From positions 310,001-374,000 of the forward strand of contig NZ_LFVU01000027.1 of assembly GCF_001047375.1 (NCBI RefSeq): a stretch of 64,000 nucleotides of DNA, in the 5' to 3' direction. Source of the stretch: Clostridium cylindrosporum DSM 605 (GTDB lineage: Bacteria; Bacillota; Clostridia; Clostridiales; Caloramatoraceae). Shown here one piece after another: positions 1 through 64,000 of the stretch (position 1 is its first letter; every line of letters starts with the position of its first letter). The notes under the pieces were generated by a model. The model made no database searches. It was not told the DNA's origin and was given only the letters and a program-made list of their open reading frames with translations. A program made the translations under genes and the position numbers.

Positions 1-19
1 CTATCTGGAGGTAATAAGT

Positions 20-1615
20 GTGAGTAATGAAACAAGACAGGGGAGAAGAAAAGTAAAAAAGAAAAAGCGTAGTCCTTTAAAAATTTTTCTTATAACTCTA
101 TTAATTTTATTTATTGGTTCTGGTGGAGTATTTGCATACTATCTAAAGTCATTAGGAGATAAAGTTACAAGTAAATCTCAATCTGAGGCTAAGAAGGTAG
201 AAAAAGGTGAACCTATGAATTTTCTTCTTCTTGGAGTAGATGCAGGTGATTATAACGGTAAAGAGGAGCACCAAAGGTCTGATACAATGATGCTCGTAAG
301 GTATATTCCAAAAACTGATAAGATTTATATGTTATCAATACCTAGAGACACTAAAGTTAAGATTAATGGTAAAACCCAGAAGATAAATGCAGCACATGCT
401 ATTGGAGGACCAGATCTAACCATAAAGACAGTAGAAGATTTACTTAATGTAGATGTTAATTATTATGGTAGAATCAACTATGAAGGATTTAAAGCCTGTG
501 TAGATGCTATTGGTGGCGTTAAGGTAGTTGTTCCACGTGACATGCACTATAAGGCAAGTGATATAAAAATAAATTTCAAAAAAGGTGAAACAGTTCTTCT
601 GAATGGTGAAAAAGCTGAACAGTTTGTTAGATGGAGAAAAAATAATAATGGAGGCGGATATCCTACTGGAGATGTAGGAAGAGCAGAAACACAACAAGTG
701 TTTATGGTTAATTTCCTTGAAAAACTAAAGTCTCCTGAGGGTATATCTAAACTGATACCACTTCTTAATACGGTTACAAATTACGCTGACACTAATATGG
801 ACATGTCAACAATAATGGAGTATGGAAAAGAACTAATGAATGTTGACCCATCCTCAGTTCAAAAAGAGGTTTTAGCTGGGGAGGCTTATCATGATAATGA
901 AGTTGGAACCTGGTACTATCTATATGATAAGGTTAAGGCAGAACCATACCTTTCAAATTTTAGAGATGCAAGTGGTGCATCCTCAGCAGGAAATGATAGT
1001 ACTCCATTAAATAATGAAAACTTAAACATTAGCATTATTAACTCTACAGGTGTTTCAGGCCTTGCTGCACAATACAAAGAGAGGTTAGAAAGTCTTGGAT
1101 TTAATATTACTAATATAAGCACACAAAGCACAAAGAAGAAAAAGACTGAAGTAAGATATAATGGAGAAGATTACACTATAAGTGGTCTTAAGAATTATCT
1201 TAATGATGTAAACTACATAAAGGATAATGGAGATAATATAAAAGACATAAAGATTATTCTAGGTAATGATGCCTTAAATGGCGGAATACTAGTAGGTTCT
1301 TCTACATCCTCGGATATTTTTACTGAATCAAAAAGTGATGAATCAATAAAAAAATCTAAAAGTATTAAGATTCTAAATTCTACACCTAAATCTGGTCTTG
1401 CTGCAAGGTATAAAGAAAAGCTAGAAAGACAGGGATATAAAGTTGTGGAAATAGGGAATTATAATGGTGAACTGCGTCAAACAGAAATAAGATATAAAGA
1501 TGATAATAACTTTGCAACAGAGGTAGCAAGTGGTCTTGGAACTGGTAAAATAATTAGTTCTAATGACAAATCAGCAGATATAATCGTAGTTTTAGGAGCA
1601 GATGTTATAGACTAA
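20..1615 (+). CDS. LCP-family cell-wall glycopolymer ligase with two LytR C-terminal domains
   Basis: LytR-CpsA-Psr family protein of 531 residues. These enzymes attach anionic polymers to peptidoglycan outside the membrane. A basic N-terminus is followed by one membrane segment (about 22-42). The LCP core holds NFLLLGVDAGD near 67, RSDTMMLVRY near 86 and SIPRDTKV near 106. Two LytR_C-type repeats follow, starting near 335 (ISIINSTG) and 447 (IKILNSTP), both continuing into SGLAA-YKE-L. Start is GTG at 20 after GGAGGT. The gene lies directly upstream of rsfS, as in many clostridia. Family assignment is firm; the substrate polymer is unknown. Confidence 0.9.
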   Translation: MSNETRQGRRKVKKKKRSPLKIFLITLLILFIGSGGVFAYYLKSLGDKVTSKSQSEAKKVEKGEPMNFLLLGVDAGDYNGKEEHQRSDTMMLVRYIPKTDKIYMLSIPRDTKVKINGKTQKINAAHAIGGPDLTIKTVEDLLNVDVNYYGRINYEGFKACVDAIGGVKVVVPRDMHYKASDIKINFKKGETVLLNGEKAEQFVRWRKNNNGGGYPTGDVGRAETQQVFMVNFLEKLKSPEGISKLIPLLNTVTNYADTNMDMSTIMEYGKELMNVDPSSVQKEVLAGEAYHDNEVGTWYYLYDKVKAEPYLSNFRDASGASSAGNDSTPLNNENLNISIINSTGVSGLAAQYKERLESLGFNITNISTQSTKKKKTEVRYNGEDYTISGLKNYLNDVNYIKDNGDNIKDIKIILGNDALNGGILVGSSTSSDIFTESKSDESIKKSKSIKILNSTPKSGLAARYKEKLERQGYKVVEIGNYNGELRQTEIRYKDDNNFATEVASGLGTGKIISSNDKSADIIVVLGADVID

Positions 1616-1650
1616 AATATATTAAACTAAGCACTTTAGGAGGTGTAGAT

Positions 1651-1992
1651 TTGAAAACATCATCAAATATGGCCTATCTTGTAGCTAATGCAGCTGCAGA
1701 TAAAAAGGCAAAAGATATAAGAATATTAAACGTAGATGGACTTTCATCTATAGCAGATTACTTTGTTGTTTGTTCAGGAGGATCTGACGTACAAGTTAAA
1801 GCGATTGCAGAGGAAATAGAACATAAAATGGAAGAAGAGGGTATACAAGTTACACATAAAGAGGGACATCAGTTTGGAAAATGGATTCTTTTAGATTATG
1901 GCAATGTTATAGCTCATATATTTTATGAGGAAGAAAGAGAATTTTATGGAATAGAGAGACTTTGGGCAGATGCACAGGAAATAGTTTTCTAA
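1651..1992 (+). CDS. rsfS: Ribosomal silencing factor RsfS
   Basis: 113-residue RsfS/Iojap protein, the usual family length. Family members bind ribosomal protein L14 (uL14) and block subunit joining under starvation. The motifs DYFVVCSGGSDVQVKAIAEE and the later GNVIAHIFYEEEREFYGIERLW are typical. The start is TTG at 1651 behind AGGAGGTG. It sits 35 bases after the LCP gene and probably shares its transcript, ending at the hairpin just downstream. Confidence 0.95.
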   Translation: MKTSSNMAYLVANAAADKKAKDIRILNVDGLSSIADYFVVCSGGSDVQVKAIAEEIEHKMEEEGIQVTHKEGHQFGKWILLDYGNVIAHIFYEEEREFYGIERLWADAQEIVF

Positions 1993-2006
1993 AGCCTAAA
2001 GATTTT

Positions 2007-2032
2007 AAAGAGGACAATTTGTCCTCTTTTTT
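2007..2032 (+). terminator. Intrinsic terminator after rsfS
   Basis: A nine-base-pair stem (AAAGAGGAC / GTCCTCTTT) with a five-base loop is followed by a T run. Confidence 0.85.
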
Positions 2033-2124
2033 ATAAAAAGAATTCTTAAAAAAATTAATGTTTTTTTATAATAATTATGATACTATATCATTATATTTTA
2101 TAGTTTAATAAAGGGGGCAGTTTA

Positions 2125-2508
2125 ATGTCAAAAGAAATAATAAATACTAGTAATGCACCTGCAGCAATAGGTCCATACTCACAAGCTATTAAGGTTGGAA
2201 ATATGCTATTTACTTCAGGACAAATACCACTAGATCCTGCTACAGGAGATTTAATAAACTCAAATATTGAGGAGGCTACAAGAAGAGTTTTAGATAATCT
2301 TAAAGCTGTTCTAGAAGCAGGCGGAAGTAGTCTTGAAAATGTAATCAAAACAACAGTATTCCTAAAGAATATGGATGATTTTGTAGCTGTTAACGAAATA
2401 TATGCTGAATACTTTACAGTAAAAATGCCAGCGAGATCAGCGGTTCAAGTAGCTAAGCTTCCAAAGGATTCATTTGTTGAAATAGAAGCTATTGCACTTG
2501 CTGAATAA
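2125..2508 (+). CDS. ridA: RidA family enamine/imine deaminase
   Basis: 127-residue RidA/YjgF/TdcF protein, full family length. Members hydrolyse reactive 2-aminoacrylate and related imines formed by PLP enzymes. Visible motifs are APAAIGPYSQAI near the start, FTSGQIPLDP, TTVFLKNMDDF and PARSAVQV, which includes the conserved arginine that binds the substrate carboxylate. The ATG follows AAAGGGGG. It has its own terminator and looks monocistronic. Confidence 0.95.
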   Translation: MSKEIINTSNAPAAIGPYSQAIKVGNMLFTSGQIPLDPATGDLINSNIEEATRRVLDNLKAVLEAGGSSLENVIKTTVFLKNMDDFVAVNEIYAEYFTVKMPARSAVQVAKLPKDSFVEIEAIALAE

Positions 2509-2529
2509 TTTTTACATAAACTAAGATTT

Positions 2530-2582
2530 AATGCTCCTTAGAATATGGTTATATATACCATTTGTTGTAGGGAGCATTTTCC
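2530..2582 (+). terminator. Two-tier terminator after ridA
   Basis: Outer arms AATGCTCC (2530-2537) and GGAGCATT (2571-2578) enclose an inner ATGGT/ACCAT hairpin and are followed by a short T run. Confidence 0.7.
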
Positions 2583-2725
2583 TTTGATAAAACTATAAAA
2601 GATTAGATAATTATGAAGTAGGTAAGTTAAAATATAAAATTTAAAGGAATACTAACATTATCCGATAAGGTTATGGTAAATATAAAAGAGTTTGTAGAAA
2701 ATACATCTATAAGGAGAGATAAGTA

Positions 2726-2941
2726 TTGAAAAAGAAAATATTTATTGAGGGGATGACCTGTAATAAATGCTCTATGCATGTAAAAGAAGCACTAGAAGAG
2801 TTTGATTCAGTAATGTTTTCGGAGATAGACCTTGAGGAAAAGTCAGCTATAATACATGCAAGTAGTAAAATAGATAATGAATCTATTATAGATAAGATAT
2901 ATAGATTAGGATATAGTGTTGTATCTATTGAGGAAATGTAA
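2726..2941 (+). CDS. Heavy-metal-associated domain protein, copper-chaperone-like
   Basis: 71-residue single HMA domain. The metal-binding loop GMTCNKC places the two cysteines at 12 and 15, and the beta-alpha-beta-beta-alpha-beta pattern fits CopZ-like chaperones. Start is TTG behind AAGGAGAG. No copper ATPase or CopY/CsoR regulator lies beside it, so the partner is elsewhere or the protein acts alone. Domain call is firm; copper specificity is inferred from the family. Confidence 0.8.
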   Translation: MKKKIFIEGMTCNKCSMHVKEALEEFDSVMFSEIDLEEKSAIIHASSKIDNESIIDKIYRLGYSVVSIEEM

Positions 2942-2952
2942 ATTATTTAAAT

Positions 2953-2999
2953 AAAAGTGCTTTTAAAGTAGATAAGATTTCTACTTTAAAAGCACTTTT
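2953..2999. terminator. Bidirectional terminator between convergent genes
   Basis: A 20-base-pair perfect stem (2953-2972 with 2980-2999) and seven-base loop carries A and T runs on both sides. It serves the HMA gene on plus and the carboxypeptidase on minus. Confidence 0.9.
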
Positions 3000-4235
3000 T
3001 TATTTAAAAATATTGTTTCTGTTTCTTTTTACACGTATATTAAATACTATTAATAATGCAAATAGTGTAATTAAAGAGGCAGAAAAAGCGATTATATTTT
3101 TATTTGAATCAGTTATTCCGTATTTTTCTAAAGTTTTATCAATTTTAGGAATGTACTCCTTTGAAGCCTTTAAATCTACTGTTTTATAAGGTGCTCCATT
3201 TATTTTAATTTCAAGCTTTGCCACTACGTCGCCAGCATGGAACTTTTTAATATCTAAGTATTTAATATCAGTTGATACTTTCTCAGGATTACTTTTATCA
3301 AATGGATAAGAAGTATCTTGTGATACTATAAGGTTAATATCTTTTTTGTTCTTTGCAGCCATATTGCCTATAACTTTGCCTTTTTCAGTAATCTTTTTAC
3401 TTTCATAGTTTGTAAAGCCATAATCAAAAAGAGTCTTAGTATCAACATAACACTGAGTTGAATTTTTCATACATACAACTAATAGATTAGTATGTCCCTT
3501 TGTAGCAGATCCGACAAATGTATGTAAAGACCTTTTGGTAAACCCTGTTTTCACACCGTTTGCACCATCATATTTGTATTTTTGAGATGATATAAGCTTG
3601 TTATGATTAACAAGGAGTCTAGCTTGAGGAAATTGAGGCGTTGGAGCTATTGTATAGGTTGCAGTACCAACTATCTTTCTAAAAGTAGGATTGTTCATTG
3701 CACCTTTAGCTATAAGCGAATAATCCCTTGGAGTAGTATAATGATTATTATCATTTAGACCATGTGGATTACTAAAGTGAGAATTTACAGCACCTAATTC
3801 CTTTGCTCTTTTATTCATTTCTTTAGCAAAGTTTTCCTTAGAGCCTGAGATATACTCTGCAAGGGCAGTGGCAGCATCATTACCGGATTTTAACATCAAT
3901 CCATATAGAAGCTGTTCTACAGTTACAACTTCTCCCTCTTTTAGATATAGACTACTTCCTTCCTCTAAGGTAGGGGAATGTTTAATAGTAATTTTATCTT
4001 TTAAATTTCCTTTTTCTATAACTATTAAAGCTGTAAGAATTTTAGTTATACTAGCAGGTTCATATTTAGTATTTTCATTTTTAGAAGCTAGAATTTTCCC
4101 TGAGTCCATATCCATTAAAACATATCCTTCTGAAGTTATGTTATTTGGAATAGGTGCTTTTGCTTTAACACCGTAGGGAAAACTCAGTAAAAAGCCTAAC
4201 ATTAAAGTTATACTCAATAATGTTTTTTTTATCAT
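3000..4235 (-). CDS. D-alanyl-D-alanine carboxypeptidase (DacF-like, peptidase S11)
   Basis: 411-residue penicillin-binding protein that trims the terminal D-Ala of peptidoglycan pentapeptides. A signal peptide spans about 1-25. The catalytic set is complete: SITK at 62-65, SGN at 117-119 and KTG near 230. A PBP5_C-like domain follows and a C-terminal hydrophobic segment near 385-403 anchors it to the membrane. A second S11 enzyme lies at 55.8 kb, so the genome has at least two. The exact paralogue (dacA, dacB or dacF) cannot be fixed by eye. Confidence 0.93.
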   Translation of the reverse strand: MIKKTLLSITLMLGFLLSFPYGVKAKAPIPNNITSEGYVLMDMDSGKILASKNENTKYEPASITKILTALIVIEKGNLKDKITIKHSPTLEEGSSLYLKEGEVVTVEQLLYGLMLKSGNDAATALAEYISGSKENFAKEMNKRAKELGAVNSHFSNPHGLNDNNHYTTPRDYSLIAKGAMNNPTFRKIVGTATYTIAPTPQFPQARLLVNHNKLISSQKYKYDGANGVKTGFTKRSLHTFVGSATKGHTNLLVVCMKNSTQCYVDTKTLFDYGFTNYESKKITEKGKVIGNMAAKNKKDINLIVSQDTSYPFDKSNPEKVSTDIKYLDIKKFHAGDVVAKLEIKINGAPYKTVDLKASKEYIPKIDKTLEKYGITDSNKNIIAFSASLITLFALLIVFNIRVKRNRNNIFK

Positions 4236-4339
4236 AATGTCCTCCTAAAATAAAAGCTTTCTATATTATAACAGAAAAATGCAATAAATACAGACTAAAT
4301 TGAAGAAAAATGGAAATGATTTATATAGAGGTGATTTAA

Positions 4340-5026
4340 ATGGATATTAAAATTACTAAAAAACAAAGAGTAGGAATAATAGTGTTTTTATTTATAATAT
4401 TTGGAATAACTTCATTTATCTATATTAAGAATAAAACATCTATTCCTAAGGATGAAATAAAAAAGAATCGAGTCTTGGTAGAAGAAATGAAGGATAAAGA
4501 TGAAACAGTAAAGCAAAATAAGGAATATACTTCTTCAACTTTCAAGTCGATAAAAGCATATATATGTGGATATGTAGTAAATCCTGGGGTTTATGCATTA
4601 AAAGAAGGAGATAGGCTAGATGATTTAGTTAAACTTGCTGGTGGATTTACTAAAGAAGCTGATCCCGAGGGTATAAATCTTGCATATGAAATAAAAGATC
4701 AGGATTATTTTAAAATATTAAGTGCAAAGGAAACTAAAGATAAAGCAGTAGAACAGCAGGTAGATAGCCAAGGGTTGGGAGTAGGAACTACTAAAAGTGG
4801 AGATAGTAATAGTAAGCAAAAAGAAGATAGTGAAAAAATTAATATTAATAAGGCATCTAAGGAAGAACTTAAGAATCTTCCAAGGATTGGAGATGCATTA
4901 TCTCAAAGAATTATTGACTTTAGAGAAACAGAAGGTGGTTTTAAGACTATTGAGGATATAAAAGAAGTTGGTGGAATTGGCGATAAAATGTTTGAAAACC
5001 TTAAAGATAAAATAACAGTAGAATAG
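4340..5026 (+). CDS. comEA: ComEA-like DNA-binding competence protein
   Basis: 228 residues: membrane anchor at about 12-29, a SLBB-type domain around 71-120 (AYICGYVVNPGVY, LVKLAGGF), a low-complexity linker, and a C-terminal pair of helix-hairpin-helix motifs (NINKASKEELKNLPRIGD, then GGFKTIEDIKEVGGIGD). This is the standard ComEA layout; the family binds incoming DNA at the cell surface. It is divergent from the carboxypeptidase gene. The partner channel comEC is in this window at 57.8 kb, not adjacent. Confidence 0.9.
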   Translation: MDIKITKKQRVGIIVFLFIIFGITSFIYIKNKTSIPKDEIKKNRVLVEEMKDKDETVKQNKEYTSSTFKSIKAYICGYVVNPGVYALKEGDRLDDLVKLAGGFTKEADPEGINLAYEIKDQDYFKILSAKETKDKAVEQQVDSQGLGVGTTKSGDSNSKQKEDSEKININKASKEELKNLPRIGDALSQRIIDFRETEGGFKTIEDIKEVGGIGDKMFENLKDKITVE

Positions 5027-5028
5027 TG

Positions 5029-5058
5029 TTGAATATTCTTTGTTATATGATATACAAT
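5029..5058 (+). promoter_or_regulatory. Candidate promoter of the sel operon
   Basis: TTGAAT at 5029-5034 with a possible -10 of TATACA (16-base spacer) or TACAAT (18-base spacer), about 70 bases before selD. The -10 is degenerate, so this is tentative. Confidence 0.4.
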
Positions 5059-5129
5059 AAGTGTATATTATTGTAAAGCTCGAATTATGTATATATATAT
5101 TATATTTTGGGTGTTAGGAGGATGAGTTT

Positions 5130-6167
5130 ATGTCAATAAAGGATGTTAAGTTAACACATATGACAGAATCAGCAGGATGAGCTGCTAAAATTGGACCAGA
5201 TGTCCTTGCACAAGTTTTGTGTAAATTACCAAAAGTAAGTGATGAAAATTTATTAGTAGGAATAGATACATCAGATGATGCTGCTGTTTATAAAATAAAT
5301 GATGAAACAGCTGTGATACAAACCTTAGACTTTTTTACCCCTATAGTAGATGACCCATATATGTTTGGTCAAATTGCCGCAACTAATTCACTAAGTGATA
5401 TATATGCAATGGGTGGGACTCCAACACTTGCGCTTAATATAGTTTGTTTTCCAAATTGTTTAGATATAGAAATACTAGGAGAAATATTAAGAGGTGGAGC
5501 GGATAAAGTTAAAGAAGCTGGAGCTATTATAGTTGGTGGACATACAGTAAGTGATAATGAACCAAAGTACGGTCTTTCAGTTATGGGACTTGTTCATCCT
5601 GAGAAAGTATTTGCTAATTCAAATGCAAAGCCAGGTGAAGTATTAATTATAACAAAGCCTATAGGAACTGGAGTTATAAATACTGCTATAAAAGGGGAAA
5701 TTGCTTCAAAAGAGCATATTGATGAGGCTATGAAGTATATGTCAACTCTTAATAAATATGCATCTGATATAGCAAGAAAATATAACATTAGTTCTTGTAC
5801 TGATATAACAGGATTTGGACTTGCAGGCCACGTATATGAAATGGCTAAAGGAGGAAATTTATCTATTACTATAGAAAGTGATAAGGTCCCATTTATGAAT
5901 GGTGCTGAGGAATATGCGAAAATGGCAATGATACCTGCAGGAACATATAATAATAGGAACCATGTAGGTAAAAACTATGAGTCTTTAGTCAAAGATGCAT
6001 ACATAGAAGATTTAATGTTTGACCCTCAAACATCAGGAGGACTATTATATACACTTAAAGAAGAAGAAGCAATTAAATTAGCAGATGAATTAAAGGAAAA
6101 CAATATTATCGCGAATATTATAGGCTTCGTTGAGGAGAAAAAAGAAAAGTATGTATATATAAAATAA
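5130..6167 (+). CDS. selD: Selenophosphate synthetase, itself a selenoprotein (UGA = Sec17)
   Basis: SelD makes selenophosphate from selenide and ATP. The ATG at 5130 follows AGGAGGATGAG. Reading on in frame meets TGA at 5178-5180, codon 17, in TESAG-U-AAKIG, exactly where Escherichia coli SelD has its active Cys17. Translation then continues uninterrupted to 6167, giving 345 residues, the family length. The downstream part has the ATP-binding motifs [26 protein letters not shown] and [11 protein letters not shown] finder that treats TGA as stop starts late, near 5217, and loses 29 residues. selA and selB follow closely. Confidence 0.95.
5178..5216 (+). promoter_or_regulatory. Predicted bacterial SECIS element in selD
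   Basis: Directly after the UGA (5178-5180) the mRNA can form a hairpin, GGAC (5193-5196) with GTCC (5202-5205) and loop CAGAT. Distance from the UGA fits bacterial SECIS hairpins bound by SelB. The stem seen by eye is short, so the fold is a prediction. Confidence 0.65.
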
Positions 6168-6182
6168 TCAGGGGGATAAGAA

Positions 6183-7571
6183 ATGGCTGAAAAAAAAGAA
6201 CTTTTAAAGTCTCTTCCTAAAATTGATGTATTACTTGAAAGAGAAGAAATAAAGTCTATAGAAGGTGTACCAAGAAGTATTATATTAGAGTCACTTAGAG
6301 AAGGTATAGATGTTTATAGAAATAATATATTAGAAGAAAGAATTAAAGAATATAATACAGAAGATATTTTTAAATATATTATGTCTTTAATCCAAAAGAA
6401 ATCCTCAATGCATTTGAAAAGGGTAATAAATGCTACTGGAACTGTATTACATACAAACCTTGGAAGAGCTGTAATTGCTGAAAGTGCAGTAAATGCTGTT
6501 CTTAATATTTCAAGGGGATATAATAACTTAGAATATGACCTTGATGAAGGAATAAGAGGTTCTAGATATAGTCATGTTGAGGATATTGTGTGTAAGATAA
6601 CAGGAGCTGAAGCTGCACTTGTTGTTAATAATAATGCTGCGGCTGTTATGCTTGTACTTTCAACTCTTTGCAATGGAAAAGAAGCAATAGTTTCTAGAGG
6701 GCAATTGGTTGAAGTAGGAGGGTCCTTTAGAATTCCTTCTGTAATGGAACAAAGTGGAGCTAAACTTGTTGAAGTTGGAGCTACAAATAGAACCCACGTA
6801 TACGATTATGAAAATGCAATTAATGATAATACAGGTTGTATTCTTAAAGTACATCAAAGTAATTATAAAATCCTTGGCTTCACAGAAGAACTTGAAGTAG
6901 GGGATTTTGTAGCTATTGGTAAAAAAACAGGTATACCTATAATTGAAGATATAGGCAGTGGGATATTTATAGACATTTCAAAATATGGGTTAACCTATGA
7001 GCCAACAGTTCAAGAAAGTATTAGAAAAGGTGTAGATATAGTAACATTTAGTGGAGATAAAATTCTAGGAGGACCACAGGCTGGGATTATAGCTGGTAAA
7101 AAAGAATACATTGAAAAAATGAAAAAAAACCAGTTAACCAGGGCACTTAGAATAGATAAAATGACACTTGCGGCACTTGAAGCTACACTTAGGCTATATT
7201 TAGATGAGGAAGTTGCATTAAGAGAAATACCTTGCCTTAACATGCTTACTAAAAGCAAGGATATTTTAAAGAAAGATGCACTTAGACTTTCTAAAAGTAT
7301 AAGAAGTAAGGTAAAGGATAGAGCAGAGGTTAAGATTTGTGAGGACCATTCACAAGTAGGTGGAGGGGCTATGCCACTTGAAAGTATAGATACTTATGTT
7401 GTAGCAATAAGCCCAAGATTTAAAAAGCCACAGGAAGTTGAGAAAGAACTGAGACAAGCAGATATACCGATTGTTACTAGACTTTATAAAGATACCATAA
7501 TTATAGATGTTAGAACTTTATTTAAAGATGATTACAAAATTATATCAGAAACATTATCTAATATAATTTAG
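6183..7571 (+). CDS. selA: L-seryl-tRNA(Sec) selenium transferase
   Basis: 462-residue PLP enzyme, full length, converting Ser-tRNA(Sec) to Sec-tRNA(Sec) with selenophosphate. The pocket is visible: NATGTVLHTNLGRA, NNNAAAVML, EDIGSG, and the PLP lysine K293 in FSGDKILGGPQAG. The ATG lies 16 bases after selD behind AGGGGG and the next gene starts 10 bases on, so selD-selA-selB form one operon. Confidence 0.97.
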   Translation: MAEKKELLKSLPKIDVLLEREEIKSIEGVPRSIILESLREGIDVYRNNILEERIKEYNTEDIFKYIMSLIQKKSSMHLKRVINATGTVLHTNLGRAVIAESAVNAVLNISRGYNNLEYDLDEGIRGSRYSHVEDIVCKITGAEAALVVNNNAAAVMLVLSTLCNGKEAIVSRGQLVEVGGSFRIPSVMEQSGAKLVEVGATNRTHVYDYENAINDNTGCILKVHQSNYKILGFTEELEVGDFVAIGKKTGIPIIEDIGSGIFIDISKYGLTYEPTVQESIRKGVDIVTFSGDKILGGPQAGIIAGKKEYIEKMKKNQLTRALRIDKMTLAALEATLRLYLDEEVALREIPCLNMLTKSKDILKKDALRLSKSIRSKVKDRAEVKICEDHSQVGGGAMPLESIDTYVVAISPRFKKPQEVEKELRQADIPIVTRLYKDTIIIDVRTLFKDDYKIISETLSNII

Positions 7572-7580
7572 GAGGAAAAT

Positions 7581-9488
7581 ATGCAACACATCATAGTAGG
7601 AACAGCAGGACACATTGATCACGGCAAAACAAGCCTAATAAAAGCTTTAACAGGAAGAAATACAGATACTCTATCTGAAGAAAAGGAAAGAGGTATTTCT
7701 ATAAATCTTGGATTTACTTATTTTGATTTTAAAAGTGGCAAAAGGGCAGGTATTGTTGATGTTCCAGGACATGAAAAATTCATTAAAAATATGCTAGCTG
7801 GTATTAGCGGAATAGATATAGTCTTACTAGTTATCGCAGCTGATGAAGGTATAATGCCTCAAACAAGAGAGCATCTTAATATATTAGAATTATTAGACAT
7901 TAAAAAAGGTATAGTTGTTTTAACAAAAAAAGATATGGTTGATGAAGAGTGGCTTGAAATGATAAAAGCGGATATTAAGGAGGAAGTATCATCAACTTTC
8001 TTAAAGGATGCTCCTATAGTCGATGTTTCATCAATTATGAAGGAAGGTATTAATGACCTTATAGAACTTATAGATAAGATGACTGATGAAGTAGAGGATA
8101 AGGATTTACATACAGAATTTAGATTGCCAGTTGATAGAGTATTTTCAGTTAGTGGATTTGGAACAGTTGTTACAGGTACACTTATTTCTGGAACTATAAA
8201 AGAGGGAGATGAATGTACAGTTTACCCAGAGGGGTTTGAAACAAGGGTTAGAGGTATACAAGTACATGAAAGTAGCGTAAAGGAAGCATTTGCAGGTCAA
8301 AGAGTTGCAATAAATCTTGCTAATATAAAGAAGACAGAAGTTAAAAGAGGGGACTGCATAGGCAAGGTAGGTATCATGGAGAATACGATGATGATAGATT
8401 GTAGACTTAAATACCTTAAAGATGCAGCAAGACCATTAAAAAATAGAGATAGAGTAAGGGTTTACCATGGAACTACTGAGGTTTTAGGAAGAGTAGTAAT
8501 ACTTGATAAAGAAACAGTAGAACCTTCAGAAAGTGCCTTTATACAAATAAGACTTGAGGATAAAATTGCTGTTAGAAGAGGTGACAAATATGTAATAAGA
8601 AGCTATTCACCTATGATAACTATCGGAGGAGGAACTATATTAGATCCTAATCCTAAAAAGCATAAATCAGGAGACAAAAATGTTATTGCAGAATTAGAGC
8701 TTAAGGAAAAGGGATCCCCTGAAGAGATAGTTGAACAAGCAATAAAAGCAACTAGTAATTTATATCCAAAAGTAGATGATCTTATAAAATCAGCAGGAAA
8801 AGGAATAGCAGGTCTTGATTCTATAGTAGAAGCATTAGTTGAAAAAGGTAGAGTTCGAAGACTTCCTCAAACTGATGGTGATGTTTATCTTCATGTTTCA
8901 TATATATTTTCTCTTATAGAAAAGTCAAATGAAATACTAGGTGAGTATCATAAGCTAAATCCCCTTAAAGCAGGTATGTCTAAGGAAGAATTTAAAAACA
9001 AACTTGTAGGAAAAAAAATAAAACAAAGATTATATGATGAGATTATAAAAATTTTAGAAGAGGGTACACTAAAGTTAGGAACAGCATTTGTTGCTAAAAA
9101 AGACTTTGAAATAAAGCTTGATAAAAGACAAGAAGAAATAAGAACCCAAATTCTAAAGGAAATGAAAGAATCAATGTATCAGCCACCTAAGATAGCTGAT
9201 TTATTGAAGTCCTACGGTAAAGAAGAAAGGACAGGGAAAATAGTATTTGACTCTTTAGTTGAGTCTAATGTTTTAGTAAAAGTAGCAGATGATATATATT
9301 TGTATAAAGAATACTTAGATTTAGCTAGAGAGAAAATAGTTGATTTCTTAAAGGAAAATGGTGAAATTACAGCTGCACAATTTAGAGATTTGATTTCAGC
9401 AAGTAGAAAATATGCAGTACCTATACTTGAATATTTTGATGGAGAAAAAGTTACCAAGAGAGTTGAAGATAGGAGAATATTGCTATAG
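7581..9488 (+). CDS. selB: Selenocysteine-specific elongation factor
   Basis: 635-residue SelB. The N-terminal GTPase has [13 protein letters not shown] at 7-19, DVPGHEKF near 59 and TKKD near 114. EF-Tu-like domains II and III follow, then a C-terminal stretch of winged helices (about 380-635) that binds SECIS RNA. It carries Sec-tRNA(Sec) to UGA codons such as the one in selD. The tRNA gene itself is the next feature downstream, giving a compact selD-A-B-C cluster. Confidence 0.97.
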
Positions 9489-9556
9489 ATTATATCTATG
9501 TTAATCATTGATTATTGAAAAAAAAATAATACTATGCTAAGATTGTAATTACTCAA

Positions 9557-9653
9557 GGGAGTGGATAGGTGCTGGTGTGTCTACCGGTCTTCAAAACCGG
9601 CTTGTGGCGTTAGTAGCGTCATGGGTGAGTTCGATTCTCACACATTCCCGCCA
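9557..9653 (+). tRNA. selC: tRNA-Sec (anticodon TCA)
   Basis: 97 bases including encoded CCA. The anticodon arm is CCGGT-CTTCAAA-ACCGG (TCA anticodon). The D arm has a six-pair stem, AGGTGC/GTGTCT, with a four-base loop; the variable arm is long; and the T arm is GTGAG-TTCGATT-CTCAC. The acceptor stem is GGGAGTGG against ACATTCCC, the eighth pair being G-A. These are tRNA-Sec traits. The 3' part from 9589 lies within the prophage attL, so integration has left a complete gene. Confidence 0.95.
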
Positions 9654-9656
9654 ATT
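9589..9656. repeat. attL core (68 bp)
   Basis: Identical to 44217-44284. It runs from the anticodon loop through the encoded CCA plus three bases, so it carries the whole 3' half of tRNA-Sec. Confidence 0.95.
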
Positions 9657-9665
9657 GATAACACA

Positions 9666-9691
9666 GGGTTACAGAGATGTAGCCCTTTTTT
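9666..9691 (+). terminator. Terminator after tRNA-Sec (phage-side copy)
   Basis: GGGTTAC/GTAGCCC stem, six-base loop AGAGAT, then six Ts. A near copy lies beyond attR at 44295-44319. Confidence 0.8.
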
Positions 9692-9723
9692 ATATTTTGA
9701 GATAAATATATATTAAAAGCCAG

Positions 9724-9743
9724 TTTGGTCACAATTTGGTCAC
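9724..9743. repeat. Candidate integrase arm-type sites
   Basis: TTTGGTCAC occurs at 9724-9732 and again at 9735-9743, 11 bases apart, between attL and the integrase gene. Such direct repeats near tyrosine-integrase att cores are usually arm-binding sites. A shared TGTACACAT is at 9757-9765 and at 44080-44088 near attR. Confidence 0.5.
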
Positions 9744-9784
9744 GAATGTTTCAAAGTGTACACATACATATAAAAATATACTCA

Positions 9785-10906
9785 TTAAAACATTTCATTT
9801 AGCTTTGATATAGCTTCCTTTTGCATATTAGGTAAAACGTGAGAGTAAGTATCAAGTGTTATTGATATGTTTGCATGTCCTAGTCTTTCTGATACTATTT
9901 TAGGGTTAACCCCTTGCTTTAATAGTAAAGTTGCATGACTATGTCTTAGATCATGGAACCTTATCTTAGGATAATTAGATCTTCTAATAAATTTTCTAAA
10001 AAGCTCACCTATATAAACAGGCTTGAATGGAGAACCGTCTTCAAAAGCACATACAAAGTCTTGATTATTATAAAAATCTCTATTTAACATAATTAATTCA
10101 TTTTGTTTCTTTTTATGAGCTTTAAGTTCCTTTATAGTTAAATCCATCATAGCAATACTTCTATTTGATTTATTAGTTTTAGGCGAAGTAAGAGCATAGT
10201 TATTGCTATTGTCTATCTTTTGAAAGTTATGGGTTACAGAAATAAACCCATTTGTAAAATCGATATTTCTCCACCTTAAAGCTGCTATTTCACCTTGTCT
10301 CATTCCAGTAGTCACACCTATAAGAATAGGAATATAAAGATTACTATTACTTTCTTTTAATTCTTTAAGAACTTCATTTATAGTATCAGAGTCCCATATA
10401 TTCATTTCAATATGCTCAGGTCTTGGAGGCTTAACAGCACTTGCAGGATTATAATTTAACATCTGCCATCCAACAGCATGTTTCAAAGCCATAGATAACA
10501 TTCTATGAACCTTTAATATTGTTGAGTTAGATAAATTAGTCTTTTGTAAGTCACTATAAAATTTTTGAATATGCATTGGTTTTATATTAGCTATTTCAAG
10601 TCCACCAAGTTTAGATGTTATTTGTGTAGCAAACTGCTTATATCTAATATAAGAAGAGGCAGAAACATTTGATTTAGCATATGTTTCAAGCCAATACTTT
10701 AAGTATTCTCTTAAGCTTAGTTTTTGAGACTCAAAGTATTCACCATTTTCATACTTAGATATAAACTCTGCAAGTGCAATTTGAGCTTCTTTTTTGGTTT
10801 TAAATCCTGATTTGGATTTTTGCTTTCTCTTTCCTGTCTCGGGATCAACACCGATATCAACTCTAAAGCGCCAAGAATTATTTCTTTTTTCAACTGATCC
10901 TTTAAT
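9785..10906 (-). CDS. int: Tyrosine-type phage integrase, AUU start
   Basis: Site-specific recombinase that catalyses insertion and excision at selC. A long frame runs unbroken upstream of the first ATG (10576) to a TGA at 10910-10912. The family-typical N-terminus KGSVEKRNNSWRF begins right after ATT at 10904-10906, eight bases behind AGGAGG. With that start it has 373 residues: an AP2-like arm-binding domain, an SAM-like core-binding domain, and a catalytic domain with R203, H318, R321, H344 and Y354. An ATG overlapping the ribosome site reads only three codons (ATG ACT TAT TAA). Function is firm; the AUU start is inferred. Confidence 0.92.
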   Translation of the reverse strand: MKGSVEKRNNSWRFRVDIGVDPETGKRKQKSKSGFKTKKEAQIALAEFISKYENGEYFESQKLSLREYLKYWLETYAKSNVSASSYIRYKQFATQITSKLGGLEIANIKPMHIQKFYSDLQKTNLSNSTILKVHRMLSMALKHAVGWQMLNYNPASAVKPPRPEHIEMNIWDSDTINEVLKELKESNSNLYIPILIGVTTGMRQGEIAALRWRNIDFTNGFISVTHNFQKIDNSNNYALTSPKTNKSNRSIAMMDLTIKELKAHKKKQNELIMLNRDFYNNQDFVCAFEDGSPFKPVYIGELFRKFIRRSNYPKIRFHDLRHSHATLLLKQGVNPKIVSERLGHANISITLDTYSHVLPNMQKEAISKLNEMF

Positions 10907-10961
10907 AAGTCATACCTCCTTTTAGAACTTATGTTCTTTTGGTAGTTAAAAAATATATAAA

Positions 10962-11396
10962 TCAAATAAGTTGTTTTAAAGCTCTCTCTGGGAGCTCTAA
11001 AGAGCAAGCTATTTGAGATATAGTCATTCCATACATCTCTATTTCATCTATTGTTATATTGATAAGCTTTAAAGCAAAGTAGTCAGCTTGCTTTTCAAGC
11101 TTATCAGTATTAATCAAATTTTTATTAAAAGAATTTCTTATCTCAGGATGAAGTACTGCGTGACCAATTTCATGTGCCAAGTAAAAAGATTCTTCTTTAT
11201 AGGATAAATCATCCCTTAAAAATATGGTTTCGTTGTTATTAAAATCTCTTATGTATATTGCGGCTTCATTTCTTAAAATGAATGAGGTTTTATTTATTCT
11301 AATGATTTTTATATTTAGAGCATCACATAAATCATAAGGATCAGTTGATCCATATAATTCACTTAATCCTGTTACTATTGTGTCAATCCATTTCAA
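10962..11396 (-). CDS. ImmA/IrrE-type metallopeptidase
   Basis: 144 residues with the zinc-peptidase motif HEIGHAVLH near 75-85 and a following acidic helix (KQADYFALKL). ImmA-like proteins cleave phage and ICE repressors to trigger induction. It sits between int and the repressor on the same strand, the usual ImmR/ImmA pairing, so the neighbouring repressor is the probable target. Confidence 0.88.
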   Translation of the reverse strand: MKWIDTIVTGLSELYGSTDPYDLCDALNIKIIRINKTSFILRNEAAIYIRDFNNNETIFLRDDLSYKEESFYLAHEIGHAVLHPEIRNSFNKNLINTDKLEKQADYFALKLINITIDEIEMYGMTISQIACSLELPERALKQLI

Positions 11397-11424
11397 ATAA
11401 AATCACCTACAATGCTAAATTTGT

Positions 11425-11850
11425 TTATTTTCTGTATTTGAAACTAACCATTTCCATTTGTTTTAAAAGTTCATTAGCAAACTCTAGTATTTCAGAGTCG
11501 TCAAGTTTATCAGGATCAAAACCATGTGACCCAAAAATTTGATGTTTGTTAACATATTGCCTAGCAAGATTTGCATCGGTGAATTCTTCAGGTACTATAT
11601 CTATATTTAAATAAGCCTTTTTTGAACTTGTATCTTCATTTTTATTAGATGTAGTATCGCTGAATAAGTCACTTATTGAAACATCTAAAGCATTAGCAAG
11701 TTTATTTAATGTATCCCTTCTTGGATTTTTAGATAAACCATTTTCTATATCTGAAATAGTACTTTGGCCTACACCACTTATATCTGCTAAAGATTTAAGT
11801 GTTAACTTTTTTTCTTCTCGTGCATGTTTCAATTTCTCACCAATGTTCAT
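11425..11850 (-). CDS. CI/ImmR-like prophage repressor (XRE HTH)
   Basis: 141 residues. The N-terminal XRE helix-turn-helix (KLTLKSLADISGVGQSTISDIENG, about 15-38) is followed by a linker and a C-terminal region that probably dimerises or meets ImmA. The ATG at 11850 follows AAAGGAG. It is transcribed divergently from the Cro-like gene across a region with repeated CCGG operator motifs, so it most likely maintains lysogeny. Confidence 0.88.
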   Translation of the reverse strand: MNIGEKLKHAREEKKLTLKSLADISGVGQSTISDIENGLSKNPRRDTLNKLANALDVSISDLFSDTTSNKNEDTSSKKAYLNIDIVPEEFTDANLARQYVNKHQIFGSHGFDPDKLDDSEILEFANELLKQMEMVSFKYRK

Positions 11851-11875
11851 ATCAATTTAACTCCTTTATCTTACA

Positions 11876-11921
11876 ATCCGGTTTACAGGATAATAATATC
11901 ATATGTATCCGGTAAAGTAAA
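11876..11921 (-). promoter_or_regulatory. Repressor promoter with two operator-like sites
   Basis: On the minus strand TTTACT (11916-11921), a 17-base spacer and TATTAT (11893-11898) form a promoter for the repressor. ATCCGGTAAA overlaps the spacer (11907-11916), and ATCCGGTTTACAGGAT (11876-11891), an inverted repeat of the same half-site, lies just downstream of the -10. This fits autoregulation. Confidence 0.65.
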
Positions 11922-11980
11922 TAAAAAAATTCAGAAAAACGGAGGAAGTAAAAGGTTATAGGAGGATATCAATTATAATC

Positions 11981-12024
11981 ATCGAAATTCCGGATAATAT
12001 AATTTGAATATCCGGAATTTCGAT
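11981..12024. promoter_or_regulatory. 16-bp perfect inverted repeat, probable lytic operator
   Basis: Arms 11981-11996 (ATCGAAATTCCGGATA) and 12009-12024 are perfect reverse complements separated by 12 bases. Each arm holds a near-palindromic TTCCGGAT core. The right arm lies in the spacer of the Cro promoter. Confidence 0.75.
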
Positions 12025-12032
12025 TGTAAAAT
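12004..12032 (+). promoter_or_regulatory. Promoter of the early (Cro-side) operon
   Basis: TTGAAT (12004-12009), 17-base spacer, TAAAAT (12027-12032). It is overlapped by the right operator arm and lies 30 bases before the first early gene. Confidence 0.65.
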
Positions 12033-12062
12033 TAAATTATAGTTTTCGAAGGAGGTGAAAGA

Positions 12063-12263
12063 ATGGAGAACAACATCAAGAAGACAATTAATGAAAAGGG
12101 AATAAAGACATCGTATGTTATAGAGAAAAGCGGAATTTCTAGGTCATCTTTTTATGAAATAATGAATGGTAATTCAGTACCTAGTTTAATTAATGCTAGA
12201 AAAATAGCAGTTTCATTAGGTGTTTCAGTTGATGATATTTTTCCAAATAATAAATGTAAATAG
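12063..12263 (+). CDS. Cro-like XRE regulator
   Basis: 66-residue single HTH domain (TSYVIEKSGISRSSFYEIMNG, about 19-39), first gene of the early operon and divergent from the repressor. Size and position fit Cro, which would shut down repressor synthesis. ATG follows AAGGAGGTGAAAG. Confidence 0.8.
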   Translation: MENNIKKTINEKGIKTSYVIEKSGISRSSFYEIMNGNSVPSLINARKIAVSLGVSVDDIFPNNKCK

Positions 12264-12275
12264 GAGGTTAGAGAA

Positions 12276-12560
12276 GTGAGAGCTTATAAAGTTAAAGCAG
12301 CAGCTGCAATGCTAGATGCTGATCATCAAACTATAAAAAGAGAAATTGAAAGGGGAAGATTAAGAGCTTTTAAAGTAGGATCAGAATGGAGAATTTCAGA
12401 GGAAGCTTTAGCAGATTACATGAAGCTAGTTAAAAATAATTTTAAGACAGAATATGAAGTGCAACTAGAAAAAGAAAATAAACAGCTAAAAGAAAAAATA
12501 AGAATTATTACCTTGGCAATAGATAGGTTTAAGGAAGATTTAACACTAGGCATATTTTAA
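12276..12560 (+). CDS. Excisionase-family DNA-binding protein
   Basis: 94 residues, GTG start behind TAGGAGG. The N-terminal winged helix (AAAMLDADHQTIKREIERGRL, then FKVGSEWRISEEALADYM) is the HTH_17/excisionase type, and a charged coiled-coil tail follows (EKENKQLKEKIR). It may act as Xis or as an early regulator; it is far from int, so the Xis role is uncertain. Confidence 0.72.
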   Translation: MRAYKVKAAAAMLDADHQTIKREIERGRLRAFKVGSEWRISEEALADYMKLVKNNFKTEYEVQLEKENKQLKEKIRIITLAIDRFKEDLTLGIF

Positions 12561-12598
12561 GATGAATAGTTAGCCACTAAGGAAAGGAATGGAGAATC

Positions 12599-12823
12599 AT
12601 GCTTAGAGAAATGTTAGAGGATGCTATAGGAAGAAAGGTTGATAAAGAAACTTTCAAGCTAGCATCAGATATGACTACACAGGATATTAAATTTCATAGT
12701 ATTGATTTTTTATCAAGGGTAACAAAGATTGATTATGTAATGGTTAAGCTTATCGAAAGTGTTTCAATAGTTGAGAGAATGTTATGTGAAGAAATAAAAA
12801 AAGACAGTCCTAAGACTGTATAA
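12599..12823 (+). CDS. Hypothetical early phage protein
   Basis: 74 residues, mostly helical and soluble, with no recognised motif. ATG follows GGAATGGAGAATC. It lies in the early operon between the Xis-like gene and the recombination block. Confidence 0.6.
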   Translation: MLREMLEDAIGRKVDKETFKLASDMTTQDIKFHSIDFLSRVTKIDYVMVKLIESVSIVERMLCEEIKKDSPKTV

Positions 12824-12899
12824 AGAAAAAAATAAATTAAATTAATTACTATTTTCATTTTATATGAGTTTTGAATAAAAATCAAAGGAGAGATTTTTA

Positions 12900-13100
12900 A
12901 TGGAAGCTATTTTAGATAGACTTCATGATGAATGGCTAGAAGATGATAAGGAATATCCGAGAATAGAAGCTATTTGTTATGAATGTGGAAATGAAATTTA
13001 CATATATGAGGATCATTATGAAATAGAAGGATTTACAGTTTGTGAGGATTGTTTAATAGAATTTGCTTCAAAGCGTTATTTAATAAGGGGTGAGTGCTAA
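12900..13100 (+). CDS. Small zinc-ribbon phage protein
   Basis: 66 residues with CYECG (Cys 26 and 29) and CEDC (Cys 48 and 51), a four-cysteine zinc knuckle. The ATG follows AAAGGAGAG. Its TAA overlaps the ATG of the YqaJ gene, so translation is probably coupled. Function unknown. Confidence 0.72.
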   Translation: MEAILDRLHDEWLEDDKEYPRIEAICYECGNEIYIYEDHYEIEGFTVCEDCLIEFASKRYLIRGEC

Positions 13101-14050
13101 TGACGTTAGTGTTAGCTAGGACTTTAAATATGGAACACATAGAATGGTTAAAGGCTAGAAAAAATGGCATAGGTGGTTCAGATGTAAGTGCTATATGTGG
13201 ACTAAATAAATACAAATCGCCTATAGGGGTTTATTTAGAGAAAGTTGAGAGAGAAGTTCAAGGGCAGGAACAAAGTGAAGCTGCTTATTGGGGTAACAGG
13301 CTTGAAGAAATAGTTGCTAAAGAATTCACCAAAAGGACAGGCAAAAAAGTAAGAAGTAGAAATGTTATTTTACAACATAAAGATTACCCCTGGATGCTAG
13401 CTAACCTAGATAGGGTAGTAGTTGGAGAAAGAGCAATTTTAGAGTGTAAAACTGCTAATTCATTTTTAGCAAAGGAATGGGATGGAGAGGAAGTACCTGC
13501 TGCATACATATTGCAAGTTCAACATTATTTAGCAGTTACAGGATATAAAACAGCATACATAGCGTGCTTGATTGGAGGACAGAAATTTATACATAAAACA
13601 ATAGAAAGAGATAATGAAATCATTGAGTACCTAATAGAAATGGAGAAGGAATTTTGGGTTAATCATGTGGAAAAGAGAGAGCCACCTAAAATAGATGGCT
13701 CTGAGGCATCAAGTAAGGTTATTAGTATGCTATATCCTGAAGCTAAAAGTGATGAAGAAATAGTATTAGATAAGGATATTAGTAAACTTATTAATAAAAG
13801 GATTGAGCTGAAAGAGCAAGAGGAACATATAAAAGAGAAGATTAATGAAATAGACAACCAAATTAAGAGTTCAATGGGAGAACATTCTAAAGCTATAGCA
13901 GGAGATTTTAGGGTGACATGGAGCAATAGTATAACAAGTAGATTTGATTCAAAATCATTTAAAGAGAATTGCCCAAATCTATACAAGCAATATTTAAAAC
14001 AAGGCAGTACAAGAAGATTGTTCATAAATAAAGTTAAGGAGGCAAAGTAA
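13100..14050 (+). CDS. YqaJ-family phage recombination exonuclease
   Basis: 316 residues from the ATG at 13100 (a GTG at 13094 is also possible). YqaJ nucleases resemble lambda Exo and resect double-stranded DNA ends for a RecT annealase. Motifs: WLKARKNGIGGSDVSAICG near the start, WGNRLEEIVAKEF, and the PD-(D/E)XK centre ANLDR ... AILECKTANSF. RecT is the next gene, with the stop and start overlapping, the normal pairing. Confidence 0.92.
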   Translation: MTLVLARTLNMEHIEWLKARKNGIGGSDVSAICGLNKYKSPIGVYLEKVEREVQGQEQSEAAYWGNRLEEIVAKEFTKRTGKKVRSRNVILQHKDYPWMLANLDRVVVGERAILECKTANSFLAKEWDGEEVPAAYILQVQHYLAVTGYKTAYIACLIGGQKFIHKTIERDNEIIEYLIEMEKEFWVNHVEKREPPKIDGSEASSKVISMLYPEAKSDEEIVLDKDISKLINKRIELKEQEEHIKEKINEIDNQIKSSMGEHSKAIAGDFRVTWSNSITSRFDSKSFKENCPNLYKQYLKQGSTRRLFINKVKEAK

Positions 14051-14967
14051 TGGCTACAAATGAAAGTGTAAAAAATAAATTGGTAAAGCAACAAGAGAAA
14101 AAGGCTGTATCTCCTATTGAGAGTTTTCAAGGTGTACTAACCTCACAGTTAAGTACACAGTTTAAAGCTATACAAAGCTTAGTGCCAAAACATGTAACGC
14201 CTGAAAGGCTTTGCAGAATAGGTCTTAATGCAGTAAGTAGAAATCCTCAGCTAATGAACTGTACACCTGAAACAATCATAGGAAGTATAGTAAACTGTGC
14301 ATCTTTAGGATTAGAACCTAATTTATTAGGGCATGCATATATAGTTCCTTTTAAAAATAATAAGACTGGCAGAATGGAGGCTCAGTTTCAGATTGGCTAC
14401 AAAGGAGCACTTGATTTAGTTAGAAGAACTGGAGCAGTAAGTACCATATCAGCCCATGAGGTTTATGAAGGAGATAAATTTGAGTATGCATACGGACTTG
14501 ATGAGAGGTTGGTGCATATACCATGTGGAGAAGATAGTGAAGATAAGATAACCCACTTTTATGCATGTTATAAGCTAAAAGATGGGGGGAATGGGTTTGT
14601 TGTAATGAGTAAGCAACAAATGGACAAACATAGAGATAAGTTCACAAAGTCAAAATTCAAAGGGCAAATAACCGGACCTTGGAAAGATCATTACGTAAGT
14701 ATGGGACTTAAAACAGTAATTCTAAAACTTATTAAGTATATGCCAATATCAATTGAACAGCATGAAAATCAAACAATATTAGAAGGATTTCAAAGAGATA
14801 ATACAACAATGACAATTAAAACGCCAAAGGATAGCATAGGGTTTGGAGATAGTTTTATAGAGCCTGAGTTTGTAGTATCGGACTCTGAAGAAGTTGATGA
14901 CGAGATAGAGGGTAATGAAGTTGTAGAAGAGCAAGTCAGTTTTGAAGGGACACCTTTTGAAGAATAG
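14050..14967 (+). CDS. recT: RecT single-strand annealing protein
   Basis: 305 residues. RecT family members anneal complementary single strands in phage recombination. Typical blocks are visible: NPQLMNCTPETIIGSIVNCASLGLEPN, AYIVPFKNN, QIGYKGALDLVRRTG, SMGLKTVILKLIKYMPIS. The tail is acidic. It starts within the stop of the YqaJ gene. Confidence 0.95.
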   Translation: MATNESVKNKLVKQQEKKAVSPIESFQGVLTSQLSTQFKAIQSLVPKHVTPERLCRIGLNAVSRNPQLMNCTPETIIGSIVNCASLGLEPNLLGHAYIVPFKNNKTGRMEAQFQIGYKGALDLVRRTGAVSTISAHEVYEGDKFEYAYGLDERLVHIPCGEDSEDKITHFYACYKLKDGGNGFVVMSKQQMDKHRDKFTKSKFKGQITGPWKDHYVSMGLKTVILKLIKYMPISIEQHENQTILEGFQRDNTTMTIKTPKDSIGFGDSFIEPEFVVSDSEEVDDEIEGNEVVEEQVSFEGTPFEE

Positions 14968-14977
14968 GAGGTAGGCA

Positions 14978-15751
14978 ATGGCAGGAGAAGGTAAAGGCTG
15001 GATAAGCTTATATAGAAGTATACAGGACCACTGGTTATGGCAGGAGAAGCCTTTTGATAAAGCTAGAGCATGGATAGACCTTCTCTTGTTAGCCAATCAT
15101 CAAGATAATAAATTTCTTTTAGGTAATGAATTGATTGAAGTAAAAAAAGGTAGCTTTATAACATCTCAAAGAAAGCTTATGGAAAGGTGGGGGTGGGGAG
15201 CAGGGAAAACAAGAGAGTTTTTGAAGCTTTTACAAAGTGATGGAATGATTATATTTGAAGCTGATAAAAAGAAAACAACAATTACAATAGTAAGCTATGA
15301 GCAGTATCAAAATCGGAACGCTTCTAAGATAGATATATCAAGAGGTGCAGAAGGTTCCCGGAACATAAACAGAACACAAGCGGAACATAATCAGTACATG
15401 GGCAGAACACAAACGGAAACAAACAATAATGATAATAATGTAAATAATGATAACAATGAGAATAATGTAGTGTGTTTAGGAGAATTTAAGAATGTTTTAT
15501 TAAAAGAAGAGGAATATGAAAAGTTAATAAGCACACACACTAGAGCTATTACAGATAAGTATATAGAAAAATTAAGTCTTTACATGGAGAGTGAAGGCAA
15601 AAGATACAAAAGTCATTATGCAACTATTCAAAGATGGATTAAAGAAGATAAGGATAAAGAAATCTCTAAACTAGAGTTAGGACCTAGACCTAAAGATGAG
15701 TATGCATATGATATGAAGGAGATCAGAAAACAACTGTTAGGAATAAATTAA
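14978..15751 (+). CDS. DnaD-like phage replisome organizer
   Basis: 257 residues. The N-terminus (GWISLYRSIQDHWLWQ ... FITSQRKLMERWGWGAGKTREFLK) is the winged-helix domain found in phage replication initiation proteins. An Asn-rich linker (about 145-160) leads to a basic C-terminal region. The family loads helicase at the phage origin. The origin itself was not recognised; the repeats in and around this gene were not resolved by eye. Confidence 0.78.
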   Translation: MAGEGKGWISLYRSIQDHWLWQEKPFDKARAWIDLLLLANHQDNKFLLGNELIEVKKGSFITSQRKLMERWGWGAGKTREFLKLLQSDGMIIFEADKKKTTITIVSYEQYQNRNASKIDISRGAEGSRNINRTQAEHNQYMGRTQTETNNNDNNVNNDNNENNVVCLGEFKNVLLKEEEYEKLISTHTRAITDKYIEKLSLYMESEGKRYKSHYATIQRWIKEDKDKEISKLELGPRPKDEYAYDMKEIRKQLLGIN

Positions 15752-15771
15752 GCGTAGGAGAGGTTAGAAGA

Positions 15772-16269
15772 TTGGGAGTACATAGAGGTGACATATTTGA
15801 AGAGATAATTAATCATTCTAATAAAGTATATAAAAATAAAGGTATTGCTATAGTTCAAAAGATAGCTACACCAATGAAGCCTAAAAGGGCAGGATCAAAG
15901 ATTATAGGAGCTTATTATGAGGAGAAGAGTACACTTGACTACATTGGTACATGCAATGGACAAGCTATAGCATTCGATGCTAAAGAAACGAGCAATAAAA
16001 ATAACTTACCTCTTAAGAACATTAAAGAGCATCAAATAGATTTTATGAGTGAATGGGAAAAACATGGAGGAATAGCATTTCTATTAGTAAACTTTAAGGC
16101 ACATGGAAAAGTATTTAAAATAGAGTTCCAGCAAATACAACCATACTGGAAACTATATAAATCTAATCCAGGAATAAAAGGAATGTGTAGCATACCATAT
16201 GAGTATTTTATTAATAACTGTAAGGAAGTCACTAGTGGTAGAGGAGCTGTATTAGATTATTTAATTTAG
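15772..16269 (+). CDS. RecU-like Holliday-junction resolvase
   Basis: 165 residues, TTG start behind TAGGAGAGG. RecU nucleases cut branched DNA. The metal site is seen in STLDYIGTCNGQAIAFDAKET (Asp, Glu and Lys of the PD-(D/E)XK fold), followed by LKNIKEHQIDFM and GGIAFLLVNF, both RecU hallmarks. It probably resolves recombination intermediates before packaging. Confidence 0.87.
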   Translation: MGVHRGDIFEEIINHSNKVYKNKGIAIVQKIATPMKPKRAGSKIIGAYYEEKSTLDYIGTCNGQAIAFDAKETSNKNNLPLKNIKEHQIDFMSEWEKHGGIAFLLVNFKAHGKVFKIEFQQIQPYWKLYKSNPGIKGMCSIPYEYFINNCKEVTSGRGAVLDYLI

Positions 16270-16283
16270 AAAGGAAAGATTAT

Positions 16284-16433
16284 ATGAAGGTATATGTAGT
16301 TAGTTATAAAGAAGATGGTGGAGTTAAGGAAAGAGGGTTTAGAAATATAGTAGATGCTGAAAAGCTAAAGAAAATAAAAAAGGGGGATATTAGGCCTATA
16401 GAAGTTGAAATAAAACCAGTAATTAGAGTTTGA
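16284..16433 (+). CDS. Small hypothetical phage protein
   Basis: 49 residues, ATG at 16284 behind AAAGGAAAG. It is strongly basic (KKIKKGDIRPIEVEIKP). No recognised domain. Position after recU suggests an early phage gene. Confidence 0.6.
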   Translation: MKVYVVSYKEDGGVKERGFRNIVDAEKLKKIKKGDIRPIEVEIKPVIRV

Positions 16434-16518
16434 TAGTATAGCTAGGATTCAGCAAATAGTGAACTTATGCATCATGCTATTATCAATTGATAATCATTGT
16501 TTTGGGAAGGTGTGTTAT

Positions 16519-16632
16519 ATGAATAAAGAGATAGCATTAATATGTTCGGAGTATATAGAAGGGCTTTATCATAAAGGTTTTAATTTTAAGGAACTAATTA
16601 TAAAAGCAAAAGAAGCCTTACTGAATGATTAA
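16519..16632 (+). CDS. Very small hypothetical phage protein
   Basis: 37 residues from ATG 16519 (MNKEIALICSEYIEGLYHKG ...) after GGGAAGGTG. Helical, no motif. The real ribosome site makes it a plausible gene despite its size. Confidence 0.5.
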   Translation: MNKEIALICSEYIEGLYHKGFNFKELIIKAKEALLND

Positions 16633-16661
16633 TAAGAACTAGTGTAAATGGGGGAGAATTT

Positions 16662-16853
16662 ATGTTTATCGATGGAAAAGTATATGCGGATAGATATAAT
16701 AGACTTTATTTTTGTGAAAGAGGCTGTCTTTTTACAAGTACAGGTTTTAAGTATGAGGTTAAAGATGAAAATGATTTTGTATTAACTAGATTTACGAAGG
16801 CTCAGATGATGGAATTATTAGAGGATAAAAGGAAAGCTAGGTTAAAGTATTAG
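16662..16853 (+). CDS. Hypothetical phage protein
   Basis: 63 residues, ATG 16662 behind GGGGGAG. Basic C-terminus, two cysteines, no known domain. Early region, just before the late activator gene. Confidence 0.6.
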   Translation: MFIDGKVYADRYNRLYFCERGCLFTSTGFKYEVKDENDFVLTRFTKAQMMELLEDKRKARLKY

Positions 16854-16939
16854 ATATAAAAATAGGAGAATAACCCTAATAGTTATACTCCCTAAAATGA
16901 ATCTATTACATTTTGATTATACCATAGGGGGTGTAACTT

Positions 16940-17449
16940 ATGAATAATGAATTATTTAGAAAGGTAGAAGCTAGACTTTATGATATGTATAAGAAAATAA
17001 AGATGATAAACTGTCTAAAGAGAGAATGTGAAAGTCTTCAAGAGCATGCTGATATGATAATGAAGGATATAAAGAGATCTAATATAAGTATAGAAGCTGA
17101 AATGTATTTAGGAATAGATTATAGCTCTATTAATGTTCAAACATCACATAATGGTGATAGTTACATGGATAGGGAGCTAATAGCAGCTATCACAAGGCTT
17201 GAAAATGAATGGAGATATGTTAGAAGAAAGTTAATTAAGAAACATGAAAAGATAAGGGAGATAGAAAGATCCATACTAACTCTGAAAAATAATATAGAAA
17301 TGCTAAGTGAAGAGAATAAAAGATTTATAGAACTTAAGTATGGGGATAAAAGAAGTATTCCTGAAATAGCAGATATGTTGAATATGGGAAGAACAACAGC
17401 TTATAGAAAGCGAGAAGAGCTTATATCAGATATAGCTCAATGGTGTTAA
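16940..17449 (+). CDS. Sigma-region-4-like late transcription activator (ArpU type)
   Basis: 169 residues. The N-terminal two thirds are helical and charged. The C-terminus (NKRFIELKYGDKRSIPEIADM, then NMGRTTAYRKREELI, about 128-163) is a sigma-70 region-4-like helix-turn-helix. Proteins of this form at the end of the early operon, just upstream of terS, act as late activators in Firmicute phages. Phased GGTACA repeats start six bases after its stop and are the likely binding site. Confidence 0.75.
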   Translation: MNNELFRKVEARLYDMYKKIKMINCLKRECESLQEHADMIMKDIKRSNISIEAEMYLGIDYSSINVQTSHNGDSYMDRELIAAITRLENEWRYVRRKLIKKHEKIREIERSILTLKNNIEMLSEENKRFIELKYGDKRSIPEIADMLNMGRTTAYRKREELISDIAQWC

Positions 17450-17454
17450 TTTGA

Positions 17455-17522
17455 GGTACAAAAATGGTACAGTTTTGGTATAAATTTGGGAGATAGCAGT
17501 ATATTAAAAGTGTTATTATAAT
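17455..17522 (+). promoter_or_regulatory. Late promoter with four 11-bp-phased GGTACA-type repeats
   Basis: GGTACA at 17455, GGTACA at 17466, GGTATA at 17477 and GGGAGA at 17488 are spaced exactly 11 bases apart. A clear -10, TATAAT, lies at 17517-17522, but the -35 position (17494-17499) reads TAGCAG. A strong -10 without a -35, behind helically phased repeats, is what an activator-dependent promoter looks like. Confidence 0.65.
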
Positions 17523-17565
17523 ACTATGAAGATCCTTGTAAGGGATACAACAGGGGTTACGAGTT

Positions 17566-17600
17566 AAAGCATCTATGATTAGTTTCATAGGTGCTTTTAT
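17566..17600 (+). terminator. Leader terminator just after the late promoter
   Basis: A 13-bp stem (17566-17578 with 17585-17597, one G-U pair) with six-base loop. Following Ts are few. It lies about 40 bases past the expected late start, which hints at antitermination. Confidence 0.65.
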
Positions 17601-17723
17601 ACGCAGAAAAAATGTTATTATTTTCATAATTTTCGTGGAAAAGGAGGAAAATTGTCCTAAAATATAGAAATAACTCTTGTGATTATTTTACATAAAATTG
17701 TATTTGGTAATGGAGGGGATTTT

Positions 17724-18494
17724 ATGTTTGGGACTGTAATTATTGATGCATATAAAAAAGATGAAGCAAATGAAATAGCATATGCTTTAGAAGACTTGTG
17801 TTCTCCAAATGATTATTATGGGTGGGCATCAGCAGGAGTATATTGTTTTTGGGATTATTATACAAAGGAAGTACTGTATATTGGGTTGGCTGTAGATTTA
17901 TGCGAGAGATTTAAACAACATAATGGTATTATAAAAGTAGATGACAATTCTTGTAAGTTGAAACAAATTGAAAAGTATTTTAGTAATAAAGAAAAGTTAG
18001 GCTATTCAATATTTGTACAATCAGTGTTATCACAACCAATTGTACACAGAAATGAAAGAAGTTATAGAAAGATATTAGGTGAAAATTTTTCAAGAGAGGA
18101 CTATGTTGGACAGTTGGGACAACAACATATAAAAGAAGTGGAAGGTATTCTGATAGAGTCATATAGAAAAGTAAATGGTAGTTATCCTAAATGGAATATT
18201 ATAGGAGGATCTTTAGATGGGCAGAGTGTAGCTACTATAGGAAATTATAGTATTATCAAGGCTTTTAACGATTTTGGATTAAATCCGATTGTTTCTAGGT
18301 GTACACTAAGAGAGTTATCACAAAATCCTACATATGAGAGATATGAAAATGATTTACATGCAGTTAGGATGATGGTTTTAAATACTGGAATAAGTTTCGA
18401 TAAAGCGTTTAAGTTTTATAGTAAAGCTGATATTTTAAATACATATGGTGAAATGATTAATGTTAATTATTTTGAGAAGAAGTTAGTATTGTAA
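17724..18494 (+). CDS. GIY-YIG domain protein
   Basis: 256 residues from ATG 17724, chosen because GGAGGGG lies just upstream. The GIY-YIG nuclease core is seen in GVYCFWDYYTKEVLYIGLAV and a basic ERFKQH, with a possible catalytic Glu in EGILIE. The C-terminal half contains repeats of helices without known domain. It sits as an extra gene between the late promoter and terS, so a homing or defence nuclease is possible; neither is shown. Confidence 0.7.
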   Translation: MFGTVIIDAYKKDEANEIAYALEDLCSPNDYYGWASAGVYCFWDYYTKEVLYIGLAVDLCERFKQHNGIIKVDDNSCKLKQIEKYFSNKEKLGYSIFVQSVLSQPIVHRNERSYRKILGENFSREDYVGQLGQQHIKEVEGILIESYRKVNGSYPKWNIIGGSLDGQSVATIGNYSIIKAFNDFGLNPIVSRCTLRELSQNPTYERYENDLHAVRMMVLNTGISFDKAFKFYSKADILNTYGEMINVNYFEKKLVL

Positions 18495-18594
18495 ATAAGT
18501 AATATTAATATTTAAAATAAGATTGAATTTATGTAGAAGGTTAAAAAGTAATTTAGAATATATTTTGTTTAATATTTTAAAGGAGCTATGTAAA

Positions 18595-19413
18595 ATGAAA
18601 AATAAAATTAAAAAATTGCTCGATAAAATAAATTTTAAGAAAATTACTATTATATTATCATTATTATTTTTTATAAGTTTATTAGTACAGAATTTTATAA
18701 ATTATTATGTAGGTGTTTTCATGAGTTTAACATTAATATTAATGTTAACTATAGATATTATTTTATTTACAATAAAAAGTGTATATAAGGATATTACTAA
18801 AATAGCTGTAGTTTTATTTATGTTTACTTACTTTATTTTTTTAGTTATATCATTTGGCAAGTTTATGATATGGATTGTTCCTAAATATTTTCCTAATGAG
18901 AAAGAGGTCATCTATAATTTGTTTTCTACATCATTTTCAGCACTCATCACAGCTATCATAGGATTCATAGCTGTTTATTTTGGTGCTGTATATGGAGGAA
19001 ATAAAGCAACAGAAAATATGGAAAGACAATTTCAAGTTGAAAAAGAAAACCAAGAAAAGATAGAAGAAAAAAATAAAAAGGTTTTAACAAACACTATAGC
19101 TAAGCTTATAAAAGAAGAAGTTCAACATAATGCAATTTTAATATATAATACTCATTTTTTTCAGTACTTAGATAAAGGTTATGGTACACAATATGGATAT
19201 AACTTTAATGAGGAGTTAAAATTTTACGATTATAATAAAATAAAGTATGAATTAATTAAATACTATGAATTAAACATTGTAGAAGAAGTTATAGATTTAT
19301 ATTCTTTATTCTATATATTAAGTAGGAATAAGGATATTAATCAGCTTACTGAAAAAGAATACATAAAAATGACTTCACTAGATGAGAAGCTTAAAAATTT
19401 TTTAAAGGAATAA
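18595..19413 (+). CDS. Membrane protein with cytosolic coiled coil, accessory phage gene
   Basis: 272 residues from ATG 18595 (AAGGAG nine bases before). After a basic N-terminus come about four hydrophobic segments within residues 15-140, then a Glu/Lys-rich coiled coil (about 145-175) and a soluble tail. No family recognised. It follows the GIY-YIG gene and precedes a terminator, so the two form an inserted cassette, possibly a moron acting on the host or on other phages. Confidence 0.6.
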   Translation: MKNKIKKLLDKINFKKITIILSLLFFISLLVQNFINYYVGVFMSLTLILMLTIDIILFTIKSVYKDITKIAVVLFMFTYFIFLVISFGKFMIWIVPKYFPNEKEVIYNLFSTSFSALITAIIGFIAVYFGAVYGGNKATENMERQFQVEKENQEKIEEKNKKVLTNTIAKLIKEEVQHNAILIYNTHFFQYLDKGYGTQYGYNFNEELKFYDYNKIKYELIKYYELNIVEEVIDLYSLFYILSRNKDINQLTEKEYIKMTSLDEKLKNFLKE

Positions 19414-19430
19414 CTTAATAATTTATCTTG

Positions 19431-19455
19431 GAACTCTATGTAAGAGTTCTTTTTC
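19431..19455 (+). terminator. Terminator between the accessory cassette and terS
   Basis: GAACTC/GAGTTC stem (19431-19436, 19444-19449) and seven-base loop followed by TTTTTCTTTTT. Confidence 0.65.
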
Positions 19456-19477
19456 TTTTTATAGAGGAGGTGGCATT

Positions 19478-19918
19478 GTGAAATTAACACCAAAACAGAA
19501 GGCATTTGCTGACTATTATATTGAGTTAGGCAATGCCACTGAAGCTGCTGTTAAAGCAGGATATAGTAAAAAAACAGCTACAGTAATAGGAGCTGAAAAC
19601 TTAATAAAACCTAATATAAAAAGTTACATAGACCAAAGAATGAGAGAGCTAGATGAAAAGGCTATAGCAAGGCAAGAGGAAGTCCTTAAGTATCTAACTA
19701 AGGTTATGAGAGGAGAAGAAACTGAGGAAGTAGTTGTTATAGAGAACATTGGAGACTCTATGAGTGAAGCTAGAATAGTAAAAAAGCAAGTAGGAGCCAA
19801 AGATAGAAATAAAGCTGCTGAGCTTTTAGGAAAAAGATATAGACTATTCGTAGATAAAGTTGAAGCAGATGTTAATCAAACAGTTATATTTGAAGGTGAA
19901 GATGAGCTTGAAGATTAA
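19478..19918 (+). CDS. terS: Phage terminase small subunit
   Basis: 146 residues, GTG start behind AGAGGAGGTG. The N-terminus KLTPKQKAFADYYIELGNATEAAVKAGYSK is the classic terminase_2 DNA-binding motif; the centre is helical and the end acidic. It recognises phage DNA for packaging with the large subunit, whose gene overlaps by 17 bases. Confidence 0.95.
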   Translation: MKLTPKQKAFADYYIELGNATEAAVKAGYSKKTATVIGAENLIKPNIKSYIDQRMRELDEKAIARQEEVLKYLTKVMRGEETEEVVVIENIGDSMSEARIVKKQVGAKDRNKAAELLGKRYRLFVDKVEADVNQTVIFEGEDELED

Positions 19919-21137
19919 TATATCTGAAAAGATAGGGAAAGGTTATAGGACCTTTTGGAACTATAAAGGTAGATATAGGGTAGTTAAAGGTGGGAGAGGG
20001 AGTAAGAAGTCTACTACCACAGCTCAATGGATAATTTACAACATGATGAAATATCCATTGGCAAACACTTTAGTTATTAGAAGAGTATTTAATACTCACA
20101 AAGATAGCACATATACCCAGCTAAAATGGGCTTGTAATAACTTATGTGTAAGCCATTTATGGCATTTTAGTAAGTCTCCTTTAGAAGCTACATATATACC
20201 TACAGGACAAAAGATATTATTTAGAGGTCTTGATGATCCTATGAGCATAACCTCTATAACTGTTGAAGTTGGACATCTTTGTTGGTGTTGGTTTGAAGAA
20301 GCTTTCCAAGTTATGAATGAAGATGACTTTAACAAGATAGATATGTCAATAAGAGGAGAGCTTCCACAGGGATATTTTAAGCAATTAACACTTACATTTA
20401 ATCCTTGGAGTGAAAAACATTGGCTTAAAATGAGGTTCTTTGATTGTAAAAGTAATAATGTATTAGCACTTACTACTAATTATATGTGTAATGAGTTTCT
20501 TGGAGAAGATGATATAGCTATATTTAATGAAATGAAAGTAAAGAATCCAAGAAGATTTAAGATAGAGGGCCTTGGGGAATGGGGAATAGCTGAGGGGCTT
20601 GTATTTAATAACTTTGAGTCTATGGATTTTGATGTATCTGATATAAGTAAAAGACCAGATACAGTATCAGTTTTTGGACTAGACTTTGGCTATACCAATG
20701 ATCCTACAGCTTTTATAGCAGCATTAGTTGATAAGAAAAATAGTGAAATCTATATTTTTGATGAGTTTTACCAAAAGGCTATGACTAATAAGGATATAGC
20801 TGATATGATCAAGTATAAAGGTTATGGTAAAGAAAGAATTAAAGCTGACTGTGCAGAACCTAAATCAATAGATGAAATAAGGCACTTTGGTATAAGAAGG
20901 ATTAAGGCTGCAAGAAAAGGTAAGGATAGTATCTTATTTGGAATTCAAAGGATACAAAACTATAAAATATATGTACATCCTAGGTGTGAAAATACATTAA
21001 TAGAGCTAAGTAACTATGTTTGGAGTACTAAGGAAGGACAAGTTAGTAATAAGCCTATTGATGAATACAATCACTTAATGGATGCATTAAGATATGCAAC
21101 TGAAGATATTGATAAGAAAGGACTTAGAACATTCTAG
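19902..21137 (+). CDS. terL: Phage terminase large subunit (PBSX type)
   Basis: 411 residues from ATG 19902 (an upstream in-frame start at 19860 would lie in terS). The packaging ATPase has Walker A VVKGGRGSKKST near 27-39 and a Walker B near LCWCWFEEA. The nuclease part has FGLDFGYTNDPTAFI and later acidic residues, ending in EYNHLMDALRYATE. It translocates DNA into the capsid. The GSKKS form of Walker A, with Lys in place of Gly, is normal in this family. Confidence 0.95.
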   Translation: MSLKINISEKIGKGYRTFWNYKGRYRVVKGGRGSKKSTTTAQWIIYNMMKYPLANTLVIRRVFNTHKDSTYTQLKWACNNLCVSHLWHFSKSPLEATYIPTGQKILFRGLDDPMSITSITVEVGHLCWCWFEEAFQVMNEDDFNKIDMSIRGELPQGYFKQLTLTFNPWSEKHWLKMRFFDCKSNNVLALTTNYMCNEFLGEDDIAIFNEMKVKNPRRFKIEGLGEWGIAEGLVFNNFESMDFDVSDISKRPDTVSVFGLDFGYTNDPTAFIAALVDKKNSEIYIFDEFYQKAMTNKDIADMIKYKGYGKERIKADCAEPKSIDEIRHFGIRRIKAARKGKDSILFGIQRIQNYKIYVHPRCENTLIELSNYVWSTKEGQVSNKPIDEYNHLMDALRYATEDIDKKGLRTF

Positions 21138-21169
21138 GTCTTATTTTTATGCCTAAAAGAGGTGATACA

Positions 21170-22633
21170 GTGGGGTTAAAAGATATATGGAATAAATTAA
21201 GGAGAGGGGTTAGGGCTGGTGTTATTGCAATGAAGGAAAATAAAATTAATAATGAATACCTTATAAGTACTATTAATGCTCATAGAAGCTCACAAAAGGT
21301 TGATCTTATGCTAAAAGGTGATAGATACTATAAAGTTGAAAATGACATAAAAAGCAGGAGGCTATTTAAAGTTGTAAATGGTAAAAGAGTTGAAGAAACA
21401 TACAAGGCAAATAATAGGATAGCACATGCAAAGTATAAGAATTTGGTAGATGAAAAGATTAACTATTTATTAGCAAGGGACTATTCCCTAAAATGTAATA
21501 ATACTGATTATATTAACAAGATCAAGAGCATATTAGGTAAACATTTTCACTATAACCTTAGTGAATTAGGTTATGAAGCCAGCAATAAAGGAATAGCATG
21601 GCTTCATTTTTATTTAGAGGATAACAAATTTAAGACTATAGTAATACCTAGTGAGCAATGCATCCCTATATGGGAAGATAAGACACATACAGAGTTAAAA
21701 GCTTTAATAAGGGTATATGACGAAGAAGTATGGGAATATAGCAAAGCCAAAATAATTATACACGTTGAATACTGGACACCTGAAGATGTTACATATTATA
21801 TCCTTGATAATAATTACCTTGTTTATGACTACAACAATAATAACTATGAGAATACAAAAGTATCACATTTTAATAAGGATAATGAGTGGTATGCTTGGGG
21901 AAAAGTACCCTTTATTCCTTTCAAAAACAATCACATTGAGATGCCAGATATAAAGTTTGTGAAGACCTTACTTGATAGCTATGATTTATCTAGAAGTGAA
22001 GCTGCAAACTATGTTGAAGAAGTTAAGAATCTTATATTTGTCTTAAAAGGATATGGTGGAGAAGATATAGATGATTTTATGAGAAAGCTTAATGAATATA
22101 GGGCTGTATTAGTAGATGATCCTCAAGAGGGTGGTGTAGATACATTAACTCCAACTATGGACATTACAGCACTTAAAGAACACTATGAACAACTTAAAAG
22201 AGATATTATTGAAGATGGACAAAGTGTTAATAAGGACTTAGATAAATTTGGATCAGCACCTTCAGGAGTAGCATTAAAGTTTATGTATAGTGGATTGGAC
22301 CTTAAATGTAATGCACTTGAAACACAGTTTAAAATGGGATTTGAAATGTTATTGTATTTTATAAATATTTATCTAAGTGAAATAGGCGAAGGTACATATG
22401 AGAACATTGATGTAGATATTATTTTTAATAGGGATATTGAGATAAATGAAAGTGAGACAATAGATAATTGTCAAAAGTCTAAAGGAGTTATTTCAGATAA
22501 AACTATTCTCGCTAATCACCCTTGGGTTAAAGACATAGAGTTAGAAAAGAAAGAGCTTGAAAGTCAAAAACAAGAGAGTCTACCATTTAAGGATAAGGTG
22601 CCATTAGCAGAAGTTGGTGAGGTTGATGAGTAA
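21170..22633 (+). CDS. Phage portal protein (SPP1 gp6-like)
   Basis: 487 residues from GTG 21170, chosen because AGAGGTG precedes it; an ATG at 21149 lacks a ribosome site. Family blocks: INYLLARDYSLKC, GIAWLHFYLEDN, WGKVPFIPFKNN, and a long helical region. Twelve copies form the ring through which DNA enters the head. It directly follows terL. Confidence 0.9.
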   Translation: MGLKDIWNKLRRGVRAGVIAMKENKINNEYLISTINAHRSSQKVDLMLKGDRYYKVENDIKSRRLFKVVNGKRVEETYKANNRIAHAKYKNLVDEKINYLLARDYSLKCNNTDYINKIKSILGKHFHYNLSELGYEASNKGIAWLHFYLEDNKFKTIVIPSEQCIPIWEDKTHTELKALIRVYDEEVWEYSKAKIIIHVEYWTPEDVTYYILDNNYLVYDYNNNNYENTKVSHFNKDNEWYAWGKVPFIPFKNNHIEMPDIKFVKTLLDSYDLSRSEAANYVEEVKNLIFVLKGYGGEDIDDFMRKLNEYRAVLVDDPQEGGVDTLTPTMDITALKEHYEQLKRDIIEDGQSVNKDLDKFGSAPSGVALKFMYSGLDLKCNALETQFKMGFEMLLYFINIYLSEIGEGTYENIDVDIIFNRDIEINESETIDNCQKSKGVISDKTILANHPWVKDIELEKKELESQKQESLPFKDKVPLAEVGEVDE

Positions 22634-23393
22634 AAATAGTAAGTACTGGGAAAGTAGAATTGCTAATAATACTTGGAGTATATACAACAGCTTAGAAGAA
22701 AAAAATAAAGCTATTCTTGAAATGTATCAGGAAGCGTACTATCACTTATCAGAGGAGTTATATAGGGTTGCTGAGAAAATAAATGGAGGAAAACCTAATC
22801 TTACAGATATGCATAAACATAATAGATTATCACTACTTAAGAAAAAGTTTGAGGACATTATAGAAGAATTAGTAGATAATGTAGAGAGCTTAACAAAGGA
22901 GGCTATGTTCAAAGCATTTTCTGATAACTACAAGAATATAATGAAATCACTTGATCTTGGAGATTTTGCAGAAGTAAATCAAGCTTTAATGGAAGAGTTA
23001 CTAGAAAAGCCTTGGCAAGGTAGTTTCTTTAGTAAAAGGCTTTGGAAAAACACATCTATACTGGCCAGTAACTTAAATGAGTTTTTAACTCAAGGACTTA
23101 TACAAGGTAAAACAATAGCTGAAATAAGTATAGGGTTAGGTAATTTAATGCAGCAAGGATTTAATGTTACCCATAGGCTAGTTAGAACAGAGGCAATGCA
23201 TTATTTAAATCAAAGTAGCCATAGAGCATATGAAGACGCAGGAATAGAAAAGGTGCAGGTATGGGCTGCTAAGGATGAAAGAACTTGCAAAGTGTGTGGT
23301 AAGAAACATGGAAAAATATATTTTGTAGATAAGTCTCCTATTCTACCTTTACATTCAAATTGCAGGTGTACATATATACCAATTGTAGACTAA
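22626..23393 (+). CDS. Phage minor head protein (SPP1 gp7 / Mu F-like)
   Basis: 255 residues from ATG 22626, overlapping the portal stop. The helical body leads to a C-terminal Mu F domain with LVRTEAMHYLNQ and a cysteine-histidine set: CKVCGKKHGK and LHSNCRCTY, which probably binds zinc. These proteins attach to the portal and are often injected. Confidence 0.88.
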   Translation: MSKNSKYWESRIANNTWSIYNSLEEKNKAILEMYQEAYYHLSEELYRVAEKINGGKPNLTDMHKHNRLSLLKKKFEDIIEELVDNVESLTKEAMFKAFSDNYKNIMKSLDLGDFAEVNQALMEELLEKPWQGSFFSKRLWKNTSILASNLNEFLTQGLIQGKTIAEISIGLGNLMQQGFNVTHRLVRTEAMHYLNQSSHRAYEDAGIEKVQVWAAKDERTCKVCGKKHGKIYFVDKSPILPLHSNCRCTYIPIVD

Positions 23394-23420
23394 GCACTTA
23401 CTTAGAAGTAGGTGCTTTTA
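23392..23420 (+). terminator. Terminator-like hairpin after the minor head gene
   Basis: AAGCACTTACTT (23392-23403) pairs with AAGTAGGTGCTT (23406-23417), followed by only four Ts. It lies inside the structural operon. Confidence 0.5.
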
Positions 23421-23521
23421 GTTTTGTCTTTTTTCTATAGGAGCAGACGTAAAAGAACAACTATAGTAACTATATTTGAGAAGAGAACTCGTAAAAATCG
23501 TAAATATAGGAGGATAGAAGC

Positions 23522-24130
23522 ATGAAATTTGAAGAACTATTAAAGGCTCAAGGTCTTTCAGATGAGCAGATTACAGGTGTTTTGAGAGATATGAAGTATA
23601 ACAAAATTTATACTACATCTCTAGAAAATGCAGATGAAAGATACCAAAAGCTGAAAGGACAAAAGGAAGACATACAAGGTCAATTAGATACAGCGAATTC
23701 AACTATTAAAGAACTTAAAAAGAATAATGCTGATAATGAAGCTTTACAAAAGACAATAAAAGATCATGAAGCTACTATTGAAACACTTAAAAAAGATAGC
23801 GAAGCTAAAATAAGAAATATAACTTTAGATAGTGCTATTAATAATTTACTTCTGAAAAACAATGCTAAACATTCAGATTTACTTTTAGGTAAGTTTGATA
23901 GAGATAAGTTAGTTATAAAAGAAGATGGTTCAATAGAAGGCTTAGAGGAGCAGTTTAAAGGTATGAAAGAAACATATAAGGATTTATTCCAGGTATCTTT
24001 AGGCGGTAAAAAGCCAGCTAATCCAGATACAAGTGGATTTAGTAATAACACATATGAAGCATTATTAAACAATGCTGATAATATGACAGCTGAGGAAGTG
24101 GCAGAACAATTTAGTAAATTAAATAAATAG
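23522..24130 (+). CDS. Phage scaffold protein (minor structural GP20 type)
   Basis: 202 residues, strongly coiled-coil (about 30-105: KLKGQKEDIQGQLDTANSTI and onward). The N-terminus FEELLKAQGLSDEQITGVL is typical of the GP20/scaffold family, and it lies just before the major capsid gene. Scaffolds guide capsid assembly and are then lost. Confidence 0.87.
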   Translation: MKFEELLKAQGLSDEQITGVLRDMKYNKIYTTSLENADERYQKLKGQKEDIQGQLDTANSTIKELKKNNADNEALQKTIKDHEATIETLKKDSEAKIRNITLDSAINNLLLKNNAKHSDLLLGKFDRDKLVIKEDGSIEGLEEQFKGMKETYKDLFQVSLGGKKPANPDTSGFSNNTYEALLNNADNMTAEEVAEQFSKLNK

Positions 24131-24147
24131 GAAAGAAGGTAATATAA

Positions 24148-25035
24148 GTGGCAGTGGATAATTTTAAACCAACATTATGGGAAGGAGCATTAATTGCAAA
24201 CTTTCATTCAGTATCAAAAGCAGATGCTCTTTCAACTAAACCAAGTGATATAAAGGGAAAAACGGTAACATTTAATAGAGTTGGAGCAGGGCAAGTAAAA
24301 GATTATACAGGAACTATATCATGGGACAGTATAGCTACAACACCAATAGAAATGACATTTGATAAGAAGAAGTACTTTGCTTTTTCACTTGATGATTGTG
24401 ATAAGGTACAACTTAAAGCAGATGTAATGGCAGTTACTACTGCAGAACATGCAGCAGTTTTAGCGGAGACCTATGATACAGATTTCTTTACAACATTAAT
24501 AGCAGGAGTTAAAGCGGGTAATTCAATAGGTTCAACCTCAAATAAAAAGCAACTGACACCAAGAAATGCGTATGATTACATTGTAGACCTTGGAACAGTG
24601 CTTGCGAATAACAAAGTTCCTTCAAAAGATAGGTTTGTAACTGTATCAGCTGATGTATTAGGACTCCTATCAAAGGACCCTAGATTTACATCTAATCCAA
24701 ATGTGCTCGAAAATGGTGTAGTAGAAGGTCAAAGAATAAATGGAATGCAAGTTGTTCAATCTCAGGAACTACCAGTAAATAAAATCGTTGCTCATCATAA
24801 GTCAGCTATAGGAGCTGCAAAGCAAATAGATGAGGTAGAAGCTATGAGATTACAATCAGCTTTTGCAGATGGGATAAGAGGACTTTGTATGTATGGGTCT
24901 AAGGTTCTAAGAGAAGAAGCTATAGCTGTTTTACACTATACTGTAGGGACTATTGATGATATTCCAGCAACTAAGGTTGAAATAACTAATACAACATCAA
25001 ACCCAGTAAACACTAAAGAAGTAACAGGAGTTTAA
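24148..25035 (+). CDS. Major capsid protein
   Basis: 295 residues, GTG start behind GAAAGAAGG. The pattern (NFKPTLWEGALIANF, VTFNRVGAGQVKDYTG, AETYDTDFFTTLIAG, RFVTVSADVLGLLSKDPRF) fits the phage capsid family with an HK97-like fold. It follows the scaffold gene. The Thr/Asn-rich end is probably exposed. Assignment rests on family resemblance and gene order. Confidence 0.88.
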   Translation: MAVDNFKPTLWEGALIANFHSVSKADALSTKPSDIKGKTVTFNRVGAGQVKDYTGTISWDSIATTPIEMTFDKKKYFAFSLDDCDKVQLKADVMAVTTAEHAAVLAETYDTDFFTTLIAGVKAGNSIGSTSNKKQLTPRNAYDYIVDLGTVLANNKVPSKDRFVTVSADVLGLLSKDPRFTSNPNVLENGVVEGQRINGMQVVQSQELPVNKIVAHHKSAIGAAKQIDEVEAMRLQSAFADGIRGLCMYGSKVLREEAIAVLHYTVGTIDDIPATKVEITNTTSNPVNTKEVTGV

Positions 25036-25097
25036 TTAATGTAAGTGCTATAGTATAATATTGGTAATTATTATTAAAGGAGTTGATAGATAAAATT

Positions 25098-25502
25098 ATG
25101 AGGCTACCCTCAAGAATAGCAATTACAATACTTTTAATAATAAGTATTGTAGGACTATTTTTACCGTGGTTTTTCTTTAGTAGAACGGAAGATTACAGTA
25201 ATGGATGGTCATGGATGAATATTTGTATGATAATTGGATATGTAGGATCATTAGTATCAAGTGCCATGATATTTATGAAAAAGGGTTCAGTAGACATAGA
25301 AATGTTAAACTTTCTATGTATGATTTTAATAATAATATCATGCATATATGAATTCCTCACATGGCATGTAGAAACAATTACAGGAAGTATGAATTTAAGA
25401 ATTAGTATTGAAAATACACATTATGGATTCTATGTAACCTTAATAAGTATAAGCCTTGCAGTAATAGTATACATATATAACTTAATGAGAAAAAGGATAT
25501 AA
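25098..25502 (+). CDS. Small four-helix membrane protein, accessory
   Basis: 134 residues from ATG 25098. Four hydrophobic segments lie near 6-27, 40-60, 70-88 and 112-130. No family recognised. AAAGGAG lies 15 bases before the ATG; a TTG at 25083 directly abuts it, so the start is uncertain. It interrupts the capsid-to-connector gene order and is likely a moron. Confidence 0.55.
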   Translation: MRLPSRIAITILLIISIVGLFLPWFFFSRTEDYSNGWSWMNICMIIGYVGSLVSSAMIFMKKGSVDIEMLNFLCMILIIISCIYEFLTWHVETITGSMNLRISIENTHYGFYVTLISISLAVIVYIYNLMRKRI

Positions 25503-25508
25503 AAAAGT

Positions 25509-25549
25509 ATGCCTAGCATTTTAGATAATTAAATTGCTAGGTATGTTTT
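25509..25549 (+). terminator. Terminator-like hairpin
   Basis: Ten-base-pair stem (25509-25518 with 25535-25544), 16-base loop, short T run. Confidence 0.45.
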
Positions 25550-25719
25550 AGTATGAGAATAGCCTAATATAGATATTGTTTCATTTAATAGCAGAACTTT
25601 TTATAATATGTTCTTAAAATTTATGAATTTATTTGGACATGTTTTGGAAAGGTGGTATGCTATATTCAAAGATTCATATCGTAGTAGTTTTATATTGTGA
25701 AAGGGGAAATATTCTAAAT

Positions 25720-25917
25720 ATGTTTATAACTATGATAGTACAAGGTGCAGGATATGGTAATTATGAAGTTTTGGGTCAGCAAGAATTTCATAGCGGAATA
25801 TCTGTTGTACCGAGAAAAGGCGACCATATAAAAGTTGGAAATATGTTTATGAGCAAAATTGTAGAATTTGTTCAATTGGATTATAAAGAACAAATAATAA
25901 GGGTGTTCGTAAAATAA
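25720..25917 (+). CDS. Small hypothetical protein
   Basis: 65 residues from ATG 25720 (AGGGGAAA upstream); an in-frame ATG at 25633 would add 29 residues with no ribosome site. Beta-rich pattern (GISVVPRKGDHIKVGNMFM, KEQIIRVFVK). No known domain. It lies in the accessory block after the capsid gene. Confidence 0.5.
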   Translation: MFITMIVQGAGYGNYEVLGQQEFHSGISVVPRKGDHIKVGNMFMSKIVEFVQLDYKEQIIRVFVK

Positions 25918-25927
25918 GGATGTTATA
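25910..25927. repeat. 18-bp direct repeat, copy 1
   Basis: TAAAATAAGGATGTTATA, identical to 26674-26691. The two copies flank a run of short hydrophobic reading frames. Confidence 0.8.
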
Positions 25928-26000
25928 ACATAACAGTTGTAGATTACGTATTAACAGAAACTCATAGGTAACTACTAACTACTATAAAGGGGGACTTAAT

Positions 26001-26261
26001 ATTAAAACTAACAGATTTAGCTTCATCTTATATACAATTTCTGGATTATTGATTTTCATCTCTATATTCATAGTTTTAGCTATGGAAATTACCTTCAGTT
26101 CATTTTGGAGTAAATTAATTATTAGTACAGCACTTACTTTAGTTATAGTAGGGAAAATAGTAACTATAATTAAAAAGAGTAAAAGTGATAGAAATATTTC
26201 AAAGGATGTTGGTATTATTATAGGACTTTTAATTGTATTGGTATCAAGACTTTTAAAATAA
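26001..26261 (+). CDS. Putative small membrane protein without AUG start
   Basis: 86 residues if read from ATT 26001, seven bases after AAAGGGGG: a basic KTNR then two hydrophobic segments (about 8-30 and 37-55), a lysine-rich loop and a third near 70-83. The first canonical start (TTG 26049) would cut the first membrane segment. Either AUU initiation or decay is possible. No family recognised. Confidence 0.4.
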   Translation: MKTNRFSFILYTISGLLIFISIFIVLAMEITFSSFWSKLIISTALTLVIVGKIVTIIKKSKSDRNISKDVGIIIGLLIVLVSRLLK

Positions 26262-26297
26262 AATCTATATAAGGCTGGTACTTTAAATGAAAGAGGT

Positions 26298-26572
26298 ATT
26301 GAAATAAAACAAAACAAGCAATTATTCTTTACAAGAATTCTTTATGGAATATTTATAATTGTAGCTATAATTTCACTTTTTATTGTTTATAAAGATATAG
26401 ACAGTTAAAGCTAATAATTTTATTTATTTTGTTTAGCTTTTTAAATTATATTTGTGACTATGTACTAAGACCGTCAAAAATAAATTTATTTGAAGAACTT
26501 TCTAGAGCGTTGGCTTTAGCTTTTGGCATCTCTTTTTTTGATGTTACATTTTTAAAAAAAGATAATAACTAA
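26298..26572 (+). other. Two further hydrophobic frames lacking usual starts
   Basis: 26298-26408 reads a peptide with one membrane segment (RILYGIFIIVAIISLFIVY) behind AAAGAGGT. 26405-26572 reads LIILFILFSFLNYICDY and a soluble tail. Neither has ATG, GTG or TTG in a good place. They may be remnants of one larger membrane protein. Confidence 0.35.
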
Positions 26573-26673
26573 GTACTACGCAATATGTTTATTTTACGAC
26601 TTAAAGATAAAGTGAATGCTTTGTAAAAATACCGTATTATTCAGGTTTGAATTTTAGGGTATTTTTTATGTCA

Positions 26674-26691
26674 TAAAATAAGGATGTTATA
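26674..26691. repeat. 18-bp direct repeat, copy 2
   Basis: Identical to 25910-25927, 764 bases away. Confidence 0.8.
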
Positions 26692-26802
26692 GCGGTACAT
26701 TTTTATATTTTGAAATACTAGGAATAGAAATGCTCCTTTTTTATTTCTCTTAGAATTGTGTAATAAAATTAAAGGTTATGAATGCTCATAGGCAAATAAA
26801 AA

Positions 26803-26880
26803 GTGATGTATTTATCACAAATACCTTGACTAGTTTGCATATAAGTGATATATTTATCACATAAGTTATAAATATATCAC
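26803..26880 (+). promoter_or_regulatory. Promoter with three 16-bp operators for the membrane/XRE pair
   Basis: GTGATGTATTTATCAC (26803-26818), GTGATATATTTATCAC (26845-26860) and the same motif inverted, GTTATAAATATATCAC (26865-26880). Promoter TTGACT (26826-26831), 17-base spacer, TATATT (26849-26854) puts the -10 inside operator 2. Steps of 42 and 20 bases keep the sites on one helix face. Confidence 0.75.
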
Positions 26881-26894
26881 AAGGAGGATTTACA

Positions 26895-27308
26895 ATGATA
26901 AGTTTGAAAAGTAGATATTTATTGACCAAGGTATTATGGGGTATTTTGTTTATAATTACTGGGATAGCAAAGATTATAATGAATCAAACTACAAATTCAA
27001 CAATAGAAACTATTATAAATATTGTATGTTGGATTATGTTTATAATAGTAATAGCAATAAGTTTTTTTAGAAGAAAGGAAAAAGTTGAACCAGAAGATGA
27101 GTTGGCTACTTTAAATAAATTAAAAGCAAAATCTTTGATATATGATACAATTTTTGTTCTCATGGTAATTTATCTTGTGTTTGGAAGAAGCTTTTCTTTA
27201 ACAGTTAATTCTGGAGTAGCATTTATTGGATTGGGTTTATTTCAGATATTTGAATATATATTTTTTGAACACTATGAAAAAAAGCAGTTGGTGGATGATT
27301 ATGAGTAA
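26895..27308 (+). CDS. Four-helix membrane protein paired with an XRE regulator
   Basis: 137 residues. Hydrophobic segments near 11-28, 40-58, 86-103 and 107-125, with a charged loop between the second and third. ATG follows AAGGAGG. The last bases (ATGAGTAA) overlap the start of the XRE gene, so translation is coupled. The pair has its own regulated promoter. Membrane-protein/short-XRE pairs are common in Firmicutes, but their function is mostly unknown. Confidence 0.65.
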   Translation: MISLKSRYLLTKVLWGILFIITGIAKIIMNQTTNSTIETIINIVCWIMFIIVIAISFFRRKEKVEPEDELATLNKLKAKSLIYDTIFVLMVIYLVFGRSFSLTVNSGVAFIGLGLFQIFEYIFFEHYEKKQLVDDYE

Positions 27309-27525
27309 ATTAAGAACATATATATCTGTATATCGAAAAGAAAAAAATATGCAACAGGATGAATTGGCAGAGCTAGTAGGTGTTCGACGTGAAACTATAT
27401 CACGATTAGAAAAGGGACTATATAATCCATCTCTAAAACTTGCATATGATATTGCCAAAGTATTTGGAGTTACGATTGAAAAATTATTTGAATTTTATGA
27501 AGAGGATAATTTAGAATCTAAGTAA
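27301..27525 (+). CDS. Short XRE/YozG-like transcription regulator
   Basis: 74 residues from ATG 27301, overlapping the previous stop. The HTH is complete: QQDELAELVGVRRETISRLE and GLYNPSLKLAYDIAKVFGVTIEKLFEF. This size and sequence match YozG-like regulators that usually control the membrane protein beside them. It is the likely ligand of the three operators upstream. Confidence 0.85.
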   Translation: MSKLRTYISVYRKEKNMQQDELAELVGVRRETISRLEKGLYNPSLKLAYDIAKVFGVTIEKLFEFYEEDNLESK

Positions 27526-27561
27526 ACGACCATATTTTAATACGTTTTTAATAATATATTC

Positions 27562-27596
27562 AAAAACCAGCAAGTATATTGTTGGTTTTTTATTTT
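27562..27596 (+). terminator. Terminator closing the accessory block
   Basis: AAAAACCAGCAA (27562-27573) pairs with TTGTTGGTTTTT (27579-27590), then TATTTTTT. It lies directly before the connector gene. Confidence 0.75.
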
Positions 27597-27600
27597 TTAG

Positions 27601-27921
27601 GTGGTGATTAACATAGAACAAAGAATTTTAGAATCTTTAAGATTAAGAATAAATAACATAAATGAATCCTTAATTAATGATCTAATTAAAGATACTGTTG
27701 AGGAAGTCAAAGAGTATATAAACTTTTCAGAAGGAGATTTAATGCCTTTAGGATGTGAAAGTATAGTAAAAGACTTAGTAGTTATTAAGTATAATAAACA
27801 GGGCTCTGAGGGATTACAAAGTGAAAGTTATGGTGGAATAAGCCAGAGTTATTTAGATGATATTCCAAAGGACATTAAAAGAAGACTTAATAGATATAGG
27901 AAGCTTCCTAGAGGTTATTGA
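27601..27921 (+). CDS. Head-tail connector protein (phage gp6-like)
   Basis: Up to 106 residues from GTG 27601. The ribosome site AGGTGG at 27599-27604 overlaps that GTG and fits better with a start at ATA 27613 (IEQRILESLRLRI). Family traits: short helical protein with VEEVKEYINF and LVVIKYNKQGSEGLQSESYGG, matching the adaptor that docks on the portal ring. First gene of the connector and tail block. Confidence 0.8.
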   Translation: MVINIEQRILESLRLRINNINESLINDLIKDTVEEVKEYINFSEGDLMPLGCESIVKDLVVIKYNKQGSEGLQSESYGGISQSYLDDIPKDIKRRLNRYRKLPRGY

Positions 27922-27922
27922 T

Positions 27923-28237
27923 ATGGCTATTATAAGAGATATGCAGCCTTATATACTTGAAGAAAAGGTAACGTATAGAACACCTAGTAAATTTTTAAAA
28001 GAGGTTTGGATAGAGATTAAATCTATTGACGTTGCTATATATGAAAATGATGATAGGATCAATACTCAAAGCGTTAGGTTCAATAGTAGTACCCATACAG
28101 GACTTACTAATTATAAGGAGATTAAAGAGGGTAGAAATAGGATAAGAAAAGGAGAAGTAATATATACCATACTTTCATGTAAAACAAGAGGAAGGTTAAC
28201 TACATTACTTTTGAAGGTGGTAGATACAGATGTCTAA
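27923..28237 (+). CDS. Head-tail joining / stopper protein
   Basis: 104 residues from ATG 27923, right after the previous stop. Beta-rich with KEVWIEIKSIDVAIY and RKGEVIYTILSCKTRGRLTTLLLKVV. Size and order (connector, this gene, HK97 gp10, tail completion) fit the SPP1 gp16-like stopper. Call rests mostly on synteny. Confidence 0.7.
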   Translation: MAIIRDMQPYILEEKVTYRTPSKFLKEVWIEIKSIDVAIYENDDRINTQSVRFNSSTHTGLTNYKEIKEGRNRIRKGEVIYTILSCKTRGRLTTLLLKVVDTDV

Positions 28238-28640
28238 TAAAGAATTTAATCAAAGCATAGACAATGCAACTTTTAAAATAATTCAAGAGGTTAGTAAAAA
28301 TTTAAGAAAAGCATGCCTTCTTGTTGAAGCAGATGCAAAGAAAAACTGTCCTGTAGATATGGGTTATTTGAGAGCTTCAATGTTTTCAAACGTGAAGATA
28401 GAAAGCAATGAACTAATAGGGTTTATAACTAACAATTCTAGTTATGCACCATATGTTCATAATGGAACAGGTATATATGCTAAAGATGGAACAGGTAGAA
28501 AAACACCTTGGGGTTATGTTGTTAAGTCAGGTAAATATAAAGGATATCATTTTACTGTAGGGCAAAAGCCCAATCCTTTCTTAGAAAAAGCTAGAGATAA
28601 GAATAGGGATAAGATCTTAAAGTTATTAGGAGGTAAATAG
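28230..28640 (+). CDS. HK97 gp10-like tail-completion protein
   Basis: 136 residues. ADAKKNCPVDMGYLRASM followed by YAPYVHNGTG and a C-terminal PNPFLEKARDKNRDKIL is the HK97 gp10 family signature. It overlaps the previous gene by eight bases. It acts at the head-tail interface. Confidence 0.88.
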   Translation: MSNKEFNQSIDNATFKIIQEVSKNLRKACLLVEADAKKNCPVDMGYLRASMFSNVKIESNELIGFITNNSSYAPYVHNGTGIYAKDGTGRKTPWGYVVKSGKYKGYHFTVGQKPNPFLEKARDKNRDKILKLLGGK

Positions 28641-28642
28641 CT

Positions 28643-29005
28643 GTGGAAATAGATATTATTGAGTATATAGAATCCTGTGTACCTAGTTTAAAAGACAATC
28701 TATATCCTTTGTTCACAGTTGAAGCTGATAAGACAACAGGGGTATTTTCTTTTAAACCATTAAGTGGAGGACATATAAAGGAAACTCAACTAGAATTTAA
28801 GATAATTGGACTTGATTATGATGAAGTTAAGATTATAGAAAAGCAAATAATAGATATTTTAGATATAGAAGAAGATGAAGCCTCTATTACTTATGGATCT
28901 ACTTATTTTAGAAGTAGCCTAAGTGGTGGAGGTATTTTATTTAGAGATGATTTACAGATGTATGAGGATACGCTGTACTTCATAATTAGATGGAGGTGCA
29001 TATAG
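28643..29005 (+). CDS. Tail terminator-like protein
   Basis: 120 residues, GTG start behind GGAGGTAAATAGCT. Alpha/beta pattern (DIIEYIESCVPSL, ETQLEFKIIGLDYDEVKIIEKQIIDIL, LYFIIRWR) fits the gpU/Gp37-like tail terminator that caps the tail tube. Its last base is the first base of the tail-tube gene. Confidence 0.72.
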   Translation: MEIDIIEYIESCVPSLKDNLYPLFTVEADKTTGVFSFKPLSGGHIKETQLEFKIIGLDYDEVKIIEKQIIDILDIEEDEASITYGSTYFRSSLSGGGILFRDDLQMYEDTLYFIIRWRCI

Positions 29006-29547
29006 TGGCTAAGGATGTAAATGAAATTGTAATGGGAGCTGGTGAGCTTTATTTACAGGAATTTAGTGGAGATACAATACCTGATCATGCAACTATAGAA
29101 ACAGATGTAAACAATGTTGGGCATACATCAGGTGGTGCTAGTTTTGAATATAAGCCTGAAAAGTATGATGTAATAAATAGTTACGGTAATGCTGTAAAGT
29201 CAGTTATTACAAAGGAAGAATGTACATTTAAGAGTGGAATACTAACTTGGGATTTAGAAAAGATAAAACTTCTTAGTACAGCAGAGTTAACTACAGACTC
29301 AACTAAGAATTTAAAAAAGCTAACATTCAAAGGTGGAGGATCACTTAAAAACATTCTTGTTAGATTTGTTCATACTAAAGATGATGGTAAGAAAATAAGA
29401 CTTACTATGATTGCAACAGCAGGTAATGGATTTACAATGGATTTTTCAGGTGAAAAGGAAACTGTTGTTGATGCAGAATTAACAGCAATTCAATATATTA
29501 AGAACTTTTTAGCAGAAATCGAAGAAGAAGTAACACCAGTAATTTAG
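29005..29547 (+). CDS. Major tail tube protein
   Basis: 180 residues from GTG 29005, which overlaps the TAG before it and follows GGAGGTG. Repeats of beta strands (GELYLQEFSGDTI, KLTFKGGG, KIRLTMIATAGNGFTMDFSG, then AELTAIQY) fit the tail-tube fold. It is followed by a chaperone pair with frameshift, the classical tube-chaperone-tape order. Confidence 0.85.
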   Translation: MAKDVNEIVMGAGELYLQEFSGDTIPDHATIETDVNNVGHTSGGASFEYKPEKYDVINSYGNAVKSVITKEECTFKSGILTWDLEKIKLLSTAELTTDSTKNLKKLTFKGGGSLKNILVRFVHTKDDGKKIRLTMIATAGNGFTMDFSGEKETVVDAELTAIQYIKNFLAEIEEEVTPVI

Positions 29548-29557
29548 GAGGTAAAAC

Positions 29558-29845
29558 ATGATAAACTTAGATGTTCTAATGGAAAAAACAATTGACTTTA
29601 CCTTAAAAGGTAAGCTTATTAGGGTTCAACAACCTACATTAAAGATGATAAAGAAGTTCGCTGCAATAGAAAAAGATGCAGATATAGATAAACAAATAGA
29701 GGTTATAACAGAAATATTGAATAACAATTCTTCTAATATAAAGCTAGAAAAATCTGATATAGAGGAATTAAATCAGCCTGCACTCATGGCAATACTTGAA
29801 GCTATTACAAACAACATCAAAGAAGCAGATAACAACCCAAACTAG
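29558..29845 (+). CDS. Tail assembly chaperone, short form (gpG-like)
   Basis: 95 residues, helical, lying between tube and tape-measure genes. It ends ADNNPN-stop within the slippery sequence CCCAAAC (29836-29842). A -1 shift there continues into the next frame to 30153. These proteins coat the tape measure during tail assembly. Confidence 0.85.
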   Translation: MINLDVLMEKTIDFTLKGKLIRVQQPTLKMIKKFAAIEKDADIDKQIEVITEILNNNSSNIKLEKSDIEELNQPALMAILEAITNNIKEADNNPN

Positions 29846-30153
29846 TATTGCCCATTCCTAAAGGAATAGCTGGAGAGGCTATTTTAGAAAAGTACTTTCC
29901 ATCAGAGGAATGGGAAAATAACATATTTTGTAGTACAGGTGAATTAAAGGCTATTAGTGATTACACAGGACTCAATTTTAAGGAGATTGAGTCCTTAACT
30001 TATGTAGAATACTTACTCTTTAAAAAAGACGCTTGGGTATTCAACTTAAAGCAAAGTGAAAATGGACAAGAATTTCTTAAAACTTTATATAGGTTAAGAC
30101 AAACCAAAGCTGATATAAACGCTATAAGAAAATTTAATGAAAGGAGGGGGTAG
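29558..30153 (+). CDS. Tail assembly chaperone, long frameshift form (gpGT-like)
   Basis: The -1 frame is open from 29833 through 30153. Slipping on C CCA AAC changes the reading to CCC AAA CTA GTA TTG, giving a join PKLVLPIPKG. The T part (about 105 residues, EWENNIFCSTGEL, LTYVEYLLFKKDAWVFNLKQ) has no good independent start: TTG 29848 lacks a ribosome site. A hairpin ATTCC-TAAA-GGAAT at 29854-29867 lies 11 bases on. Programmed frameshift at this locus is well known in siphoviruses. Confidence 0.85.
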
Positions 30154-30156
30154 GAT

Positions 30157-32115
30157 GTGGTAGGAGGAATAACATTAGCACCTTTGTTAACAGAAATAAA
30201 AGTTAAACTAAATAGCTTTAAATCAGAAATGGATAAGGCCAAAGCAATTGCAAATACAAAGGTAGAAGAAATGCAAAAAAAGTTTCAGGGGCTACAAAAT
30301 AGTGGTGAAAGACTACAGTCTGTAGGAACTAAGCTTACTATAATGGGAGCAGCAGGAGTTACTGCCATTGCTGGACTTGTTAAAAAAGGAGCTGAATGGA
30401 ATGCACAGGTTGCAGGAACAGAGTTTCTTTATAAAAACCTTGATAAATCGGTTCAACAAACAATAAAAAGCAATATGGCAAATGCAGAAACAATAGCTTT
30501 AACAGAGCAACAATATAAAGATGCAGCTACAACTATGGCTACATACTATACTAATATGGGGTTTACTGCTAAAGAAACTTCAAAACTATCAGGAGAAACT
30601 ATGAATCTAGTAGCAGACCTTGCAGCAGTTACCGATATGCCCTTTGATGAGGCTATGGGAAGATTTAAGTCAGGGTTAATGGGCAACTATGAGGCCTTAG
30701 ATGCCTTTAGTATAAATATATCCGCCAATATGCTTGAGAATAGTAAATATGTTAAGTCATTAGGCAAGACTTGGAACCAACTTTCAGAGAATGAAAAAAT
30801 GATGGCGGTTTACAATGAAATCCAAAGACAAGGGTCAAGTGCTACTGGACTTGCTGCACAAGAAGCAGGTGGATTTGGTATGCAATTAAAGCTTGTAAAA
30901 CAGCAGATTTCAGAACTACTTGGAAAACTTGGAGAAACTTTATTACCAGTGCTAGAGCCTTTTTTAGTAAAGTTAAAAGAAATGGTAGAAAGGTTTAGTG
31001 AATGGGCAGATAAGAATCCAGAGGTGGTTAGGACAATATTAACCATTGTTACTGCTTTAAGTGGAATATTACTAATAGTAGGACCTATAATTACAATTTT
31101 AGGTTCTCTCATTACAAATATAGGTGCAATTATTACAGGCTTTACCGCAGTAAGTACTGTTGTAACAAGTGCCGGTGGTGCTATTGCATTACTTTCTAAT
31201 CCCATAGGTATAGCTATTGGTGTCATTGGACTATTAGTGGCTGCGGTTATGACTGATTTTTGTGGAATAAGGGAAACTATATCATCTGTTATGAGTTCAA
31301 TTATGACTATAATAAAAACGATATTAGAAAGAATAATGTATATATGGAATACTGACTTTATGGGTATCAAGACATTTATTACGGGTATTTGGGAAGCTAT
31401 TAAAGTAGTATTTTCTACCGCATTTAATGTGATAAAAGGGTATTTTGATATATTTGTTAAGATCTTTAAGGGAGATTGGAAAGGTGCATGGGAAAGTATT
31501 AAAAATGTATCTTCTATAATTTGGGAAGGTATAAAGAAACTTTTCGCCATATTTCTAAATCTTATTGTAGATACGCTATTAAGTATAGGAGTTAGTTTAT
31601 ATGCAGCGGCTAAGACTACTTTTAATAGAATCAAAGAAGGTTTTAGTTTTATATGGAGTAAAATTAAAGAATGGTTTAGTAAAGCTATAAAAGATCCTAT
31701 AGGGACTATTAAAAGTATAGGTAGCAGTATGTATAGTGCAGGGAAAGATTTATTTAACCATCTATGGGACGGTATAAAATCAATATGGACAAGCATTAAA
31801 AACTGGGTATCAGACAAAGTAAATTGGCTAGTTGATAAGGTTAAGTTTTGGGATAAGGAATCAGATAAAATGGCTGCAAGCAAAGTAAATGGTTCACATT
31901 ATAATGGATTGTCCTATGTACCCTTTGATGGTTATACAGCTAGGCTTCATAAAGGAGAAAGAGTTTTAACAGCAGCAGAAAATAGAGAGTATTCACAAGG
32001 AATTGGTAGAGGTTCTACTATAGAAGTATACAATAATTTCTATGGAAAAACAGAAAGCCCTTATGAAATAGCAAAAGCTACTAGAAGAAGTTTAGTAGGA
32101 TTAAATTTTGCATAG
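30157..32115 (+). CDS. Tail tape-measure protein
   Basis: 652 residues, GTG start behind GGAGGGGG. N-terminal coiled coil (about 15-60), then the conserved tape region (ATTMATYYTNMGFTAKET, MPFDEAMGRFKSGLMGNYEAL). Hydrophobic segments occupy about 290-375, then Trp-rich repeats (GIWEAIKVVF, GAWESIKNV, IIWEGIKKL) run to a C-terminal THxN-type end (HKGERVLTAAENREY). It sets tail length and may help DNA cross the membrane. Short for the family. Confidence 0.93.
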   Translation: MVGGITLAPLLTEIKVKLNSFKSEMDKAKAIANTKVEEMQKKFQGLQNSGERLQSVGTKLTIMGAAGVTAIAGLVKKGAEWNAQVAGTEFLYKNLDKSVQQTIKSNMANAETIALTEQQYKDAATTMATYYTNMGFTAKETSKLSGETMNLVADLAAVTDMPFDEAMGRFKSGLMGNYEALDAFSINISANMLENSKYVKSLGKTWNQLSENEKMMAVYNEIQRQGSSATGLAAQEAGGFGMQLKLVKQQISELLGKLGETLLPVLEPFLVKLKEMVERFSEWADKNPEVVRTILTIVTALSGILLIVGPIITILGSLITNIGAIITGFTAVSTVVTSAGGAIALLSNPIGIAIGVIGLLVAAVMTDFCGIRETISSVMSSIMTIIKTILERIMYIWNTDFMGIKTFITGIWEAIKVVFSTAFNVIKGYFDIFVKIFKGDWKGAWESIKNVSSIIWEGIKKLFAIFLNLIVDTLLSIGVSLYAAAKTTFNRIKEGFSFIWSKIKEWFSKAIKDPIGTIKSIGSSMYSAGKDLFNHLWDGIKSIWTSIKNWVSDKVNWLVDKVKFWDKESDKMAASKVNGSHYNGLSYVPFDGYTARLHKGERVLTAAENREYSQGIGRGSTIEVYNNFYGKTESPYEIAKATRRSLVGLNFA

Positions 32116-32132
32116 AAGGAGGTTAATACATA

Positions 32133-33020
32133 ATGTACACGACTATAGCTATAATTAATGAAATTAAGAAAAATTATGTGACTATTAATACATATCTTAA
32201 AGGTGATACAGGTATTGTATTAACATCCTTTGAAGATAATCAACTTAAAGGTGAGGTAAGTACAGTTAAAGGAATTAATCAATATGGAACAACTATAACT
32301 ACCACAACTTTAGGTAATAGAGACATTGATATGCAGGGAGTTATAATTGCTAATAATAGAAAAGAAATAGAGATAATTAAAAGAGATTTAATTGCAACAC
32401 TTAATCCACTAGATGATATAGTCATAAAGTATACAGATGATAATATAAACAAGGAGATACAGGCAAGAGCTTCATCAGTGCCAATGTTTGATAGTAACTA
32501 TAAGCTAAATAGTGAATGTTTATTAGGATTTAAAGTATCCTTTGATTGTTATTCTCCATTTTGGCAGGATACAGAAAAAACTATAGTCAATATAGGAACA
32601 TGGTTAGATAAATTCGAGTTTCCTTTTATGCTAGATGACACTGCTGGAATAGAGTTTGGAACAAAGGGACCTAATGAAATAGAATTTATTAATAATGGAG
32701 ATGTTGATGCAGCACTAGAAGTAGTATTTATAGGACCAGCTTTAAATCCAAAAGTTACACTTAGTGATAATGAGTTTATAAAAGTGAATAAGAACATATT
32801 AGATCAAGAAATGCTTTATATATCTACTGCTTATGGAAATAAGCGAGTAGAAATTACTAAAGCAGATGGAGCTATTGAAAATGCCTACAATTACATAGAC
32901 ATTTTTAGTAGCTTTTTTAATTTAAAAGAAGGTTATAACAAAATAACATATAGCACAGAGGATAACAGTGTGCCTCAAAATGTTTTTATAAAATATAAGA
33001 ATCAGTACTTGAGTTTATAG
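32133..33020 (+). CDS. Distal tail protein (Dit-like)
   Basis: 295 residues behind AAGGAGG. The N-terminal beta domain (DTGIVLTSFEDNQLKGEV, GNRDIDMQGVIIANNRKEIE) and the middle SFDCYSPFWQD match the siphovirus tail family. The protein forms the hub at the tail tip on which baseplate and Tal are built. Confidence 0.85.
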   Translation: MYTTIAIINEIKKNYVTINTYLKGDTGIVLTSFEDNQLKGEVSTVKGINQYGTTITTTTLGNRDIDMQGVIIANNRKEIEIIKRDLIATLNPLDDIVIKYTDDNINKEIQARASSVPMFDSNYKLNSECLLGFKVSFDCYSPFWQDTEKTIVNIGTWLDKFEFPFMLDDTAGIEFGTKGPNEIEFINNGDVDAALEVVFIGPALNPKVTLSDNEFIKVNKNILDQEMLYISTAYGNKRVEITKADGAIENAYNYIDIFSSFFNLKEGYNKITYSTEDNSVPQNVFIKYKNQYLSL

Positions 33021-33031
33021 GAGGTGATTTT

Positions 33032-33655
33032 ATGGCTGAGTTTGCTGGATTCTTTAACAGTGTTAATGGAGATAGAAAATATAAGTCAGAGGACTTTGCT
33101 AAGTACTTTAAAAGCTTTATTACTAATGGAGTAAGTAGTGCAAAGGACTCATTAAAGGTATTTAAGAAGAATAATACACAAATAGAAATAGCATCAGGTT
33201 CAGCGGTCATTAATGGGTATTTGTATCTTAATGATTCAACTTTAATAAAAGGTATAAGTACTGGTATAACTAGAATTGATAGGATAGTATTAAGGTTAGA
33301 TTTAGTTAATAGGACATTAGAAATACATGTTAAGCAAGGATCAGAAACAATTGCACCAACTCTTGAACGTAACAATAGTATATATGAGTTATCATTAGCA
33401 AAAGTTAATATAACAGGCTTAGATTTTACGATAATAGATGAAAGGTCAGATGTTAATGTATGTGGCTTTATGGGATTCACAGGGATAGTTGATATACAGG
33501 AGATGTGGAATTTATTTAATAAAAATATATCTGATAAAAATACTGTATGGGATCAGTGGTTTAATAGCCTTCAAGGTAAGAGTATAAGGGGAATTTACAT
33601 TCAAAACACACAACCTGTAGCTGTAATAGGTGATATATGGATAAATACAATATAA
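33032..33655 (+). CDS. Baseplate / upper receptor-binding-like protein
   Basis: 207 residues. The N-terminus FAGFFNSVNGDRKYKSEDFAKYF is common in phage baseplate upper proteins (BppU-type), with GSAVINGYLYLNDST and RIDRIVLRLD following. The C-terminus ends QPVAVIGDIWINTI, close to the end of the next protein. Its gene overlaps the next by 19 bases. Confidence 0.72.
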   Translation: MAEFAGFFNSVNGDRKYKSEDFAKYFKSFITNGVSSAKDSLKVFKKNNTQIEIASGSAVINGYLYLNDSTLIKGISTGITRIDRIVLRLDLVNRTLEIHVKQGSETIAPTLERNNSIYELSLAKVNITGLDFTIIDERSDVNVCGFMGFTGIVDIQEMWNLFNKNISDKNTVWDQWFNSLQGKSIRGIYIQNTQPVAVIGDIWINTI

Positions 33656-34938
33656 AAATTATAACGGATAGCTTTGAGTTTCTAGGAGATATAGAGGATT
33701 ATATCTCTTTTTTTTATAGAAGGAATTACAACAAGTCGAGGGATTTTCAACTTGTAGCTTCTATGAAATATCAGGATATATTGAAGAATGGACATATTAT
33801 ATTCATTGATCCTAAAAAAGCAGGGTTTATTGAGGAGGTAACTATTGATGAGGAAAAGAATACAGTTACAGCAAAGGGTAGGGACCTAAAAAGTATTCTT
33901 AATAGAAGGGTTACTATTCCACCAACTGGACTTGATTATGATTATATTAAAGGAGATGCAGAAACGGTTATTAAGCATTATATAAATGCTAATGCCATAA
34001 CTGCCATTGACCCTAAAAGAAATATTAATCAGTTAGTTATAGCTGAAAATAAACATAGAGGAGAAATAATTAGTTATCAAACTAGGCTAAAGGATTTATT
34101 AGTTGAAACTGAAACAATAGCAACTGCCACAGGATTAGGATTTAATATAGAGCTTGATTTAGTTAATAAAAGGTTTGTATTTGATGTTTATGAGGGGAAA
34201 GATCTTACTGTTAACAATAGAGTAATGTTTTCAAGTGACTTTGATAACTTATATAACACTATAACTACTGTTAATACATTAAATCAAAGGTCTATGGCAT
34301 ATGTAGCTGGACAAGGTGAAGGAGTAGACAGAAATATTAAGCAAGTTTTTAAAAGTAATGACACTGGATTAAATAGAAAAGAGCTATATATAGATGCTAG
34401 AGATATAAATGAAGATGAAGATCTAGAAGATAGGGCAAAGATAAAGTTATCTGAGTATGAGAGAATAGAATCTACTGAATCAACTATTGCAAATGATAAC
34501 TTTATATATGAAAAGGATTGGGATGTAGGTGACATAGTTATCAAAAAAACAGAAAAAAGCATAGATAGCTTAAGAGTTGTAGAGGTTACAGAAGTCTATG
34601 AGGGTTATAGAAAGATAGATATAACTTTAGGTTCAATACTAACATCTCTTATAGATGAGATAAATAATAAGGTAAATGATATAGGAACTAGCGTAGGGGC
34701 TACTGGAGGAGTTAGTTCTGTTAATCCTAACGTATGGAAGCCAGTGGTTGATGTTAATGGAAACCTAACATGGAAATATTCCTTAGCGACAGATACGCCT
34801 ACAAGTATGAATATTAAAGGTCCTAAAGGAGACACAGGACCACAAGGGCCAGCAGGTGAAGGAGGAACAAAAATATTTACACAAAGCACAGAACCTACAT
34901 CAATTATAAGTGGTGATGTGTGGATACAGACTATATAG
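33637..34938 (+). CDS. Tail-associated protein (ReqiPepy6 Gp37-like) with collagen-like tail
   Basis: 433 residues. The N-terminal half (YISFFYRRNYNKSRDFQLV, VEEVTIDEEKNTVTAKGRDL, RLKDLLVETETIATATGLGF) is the Gp37-like hub/Tal family. Near 395 there is a short collagen-like run GPKGDTGPQGPAG, then the ending SGDVWIQTI. It likely forms the trimeric hub and carries a trimerising stalk. Confidence 0.85.
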   Translation: MDKYNIKIITDSFEFLGDIEDYISFFYRRNYNKSRDFQLVASMKYQDILKNGHIIFIDPKKAGFIEEVTIDEEKNTVTAKGRDLKSILNRRVTIPPTGLDYDYIKGDAETVIKHYINANAITAIDPKRNINQLVIAENKHRGEIISYQTRLKDLLVETETIATATGLGFNIELDLVNKRFVFDVYEGKDLTVNNRVMFSSDFDNLYNTITTVNTLNQRSMAYVAGQGEGVDRNIKQVFKSNDTGLNRKELYIDARDINEDEDLEDRAKIKLSEYERIESTESTIANDNFIYEKDWDVGDIVIKKTEKSIDSLRVVEVTEVYEGYRKIDITLGSILTSLIDEINNKVNDIGTSVGATGGVSSVNPNVWKPVVDVNGNLTWKYSLATDTPTSMNIKGPKGDTGPQGPAGEGGTKIFTQSTEPTSIISGDVWIQTI

Positions 34939-34950
34939 GAGGGGTGAAGA

Positions 34951-35346
34951 ATGGGAACAACTAAAAAAGCAATATACAAGGTTAGTAACGGTACTGATTT
35001 TGATACTATACATTTTGAAACAACAGAGGATCTCATAACGGGTGCAATACAAGATTTAAGTCCGACAGGATATAGAAAACTTCCTAGTGGATTAATAATA
35101 CAATGGGGTACTGCTACAGCTAATTTTATTAATTCAGGAGGAACATATATAGCAGAATCTAATGTATTATTTCCTATTGCTTTTCCTAATAAAAGGGTAT
35201 GTGCAATTGGTTCACCTTTAAATCTATATGCTAGTTTCAATGCAGCATATAGTTATAATAGTAATGCTGAAATTGGGGCTAGCTTTAAATTTACAAGTAG
35301 GACAGGAGCAAATATGAACTATAATTGGATAGCTGTTGGGTATTAG
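34951..35346 (+). CDS. Tail-fibre tip / receptor-binding protein (gp53-like C-terminal domain)
   Basis: 131 residues. SPTGYRKLPSGLIIQWGTAT with later FPIAFPNKRVCAIG and the final YNWIAVGY match the gp53-like C-terminal fibre domain. It lies after the hub gene behind AGGAGGGG. It probably contacts the host surface; the ligand is unknown. Confidence 0.8.
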   Translation: MGTTKKAIYKVSNGTDFDTIHFETTEDLITGAIQDLSPTGYRKLPSGLIIQWGTATANFINSGGTYIAESNVLFPIAFPNKRVCAIGSPLNLYASFNAAYSYNSNAEIGASFKFTSRTGANMNYNWIAVGY

Positions 35347-35362
35347 GAGGAGGAATAATGAT

Positions 35363-35650
35363 ATGAAATATTTAAGTATTGTAACAGATAGAGAATATTA
35401 TTTTAAAGATGATAGGATTAATGAAATTTTACCTACAGATATAAGTATTACTGATGAAACATATAATACTTTTTTTCAAAATCAGTGTATAGGTAAAATA
35501 TATAAGATAAAAAAACAATTAGGAAGTACATTCAATGATATATTTGAAGAAGTTAAAGCTGAGATACCTAGAGTTGATGGTATAAATACTATAGAGGAAA
35601 GAGTAATAGCATTAGAAAATATAATACTTCAAATACAAGGAGTGATATAG
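35363..35650 (+). CDS. Small tail-region protein, unknown
   Basis: 95 residues from ATG 35363, nine bases after AGGAGG; an ATG at 35358 hits a stop at once. No recognised domain. A C-terminal helix (TIEERVIALENIILQIQGVI) is a likely coiled coil. Confidence 0.6.
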   Translation: MKYLSIVTDREYYFKDDRINEILPTDISITDETYNTFFQNQCIGKIYKIKKQLGSTFNDIFEEVKAEIPRVDGINTIEERVIALENIILQIQGVI

Positions 35651-35788
35651 ATGATAATACAATCACTTGTAGAGATGCTAGTTAGGAAAATCGAAATAGG
35701 GGAAATTAATCCAGTTACAGGGTTAGCATTTAGAGTTGAAGATATCAAAGTAGCTGAATATAAGAATGAAGTAATTAAGAGATTATAA
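35651..35788 (+). CDS. Very small tail-region protein (XkdX-like position)
   Basis: 45 residues, ATG 35651 one base after the previous stop (TAG ATG). Helical, ends EYKNEVIKRL. Position between tail fibre and lysis genes is that of XkdX-type proteins, but the sequence does not clearly match. Confidence 0.5.
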   Translation: MIIQSLVEMLVRKIEIGEINPVTGLAFRVEDIKVAEYKNEVIKRL

Positions 35789-35884
35789 GAGTTGATGATG
35801 TAAGGTTAGATGTTACTTAAATTTAAGATATGTTTACACAAACATAGGATTCAGGGAGGTGAAAGATATCTCTAGCACATATTC

Positions 35885-35928
35885 GGAATTAGGATATACT
35901 ATAAAAGGAATTAGGATATACTATAAAA
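35885..35928. repeat. Two perfect tandem 22-bp repeats
   Basis: The unit GGAATTAGGATATACTATAAAA occurs at 35885-35906 and at once again at 35907-35928, just ahead of the three-gene cassette promoter. It may be a regulatory site or a slippage duplication. Confidence 0.85.
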
Positions 35929-35945
35929 TGTAACTAGGGATATCT

Positions 35946-35962
35946 AAAAGTATGCTTTTTTA
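35946..35962 (+). terminator. Weak hairpin ending the tail operon
   Basis: AAAAG-TATG-CTTTT followed by TT. Only five base pairs, mostly A-T, so weak. Confidence 0.3.
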
Positions 35963-35975
35963 TAATAGAAAAATT

Positions 35976-36004
35976 TTGTAATTTATTGTTAATACGTGTA
36001 TAAT
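35976..36004 (+). promoter_or_regulatory. Promoter of the three-gene accessory cassette
   Basis: TTGTAA (35976-35981), 17-base spacer, perfect TATAAT (35999-36004), 40 bases before the first gene. Confidence 0.7.
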
Positions 36005-36044
36005 TTACATAATAATAATCATGTAAGTTATGGAGGGTTTATCA

Positions 36045-37100
36045 ATGAATGAGATACAGACACTAAGGTGGAATACATTAAAAAATATTGGGGTACCTTT
36101 TTCAGTAGTAAAGGATAAAGTAAGAGATATTTATAATATAAATATAGATGAAGTAAATATAAGTGATTTTCTTGAAAATATTAGTATGAAATATAGTCAA
36201 ATAGATATTGATCAATTGCTTTTTCATTTAGAGGAATATTCTTTTAAAAAAATGTTTATATTTTCAGTAAAGGATAAAGTTATAGAGGAATTATGTACTG
36301 ATATTTTAAAAGAAGAATTTATGGTTAGAAATAGGATAAAAGGATTATATGATAATGAGCAATTAGCTGGAATAAATGAAGACATGAGTTGTGTTTATGT
36401 ATCTGAAAAAGATAAATATTTTATAATTAAAATGGCCCAAAGAAAAATCGTAGAAGAAGAAGAAATGTTGGAAACAGGCTGTATAGGTTATAAGCAATAT
36501 GAATACTATGATTTTGTAAAATTTGTTGTTGACTTAAATGAAAGTTTATTATTTATGTTCGTAAATGATTTTTATTCTAAAGCTTGCTATGGTAATAGTA
36601 GTGCTAAAGCAATTACAAACAAAAAGTCAGCATTTTATAATTTGTTTTTAAATGGTAATCAAGCATCATTAATGAAGTATGGCATGGAAGATGCCCTTAA
36701 TAAATATGTACTTGATTTTTTTCAAAATTTAGTAGATGAAAATGGAGAATTTAAAGAATTTGGGGAAGTTGAAAATAATATATCAAGAAAAATAACTATA
36801 ATTGAAACAGAAGATCCAATAGACACTAAAAATAACTTGCGTAGTAGTGAAAGAGATTCAAGACATAATAAGTATAGGTTGCAGGCGATAAATTATGCAT
36901 TACAGAATGAAGAACACTGTGTTAAAATGATAGAGTGCATAATAGGTAGCAGGATAATTATTTTTAAAAGTAGTGGAGAAATTATATTGCAGGGACCATT
37001 TTTGGGAATGGAGGTTATCTCAAATGTGTGCAAAGAAGTATTTCCAAGATACAAATTACCTGAGTATGAAAGTGAAGGCTCGAGAGAAAATCTTATATGA
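36045..37100 (+). CDS. Accessory cassette gene 1, unknown soluble protein
   Basis: 351 residues from ATG 36045, chosen because GGAGGG precedes it (ATG 36030 overlaps that site). No signal peptide or membrane segment. Rich in Glu, Lys, Ile and Asn. A basic-polar stretch NLRSSERDSRHNKYRLQAIN lies near 268-287. I recognise no family. First of three overlapping or adjacent genes with their own promoter and terminator between the tail and lysis modules, which suggests a function outside virion assembly. Confidence 0.6.
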   Translation: MNEIQTLRWNTLKNIGVPFSVVKDKVRDIYNINIDEVNISDFLENISMKYSQIDIDQLLFHLEEYSFKKMFIFSVKDKVIEELCTDILKEEFMVRNRIKGLYDNEQLAGINEDMSCVYVSEKDKYFIIKMAQRKIVEEEEMLETGCIGYKQYEYYDFVKFVVDLNESLLFMFVNDFYSKACYGNSSAKAITNKKSAFYNLFLNGNQASLMKYGMEDALNKYVLDFFQNLVDENGEFKEFGEVENNISRKITIIETEDPIDTKNNLRSSERDSRHNKYRLQAINYALQNEEHCVKMIECIIGSRIIIFKSSGEIILQGPFLGMEVISNVCKEVFPRYKLPEYESEGSRENLI

Positions 37101-37380
37101 ACTAAATAAGAGATTTATATGTGAAAGAAATGAGGCTGTGCCTATTATATACCTAATAAAGAAAACAAATTTTGAAAAAAAAATGGTCTATCAAGGTATA
37201 CATGAGCTTTTAAATATGGAACTTATTGAAAGAGTTTTTATAAGTGTTTGTCCTATATGTTATGAGAGTAATTTACATATTAATGAAAGTGAATTTTCGA
37301 TTATAAGATGTAACTATTGTAAAGAGATGTACAATAATAATGATTATATTGAGAAATATAGAATTAAGGAAGAAAATTAA
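37066..37380 (+). CDS. Accessory cassette gene 2, winged-helix plus zinc-ribbon protein
   Basis: 104 residues from ATG 37066, overlapping gene 1 by 35 bases with weak ribosome site, so coupled translation is likely. Residues 1-60 look like a winged helix (IIYLIKKTNFEKKMVYQGIH, ELLNMELIERVF). Residues 60-90 carry CPICYE and CNYCKE, a four-cysteine zinc ribbon. It may bind nucleic acid or bridge genes 1 and 3. Confidence 0.6.
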   Translation: MKVKAREKILYELNKRFICERNEAVPIIYLIKKTNFEKKMVYQGIHELLNMELIERVFISVCPICYESNLHINESEFSIIRCNYCKEMYNNNDYIEKYRIKEEN

Positions 37381-37382
37381 TA

Positions 37383-38087
37383 ATGAAAAGTAGAAAACAT
37401 ATTTTATTTTTTTGTGCTAGTATAATACTTTATATAGTGATAAATAGTTTATATATTTATCACTATTATAAAGTAATTAATTTAGATAGTATAAGTACTC
37501 ACTTAGTAATTCAATTTAATACAATTGGTAAATATGTACTTGGCCTTTTAAAGGATTTACAGTCAACAATATTTAAATCAGATATATTTAAAAATATTAT
37601 GTTATTTGCATTAATTATATATTTAGTTTCTTGTTATGACATAATAAAAAAGTTATTTGAAATTATTAAGTCTATAAGAAAAATTGGAGTGAATGGTATT
37701 GAGATATGCATGGAGGGGCTTAAAGAAAATTTAGAAGATCAAAATGAAGTTGTTGAAAAATTAAAAGAAGTAAAAGAACCTAATGAAAGTGAAAAAGAAG
37801 AGATTAAATTAGAAGAAGACAAGAAGAAAGTTAAACAATTAATGTTAGATTGTCCAAGCATTGTTAATATTATTGATAAATTTATTAATTTAGGTTATAG
37901 GAGTATAAAAATACCACTTTCATATGTTCCAAGTAAATATAAGGTAGAAGACTTAGAAAAGATATTTCAAATAGAAATTAAGAAGAGTATGATTCAATTA
38001 GATAAAATAAAACCAGAAATTAGTGCAATTGTAGCTGATACTTTTAGAGAGTTAGAAAGTATGGGAATAATCTACAGAGGTTCTTAA
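37383..38087 (+). CDS. Accessory cassette gene 3, two-helix membrane protein with cytosolic domain
   Basis: 234 residues, two bases after gene 2. Membrane segments at about 8-27 and 70-87. A highly charged coiled coil (about 105-150, Glu/Lys rich) leads to a C-terminal domain of about 80 residues (LDCPSIVNIIDKFINLGYR, IKIPLSYVPSKYKVEDLEKI). A membrane effector controlled by the two soluble partners is one reading, not shown. No family recognised. Confidence 0.6.
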   Translation: MKSRKHILFFCASIILYIVINSLYIYHYYKVINLDSISTHLVIQFNTIGKYVLGLLKDLQSTIFKSDIFKNIMLFALIIYLVSCYDIIKKLFEIIKSIRKIGVNGIEICMEGLKENLEDQNEVVEKLKEVKEPNESEKEEIKLEEDKKKVKQLMLDCPSIVNIIDKFINLGYRSIKIPLSYVPSKYKVEDLEKIFQIEIKKSMIQLDKIKPEISAIVADTFRELESMGIIYRGS

Positions 38088-38122
38088 TGAAAAGTTTTAC
38101 GAAAAAAGATATGAGGAATAAA

Positions 38123-38152
38123 AAATACACTCTTTTACAGGGTGTATTTTTT
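38123..38152 (+). terminator. Terminator of the three-gene cassette
   Basis: AAATACAC (38123-38130) pairs perfectly with GTGTATTT (38142-38149), 11-base loop, then Ts. It lies between gene 3 and the holin gene. Confidence 0.75.
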
Positions 38153-38182
38153 ATTCCTATTTTTAATGAAAGAAGGTGTAAC

Positions 38183-38611
38183 ATGAAAATTTATAGTTTG
38201 GAAGCAAGTGGGTTCGTAGCAGCTACAGGTACAGGGCTTACATACTTATTTGGGGCATGGGATACAGCTTTACTTGTATTAGTTGCATTCATGGTACTAG
38301 ATTATGGAACAGGACTTTTAAGAGCATACGTTAATAAAGAAATATCCTCAGAGAAAGGGTTTAAAGGACTAATAAGAAAAGGAGTAATCCTTATAGTTCT
38401 AATAGTTGCAGTACTCCTTGACAGACTTTTAAATACAGGTACATGGGTATTTAGAACATTGGTATGTTTCTTCTATATAGCAAATGAAGGAATAAGCTTG
38501 CTAGAGAATTGTGCAGGATTAGGATTAAAACTCCCACCACAGCTTCTTGAAGCATTACTACAACTTGAAGAAGGAAATAAGAAAGAAATTAGAAAAGGAG
38601 ATGAAAAGTAA
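38183..38611 (+). CDS. Phage holin (toxin-secretion/lysis family)
   Basis: 142 residues from ATG 38183, behind GAAGGTGTAAC. The start at 38087 would run through the terminator. Two to three membrane segments (about 20-40, 64-82, 88-106) and the motif MVLDYGTGLLRAYVNKEISSEKGFKGLIRK are diagnostic of the phage_holin_4 family. It opens the membrane for the amidase encoded next; the genes overlap by one base. Confidence 0.93.
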   Translation: MKIYSLEASGFVAATGTGLTYLFGAWDTALLVLVAFMVLDYGTGLLRAYVNKEISSEKGFKGLIRKGVILIVLIVAVLLDRLLNTGTWVFRTLVCFFYIANEGISLLENCAGLGLKLPPQLLEALLQLEEGNKKEIRKGDEK

Positions 38612-39504
38612 TGATTATAGGAATAGATATGGGACATACATTAGAAGGTTCAAATTACGGAGCTATAGGCGTATTAAAAGAAAGTGAAGAAACTAGAAGG
38701 TTAGGAAATAAGGTAATCAAATACCTTAATCAACTTGGTCATACTGTAGTTAATTGTACAATAGATAGAGCAGCTAGTAATACGGAAAGTTTATTCAAAA
38801 GAGTTTCCAAAGCTAATGCACAGTCATTAGATTTATTTGTATCAATTCATCTTAATAGTGGTGGTGGATGTGGAACAGAGGTATTTACTTATAGTGGAAA
38901 ACAACATCTTGAAGCAATCAGAGTATTAGATAAAATGAATTCTATTGGATTTGTTAACAGAGGAGTAAAAGATGGATCTAGTCTTTATGTAGTTAAAAAT
39001 ACAAGGGCTAAAAGTATGCTTGTTGAAGTATGTTTTGTAGATAATATTGAAGACGTTAATCTATATAAAGATAATATAAATAGTATAGCTAAATCAATAG
39101 CCGAAGGAATTACTGGACAAATAATAAATGATATAGAAAGTGAGGACGATGAGATGATACCAGGAACAGTTAAATTAGCAGCGTGTAGTTATAATCCTAT
39201 AGCTAAACAGATGGTAGAAGAAATTAAGATACTTCAAGGGGTTATGGGATTGTCTAAAGATGGTGTTGCTACAGAGGAACTTATAAAGAAGTTACCACAA
39301 CTTATAGGTATTGAAGCTAGAGGGGTAGTTACTGTTATGCAAAGAATATTAATTATGAAAGGATTTTTAAGCAAGGGCTCTGATACAGGAATTATGGGGC
39401 CAGCAAATAGAGATGCTATAAATAAGTTTAAAATAAGTACGGGAATCCCGTTTGGATATATTCTAATAAATAACCTCACCTGGAGAAAATTATTAGAGTA
39501 TTAA
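38611..39504 (+). CDS. Endolysin: N-acetylmuramoyl-L-alanine amidase
   Basis: 297 residues. Amidase_3 domain at 1-170: GIDMGHTLEGS, SESL-like ASNTESLFKRVSKAN, DLFVSIHLNSGG and MLVEVCFVDN give the zinc ligands and catalytic Glu. After an acidic linker (ESEDDE) residues 182-297 form a wall-binding region with a peptidoglycan-binding-like GIMGPANRDAINKFK. An in-frame ATG at 39154 with GAGGA upstream may yield this C-terminal part alone. Releases progeny phage. Confidence 0.92.
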   Translation: MIIGIDMGHTLEGSNYGAIGVLKESEETRRLGNKVIKYLNQLGHTVVNCTIDRAASNTESLFKRVSKANAQSLDLFVSIHLNSGGGCGTEVFTYSGKQHLEAIRVLDKMNSIGFVNRGVKDGSSLYVVKNTRAKSMLVEVCFVDNIEDVNLYKDNINSIAKSIAEGITGQIINDIESEDDEMIPGTVKLAACSYNPIAKQMVEEIKILQGVMGLSKDGVATEELIKKLPQLIGIEARGVVTVMQRILIMKGFLSKGSDTGIMGPANRDAINKFKISTGIPFGYILINNLTWRKLLEY

Positions 39505-39551
39505 AAGCTAATAATATATAGTTAGATTTTAATACTCTTTAAAAATGGACG

Positions 39552-39578
39552 TTCTAAGGTATCACAGATATCTTAGAA
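39552..39578. repeat. Inverted repeat before the restriction-modification gene
   Basis: TTCTAAGGTATC and GATATCTTAGAA form a 12-pair stem with three-base loop (one G-T). No T run follows, so it may be an operator rather than a terminator. Confidence 0.5.
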
Positions 39579-39667
39579 TTATGTTAATAAGGCCATGAAA
39601 CTTGTGGAAATTATACTGATTTTGCAGTACTATTTTAATAGTATGTTTAAAAGAAAGGTATGATATC

Positions 39668-42358
39668 ATGTTAAGTTGGAATGAAATAGAAACAAAGGCA
39701 ATAGCATTTTCAAAGACATGGAGAAATTGTAAGGGTGATGAACGGCAAGAAGCACAGACTTTCGAGAAGGATTTCATGAGTGTATTTGGTGTTGATTGGC
39801 ACGAAGGACTTCATGAATATCAAGTTTATGATTATCAAGGTAGGGTTGGATATGTAGATTATCTTTTGCCAGGGAAAATATTAATTGAAATGAAGAGCAA
39901 AGGTGAATCCTTGGTTAAAGCGTATAATCAAGGTTATGACTATGCTAAATGTCTTAAACCAGATGAATATCCAGAGTTGTTGATGGTATCAGACTTCAAC
40001 TTTATACAGGTAACAAATTTAAAAACAATGCAAACATTTAAAAAGTTTAAAGTTAGTGAATTGAAAAATAAGGTAAGGATGCTAGGTACACTAGCTGGAT
40101 ATAACTCAGAGGTGACTTTTAAAACAGATATTGAAGTTAACACGGATGCTTCATATAAAATGGCAAAGTTACATGATAAATTAAAGGAAAATGGTTACGA
40201 GGGAAGAAACTTAGAAGTTTATTTAGTACGCCTTTTATTTTGTTTATTTGCAGAGGATACGGGTATATTCGAAAGTGGTGCTTTTGAAAATTATATTTTA
40301 AGTTCCAAAGAAGACGGCAGTGATTTATCATCCAGAATGATTTCACTTTTCAGTATTCTAAATACACCAGAAAATAAAAGAATGAAAACTTTACCTAATG
40401 AACTAAAAAAATTTCGCTACATTAATGGAAAGTTATTTTCTGAAATGCTTCCACCTGCATTCTTTGATCATAAGATGCGTAGTTTAATTTTAGATTGTTG
40501 CAATTTTGATTGGGGATATATATCACCAGCTATTTTTGGGGCAATGTTTCAAGGCGTTATGAACCAAAAAGAACGAAGAGAGTTAGGGGCACACTATACT
40601 TCTGAAAAAAATATAATGAAATTAATAAAACCATTATTTCTAGATGATTTATGGGATGAATTTAACAGGTGTAAAATAAGTACAGTACAGCTCGAAGCAT
40701 TTCATAATAAGATTGCTTCCCTATACTTTTTTGATCCAGCATGTGGATGTGGCAATTTTTTAATTATTACATATAGAGAATTAAGGTTGCTAGAATTTGA
40801 ATTATTAAAAATGCTTTATGACAATAAACAGATGACTATTATAGAGACATTATGTAAAGTGTCAGTTAATCAGTTTTACGGTATTGAAGTTGAAGAATTT
40901 CCTTGCCAAATAGCATACGTAGGTCTTTTATTAATGAAACATCAAATGGATATAGAAACATCAAATTATTTTGGGATAAATTTTATTGACTTTCCAATTA
41001 CCGATACAGCTAATATAGTTCACGGTAATGCATTAAAAATGTCTTGGGAAGATGTTGTATCTAAGGATAAGTTATCTTATATAATTGGCAATCCACCTTT
41101 TATTGGAGCAAGGTTTATGAATACAGAGCAAAAAGAAGATATATTAACTTTATTTGATAGCATTAAGAATGCAGGAAATCTTGATTATGTAACTGGTTGG
41201 TATAAAAAAGCAAGTGAATATATAATTGATACAAATATAAAATCTGCTTTTGTTTCTACAAATTCAATTGTTCAAGGAGAGCAGTCACCAATATTATGGA
41301 GAGTATTATTTGAAAAGTACAATATCCATATTGATTTTGCTTATAGAACATTCAAATGGGGAAACGAAGCAAAAGGGAAAGCTGCTGTTCATTGTGTAAT
41401 TATTGGATTCAGCTCAAGTAAGATATTTTCTAATATGAGAATATTCCTAGAAGATGAAACTGTTATCTATGCAGAAAATATAAATCCGTATTTAGTAAAT
41501 GCAGATAACGTATTTATTGAAAGTAGAAAAAAAGCTATTTGTAATGTTCCAACAATGTGTTTAGGGAATATGCCTAATGATGGGGGATATCTTTTATTTT
41601 CTGATGAAGAAAAGGAGGAGTTTTTATCATCAAATCCTAATAGTGAAAAATGGTTCAAAAAATTTGTGGGTTCTCATGAATACATTAATAGTATTACAAG
41701 ATGGTGTTTATGGTTAGAGGGTACTTCACCTTCAGAACTTAAGAGTTGTAAGGGCATATTAGAAAGGATTAGTAAAGTTAGAGAGTTTAGACTTGCTAGT
41801 AAGAGAAAAGCAACTCAGAAACTTGCAGACTCACCTATGAATTTTGGCGAGATTAGACAGCCAAAAGGAAATTATATATTAGTTCCAAGACATTCATCTG
41901 AAAAAAGAAAGTATTTACCTATTGGATTTATGGAACCAGACGTAATATGTGGAGACGCTAATCTTATGATACCAGAAGCTACAATCTATGAATTTGGTAT
42001 TTTAATTTCTAATGTGCATATGGTCTGGATGCGTACTATTTGTGGGAGAATAAAAAGTGATTATAGATATTCTAATAATTTAGTTTATAATAATTTTCCT
42101 TGGCCAAGTATAAATGAAAAACATAGAGAGTTAATAGAAAGGGCTGCTTGGGAAGTTTTATACATAAGAGAAAAGTATCCAAATGACAGTTTAGCTAACT
42201 TATATGACCCATTATTAATGCCATTAGATTTGCTGAGAGCACATCGTAATCTTGATAAGGAGGTTTATAAAGCTTATGGAATTGAGTGGGAATCAGAAGA
42301 AATGTGTATGGCTAAATTAATAGAAATGTATTTAGAGTTGATTGAAAATAAAAAATAG
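39668..42358 (+). CDS. MmeI-like (type IIL) single-chain restriction-modification enzyme
   Basis: 896 residues, the usual MmeI length. N-terminal nuclease: PD-(D/E)XK residues D64, E74 and K76 in YVDYLLPGKILIEMKSKG. A helical spacer follows. The N6-adenine methyltransferase has motif I FDPACGCGNFLI near 355 and motif IV IIGNPPFIG near 473. The target-recognition region is about 620-830. One protein both methylates and cuts, and marks the host at one strand. Placed at the attR end of the prophage, it probably protects the lysogen from other phages. Confidence 0.9.
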   Translation: MLSWNEIETKAIAFSKTWRNCKGDERQEAQTFEKDFMSVFGVDWHEGLHEYQVYDYQGRVGYVDYLLPGKILIEMKSKGESLVKAYNQGYDYAKCLKPDEYPELLMVSDFNFIQVTNLKTMQTFKKFKVSELKNKVRMLGTLAGYNSEVTFKTDIEVNTDASYKMAKLHDKLKENGYEGRNLEVYLVRLLFCLFAEDTGIFESGAFENYILSSKEDGSDLSSRMISLFSILNTPENKRMKTLPNELKKFRYINGKLFSEMLPPAFFDHKMRSLILDCCNFDWGYISPAIFGAMFQGVMNQKERRELGAHYTSEKNIMKLIKPLFLDDLWDEFNRCKISTVQLEAFHNKIASLYFFDPACGCGNFLIITYRELRLLEFELLKMLYDNKQMTIIETLCKVSVNQFYGIEVEEFPCQIAYVGLLLMKHQMDIETSNYFGINFIDFPITDTANIVHGNALKMSWEDVVSKDKLSYIIGNPPFIGARFMNTEQKEDILTLFDSIKNAGNLDYVTGWYKKASEYIIDTNIKSAFVSTNSIVQGEQSPILWRVLFEKYNIHIDFAYRTFKWGNEAKGKAAVHCVIIGFSSSKIFSNMRIFLEDETVIYAENINPYLVNADNVFIESRKKAICNVPTMCLGNMPNDGGYLLFSDEEKEEFLSSNPNSEKWFKKFVGSHEYINSITRWCLWLEGTSPSELKSCKGILERISKVREFRLASKRKATQKLADSPMNFGEIRQPKGNYILVPRHSSEKRKYLPIGFMEPDVICGDANLMIPEATIYEFGILISNVHMVWMRTICGRIKSDYRYSNNLVYNNFPWPSINEKHRELIERAAWEVLYIREKYPNDSLANLYDPLLMPLDLLRAHRNLDKEVYKAYGIEWESEEMCMAKLIEMYLELIENKK

Positions 42359-42605
42359 GATATATGTAAGTCATAAAAGACAGTTTATATGTAAAAATTG
42401 CAGTGTTAAAAGAAAATGTAGCTTTATATATTTAATTTTTTCATATTGTAGTATGATATTTCTTATTTGTAGAAAGAATTATTATAAGATACACTATAAT
42501 AATTTGAGTGATATTTTTATTAGGTTAATTCTAAAATGGCATTACTTAGCATATAAAGTTTCAAGAAGGAATTTATACAAATTTTGTAGAAATATAAAAG
42601 AATAA
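42342..42605 (+). CDS. Doubtful small basic cysteine-rich frame
   Basis: 87 codons overlapping the end of the preceding gene by 17 bases, very rich in Lys, Ile, Tyr and Cys (CKNCSVKRKC). No ribosome site in a good position. It may be a chance frame in AT-rich DNA or a remnant. Confidence 0.25.
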   Translation: MKIKNRIYVSHKRQFICKNCSVKRKCSFIYLIFSYCSMIFLICRKNYYKIHYNNLSDIFIRLILKWHYLAYKVSRRNLYKFCRNIKE

Positions 42606-42649
42606 ATGATAAACTTTATAAGTACAAAATATTATTTGGAGGTAATGGG

Positions 42650-43090
42650 ATGTATAGTGCTATAGACGTTGCAAAGTATACTTTAGAGTATTGTGAAAAA
42701 GAGTTGAATAAACCCATAACTAATCTTCAGTTACAGAAGCTTTTATATTATATGCAGGGAAATTCTATTTTGGCTAATGATAAAATTCTTTTTATCAACG
42801 ATATACAAGCATGGAAGTATGGACCAGTAGTTCCAGATGTATATTATTGGTTTAATGGATATTCTTCAAATTGTATAAAGGGGATAGAGAAAAGAGATGA
42901 CATGCATTTTGAAGAATGTGATTTAGAAGTTATAAGAAATGTTATTAATAAGAAAATAGATATTGATCCATGGAAGCTTGTAGATGATACTCACAATGAG
43001 TTACCTTGGAAAGAAAACTATATAGAAAATATGAATTGTGAGATACCAATAACTAGTCTAAGAGAGAATATATCACTATTTGAACTATAA
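42650..43090 (+). CDS. Panacea-domain (DUF4065/SocA-like) antitoxin
   Basis: 146 residues behind TTGGAGG. The domain markers are clear: VAKYTLEYCEKEL, ITNLQLQKLLYYMQG (23-37) and AWKYGPVVPDVYYWFNGY (60-77). Panacea proteins are antitoxins that neutralise many unrelated toxins encoded beside them, and relatives act as proteolytic adaptors. The gene 37 bases downstream is the expected partner. Confidence 0.85.
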   Translation: MYSAIDVAKYTLEYCEKELNKPITNLQLQKLLYYMQGNSILANDKILFINDIQAWKYGPVVPDVYYWFNGYSSNCIKGIEKRDDMHFEECDLEVIRNVINKKIDIDPWKLVDDTHNELPWKENYIENMNCEIPITSLRENISLFEL

Positions 43091-43126
43091 GTATTATAAA
43101 CATATGGTTAATTGGGAGAAAAGAAA

Positions 43127-44047
43127 ATGAGTTACATATCACGAGGAGAAACATATGAATTATTGGATAGCCTTAACAAAATGGGATCTAAAATTAACTT
43201 TGAAGAAGTTAAAAAGATTGAATTAAAGGGCGATAGAGTAGAATATAATTTAATTTTAAATTATATTGAAGATATTCAAGATGATGAACAAAGAGATAAC
43301 TTGCGTAGAAATATTTCTAAATTTAAAGATTTATATGGGAGTGACTTACAGAATAATTTTTTGAAAATAATAGATTATGTACTTTTAGAAATACCCAGAG
43401 TAAATCGTAGTAGAAGAGTTGATAAACAAATTGAGTCAACTTCTTTATATATTGAGAAATTAAAGTTATCAAATGAAGAACATAAAAGTATTATTGCACA
43501 AAGTCAAGAAAAAATGGGTAAAATGCAAGGCGATTTTATATCAATTCTAAGTATTTTTTCTGCGGTTATAATAGCGTTCTTTGGAGGACTAAACTTTATC
43601 GCTAGTGCTCTTAATGCTATTGATAAAATAAATTCTTATAAGCTAACATTTGTAATTTTGATAATTGGATTTATAATGTTTAATATAATATATATGTTGT
43701 TATATACAATATCTAAAATAACAGGGAGAAAAATAACTATAGATAAGATACCGGATAAGTGTTCAAAATGCAAAAAGATGTCGTTTATGTTATGTTTAAG
43801 ATATAAATATCCTATAGTATACGTATACAATTTTCTGACATTGATATTATGTGTTGCGACTTTACTTTTGTATACCATAGATAGATATAATATATTTACA
43901 AGAATTTCATATTTAAAAGCTAATATGCTTATTGTAATATTAAGTCTATTTATTTTAGTACTTTTAGCATATATATTTTTTATATATCTTAAAAGTAAAA
44001 AAAATAGTTGTGATATAAGTGAGTGTGCAAAGTCTTTAGATTCATAG
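43127..44047 (+). CDS. Membrane protein, probable toxin partner of the Panacea protein
   Basis: 306 residues from ATG 43127 (GGGAG eight bases upstream; TTG 43112 less likely). Soluble N-terminus with a coiled coil around 100-135, then four membrane segments near 138-162, 172-195, 229-250 and 265-288. CSKC lies in the loop after segment two. Membrane toxins are one class found with Panacea antitoxins, so a membrane-damaging abortive-infection role is inferred, not seen. Confidence 0.6.
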   Translation: MSYISRGETYELLDSLNKMGSKINFEEVKKIELKGDRVEYNLILNYIEDIQDDEQRDNLRRNISKFKDLYGSDLQNNFLKIIDYVLLEIPRVNRSRRVDKQIESTSLYIEKLKLSNEEHKSIIAQSQEKMGKMQGDFISILSIFSAVIIAFFGGLNFIASALNAIDKINSYKLTFVILIIGFIMFNIIYMLLYTISKITGRKITIDKIPDKCSKCKKMSFMLCLRYKYPIVYVYNFLTLILCVATLLLYTIDRYNIFTRISYLKANMLIVILSLFILVLLAYIFFIYLKSKKNSCDISECAKSLDS

Positions 44048-44134
44048 TATATATTTAGATTCTGAAAATGTTTAATTAATGTACACATTTTGTGCACTAA
44101 AGTCAAATGTTAATAGATATTATTAAAAGTATGT

Positions 44135-44178
44135 AAACCTCTAAAAGTCTTTTATATGAATGCTTTTAGAGGTTTTTT
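44135..44178 (+). terminator. Terminator at the prophage right end
   Basis: A 13-bp perfect stem (44135-44147 with 44163-44175) and T run, closing the Panacea/membrane operon before attR. Confidence 0.85.
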
Positions 44179-44216
44179 ATTATTTATAAATACGAATATT
44201 TAGGCCTTTCTTTGAC

Positions 44217-44284
44217 CTTCAAAACCGGCTTGTGGCGTTAGTAGCGTCATGGGTGAGTTCGATTCTCACACATTCCCGCCAATT
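44217..44284. repeat. attR core (68 bp)
   Basis: Identical to 9589-9656. It carries only the 3' half of tRNA-Sec and is not a functional tRNA gene. Confidence 0.95.
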
Positions 44285-44294
44285 TGATTATACA

Positions 44295-44319
44295 GGGTTA
44301 CAGAAATGTAGCCCTTTTT
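44295..44319 (+). terminator. Second copy of the selC terminator
   Basis: GGGTTAC/GTAGCCC with loop AGAAAT then five Ts; differs from 9666-9691 in the loop. It was probably the original chromosomal selC terminator, or that of an older element. Confidence 0.7.
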
Positions 44320-44324
44320 ATATT

Positions 44325-44424
44325 TCATTTATTTTTTATATATTAGGTAAAATGTAAGAGTAAGTATTTAATTTTATTGAGATATTTATATGTTCTAGTA
44401 TTTCTGATAGTATTTTAAGTTAAG
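44325..44424 (-). pseudogene. Relic 3' end of a second selC-type integrase
   Basis: On the minus strand 44419-44336 reads KILSEILEHINISIKLNTYS then YILPNI and a stop. It aligns without gaps to the live integrase C-terminus KIVSERLGHANISITLDTYS then HVLPNM, and keeps the catalytic tyrosine. The active-site arginine and upstream domains are gone. About four in five bases match by eye, so it is a diverged element, not a recent copy. Confidence 0.85.
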
Positions 44425-44466
44425 TTAGCCTTCCAAGATAAAAATTAAATAGAAGTTTAAAATTAA

Positions 44467-44492
44467 AAGTCTTTAAAATAAGGCTTTTTTTA
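44467..44492 (+). terminator. Terminator-like hairpin
   Basis: AAGTCTT/AAGGCTT stem with loop TTAAAAT-type and seven Ts after it. No clear gene ends here; it may belong to the decayed element. Confidence 0.5.
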
Positions 44493-44598
44493 TTTTTTTG
44501 CTGAAGGCTGTATTGAGTACCATAAAGTACCTTTGAGAGTTTTGAATTTATTTAATTAGTAATGGAAAATATACTCTTATAATGGAGGTGTATATATA

Positions 44599-44901
44599 GT
44601 GATAGGTAACTTAAATATGTCTAGTGATATAAGTAAAGATGGAGCAAAAAAACATTTGTTAACATTAGAATCATATTCAATTGACGAGTTTAATAAAAAA
44701 TTTGATTTGAATATTAAGGAAGAAAGTGATTTAGATGACTTTGTAAGTGAATTGAATTCTAGTGGTATTTTTCACTGTTCATCAGCTGCTGAGAATAAAG
44801 ATGCTAGTATGCCAACTCCTGTATATGTAGATGATTCATCTAAGGAAACATATAAGCATATGCAAGTAAATAATTTTATTACAGTAGTAAAAGTTAAATA
44901 G
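44599..44901 (+). CDS. Small acidic hypothetical protein
   Basis: 100 residues, GTG start behind GGAGGTG. Soluble, Asp/Ser/Lys rich, with CSSAAENKDASMPTPVYVDD in the second half. No family recognised. It lies between the integrase relic and the host stress genes, so it could be host or the last trace of the older element. Confidence 0.5.
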   Translation: MIGNLNMSSDISKDGAKKHLLTLESYSIDEFNKKFDLNIKEESDLDDFVSELNSSGIFHCSSAAENKDASMPTPVYVDDSSKETYKHMQVNNFITVVKVK

Positions 44902-45024
44902 TATTTCCATGGGAAATTTATACAAAGGTATAAACTAATGGTATTACCCTTTAAATATTATATTTATGAATTATATGAGCATACTATAACTACACTCATA
45001 TAAAATTATTAAGGAGGAATTGTA

Positions 45025-45396
45025 ATGGCAAACGATAGAGTAGAAGAAAGAAAAAATACAAGTGGCAGTTTTGTCGGTTGGATAATAAGATTAGTATTAT
45101 TTGCAATTGTTTTAGGAATAACATCATTTTTAACACCTGGATTTTCAATTCACGGATTATGGTCATTTTTATTAGCCGCACTCGTAATTAGTGTACTAGA
45201 TCATCTAGCAGAATCTTTAATGGGAGTAGATGCATCCCCTATTGGAAGAGGTATAAAGGGATTTTTAATCGCCGCTGTTATACTATATTTAACTCAATTT
45301 TTAGTTCCAAATATGAGTGTATCATTACTAGGGGCAATATTAGCAGCTATAGTTATAGGTATATTAGACATATTATTGCCTGGTAGAGTAATGTAG
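45025..45396 (+). CDS. Phage-holin-superfamily / YvlD-like membrane protein
   Basis: 123 residues behind AAGGAGG. About 20 soluble residues, then four membrane segments (near 20-37, 43-58, 74-92, 98-116) built as two similar halves with TPGFSIHGLWSFLLAALVIS and VPNMSVSLLGAILAAIVIG. This matches small YvlD/DUF360-type membrane proteins of stress-regulated loci. The name holin family is misleading; it lies outside the prophage. Confidence 0.75.
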   Translation: MANDRVEERKNTSGSFVGWIIRLVLFAIVLGITSFLTPGFSIHGLWSFLLAALVISVLDHLAESLMGVDASPIGRGIKGFLIAAVILYLTQFLVPNMSVSLLGAILAAIVIGILDILLPGRVM

Positions 45397-45451
45397 TTAA
45401 AAAACATAATTTGATAAGTAAAAGAAAATAAGAACTTTAGAAATTAGTATA

Positions 45452-45518
45452 ATCCCCTTATAGTAGATACTAAAAAGCATCATATAATGAAGCTTAAAGT
45501 CTATCATAAGGGGATTTT
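45452..45518 (+). terminator. Large terminator structure
   Basis: AATCCCCTTAT (45452-45462) pairs with ATAAGGGGATT (45506-45516), followed by Ts, enclosing about 43 bases. Confidence 0.65.
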
Positions 45519-45593
45519 TCTATGCTCTAATCACAAAAGTTTTCTTAAATACATATATTAGAATGAATAAAATTTTTATCAAAGGAGAAATAT

Positions 45594-46526
45594 ATGTTGT
45601 CTGATAATAGGTTTGTTAAGGATTCGCTAGAATTGAATCTTTTCTTTTTAAGAATAATGAAGGAACATATGGTGTTTATTGCTGCATCACTAACTCCAAG
45701 GGATTCGAATTATAGATTGTTTGCAGATAAGGTAAAAAGTAGATTAGAAGATTTATTAAAAAGGTCCATTAGAATCTCAAATGGTATTATTAGTAATGAA
45801 GTGAAGACATCAGGAGAGTTAGTTACAAATTATACATTAAGCGCAGAAAAGAAGACAGAATTTTATACCGGTGCCCATATAAATACTGATATAACCGAAC
45901 AAGAAATAAAACTTATAAAGGGAGATTTTCCTAAGGTAAATGTTACTCCTTATATTGATAAAGAAATTAATGCTATTAATAATTCTATAATAGCCCTACT
46001 CAAGGAAATTATTTTATTTAAGAAAAAATTAAAAGATGATGTTCTAAGTTGTAAAATGTTTACTACAGCTTATCCTACAATGATTAATCATCTTTTGGAG
46101 GAAGCTACTTTATACTTAAGTATTATTGAAAGAATACAAAGAAAAGAACAAGTTAATATTGCAAAGGAAGTACTATCCCAGGAGAATTTTTGGAATCATA
46201 TAATGGAGGAACATTCAGAATTTATAAGAGGTATGCTTGATCCTTCAGAGGACAAGCTAATTGAAATTGCCGAAAAGTTCCATGAAAAATTTAAAAGCTT
46301 AGTAAATAAAGGTTCTAATATTCATGAGAATTTAAAAGCTTTAGAAGAATTAACTAGGGAAAGTCTAGAGGCAACAAAAAATATTGTGAATTTTAAAAAG
46401 CAAGGCACAGAAGGCATTCTAAGTTGTAAAATTAAATCAATAATACTACCTTTATTATCAGATCATGTATTAAGAGAAGCAAATCATTATGTAAGACTTC
46501 TTAATAGTTTTAATAAGTCATTATAA
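45594..46526 (+). CDS. DUF2935 protein
   Basis: 310 residues, two similar helical halves. Each starts with an E-x-x-FF/W-x-x-IM-x-EH motif: LNLFFLRIMKEHMVFIAASL at about 14-33 and FWNHIMEEHSEFIRGMLDPSEDKL at about 200-223. Conserved Glu and His suggest a ferritin-like di-metal bundle. The family is common in clostridia and bacilli with unknown role. It lies just upstream of Mn-catalase. Confidence 0.85.
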   Translation: MLSDNRFVKDSLELNLFFLRIMKEHMVFIAASLTPRDSNYRLFADKVKSRLEDLLKRSIRISNGIISNEVKTSGELVTNYTLSAEKKTEFYTGAHINTDITEQEIKLIKGDFPKVNVTPYIDKEINAINNSIIALLKEIILFKKKLKDDVLSCKMFTTAYPTMINHLLEEATLYLSIIERIQRKEQVNIAKEVLSQENFWNHIMEEHSEFIRGMLDPSEDKLIEIAEKFHEKFKSLVNKGSNIHENLKALEELTRESLEATKNIVNFKKQGTEGILSCKIKSIILPLLSDHVLREANHYVRLLNSFNKSL

Positions 46527-46619
46527 AAATGAATTGATGCTTTAAGTTAAAGGGTTAAATGTATAAATTATAGCCTCTTGGTAAAAAATAATTTTGAAGT
46601 ATTATCAGGAGGTGGTAAT

Positions 46620-47300
46620 TTGTTTAAACATGATAAACAATTACAAAGAGAAGTAAAAGTTGAAAGACCAAATCCTCAGTATGCGGTATTAATGCAAGAA
46701 CAACTAGGCGGCGCAAATGGCGAATTAAAAGCAGCTATGCAATATCTGTCCCAAAGTTTTAGAATTAAGGATAAGGCAATTAAGGACTTATTTTTAGATA
46801 TTGCTGCAGAAGAGCTTAGTCATATGGAAATGGTTTCTCAAACAATCAATTTGCTTAATGGTCATGATGTTGACTATAAGTCTGTTGGAGTAGGAGAAAT
46901 AGAAACACATGTATTAACTGGACTTTCTCCTGTATTAATAAATTCATCAGGGGAACCTTGGACTGCCAATTACGTAACAGTTACAGGAGACTTAGTAGCT
47001 GACCTACTATCAAATATAGCGTCAGAACAAAGAGCGAAGGTTGTATATGAATATTTACATCGTCAAATTGATGATAAATATGTAAGAGAAACCATAGATT
47101 TCTTACTTAATAGAGAAGAAGCACATAATGCTCTATTTAGAGAAGCTTTAAATAAGGTTAAGGATACAGGATCTAATATTGACTTTGGAGTAACCGAAGA
47201 TTCTAAGCTTTATTTTGATTTATCAACTCCTACACCAGAGAATCATTTTACATCTCCTGAGGCTACAAAGGTATCATTTACTGAACCACAAAATAAATAG
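46620..47300 (+). CDS. Manganese catalase
   Basis: 226 residues from TTG 46620, six bases after AGGAGGT; this start gives the family N-terminus FKHDKQLQREV. Di-manganese ligands are seen: E35 in GANGELKAAMQY, E65 and H68 in EELSHMEM, then a second Glu and His in LLNREEAHNALF. It breaks down hydrogen peroxide without haem, fitting an anaerobe. The terminator follows closely. Confidence 0.92.
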   Translation: MFKHDKQLQREVKVERPNPQYAVLMQEQLGGANGELKAAMQYLSQSFRIKDKAIKDLFLDIAAEELSHMEMVSQTINLLNGHDVDYKSVGVGEIETHVLTGLSPVLINSSGEPWTANYVTVTGDLVADLLSNIASEQRAKVVYEYLHRQIDDKYVRETIDFLLNREEAHNALFREALNKVKDTGSNIDFGVTEDSKLYFDLSTPTPENHFTSPEATKVSFTEPQNK

Positions 47301-47312
47301 TATTGTTATATT

Positions 47313-47342
47313 AAGGCAAAGGGATGATCCTTTGTCTTTTTA
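47313..47342 (+). terminator. Terminator after Mn-catalase
   Basis: Ten-pair stem (47313-47322 with 47329-47338) then Ts. Confidence 0.8.
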
Positions 47343-47520
47343 GTCTAAGTATATAACATATTACAACAAATATTGATAATATTACTTAAAGTTAAAGTAA
47401 CGATATTATCATTGAAGGTGAAGTGTATATATTTTTACAAATACTTCTATAATATGAGCCGAGGTTTTGATAAATTAATACTGATAACTGGGTATACTAT
47501 GTATTAGAGGTGATTTTACA

Positions 47521-47712
47521 GTGTACAATACAAACAATAATGAAGAAGTGAATGTTATGGAAAGTATTGCAATGCAACAAAGTAGTGTATCAGAAAGAAT
47601 TAAAGAAGCAATCATTGAAATGAATATAATGAGAGAAACTAAAATCTCCAAAAGAACCTTAGATGATTTCGTTAAAAGACTTGAAGATGAGAAAAGTATT
47701 AATACATTTTAG
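47521..47712 (+). CDS. Small hypothetical protein
   Basis: 63 residues, GTG start behind AGAGGTG. Helical, polar, no cysteine, ends DDFVKRLEDEKSINTF. No family recognised. Confidence 0.5.
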   Translation: MYNTNNNEEVNVMESIAMQQSSVSERIKEAIIEMNIMRETKISKRTLDDFVKRLEDEKSINTF

Positions 47713-47795
47713 GAATTTAAAATAATTTAGTAGAATAAAAAAACTAATATTACACAAAATAATAATACCTTATAAGAAAAAAGGAGTGTGTTATT

Positions 47796-47987
47796 ATGTC
47801 AAGAACAGATGAATTAAAAAGAGTAGGAGAACATTGTAAGGACTATGGATATCATGGATTTATTTCAGCAAGAGATCTAGCTGTAGGAAGAAGCTGTGAA
47901 ACATGTGGCAACTGGAGTGATCATTGTGAAATAGATGTTTATGATAAAGTAGTTTCTTCACTAGAAGATAATAAAAGTTTTAGCTAA
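47796..47987 (+). CDS. Small cysteine/histidine-rich protein
   Basis: 63 residues behind AAGGAGTG. EHCKDYGYHG and CETCGNWSDHCEID give four cysteines and several histidines, a likely metal site. Function unknown. Confidence 0.65.
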   Translation: MSRTDELKRVGEHCKDYGYHGFISARDLAVGRSCETCGNWSDHCEIDVYDKVVSSLEDNKSFS

Positions 47988-48014
47988 AACTTTAACTTAA
48001 AGAAATTAATTTAT

Positions 48015-48056
48015 AAAAGCTGTGTAATTTTTAAAAGAAAACTACACAGCTTTTCT
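48015..48056 (+). terminator. Terminator
   Basis: Stem AAAAGCTGTGTA / TACACAGCTTTT (48015-48026, 48043-48054). Confidence 0.75.
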
Positions 48057-48137
48057 TGATTGATAAGTATTAATATTATATTAAAAAGATATATATATTA
48101 TGTTAGTATAAAAATATAAAGTTAAGGAGGAATAAAG

Positions 48138-48398
48138 TTGGAAATTAATAATGTAAATATAGTAGATTATATAGGAAAAACATTTAAACACTTTAAAGGA
48201 GACTTATATTTATTAATAGATATAGCTATTCATTCAGAAACAGATGAAGAAATGGTTGTTTACAAGGCTCTTTATGGAGATTGTAGGACTTATGTAAGGC
48301 CTTTAAGTATGTTTATAAGTAAAGTGGATAAAAGTAAGTATCCTAATTCATCACAAGAATATAGATTTCAACCATACAGCCTTAAAAGTGTTAAATAG
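48138..48398 (+). CDS. DUF1653 protein
   Basis: 86 residues, TTG start behind AAGGAGG. IGKTFKHFKGDLYLLIDIAIHSETDEEMVVYKALYGD and TYVRPLSMFISKVD match the DUF1653 domain, a small SH3-like fold of unknown role. Confidence 0.85.
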   Translation: MEINNVNIVDYIGKTFKHFKGDLYLLIDIAIHSETDEEMVVYKALYGDCRTYVRPLSMFISKVDKSKYPNSSQEYRFQPYSLKSVK

Positions 48399-48497
48399 TA
48401 AAGAAAATAAACTTACACATAGTGGCTAAGGAACTTAAAATAAAAGTCTATCCTAGAATGGAATAGGAGCTAAATAAAATACTCTTACATTGAAATG

Positions 48498-48530
48498 AAA
48501 GTTATCCTTAATTAAGGATGCTTTTTTATT
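48498..48530 (+). terminator. Terminator
   Basis: AAG..ATCCTTA/TAAGGAT..CTT palindrome at 48504-48519 with a long T run. Confidence 0.65.
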
Positions 48531-48679
48531 TTTATTAAATTAAGTAAGCCTTTTACATAAATCACTAAACATGATATCATATATTTAAGGATATACTAAA
48601 AACTATGGACATGCTTAATTTGTAGTATAGTACTTAGAATTAATTTTAGTGTATATAAAGAAAAGGTCAGGGGATGAAT

Positions 48680-49309
48680 ATGCGAGCGTTATATCAGGAG
48701 GGTTCAAGATATACCTGTATAGATAATGTAAAAGGATTAGCAGAAGTTGATGTGAATTTTGAGAAGTATGAAGGTTTTACTGATACTTTTGTAGCTATAG
48801 ACATAGAAACAACAGGATTAAAGTATGACGAAAATAAAATAATACAGTTATCAGGAATAAAATATAAAGATGGAAAAGAAATTGCAAGGTTTGATGAATA
48901 TATAAATCCTAAGGTTTACATTCCTAGATTTATAACTGAAATAAATGGAATAACAAATGAAATGGTGAAGACGATGCCTACAATTGATGAGGTTATTCCT
49001 AAATTTGTTGAATTTTTAGAAGACTTTATAATAGTGGCTCATAATTCCAAGTTTGATATGAAGTTTATTCTATTTAATCTTCATATGTACAATGTTCTTA
49101 ATTCTAATGCCATTAATTTGAATAATAAGGTGGTTGATACACTTTTGCTTTCAAGAAGGTATTTAAATGGTATAGTTGAGAATAACAAACTGATTACTTT
49201 AAAAAAACATTTTAATATTGTAACAGAAAAAGAGCATTGTGGTATAGATGATGCATATTCCTGTGCTGAGTTATATCTTAGAATTAGTGAAATTGTTAAT
49301 AAAATTTAG
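48680..49309 (+). CDS. DnaQ-like 3'-5' exonuclease
   Basis: 209 residues from ATG 48680, six bases after AGGGG; ATG 48674 abuts that site. Exo I motif AIDIETTG (D41, E43), Exo II HNSKFDMKF and Exo III H-GIDDAYSCAEL mark a DEDDh exonuclease as in the DNA polymerase III epsilon family. No polymerase or BRCT part is present, so it is a stand-alone exonuclease. Confidence 0.88.
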   Translation: MRALYQEGSRYTCIDNVKGLAEVDVNFEKYEGFTDTFVAIDIETTGLKYDENKIIQLSGIKYKDGKEIARFDEYINPKVYIPRFITEINGITNEMVKTMPTIDEVIPKFVEFLEDFIIVAHNSKFDMKFILFNLHMYNVLNSNAINLNNKVVDTLLLSRRYLNGIVENNKLITLKKHFNIVTEKEHCGIDDAYSCAELYLRISEIVNKI

Positions 49310-49311
49310 TA

Positions 49312-49354
49312 TTAAAGCTACCTTTAAATTTAGAAGAAGGTAGCTTTAATTTTG
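49312..49354 (+). terminator. Terminator
   Basis: AAAGCTACCTT / AAGGTAGCTTT stem (49314-49324, 49337-49347). Confidence 0.65.
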
Positions 49355-49427
49355 TAATAAAAAATCGAATATTAGAATTAAAAATTGAGAAAACTACCTT
49401 TAAGCAATAATTAGGAGGTAATTTAAA

Positions 49428-50018
49428 ATGCTTTTAGGAGATAGTAAAACAAAAGAAAATTTAATGCGTGCATTTGCAGGAGAAAGCCAGGCTAGAAATA
49501 GATATGATATGGCAGCTAGTGTTGCTAAAAAAGAAGGTTTTTTTATAATCGAAAAGGCATTTATTTATACTGCTGATCAAGAAAGAGCACACGCTAAGTT
49601 ATATTATGATAAACTGAAAAGTTTTGCAGGAAATAACGTTAATATATCTGAAGCAGGATATCCAATAGATATATATGATCAGACTCTGCCTTTATTAAAG
49701 GCTGCATCTAAAAATGAATATGAAGAGTGGGGAGAAGTTTATAAAGATTTTGCAAAAGTTGCTAATGAAGAAGGATTTACTGATATAGCAACTATATTTT
49801 CTCAAGTTGCAGAAATAGAAAAGATACATGGGGATAGATTTGCAAGATTTTATGAGGAAATTGAATCAGGGACCCTATTTAGAAAGTCAGAGGATGTTCA
49901 ATGGATGTGCACTAATTGTGGTCATGTTCATACAGGAAAAGAAGCACCAGGAGTTTGCTCTACATGCTCTCATCCAAGAGGATATTTTCTTTTATTCGAA
50001 CACTCATTATTTGAATAA
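49428..50018 (+). CDS. rbr: Rubrerythrin
   Basis: 196 residues behind TAGGAGG. The di-iron four-helix bundle holds GESQARNRYDMAA, ADQERAHAKLYYDKL and AEIEKIHGDRF; the rubredoxin end has CTNCGHVHTG and CSTCSHPRGYF. Rubrerythrins reduce hydrogen peroxide with NAD(P)H-linked electrons in anaerobes. No clear PerR box was seen upstream. Confidence 0.97.
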   Translation: MLLGDSKTKENLMRAFAGESQARNRYDMAASVAKKEGFFIIEKAFIYTADQERAHAKLYYDKLKSFAGNNVNISEAGYPIDIYDQTLPLLKAASKNEYEEWGEVYKDFAKVANEEGFTDIATIFSQVAEIEKIHGDRFARFYEEIESGTLFRKSEDVQWMCTNCGHVHTGKEAPGVCSTCSHPRGYFLLFEHSLFE

Positions 50019-50036
50019 ATGTAGATTAATATAATT

Positions 50037-50086
50037 AACCTTCAAAGTGCCACACCTTAAAACGGGATGTGGCACTTTGAAGGTTT
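50037..50086. terminator. Bidirectional terminator between rubrerythrin and lipoate ligase
   Basis: An 18-bp perfect stem (50037-50054 with 50069-50086). It overlaps the stop of the minus-strand gene. Confidence 0.85.
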
Positions 50087-51068
50087 AAAGAGCAATTTCC
50101 ATAATATCTTCAATTGTTATGTTTGAGAAGTATTTTCCTATATCAAGTGTTTTAAGTGATTCATGAATACTATCATAATTATGTTTTACACCAATTAGAG
50201 CATCTTCAACATCTTTAACATCTTTTTTACTAAAGAAATCACCATATATTTTACAATTTTTTATTATACCTTTTTCTACATTAAAGTGAAGTTCAACAGT
50301 TCCACCTTTAAATCTTTTTTCATTGATAAAGTTGTATTTTGGAGAAGTTCCGAAATTCCATTCCCAAGTAGAATATTTTTCATCACGAAGCTTGATTATG
50401 GAAGAAATATCTTCTTTAGTAAATTCATAAATCTTTCCCTCTGATGAATTATTATTTTTAACATAATCCATTGTAAGGGAAATAAAATCTTCTATTGTTA
50501 TAGGAGATTTTAGATGTGAGCTTATATTTGTAACTCTACTTTTTACTGACTTTACTCCTTTTCCTTCAAATTTTGATGGTTTAACCTTTAGAGAGTCTGA
50601 TATATTCGTTATACTTGAAGCAAATAGAAGTGTTCCATGATGGAGAACACGGTTTTTGTAATTATACTGTGCATTTCCTGAAAACTTTTGATCATTTATA
50701 GTAAGGTCATTTCTTCCTGAAAGTTCTGCTTTAATATCAAGTTTATCATTTAAAACACCTATTATAGGAGATGTGAATTTTGAGAAGTTTACAAAATCAT
50801 CTGTATCATTTGTTATAAATGTAAAGTTTACATTTCCAAGATCGTGGAAAACAGCACCACCTCCAGAAAGTCTTCTTACAACATGTATATTATTTTCCTT
50901 TACATAATCTAAGTTTATTTCAGCTAAGGCATTTTGATTTTTACCTATTATTACTGCTGTAGAGTTTCTCCAAAGTATAAAGCAATCCTCAGTGAAATTT
51001 TTAAGTACATATTCCTCAGCTGCAAGGTTAAAGTATGGATCAGTTGAGTTATTATAAATATATAGCAT
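50085..51068 (-). CDS. lplA: Lipoate-protein ligase A
   Basis: 327 residues. NLAAEEYVLKNF, VIIGKNQNALAEIN, RRLSGGGAVFHDLGNVNFTF and GRNDLTINDQKFSGNAQY are LplA signatures, followed by the C-terminal accessory domain. It activates free lipoate with ATP and attaches it to 2-oxoacid dehydrogenase or glycine cleavage proteins. It stands alone on the minus strand. Confidence 0.95.
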   Translation of the reverse strand: MLYIYNNSTDPYFNLAAEEYVLKNFTEDCFILWRNSTAVIIGKNQNALAEINLDYVKENNIHVVRRLSGGGAVFHDLGNVNFTFITNDTDDFVNFSKFTSPIIGVLNDKLDIKAELSGRNDLTINDQKFSGNAQYNYKNRVLHHGTLLFASSITNISDSLKVKPSKFEGKGVKSVKSRVTNISSHLKSPITIEDFISLTMDYVKNNNSSEGKIYEFTKEDISSIIKLRDEKYSTWEWNFGTSPKYNFINEKRFKGGTVELHFNVEKGIIKNCKIYGDFFSKKDVKDVEDALIGVKHNYDSIHESLKTLDIGKYFSNITIEDIMEIAL

Positions 51069-51232
51069 TTAACTATACCTCCTAAGTATATATGTTAATA
51101 ATAATGTATAATTTAATCATCAACTAATAATTCTAAAGGAAATAATTAAAGTTTACAATGCTTTACAAGGATACATACTTTAATAGATTAGGGTAAGGTT
51201 TTATATTATGAAAAAGATGCGTTGAATATAGG

Positions 51233-51877
51233 TTAAAGTATTTTTTTGTTTTTATAAACCTGGATGTGTATTTTTTCTTTTATATCATTTAAGGATAATG
51301 ATGAATGATTGCTGTTAAGTATGATTGTAGAAGGTTTTTTATCTATTTTTCCATTTATTGTTAGTGTATTTATAGTTATACCACTGGGATTTAATAACTT
51401 GTTATATAATAAATAAATATTTTCAGAGACTTCATTTAGATTTGAGTCTTTTACTAAAGTTAGTTTCACATCTTTTGGTAATAGTTTTAAGTTTGTATCC
51501 GGGGATTTATCGACTAAATACCCCTTGTTAGATGATACAGATTTAACATTAAAAAGAGATATATTACACTGGTATAGATATTTATCAAGCTCTTTTTCCA
51601 ATATTACTTTTGTTAAGTTCTTTGAATAGTTATCTGATATTATGTTTTTAGCTGATTTTGAAACATTGAAGGATACATCATTATCTAAACAAACTGCTTT
51701 AGTATAAAACTTTTTATTTGTTAAATCATATATTGGTAAATTAACATAAAAGTTTTTAGTTGGGTACACTCTTTCTAAATAGCTATTAAATTGAGAATAT
51801 ACAGTGGCTATTGTGGAAATAAGTATTATTATAAATGAAGTTAAAAGTATGAGTACTGTTTTTTTAACTAGAGACAT
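51233..51877 (-). CDS. Hypothetical membrane-anchored extracellular protein
   Basis: 214 residues. One N-terminal hydrophobic anchor (about 7-27) then a secreted domain rich in Asn, Ser and Lys. No recognised motif. A ribosome site AGGTGATTT precedes the ATG. Function unknown. Confidence 0.6.
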   Translation of the reverse strand: MSLVKKTVLILLTSFIIILISTIATVYSQFNSYLERVYPTKNFYVNLPIYDLTNKKFYTKAVCLDNDVSFNVSKSAKNIISDNYSKNLTKVILEKELDKYLYQCNISLFNVKSVSSNKGYLVDKSPDTNLKLLPKDVKLTLVKDSNLNEVSENIYLLYNKLLNPSGITINTLTINGKIDKKPSTIILNSNHSSLSLNDIKEKIHIQVYKNKKIL

Positions 51878-52144
51878 TAAATCACCTACCTAGGGTATAA
51901 TATGAGGCTAATTATACTAAATAAAAAAGGTTGAAAAGTTTCAATCTAGTAACGAAATTTATAGCAAAATATATAAAATGCTTTAGTGATTATATTACTA
52001 TTTGTAACATAATAAGTGCTATTTGTAATTATGTTGTATTGATTGTAAAAAAATACTTGTTCATATGTATTATAAGTAAGTTTAGTTACATATTCTAATA
52101 TAGGCGTATAATAAAAAACTACTATTAGTAATATAGGAGAGCAT

Positions 52145-52546
52145 ATGAGTAAGAATCTTAATTCATATTATTGGGTAGGAAAGATATCATCTAATATGGG
52201 TAGAATAGTTAACTTTAATTACACCGGTGTAGTATATATGAGCTCAGGGGTTATGAGACATATCTTAAAAAAGCATAGGAGTCAGTTAAGTAAGAAAAAT
52301 CTTCATGATCCTATAGGTTGCATTAAAAGAGTTATAAAAAACCCTGACTATATAGGAACTCATCCGGATAAACAAGGTACTAGTATGGAGTTTGTTAAGT
52401 GTATACATGATAATCATATTTTAGTTGCAGTAGATGTTGATAAGGAAGATGGATATATATATATATCTTCTATGTATCCTATTACAGATGCAAAGTTAGA
52501 AAGTAGAATATGTAGTGGAAGGTTTAAAAAAGCAATTATACGTTAA
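52145..52546 (+). CDS. PBECR-like putative nuclease
   Basis: 133 residues behind ATAGGAG. VYMSSGVMRHILKKHRSQL, DPIGCIKRVIKNPDYIG and HILVAVDVDKEDGYIYISSMYP follow the pattern of PBECR (Barnase-EndoU-ColicinE5/D-RelE-like) nuclease domains often found in phages and mobile elements. It lies alone in the chromosome. The family call is tentative. Confidence 0.55.
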   Translation: MSKNLNSYYWVGKISSNMGRIVNFNYTGVVYMSSGVMRHILKKHRSQLSKKNLHDPIGCIKRVIKNPDYIGTHPDKQGTSMEFVKCIHDNHILVAVDVDKEDGYIYISSMYPITDAKLESRICSGRFKKAIIR

Positions 52547-52658
52547 GTAATTTAATTAAAGATAGCAGATAAAAGTGGATATTTAATATTGTTTGACAAG
52601 GTTTATCATTATAACTATACTTTACAAAAGAAATCTATTTTATAGGAGAGAAGTTATT

Positions 52659-53015
52659 ATGAAAGGTTTGTTTATTGAATATCCAAAATGCTCAACTTGT
52701 AAAAAGGCTAAAACATGGTTAGTTGAAAATAATGTACAGTTTGAAGAAAGACATATTGTAGATAATAATCCATCTAAGGAAGAGTTATCAGAATGGATAG
52801 AGAAAAGTAATTTTCCAATTAAGAAGTTTTTTAATACAAGTGGAATACTTTATCGAGAAATGAATCTAAAAGATAAAATAAATGATGCTACAAAAGAAGA
52901 ATTAATAAGTATTCTTTCAGAAAATGGGATGCTTGTAAAAAGACCTATATTTTTATTTAAGGATAAGGTTTTAGTAGGTTTTAAGGAAGCAGAATATGAA
53001 GAGTTGATTAAGTAA
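52659..53015 (+). CDS. ArsC/Spx-family thioredoxin-fold protein
   Basis: 118 residues from ATG 52659 (AGGAGAG upstream). LFIEYPKCSTCKKAKTWL with CSTC at the fold start, NTSGILYREMNL and RPIFLFKDKVLVGFKEAEYEEL are the YffB/ArsC/Spx family. It may be an arsenate-reductase-like or redox protein; the Spx regulator role needs contact residues that cannot be judged here. Confidence 0.88.
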   Translation: MKGLFIEYPKCSTCKKAKTWLVENNVQFEERHIVDNNPSKEELSEWIEKSNFPIKKFFNTSGILYREMNLKDKINDATKEELISILSENGMLVKRPIFLFKDKVLVGFKEAEYEELIK

Positions 53016-53414
53016 ATATAATATCTTTAGTAAAGTAGAAAGTCATATATTGAAGACTTCTACTTTTGTATTTTATATAAAATTAAAACAACATATGTAA
53101 AATAATGTATAAATAGGATATGATATAAGTGTTATTGTATATTATATCTTATATCTTAGGATAGGATAGATCAAATAATTGTATATTTTAAGATGTACTT
53201 ATATTTTATATATTAATTCATATATATTAATATATGTTTATAGATTATAAAGTAATTTGCTAAAAGTAAGCTAAGACTTTATCCATATTTTCTATACCAA
53301 GGATATTTAATTTGAATAAAAATAGTTTATTTAAAATTAAAGTAGGCGAAAGCTTTACTTTGCCTTTGTATAAAGGTTAGTAAAGTAGAAATAATATTAG
53401 TTGAGGTGATAGAA
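53016..53414. other. Intergenic region with terminator and two hairpins
   Basis: A terminator for the previous gene is at 53032-53068. The rest is extremely AT-rich. Near 53338-53360 a nine-pair hairpin with GAAA tetraloop is followed by CCTTT-GTAT-AAAGG (about 53363-53376). This may be a structured leader of the next gene; no known riboswitch class was recognised. Confidence 0.5.
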
Positions 53415-53552
53415 GTGGATAATAATATTAATGAAATATTAATTAATAAAGGTAAGCTAATTGGCAATTACACTAAAAATGCTATTAAAGCCTTTGAAGA
53501 AGGAATAGTTAACCAAGAGAACTTCCTAGAAAAACAAAGAATAAAGGATTGA
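53415..53552 (+). CDS. Small hypothetical protein
   Basis: 45 residues, GTG start behind GAGGTGAT, helical and charged (KAFEEGIVNQENFLEKQRIKD). No membrane segment. It precedes the SulP gene and could be a leader peptide or independent protein. Confidence 0.5.
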   Translation: MDNNINEILINKGKLIGNYTKNAIKAFEEGIVNQENFLEKQRIKD

Positions 53553-53677
53553 AGAAATTAAAATTAACTGGAGAGGTCATTAATATTCATGATTTCTCCT
53601 TTTTCCCTTTTGACAAATGCTTAAAATAGGAATAGGATTAAGTTGGTGCCATTATTAAATTAATGGAGGTGTAAAAC

Positions 53678-55318
53678 ATGAAACCAAAATTATTAACTAT
53701 GTTTGAAAGGAAGGAGATAACAAAGAAAAGCATAACAAAGGATTTTATATCAGGAGTAATTGTTGCAATAATTGCCTTGCCTCTATCGGTAGCACTTGCG
53801 ATATCATCTGGAGTTTCTCCGGAAAAGGGACTTATTACAGCAATTATAGCAGGACTATTTATATCTCTACTCGGGGGTAGTAGGGTACAAATCGGAGGTC
53901 CTACAGGAGCATTTGTTGTTATTGTATATGGAATTGTTAAAACACATGGATTAAATGGACTTATCATTGCCACTATTATGGCAGGTATAATCATGATAGG
54001 TTTAGGACTGTTCAAGTTTGGCAGTGTTATAAAATTTGTACCATATCCAATAACTGTAGGTTTTACAGCTGGAATAGCTATAACACTTTTATCGACACAG
54101 GTAAAAGACTTTTTAGGCCTTGATATTAAGGATGTTCCATCTGAATTTATTCCAAAGTGGCAAGTATATTTTGAAAGTATGAATTCAATAAATATAACTG
54201 CTCTTTTAGTTGGATTAATTGCAATCTTTATAATGATTTTTTGGCCTAGGATTAACAGAACAATTCCAGGTTCATTAGTCGCACTTATTTTTACAACTAT
54301 CTTAGTACAGGTTTTTAACCTACAGGTTGCAACAATAGGAAGTAGTTTTGAAAGTATTTCATCCTCAATTCCTATGCCAACATTTCCTAATATAGATATT
54401 GCTCAGATTAAAGTTTTAATTGGACCTGCAATAACAATTGCAATACTTGCTTCTATTGAATCGCTATTATCTGCGGTTGTAGCAGATGGTATGATAGGCG
54501 GGAAGCATGATTCTAATATGGAACTTATAGCTCAGGGAGTTGGGAATATCTTCTCAGGTATTTTTGGTGGAATTCCTGCAACAGGAGCTATAGCTAGAAC
54601 AGCAGCAAATATAAAAAATGGGGGAAGAAGCCCTATCTCAGGAATTGTACATGCTATAACATTGCTTTTAATAATGTTAATTTTTATGCCACTTGCAAAG
54701 TTAATACCAATGACGACTCTAGCAGCGATACTAATTATTGTTTCATATAATATGGGAGAGTGGAGAACATTTGCATCACTTTTAAAGGCACCAAAAAGTG
54801 ATACTGCAGTTCTATTAATCACATTTTCATTAACAGTAATATTTGACTTAGTTGTTGCAATAGAAGTAGGAATGGTTCTTGTTGCCTTCTTATTTATGAA
54901 AAGTATGGCTGATACTACTAAAATAGAGTGTGTTAAAGATGATAAAGAAAGTAATGAATTAAATAATGAAGTTATTAGGAAAGATGAGAATACATCTAAA
55001 GATAAGGTTTTGATTTATGAAATACATGGACCATTTTTCTTTGGTGTTGTACAAAAGTTTCTAGAGGTTATGAAGGAAGTTACTCCTGATTATGACGTTT
55101 TAATTCTTGATTTAATAAATACTACTGCAATGGACTCAACAGCTATTGACGCTTTAGAGAGAGTGTACCAAATGTGCAAAAATAAGGGAGTAAAAATAAA
55201 ACTTATAAATGTACAGGAGCAGCCTAGAAAGGTTCTTAGACAAATGGGATTTATGGAGCTTGTAGGGGAAGAGTCTATAGTATATCATAAAGAAAAAAAT
55301 ATTAATTCAACATTATAA
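53678..55318 (+). CDS. SulP-family anion transporter with STAS domain
   Basis: 546 residues behind GGAGGTG. The membrane core has about 10-14 segments with FISGVIVAIIALPLSVALAI, GGSRVQIGGPTGAF and GFTAGIAITLL; after residue 410 a hydrophilic linker leads to the STAS domain (YEIHGPFFFGVV, DLINTTAMDSTAIDAL). Members carry sulfate, bicarbonate or other anions; the substrate cannot be read from sequence. Confidence 0.93.
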   Translation: MKPKLLTMFERKEITKKSITKDFISGVIVAIIALPLSVALAISSGVSPEKGLITAIIAGLFISLLGGSRVQIGGPTGAFVVIVYGIVKTHGLNGLIIATIMAGIIMIGLGLFKFGSVIKFVPYPITVGFTAGIAITLLSTQVKDFLGLDIKDVPSEFIPKWQVYFESMNSINITALLVGLIAIFIMIFWPRINRTIPGSLVALIFTTILVQVFNLQVATIGSSFESISSSIPMPTFPNIDIAQIKVLIGPAITIAILASIESLLSAVVADGMIGGKHDSNMELIAQGVGNIFSGIFGGIPATGAIARTAANIKNGGRSPISGIVHAITLLLIMLIFMPLAKLIPMTTLAAILIIVSYNMGEWRTFASLLKAPKSDTAVLLITFSLTVIFDLVVAIEVGMVLVAFLFMKSMADTTKIECVKDDKESNELNNEVIRKDENTSKDKVLIYEIHGPFFFGVVQKFLEVMKEVTPDYDVLILDLINTTAMDSTAIDALERVYQMCKNKGVKIKLINVQEQPRKVLRQMGFMELVGEESIVYHKEKNINSTL

Positions 55319-55360
55319 AATAAATAGAATAATTTAATGGCAAACTTAATTTTATTAAAA

Positions 55361-55395
55361 AAGGTTCAGAGAGTTAAAGTCTCTGAACCTTTTTA
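55361..55395 (+). terminator. Terminator after sulP
   Basis: AAGGTTCAGAGA / TCTCTGAACCTT, seven-base loop, then Ts. Confidence 0.88.
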
Positions 55396-55509
55396 AATAT
55401 TTTCATATTTTAAATAATGATTTAATTGTAATGTTTTTGTTGTTGTAAACAATGTGAAAATAATATAAAATTCAAGTATTAATATATTAATATTGAGAGG
55501 AAGTACTTT

Positions 55510-55719
55510 ATGGGAGACGAATTAAGAGAAGAGGTTCTTGATAAATTAACTAAAGTATGTGTATGTACAGGCACATCACGTAGAACAATTAAAGAAGCAG
55601 TTAAAAAAGGTGCTTTAACTTTTCAAGATATAAAAGCTAAAACAGGAGCAGGATCGGGAAGTTGCTGCGGTAGAAAATGTAGAGAGAAGATTGAACAAAT
55701 AATAAGCTCTTTAAATTAA
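55510..55719 (+). CDS. BFD-like [2Fe-2S] binding protein
   Basis: 69 residues. CVC at 17-19 and SCCGRKC (Cys 52, 53, 57) in GAGSGSCCGRKCREKI match the Fer2_BFD domain. Single-domain members are small iron-sulfur electron carriers or iron-release partners. ATG follows GAGAGGAAG. Confidence 0.85.
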   Translation: MGDELREEVLDKLTKVCVCTGTSRRTIKEAVKKGALTFQDIKAKTGAGSGSCCGRKCREKIEQIISSLN

Positions 55720-55809
55720 TTTTTTAAATAAAATAGAAGTTATTAAGAGGAAACTAAATAGGGTTACCTCTTTTTAGAGTAATTAAATATTAAGAAAGTA
55801 GGGAGAAAG

Positions 55810-57000
55810 GTGAGTGGGAGACTAAAGAAACCATATTTATTTCTATGTGTTGTAGTAATAACACTATTTTACATAATATCCCCAGTAGCAGTAGTTCATG
55901 CAAGTATTGATCTAAAGGATTATAATACTAAGGCGGCAGTTTTAATTGATGCCACTACAGGAAAAGTTTTGTATGAAAATAACAAGGATGGGATTCTAGG
56001 GCAAGCTTCAGTAACTAAACTTATGACATATTATGTTATAAGGGATTACTTAAAGAAAACTAATACTCCTTTATCTAAAAAAATAACAGTAGATGCTGAT
56101 TTTAGTATAGTGCCTGAGGATGGGACTCAACTTAGACTGAAAAAAGGAGATGTTTTAACTATTAAGGATTTATTAGAATCACTTCTAATTATGTCTGCTA
56201 ATGACAGTGCAATTCAATTAGAAAAAGTAGTAGAACACTCTACAGGTCAAAATTTTTTAAACTTAATGAATTCTAAGGTTAAAGAATTAGGATTAAATAG
56301 AACAAATTACATAAACACAAGTGGATTAACCCAGGAGTCTAAGGGTAAAAAAGTTTATAACACTACAACTGCTTATGAAACTGCTGTTTTAGCTAAAAAG
56401 ATAATTGATGAATATCCAGATACATTAAAAATAACATCTAAAAGAAGCTATACTTATAAAAACATCACATATCCTAATACTAATAAGTTATTACCAATTG
56501 TAAAATCTGTAGATGGTCTAAAAACAGGGCATACAACTGAGGCAGGATATTGCTTAGCTTCTACAGAGGGGATATCAGGGACATCTAATAATAATAAACC
56601 CTTTAGGTTAATTGCAGTAACTTTAGGTTCGAATTCTGATACTGATAGAACAAATGTAAATAAAAAATTATTAAAGTATGGAGAAGTTAACTTTGAAAAT
56701 AGGAAAGTAATAAGTAAAAAACAAGGTTTTAATATAAAAAGTAAGTATCATAAAGGTGGAATAATACCTTCAAGTGTAGGAGATGATATTTATTATCTTC
56801 TTAAGAAAAATAGTAAAGTAGAGACAAAGGCAACTCTTATAAAGGGTTTAAAAGGTAATATAAAAAAAGGAGAGGTTGTTGGAAGTCTAAGTATAAAAAT
56901 AGACGGTTCAACTGTTGAAGAAGATTTAATTTCAACTTCTGATATTAAAAAGGTTGGTATACTAAAAAGAATTGGATTATTCTTTGAAGATTTATTTTAA
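55810..57000 (+). CDS. D-alanyl-D-alanine carboxypeptidase (second S11 enzyme)
   Basis: 396 residues, GTG start. Signal sequence about 8-31. SVTK at 67-70, SAN at 129-131 and KTG near 238 form the complete catalytic set, followed by a PBP5_C domain and an amphipathic C-terminal helix near 380-396. Such pairs often split vegetative and sporulation roles; which this is cannot be told here. Confidence 0.92.
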   Translation: MSGRLKKPYLFLCVVVITLFYIISPVAVVHASIDLKDYNTKAAVLIDATTGKVLYENNKDGILGQASVTKLMTYYVIRDYLKKTNTPLSKKITVDADFSIVPEDGTQLRLKKGDVLTIKDLLESLLIMSANDSAIQLEKVVEHSTGQNFLNLMNSKVKELGLNRTNYINTSGLTQESKGKKVYNTTTAYETAVLAKKIIDEYPDTLKITSKRSYTYKNITYPNTNKLLPIVKSVDGLKTGHTTEAGYCLASTEGISGTSNNNKPFRLIAVTLGSNSDTDRTNVNKKLLKYGEVNFENRKVISKKQGFNIKSKYHKGGIIPSSVGDDIYYLLKKNSKVETKATLIKGLKGNIKKGEVVGSLSIKIDGSTVEEDLISTSDIKKVGILKRIGLFFEDLF

Positions 57001-57005
57001 TAAAT

Positions 57006-57040
57006 AAAAAAGAGTCGATTAGATTTATCGACTCTTTTTT
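57006..57040. terminator. Bidirectional terminator
   Basis: 14-pair stem (57006-57019 with 57027-57040) with A and T tracts, between convergent genes. Confidence 0.9.
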
Positions 57041-57536
57041 ATATTATGCCCTTTTTCATAAGAGCAGCGGATAAAGTTTTTTGTCCCCAGCTTAGCTCAA
57101 TATCTTTAAGCTTTGAAAACCCATTTTTTCTCCAAAAGTTCAAAACATTTCTATCATAACTTGTAACAACATCAATTCTTATAGCGGTACTTTTTGTTGT
57201 CCTTATATATTTTTCAAATTCATGGAAAATGAGACTGCCTAATCCCTGATTTAAATAATCGCAATGTAACATTAAAAGAGATAGATATGTTTCATTAGAT
57301 ATTTTAAACTCTATGAGGCCAAAGATTTTACCTGTACATTTATCTACTATTTTACAAGGTGAAAATCCAGCATTTTTCATTCCCTTTACATCTTCAAGTA
57401 ACCAGTCATATGTAATAACTTCTTTATCCATATGGTTTACCAAGAAATTTTTGTTTGAGTTATATACTTTAGTGATTTCAATTAAATCATCAACATCAGT
57501 AATATCAACAAAAAAATCTTTTCCTTCAAAAAGCAT
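57039..57536 (-). CDS. GNAT-family N-acetyltransferase
   Basis: 165 residues. HCDYLNQGLGSLIFHEFEKYI carries the acetyl-CoA loop (Q-x-x-G-x-G/S-like), and FWRKNGFSKLKDIEL is the usual last motif. Substrate unknown. Confidence 0.85.
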   Translation of the reverse strand: MLFEGKDFFVDITDVDDLIEITKVYNSNKNFLVNHMDKEVITYDWLLEDVKGMKNAGFSPCKIVDKCTGKIFGLIEFKISNETYLSLLMLHCDYLNQGLGSLIFHEFEKYIRTTKSTAIRIDVVTSYDRNVLNFWRKNGFSKLKDIELSWGQKTLSAALMKKGII

Positions 57537-57777
57537 AGGAGCTCCCCCTTAATTCTAGTAAAGTGCTAAAGTCGAAGTTCAAAATCTGAAAATATTTTTC
57601 TGAATAAAGGAAAATATTTTGCTATCAAAATAATTATAACACTAATTATAATTTGTTAAATAGGAATTTAAGAATATTTGATTTCCAATATAAAGATATA
57701 TAATGTAGACTAGTCCGTTTAAACTTCCTTATATGGATATAATCTAAATAAGATTAAAGGTAGTAAGGAGTGCTTTT

Positions 57778-59934
57778 ATGAAGTTTAGAATATATATGTT
57801 AATTCCCTTTTTTATAATAGGTATATTAGCATTTAGATATTTTGATACATACAAAATACTCATAATTATGGGCTTAACTCTACTATTAACAGCATCTTTA
57901 ATTACAATATTAAAAAAGAACATAATATGGTTAATTTTTTATGTTTTTTTTATAGTTGGAGGAGTTACAGTGTTAACAAATAAAGTTGTAATCGATAAAA
58001 AATATAAGGTGATATCTGAATATAGAGAGTTTGATGGTATGATTGTAGATGTGAAAGATGACAGTATAACTATTAAAAATAATAAAATAGGTTATAAAGT
58101 TACTTTTTTTATTTCTAGTTATGTACAAGTCAAAGATAAAGTGGAGCTTGGAGATTATGTTATTATAAATGGGAAGTTGAAGGAAAAACTGCAATATAGA
58201 GAAAATAATATGGCTTCAAGAGGACTCGCTTCATATGGGTCACTAAGAAGAATTATTAGTGTAGATAAAGAGATAAATTATTTGAATTTACCTATTAAAA
58301 TAAAAAACAAAATTAATACAGGGTTAACTAGTGTAGATAAAAGTGCAGGTGCATTTGTGTCTGGCATAATAACAGGATATAGATCTGATATTACAGAGGA
58401 GGATATGCAAACTTTTAACGAACTAGATATTGTTCATATTATTGCTGTTTCTGGATTTAATGTTGCAATAATATATGCAGTTGTAATGATTTTGACTAAA
58501 AATTTAAAAATGAGGAAAAGGCTAATTATTAGCCTTTTTATATGTGGTATTTATGTTTCAATTACTGGATTTGATCCATCTATTACAAGGGCCTTTATAA
58601 TGATAACTATTGTTATTATAGGTAGACTACTAGAAAAGAGATATTCTACACTTAATGCATTGGCATTTGCAGCGTTTTTAATGCTTTCAATAAATCCATT
58701 TTATGTATATAATTTAGGATTTATATTTTCATATTTAGCTACTCTTTCTATTTCTTTATTTAGTAATGATATATTATCAAAGGTGGAAGGATATACAAAG
58801 CTTTTTAAAGATGAAGTTTCTGCAACGATTTCAAGCACTATACTTACATTTCCTATTATTATTTATAATAAAGGTTATTTTTCTTTAATTTCATTATTCG
58901 TAAATGTGCTTTTAGGACCTGTAGTTTCACTTATAACAATCTTAGGTTTCATATCTTGTTTTCTATATGCTATAATACCATTTACTATGATTCTTTACCC
59001 GGTAATATTTTTAGGAGATATTACTCTATATTTAATTGGAGTATTTGGAAAAATAAATCCCTTGATTTACACAGGACAACCTACAGTTATTTTTATGATT
59101 TCTTATTACATTGTTATTCTATCAATCGCAAAACTGATTAAATTTAAAAAAGAGTTTTATAGGTATACTGCTATTGTACTCGCTGTTTCTATTGTTTTAG
59201 TTCAGGGGTCTATAAATATAAATAACTTAAAGGTTCATTTTATAAATGTTGGTCAAGGTGATAGTATTTTTATCGAACTTCCAGGTAGAGGGTCTATGTT
59301 AATTGATACAGGAAATGCTAATAAAGATTACATAGCTGCAAAGTCCAAGGTTATACCATATATAAAAAAGCTTGGATATTCAAAAATTGATTATCTCATT
59401 ATAAGCCATTTTCATGATGATCATTCAGGTGGAGTAGAATATATTGAGAAAAATATGCCTATAAATAACAAAATATCCCATGAAGGGTCTGAAAATAAGG
59501 ATTATATAGGAACTTTAAAAGGGGATATACTTAATGTCTCCGGGGTTAATTTTAAAATATTATCCCCTAGTATAGCCTCTAAAAAGCAAGATGAAAATAA
59601 GAATTCCTTAATTATAGAGTTAGTATATAAGAATTTTAATGCTCTTTTTACAGGAGATGCGACAAAGGATGAAATGGATATTATAAAAGGGGACTATGAT
59701 GTTTTAAAGGTACCACATCATGGGTCAAAGTATTCTGTAAGTGAAGATATGTTTAATAATACAGATATTGAAACCGCTGTTATAACAGTGGGAAACAATA
59801 ATTTCGGACACCCTTCTAAAGAGTGCATGGATTCATTTCATAAAAGAAATATAAAGGTATTTAGAACAGATAAAAATGGAAATATAGTTTACATAGTAAA
59901 TTCATTAGGATATAAGGTTAAATTTAATAACTAG
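57778..59934 (+). CDS. comEC: ComEC/Rec2 DNA-uptake channel
   Basis: 718 residues. An N-terminal membrane region, OB-like DUF4131 part, then the Competence domain with many membrane segments (about 185-470; ITGYRSDITEEDMQTFNELDI, HIIAVSGFNVAIIYA, GFDPSITRAFIM). The C-terminal metallo-beta-lactamase domain has HFHDDHSGG near 544 and KVPHHGSKYS. With ComEA this suggests DNA uptake capacity. holA follows 11 bases on. Confidence 0.95.
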   Translation: MKFRIYMLIPFFIIGILAFRYFDTYKILIIMGLTLLLTASLITILKKNIIWLIFYVFFIVGGVTVLTNKVVIDKKYKVISEYREFDGMIVDVKDDSITIKNNKIGYKVTFFISSYVQVKDKVELGDYVIINGKLKEKLQYRENNMASRGLASYGSLRRIISVDKEINYLNLPIKIKNKINTGLTSVDKSAGAFVSGIITGYRSDITEEDMQTFNELDIVHIIAVSGFNVAIIYAVVMILTKNLKMRKRLIISLFICGIYVSITGFDPSITRAFIMITIVIIGRLLEKRYSTLNALAFAAFLMLSINPFYVYNLGFIFSYLATLSISLFSNDILSKVEGYTKLFKDEVSATISSTILTFPIIIYNKGYFSLISLFVNVLLGPVVSLITILGFISCFLYAIIPFTMILYPVIFLGDITLYLIGVFGKINPLIYTGQPTVIFMISYYIVILSIAKLIKFKKEFYRYTAIVLAVSIVLVQGSININNLKVHFINVGQGDSIFIELPGRGSMLIDTGNANKDYIAAKSKVIPYIKKLGYSKIDYLIISHFHDDHSGGVEYIEKNMPINNKISHEGSENKDYIGTLKGDILNVSGVNFKILSPSIASKKQDENKNSLIIELVYKNFNALFTGDATKDEMDIIKGDYDVLKVPHHGSKYSVSEDMFNNTDIETAVITVGNNNFGHPSKECMDSFHKRNIKVFRTDKNGNIVYIVNSLGYKVKFNN

Positions 59935-59945
59935 GGGGGATTAGG

Positions 59946-60965
59946 ATGCAGGTTAAATCTCTTAAAGACTTACAAAACTTAAAAAGAGATAATAAACTTG
60001 GAAACTTTGTTTTAATTCATGGTAATGATAAAGAAAAGATTAGGAACAGTGAAAAGTATATAAAGAGTTTAGTAGATAACTTATGTGAACTAAACCTAGT
60101 TGAAATTGAGGGGAATAGTATAAATATTGGTATTATAAAAAATGCATGTGAAACCATTCCTGTTATGGCTACAATTAGAGTGGTACATATAAAATCTGCT
60201 GGATTTCTACTTGAGAATATAGACTCTACATCAAAGATACTTTTAAAGGAAATTTTAGAGTATGCTAAGGATATTCCGGAATACACTATACTTCTTATAA
60301 CACACTTAGATTTAATTGATAAAACAAATCAAATATTAAAGGTAGCATCTAATTTAGGAACACTTGTAGAATACAAGATTCCATCCTATGGAAAGGAATT
60401 AAGTGCTTGGATTGAGGACTTCTTAAAGGGAAATGGCAAGTCAATTAATAAGTCAGATATATTTTACTTGGCATCTGAAATTTCAAATTCTATAGATAAT
60501 ATGGAAAAGGAATTACAAAAACTTGTAGATTATACAGGAGATAGGAATGTAATTGATAGAAGTGATATAGATGATATTATCCATAAAACAGCGGAAAGTA
60601 ACATATTTAAAATGTCTGATTACATGTTTAAAAGGAATGCTAGAGGTGCACTGGAAATTCTAGATACGCTTGTTCTTCAAGGTGAGCCCTATGCAAAAAT
60701 AATGTTTATGATAATCAGACAATTTAGGATACTTTATTCTGTTAAGCTTTTACTAGGGGATGGGATTAACCCTCGAGAGATAATGTCTAAGTTGAAAATT
60801 CAGGAGTTTGCATATAAAGGAATAGTAAAAATTATATCCACATGGGATGAAAAAGATATTAAACTTGTTTTAAATGATGCGCTAAGTACTGATTATGATA
60901 TTAAAAGTGGAAGGGTATATCCTGAACTTGGACTTGAACTTTTAATTCTTAGGATATGTAAATAA
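59946..60965 (+). CDS. holA: DNA polymerase III delta subunit
   Basis: 339 residues behind AGGGGGGATTAGG. FVLIHGNDKEKIR, ILLITHLDLIDKTN, ISNSIDNMEKELQKLVDY and FKMSDYMFKRNARGALEIL are the HolA pattern. It opens the sliding clamp as part of the clamp loader. comEC-holA linkage and convergent rpsT are usual in Firmicutes. Confidence 0.95.
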   Translation: MQVKSLKDLQNLKRDNKLGNFVLIHGNDKEKIRNSEKYIKSLVDNLCELNLVEIEGNSINIGIIKNACETIPVMATIRVVHIKSAGFLLENIDSTSKILLKEILEYAKDIPEYTILLITHLDLIDKTNQILKVASNLGTLVEYKIPSYGKELSAWIEDFLKGNGKSINKSDIFYLASEISNSIDNMEKELQKLVDYTGDRNVIDRSDIDDIIHKTAESNIFKMSDYMFKRNARGALEILDTLVLQGEPYAKIMFMIIRQFRILYSVKLLLGDGINPREIMSKLKIQEFAYKGIVKIISTWDEKDIKLVLNDALSTDYDIKSGRVYPELGLELLILRICK

Positions 60966-60987
60966 ATAGAATTCTTCTTTAAAACAG

Positions 60988-61022
60988 AAAAAACAGGTAG
61001 TTGAGAGTCTACCTGTTTTTAT
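60988..61022. terminator. Bidirectional terminator between holA and rpsT
   Basis: AAAACAGGTAG / CTACCTGTTTT stem with flanking A and T runs. Confidence 0.88.
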
Positions 61023-61041
61023 TTTGTAACTAAATATACAA

Positions 61042-61308
61042 TTAGTTAGCTGCTTTGTTAAGAGCAATTGAAAGTCTTGACTTCTTTCTTGAAGCTGCAT
61101 TCTTATGAAGAATTCCCTTTGAAGCAGCCTTGTCGATTTCACAAGAAGCTGCTGATAGAAGAGCCTTTGCTTCTTCAACGTTTCCAGCAGCAAGAGCTGT
61201 TTCAAACTTCTTAACTGAAGTTTTAACAGATGTCTTTACCATCTTGTTTCTTAGTGTCTTCTTTTCTATTACCTTTATTCTTTTCATTGCAGACTTAATA
61301 TTTGCCAT
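61042..61308 (-). CDS. rpsT: 30S ribosomal protein S20
   Basis: 88 residues from ATG 61308 behind GAGGAGG; an in-frame ATG at 61347 would add 13 foreign residues. [12 protein letters not shown] at the start and [10 protein letters not shown] near the end are S20 hallmarks. It binds 16S rRNA early in 30S assembly. Confidence 0.97.
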
Positions 61309-61401
61309 CGTAGTGTCCTCCTCAAAATTAAATAGTTTGAAACACAATAGATTGTGGGGAATCTAATTCGCGGATGGTCAACATTACATCAACTAATCGG
61401 T

Positions 61402-61430
61402 ATTATAGCATTTTAAAAGACCAATATCAA
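61402..61430 (-). promoter_or_regulatory. rpsT promoter
   Basis: On minus: TTGATA (61425-61430), 17-base spacer, TATAAT (61402-61407). Confidence 0.8.
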
Positions 61431-61625
61431 TAGTATTGTAAGTATAAATAATAAATATAATATATGAAAATTTATAGTTAGAGAAATATGTATTTTTATA
61501 TTATAAAAATTTATTATCAAATGTAAGTTGAAATTGCAAAACTATAAAAACTACCATATAATAAATATGAGTCATCATTATTTTATATTTATTTTACATT
61601 TAAAGGTGAATTTATTGACCTGTAT

Positions 61626-61664
61626 AAAATAGCTACAACTTATTAGAAGTTGTAGCTATTTTTT
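61626..61664 (+). terminator. Terminator-like hairpin before gpr
   Basis: AAATAGCTACAACTT / AAGTTGTAGCTATTT stem, then T run. Confidence 0.75.
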
Positions 61665-61730
61665 CGTTTAATTAATAAAGTTTTTGCACACACTACTCTT
61701 AAGTTTATATAAAAGCTAAGGAGGTAGTTT

Positions 61731-62717
61731 ATGTTTAATCCACGTACAGATTTAGCTGTTGAAGCTAGGGAAATATATAACAAGAATAGGGAAGTAGAAA
61801 TAGAAGGTGTATCCGTCGATACAAAGAGAATGCTTGGAGGAATAAGAATAGTAACGGTTAATGTCCTTAATGAAAAAGGAGAAAAGGCAATTAAAAAGCC
61901 TAAGGGAACATATATAACTATGGAAATTCCAGAGGTAAAGCATTATGATGTAGACCTACATGAGGATTTAACTAGGGCTCTTTCAGAGGAAATTCTTAAA
62001 ATTGTAGATGTAAAAAAAGATCTTAAAACTCTTGTAATAGGTCTTGGAAATTGGCATGTGACACCTGATGCATTAGGTCCTAAGGTTATTTCAAAGCTAA
62101 TGATTACAAGACACCTTAAGGAATACATGCCAGATGAACTAGAGGAAGGAATTAATCCTGTTGCAGCATTAGCACCTGGTGTTCTTGGAATTACAGGGAT
62201 AGAAACTGCAGAAATAGTTAAGGGACTTGTTGAAAAGACAAAGCCAGATGTAGTTATTGTAATAGATGCACTAGCTGCAAGAAAGGTAGAAAGAGTTGCT
62301 AGAACTATCCAAATAGGAGATACAGGTATTGCACCTGGCGCGGGAGTTGGAAATAAAAGAATGGAATTATCTAAGGAAACACTTGGAGTTCCTGTAATAG
62401 CAATAGGTGTTCCAACAGTTGTAGATGCTGCGACCCTTGCAAATGATACTATAGATTCTATGATTGATTCGCTAATTGAAGAAACAAAGAATAATTCAGA
62501 AACAAAGGGGTTTTATAACATGCTTAAATCCTTAGATAAGGAAGAGAAATATAATATGATAAAAGGTGTTTTAAGCCCATATTCAAGTAATATGTTAGTA
62601 ACTCCTAAGGATATAGATGCTTTAATTGAGGACCTTGCAAAAATTATAGCTAATAGTATAAATATATCCCTTCACCCATCAATAGATTTAAATGATATAG
62701 ATAGATATCTTTTCTAA
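61731..62717 (+). CDS. gpr: Spore germination protease GPR
   Basis: 328 residues behind AAGGAGG. NPRTDLAVEAREIY at the start (the propeptide region), VIGLGNWHVTPDALGPKV, PGVLGITGIETAEIVKGLVEK, VIDALAARKVERVARTIQIGDTGI and PGAGVGNKR are diagnostic. The enzyme degrades small acid-soluble spore proteins on germination, proof of a spore-former. spoIIP follows. Confidence 0.97.
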   Translation: MFNPRTDLAVEAREIYNKNREVEIEGVSVDTKRMLGGIRIVTVNVLNEKGEKAIKKPKGTYITMEIPEVKHYDVDLHEDLTRALSEEILKIVDVKKDLKTLVIGLGNWHVTPDALGPKVISKLMITRHLKEYMPDELEEGINPVAALAPGVLGITGIETAEIVKGLVEKTKPDVVIVIDALAARKVERVARTIQIGDTGIAPGAGVGNKRMELSKETLGVPVIAIGVPTVVDAATLANDTIDSMIDSLIEETKNNSETKGFYNMLKSLDKEEKYNMIKGVLSPYSSNMLVTPKDIDALIEDLAKIIANSINISLHPSIDLNDIDRYLF

Positions 62718-62792
62718 AGAAGGATTTAAAATTGTAATATATCACTCTTTCTTAACATAACTATATTACATAAACCACACTAAGGGGATGAA

Positions 62793-63839
62793 TTGGTTAT
62801 GTTAAAAGGAAGTAATAGAGATATCATTAGTAAATTAATAGTTTTTATTATAGGCTTAATGCTTATGGCAAAAATCTTTTTACCATTATTAGCAAGAGGT
62901 CTTAGCGAAAATTCAAAAAATATATTTGTACAGGTGCTTGGAAAGTCTAATGGTGCTTTAGAACAGTATGTAGCTAAAAATACCCATGAGGATGAAGAAA
63001 ATGTTGATCTTACAAGTTACATAGTTAGGAATCTTACTGGACTTGATTTGTCAACTCCAAGGAACTTCTTATCTTCTCAAATTCCGATACTCGGTCTTGT
63101 GGATATAAGTAAAATTAAGGGTGAAGAAGAAGAACCAATAATTGTAGCAAAGAAAGAAAATAAAGAAAATATTAAAAAAGATAATATACAACAGGTTAAA
63201 CCTAATAAGTCATCACCTACTCCTGCAAAAAAGCTTAATCATAGTAAGCCTGAGGTTTTTATATATCATACTCACACTACTGAAGGATACAATCCATCTA
63301 AAGCTAAGGGACAAAACTTCACAACTGACCTTACAAAAACTGTAGCAAAGCTTGGGGATGAACTTGAAAAGAAATTGGAAGAGAATTATGGAATTGCAAC
63401 AATTCATGATAAAACAATTCATGACGTACCAAAAAGAGAAGGTGCATATGCAAAATCTAGACCTACTATGCAAAAGTATTTAAAAGAAAATAAAGATTTT
63501 AAAATAATTATAGATCTTCATAGAGATGGTGGAATCGATGTTAACAAAACAACTGCTGTTATAAATGGTGAAAAATACTCAAGGCCTATGTTTGTAATAG
63601 GTAGCAAAAATAAAAATATAAAGAAAAGTGAGGAAGCTGCAGGAAGGATAAATTCAGAAATTGAAAAAATTTATCCGAAGCTTTCAAGAGGAATACTTTA
63701 TAAGAAAAATGCAATCTTTAATCAGGATCTTTCACCAAATGTAGTTTTAATTGAAATAGGGTCAGATGGAAATAGTCTAGAGGAGTCATTAAAAACTATA
63801 GATATAATAGCTAAAGCACTAGCTAATTCCATAAAGTAG
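62793..63839 (+). CDS. spoIIP: Stage II sporulation protein P
   Basis: 348 residues from TTG 62793, five bases after AAGGGG (ATG 62799 is an alternative). Basic N-terminus and membrane anchor (about 17-36), a linker, then an amidase_2-like domain with EVFIYHTHTTEGYNP, KIIIDLHRDGG and NVVLIEIGSDGNSLEES. It works with SpoIID and SpoIIM to thin septal peptidoglycan during engulfment. Confidence 0.95.
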   Translation: MVMLKGSNRDIISKLIVFIIGLMLMAKIFLPLLARGLSENSKNIFVQVLGKSNGALEQYVAKNTHEDEENVDLTSYIVRNLTGLDLSTPRNFLSSQIPILGLVDISKIKGEEEEPIIVAKKENKENIKKDNIQQVKPNKSSPTPAKKLNHSKPEVFIYHTHTTEGYNPSKAKGQNFTTDLTKTVAKLGDELEKKLEENYGIATIHDKTIHDVPKREGAYAKSRPTMQKYLKENKDFKIIIDLHRDGGIDVNKTTAVINGEKYSRPMFVIGSKNKNIKKSEEAAGRINSEIEKIYPKLSRGILYKKNAIFNQDLSPNVVLIEIGSDGNSLEESLKTIDIIAKALANSIK

Positions 63840-63963
63840 ACATAGAGCCTATGCTACCCTATATCTTATATAAGTGATTTTATAAGGAAAGTTAAGCTTT
63901 TGGATAACGACTTCTAAGAGTCGGAGTGAGTTAAATCTATGTGATTCAAGAATTCTGTTTATA

Positions 63964-63994
63964 TTGACAGTGGCCTTGACATTTGTGTTATAAT
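63964..63994 (+). promoter_or_regulatory. Candidate promoter at the window edge
   Basis: TTGACA (63964-63969) with perfect TATAAT (63989-63994), 19-base spacer, longer than ideal. The gene it drives is outside the window. Confidence 0.5.
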
Positions 63995-64000
63995 TTAGTG

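What the first reader, a model, noticed from the sequence alone, without database searches (positions are those of the whole stretch)
17455..17600. Late promoter: 11-bp-phased GGTACA repeats, no -35, and a leader terminator
Four repeats spaced by exactly 11 bases start six bases after the stop of a sigma-region-4-like gene. A perfect TATAAT follows without a -35, and a 13-bp terminator lies within the first 80 bases of the transcript. This is the layout expected for an activator-dependent late promoter followed by an antitermination checkpoint, reminiscent in logic of lambda pR' and tR'.
Basis: partly seen in the sequence, partly recalled or inferred. Interest (0 to 1): 0.65.

Follow-up and report, generated by a model that had tools for sequence, protein, structure and literature searches.

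The report
RinA/Alt-type phage late promoter, gated leader
This is the switch that turns on the virion genes of a clostridial prophage: a protein encoded just upstream almost certainly binds a row of short DNA repeats in place of a normal promoter element, and the new transcript must then get past a built-in stop signal that also follows the late promoters of several well-studied phages.

Summary
GGTACA/GGTACA/GGTATA plus a weak GGGAGA lie 11 bp apart after the stop of a phage regulator. There is no -35, and a 13-pair hairpin lies about 40 nt into the transcript. Relatives put the -10 at TGTTATTAT (17511-17519), not TATAAT 17517-17522.

Across 70 relatives, 11-bp arrays cluster at the regulator stop (31 loci; 1.3 hits expected). 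The last copy starts 26-28 bp before the -10 in most, and exactly 27 bp in the window, TP901-1 (Alt) and phi11 (RinA). The regulator is in the same PHROG as RinA and has a sigma-region-4-like domain. Repeat sequence tracks its recognition helix (rho 0.40, P 0.0005). The promoter is a new member of a known kind.

The terminator is less expected. 27 of 40 leaders carry one (20% of control windows), as do phi11, phi13 and TP901-1. In several there is little or no room for a second promoter, so late polymerase must read through. The window also has hairpins 28 nt before terS and at the terL/portal junction. Factor-driven read-through is not shown: lambda pR'/tR' is apt as logic, unproven as mechanism. 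The window's U-tract is short, so its own terminator may be leaky.

The parts
16940..17449 (+). Late regulator gene, 169 aa: coiled coil plus sigma-region-4-like HTH
   Evidence: phrog_36 E 3e-16, same PHROG as phi11 RinA; AF2 pLDDT 86, C-terminal domain matches sigma region 4 at 1.1 A over 56 columns
17454..17497 (+). Four 11-bp units (AGGTACAAAAA, TGGTACAGTTT, TGGTATAAATT, TGGGAGATAGC): presumed operator, last unit at the -35 position
   Evidence: family-wide period 11; co-variation with recognition helix
17511..17519 (+). Extended -10 TGTTATTAT (hexamer 17514-17519), 27 bp after the last unit; start near 17526 inferred
   Evidence: alignment of relatives, spacing
17566..17601 (+). Leader hairpin (13 pairs, loop 6) with short U-tract: intrinsic-terminator-like
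   Evidence: not listed by the strict scan
17724..18494 (+). First gene after the leader; weak GIY-YIG match
   Evidence: Pfam E 0.0076, below cut-off
19430..19460 (+). Second terminator-like hairpin, 28 nt before terS
   Evidence: strict scan, -9.0 kcal/mol, U-rich tail
19478..19918 (+). terS, start of the packaging genes
   Evidence: Terminase_2 E 3e-39
21119..21149 (+). Third terminator-like hairpin at the terL/portal junction

Best explanation
This is the late promoter of a temperate clostridial phage integrated at tRNA-Sec. The sigma-region-4-like regulator made by the last early gene binds side by side, one unit per helical turn, on the 11-bp repeats directly after its own gene. The unit nearest the promoter sits at about -39 to -29, where sigma region 4 would normally read a -35, and recruits host RNA polymerase to the extended -10 TGTTATTAT. 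Early transcription cannot simply run on into the virion genes, because anything crossing the junction meets the hairpin at 17566-17597 and later those before terS and after terL. Once the regulator drives frequent initiation, enough polymerases pass these hairpins to express the late genes. Shown: the sequence, the family-wide geometry, co-variation of repeats with the recognition helix, the recurring position of the terminator, and lack of room for a second promoter at several of these hairpins. Inferred: binding, recruitment, the start site, the hairpin acting as a second gate, and read-through being mostly passive.
For: Period-11 arrays at the regulator stop in relatives; 27-bp spacing identical in the window, TP901-1 and phi11; repeat sequence tracks the recognition helix, rho 0.40, P 0.0005, partial 0.34 against 0.03 for the N-terminal part; sigma-region-4 fold; RinA PHROG; packaging genes downstream in the window and, as family totals, in relatives; leader terminators in 27 of 40 loci against 109 of 558 control windows and behind phi11, phi13 and TP901-1 late promoters; phi13 late genes need P23, its repeats and Ltr (PMC13123087).
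Against: No direct data on the window. Profile comparison of the regulator with Alt itself is not significant. 30 of 70 relatives lack a clear array, among them L131, whose regulator is one of the two closest. The window's U-tract is short and the strict scan misses the hairpin. Terminator-like hairpins are about as dense in the flanking host DNA.
Confidence: 0.72

Rival explanations
1. Q-like processive antitermination: the regulator, another phage protein or the leader RNA converts polymerase starting at this promoter into a termination-resistant form that passes the leader hairpin and those further down the late operon.
For: Terminators recur behind late promoters of different regulator families. 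In the window further hairpins follow before terS and at terL/portal, the latter 7 nt before the next start, leaving little or no room for promoters. 17 plus-strand against 1 minus-strand hairpin over 17449-49400, 10 of 17 intergenic, P 4e-5.
Against: No antitermination factor, nut/put-like element or boxA was found in the window leader. Partial read-through of weak terminators is enough to explain the layout. Not every relative has a leader terminator (13 of 40 lack one).
Confidence: 0.2
2. The terminated leader is the product: a short phage RNA of about 75 nt that acts in trans, with late mRNA as read-through.
For: Strong leader fold, z -6.1. 29 of 40 relatives carry a C-rich, anti-Shine-Dalgarno-like motif in the first 90 nt, against 2.9% of control windows, an anatomy seen in Gram-positive small RNAs (own knowledge).
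Against: The window lacks the C-rich motif. Leader-RBS pairing is not specific to own pairs, P 0.36. No Rfam family matches.
Confidence: 0.1
3. The hairpin is only the end of the early operon and the late genes are started by a further promoter between it and the first gene.
For: The regulator is the last early gene and this is the first terminator-like element after it. A weak promoter-like match lies at 17636-17663. Such hairpins often read as terminators on the antisense strand too (18 of 40).
Against: Promoter-like matches are at chance density. In L130, L141 and phi13 the next gene follows almost at once. phi13 late genes depend on P23 (PMC13123087).
Confidence: 0.12

Closest known systems
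RinA-controlled late promoter of Staphylococcus phage phi11 (regulator in phrog_36)
   Same: Same PHROG; operator directly after the regulator gene; two 11-bp units (TGGCAGTAAAG, TGGCAGTTTTT); 27 bp to a TATTAT -10; terminator in the leader before terS
   Different: Two clear units instead of three to four, other unit sequence; terS is the next gene, whereas the window has two other genes in between
Alt-controlled late promoter of Lactococcus phage TP901-1
   Same: Four imperfect 11-bp direct repeats, reported at -76 to -32 and bound by Alt (as cited in PMC13123087); 27 bp to an extended -10; terminator just before terS
   Different: Alt is in another PHROG with only weak cross-matches; its leader is about 500 nt and holds two tRNA genes
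Ltr/P23 late promoter of Staphylococcus phage phi13
   Same: Activator gene directly upstream, direct repeats required for activity, -10 required, leader terminator close behind (PMC13123087)
   Different: 18-bp repeats reaching into the coding sequence; unrelated regulator (phrog_1058)
Lambda pR'/tR' with Q
   Same: Late promoter followed at once by a terminator that late transcription must pass
   Different: Lambda pR' needs no activator to initiate and Q engages a paused polymerase (own knowledge; Q engagement in the abstract of PMC6606751). Here there is no -35, an activator appears needed, and no Q-like factor was found

Membership tests
RinA/Alt-type late promoter of Gram-positive phages | Regulator of the family encoded directly upstream, last early gene | tested here: met
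   phrog_36 E 3e-16, as phi11 RinA E 2e-38; packaging genes follow
RinA/Alt-type late promoter of Gram-positive phages | Tandem 11-bp repeats in place of a -35, 27 bp to the -10 | tested here: met
   reference promoters phi11 and TP901-1 measured the same way
RinA/Alt-type late promoter of Gram-positive phages | Regulator binds the repeats | tested here: inconclusive
   Only indirect: repeat sequence co-varies with the recognition helix
RinA/Alt-type late promoter of Gram-positive phages | Regulator is required for late transcription | not testable with these tools
   Needs a deletion or reporter
Alt protein family (phrog_2198) | Sequence homology of the regulator to Alt | tested here: inconclusive
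   phrog_2198 E 0.0026; hhalign of the family with Alt not significant
Intrinsic terminator (leader hairpin) | GC-containing stem followed by a U-tract | tested here: inconclusive
   Stem strong, U-tract short; passes the graded score, fails the strict scan
Lambda Q / pR'-tR' antitermination | Terminator ahead of the late genes in the late transcript | tested here: met
   with the U-tract caveat
Lambda Q / pR'-tR' antitermination | Factor-dependent read-through from a paused polymerase | not testable with these tools
   Needs in vitro transcription or reporters
Lambda Q / pR'-tR' antitermination | Q-family protein in the phage | not tested
   No Q-like match appeared among the window proteins scanned, but the whole prophage was not searched for one

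The most novel reading that the evidence does not exclude
Late operons of many Gram-positive temperate phages begin with a conserved terminator, and the RinA/Alt-type activators or a partner also make polymerase termination-resistant: an undescribed class of late antitermination driven by sigma-region-4-like proteins, parallel to lambda Q.
Probability: 0.17. Interest if true: 0.82.

Novelty: new member of a known kind. Interest (0 to 1): 0.48.

Why it matters
It extends the TP901-1/phi11 promoter rule to many clostridial prophages and makes it quantitative: 11-bp units, 27 bp to the -10, unit sequence tracking the recognition helix. It also shows that experimentally studied late promoters (phi11, phi13, TP901-1) are followed by terminators. 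I found no report of this in the papers I could search; the two key older papers were not held. It turns the question of how Gram-positive phages keep virion genes silent into a simple read-through experiment.

Tried and rejected
Leader 5' end pairing with the first gene's RBS as a conserved switch: good in the window alone, but own pairs are no better than swapped pairs over 26 loci (P 0.36). boxA in the window leader: no match there, and matches in the window are at chance number; boxA-like elements occur only in six relatives without repeats. Rfam: no family in the window leader. Close relatives in isolated phages and IMG/VR: none found. Period-11 self-similarity as sole proof: not unique in the window. 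Homology of the regulator to Alt by profile comparison: not significant. VIA-align hits to long-helix proteins: a common arrangement, not evidence. Quiles-Puchalt 2013 and Brondsted 2001 are not in the library and are used only as cited in PMC13123087.

Full report
WHERE IT IS. The window holds a clostridial prophage bounded by a direct repeat of at least 59 bp that contains the 3' part of the tRNA-Sec gene (copies from 9589 and from 44217), with the integrase at 9785-10576. The early genes run to 17449; terS (19478) and terL (19860) follow. The finding lies at the early/late junction.

THE OBSERVATION. The repeats are real: GGTACA 17455, GGTACA 17466, GGTATA 17477 and a weak GGGAGA 17488. GGTACA-N5-GGTACA is unique in 64 kb and absent from 100 shuffles. 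Period-11 self-similarity by itself is not exceptional in this AT-rich sequence, but the array with an extended -10 at 26-28 bp occurs only here. The hairpin has 13 pairs including one G-U. Its U-tract (UUUUAUAC) is short, and a strict scan does not list it.

RELATIVES. The regulator has no close homologue among isolated phages or IMG/VR. Searches of 99 and 225 genomes (nearest relatives, then the order) gave 73 loci including the window, 70 after removing duplicates. In the 160 bp around the regulator stop, period 11 stands out: mean z 2.05 and 24 loci above z 3, while other periods stay at or below 0.4, apart from the harmonic 22. A scan for three units plus a -10 at 26-28 bp finds 32 hits in 31 of 70 loci against 1.26 expected, and only 2-5 for periods 9, 10, 12 and 13. 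The unit sequence differs between phages (TGGTAC, TGGGAC, TGATAA, TGCAAC, TGCATT, TGGAAT) on a shared frame T-G-N-N-A-N-A-A-A. Of 29 well-scored loci, 19 have the last unit 26-28 bp before the -10 hexamer, and in 25 the phase is 4-6 modulo 11. In the window, TP901-1 and phi11 the distance is exactly 27. This moves the window's -10 to TGTTATTAT 17511-17519. Two limits: the -10 in relatives was chosen as the best match downstream of the array (four by eye), and AT-rich DNA offers several, so the distance peak at 27 is broad.

THE REGULATOR. It belongs to phrog_36 (E 3e-16), the PHROG of phi11 RinA. The predicted structure (pLDDT 86) is two long helices and a C-terminal domain matching sigma region 4 (1.1 A over 56 columns, although the Foldseek E-values are weak for the whole model). 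Repeat-sequence distance correlates with recognition-helix distance over 30 loci (rho 0.40, permutation P 0.0005). The partial correlation is 0.34 after removing the N-terminal part; the reverse is 0.03. The window and L108 share RTTAYRKREE and TGGTACAAA; four TGATAA phages share AQATAYRK; two TGCAAC phages share DKSTVSR. Close pairs in the set are not independent. The inference is that the regulator itself reads the repeats, with the proximal unit at about -39 to -29 in place of a -35.

THE LEADER TERMINATOR. Of 40 leaders behind such promoters, 27 have a terminator within 300 nt, against 109 of 558 control windows on the same strand. With a 260-nt window and a different threshold the numbers are 25 against 3, 3 and 1 in shuffles. 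It also lies behind studied late promoters: phi13 P23, stem 30 nt after the -10; phi11, 75 nt after it; TP901-1, just before terS. All 8 distinct Ltr-type and 26 of 32 distinct Alt-type leaders have a hit, though some Alt-type hits are tRNA hairpins. In phi13, L130 and L141 the next gene starts directly after it. Because phi13 late expression requires P23 and Ltr (PMC13123087), transcripts from P23 must pass it; that paper's reporter ended 50 bp after the start, so by my reading the full terminator was not tested there. In the window a second hairpin ends 28 nt before terS and a third sits 7 nt before the portal gene. Over 17449-49400, which includes host genes beyond about 44.3 kb, such hairpins number 17 on the plus strand and 1 on the minus, 10 of 17 intergenic (P 4e-5), against none on the plus strand of the early region. 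Density in the flanks is similar, so density alone proves nothing.

MECHANISM. Shown: anatomy, conservation, co-variation. Inferred: binding, recruitment, gating. The simplest account is an activator-dependent promoter plus a leaky terminator that keeps early read-through and basal firing out of the virion genes. Factor-assisted antitermination, as with lambda Q, is possible, but no element for it was found. A trans-acting short RNA is less likely for the window, which lacks the C-rich motif seen in 29 of 40 leaders.

COMPARISON. By family, geometry and position this is a RinA/Alt-type late promoter: a new member of a known kind. With lambda pR'/tR' it shares the layout of a terminator ahead of the late genes; the promoter logic differs, and Q-like function is untested.

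Noticed in passing
First 90 nt of late leaders in 29 of 40 loci, e.g. L089, L092, L095, L108, L138: A C-rich, anti-Shine-Dalgarno-like motif (CCCC, CCTCC, CTCCC), mostly 17-60 nt into the transcript, against 2.9% of control windows and about 10 of 40 in shuffles. Absent from the window. Function unknown.
   Followed up: partly
L090, L096, L102, L120, L124, L125, L127, L128, L150 and TP901-1 (L173 1135-1376): tRNA genes or tRNA-like elements sit in the late leader between the promoter and the first late gene, often behind a small hairpin.
   Followed up: no
L098, L109, L117, L119, L135, L145, 14-49 nt after the regulator stop: An rrn boxA-like element (TGTTCTTTGAAAACTGAATAATG and variants) in relatives that lack the repeat array: a possible antitermination site.
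   Followed up: partly
window 9589 onwards and 44217 onwards: A direct repeat of at least 59 bp containing the 3' part of tRNA-Sec marks the prophage ends: integration at the selenocysteine tRNA gene.
   Followed up: yes
window 17724-19413: Two genes (weak GIY-YIG match; a membrane protein without a family) lie between two terminator-like hairpins ahead of terS and look like a cargo insert.
   Followed up: no
window 23388-23423: A hairpin of the same GCACTT..AGGTGC type as many late leaders directly follows a head gene.
   Followed up: no
L117 1835-1898: Match to the Rfam family DUF3800-VIII RNA (RF03075), about 700 nt after the regulator.
   Followed up: no
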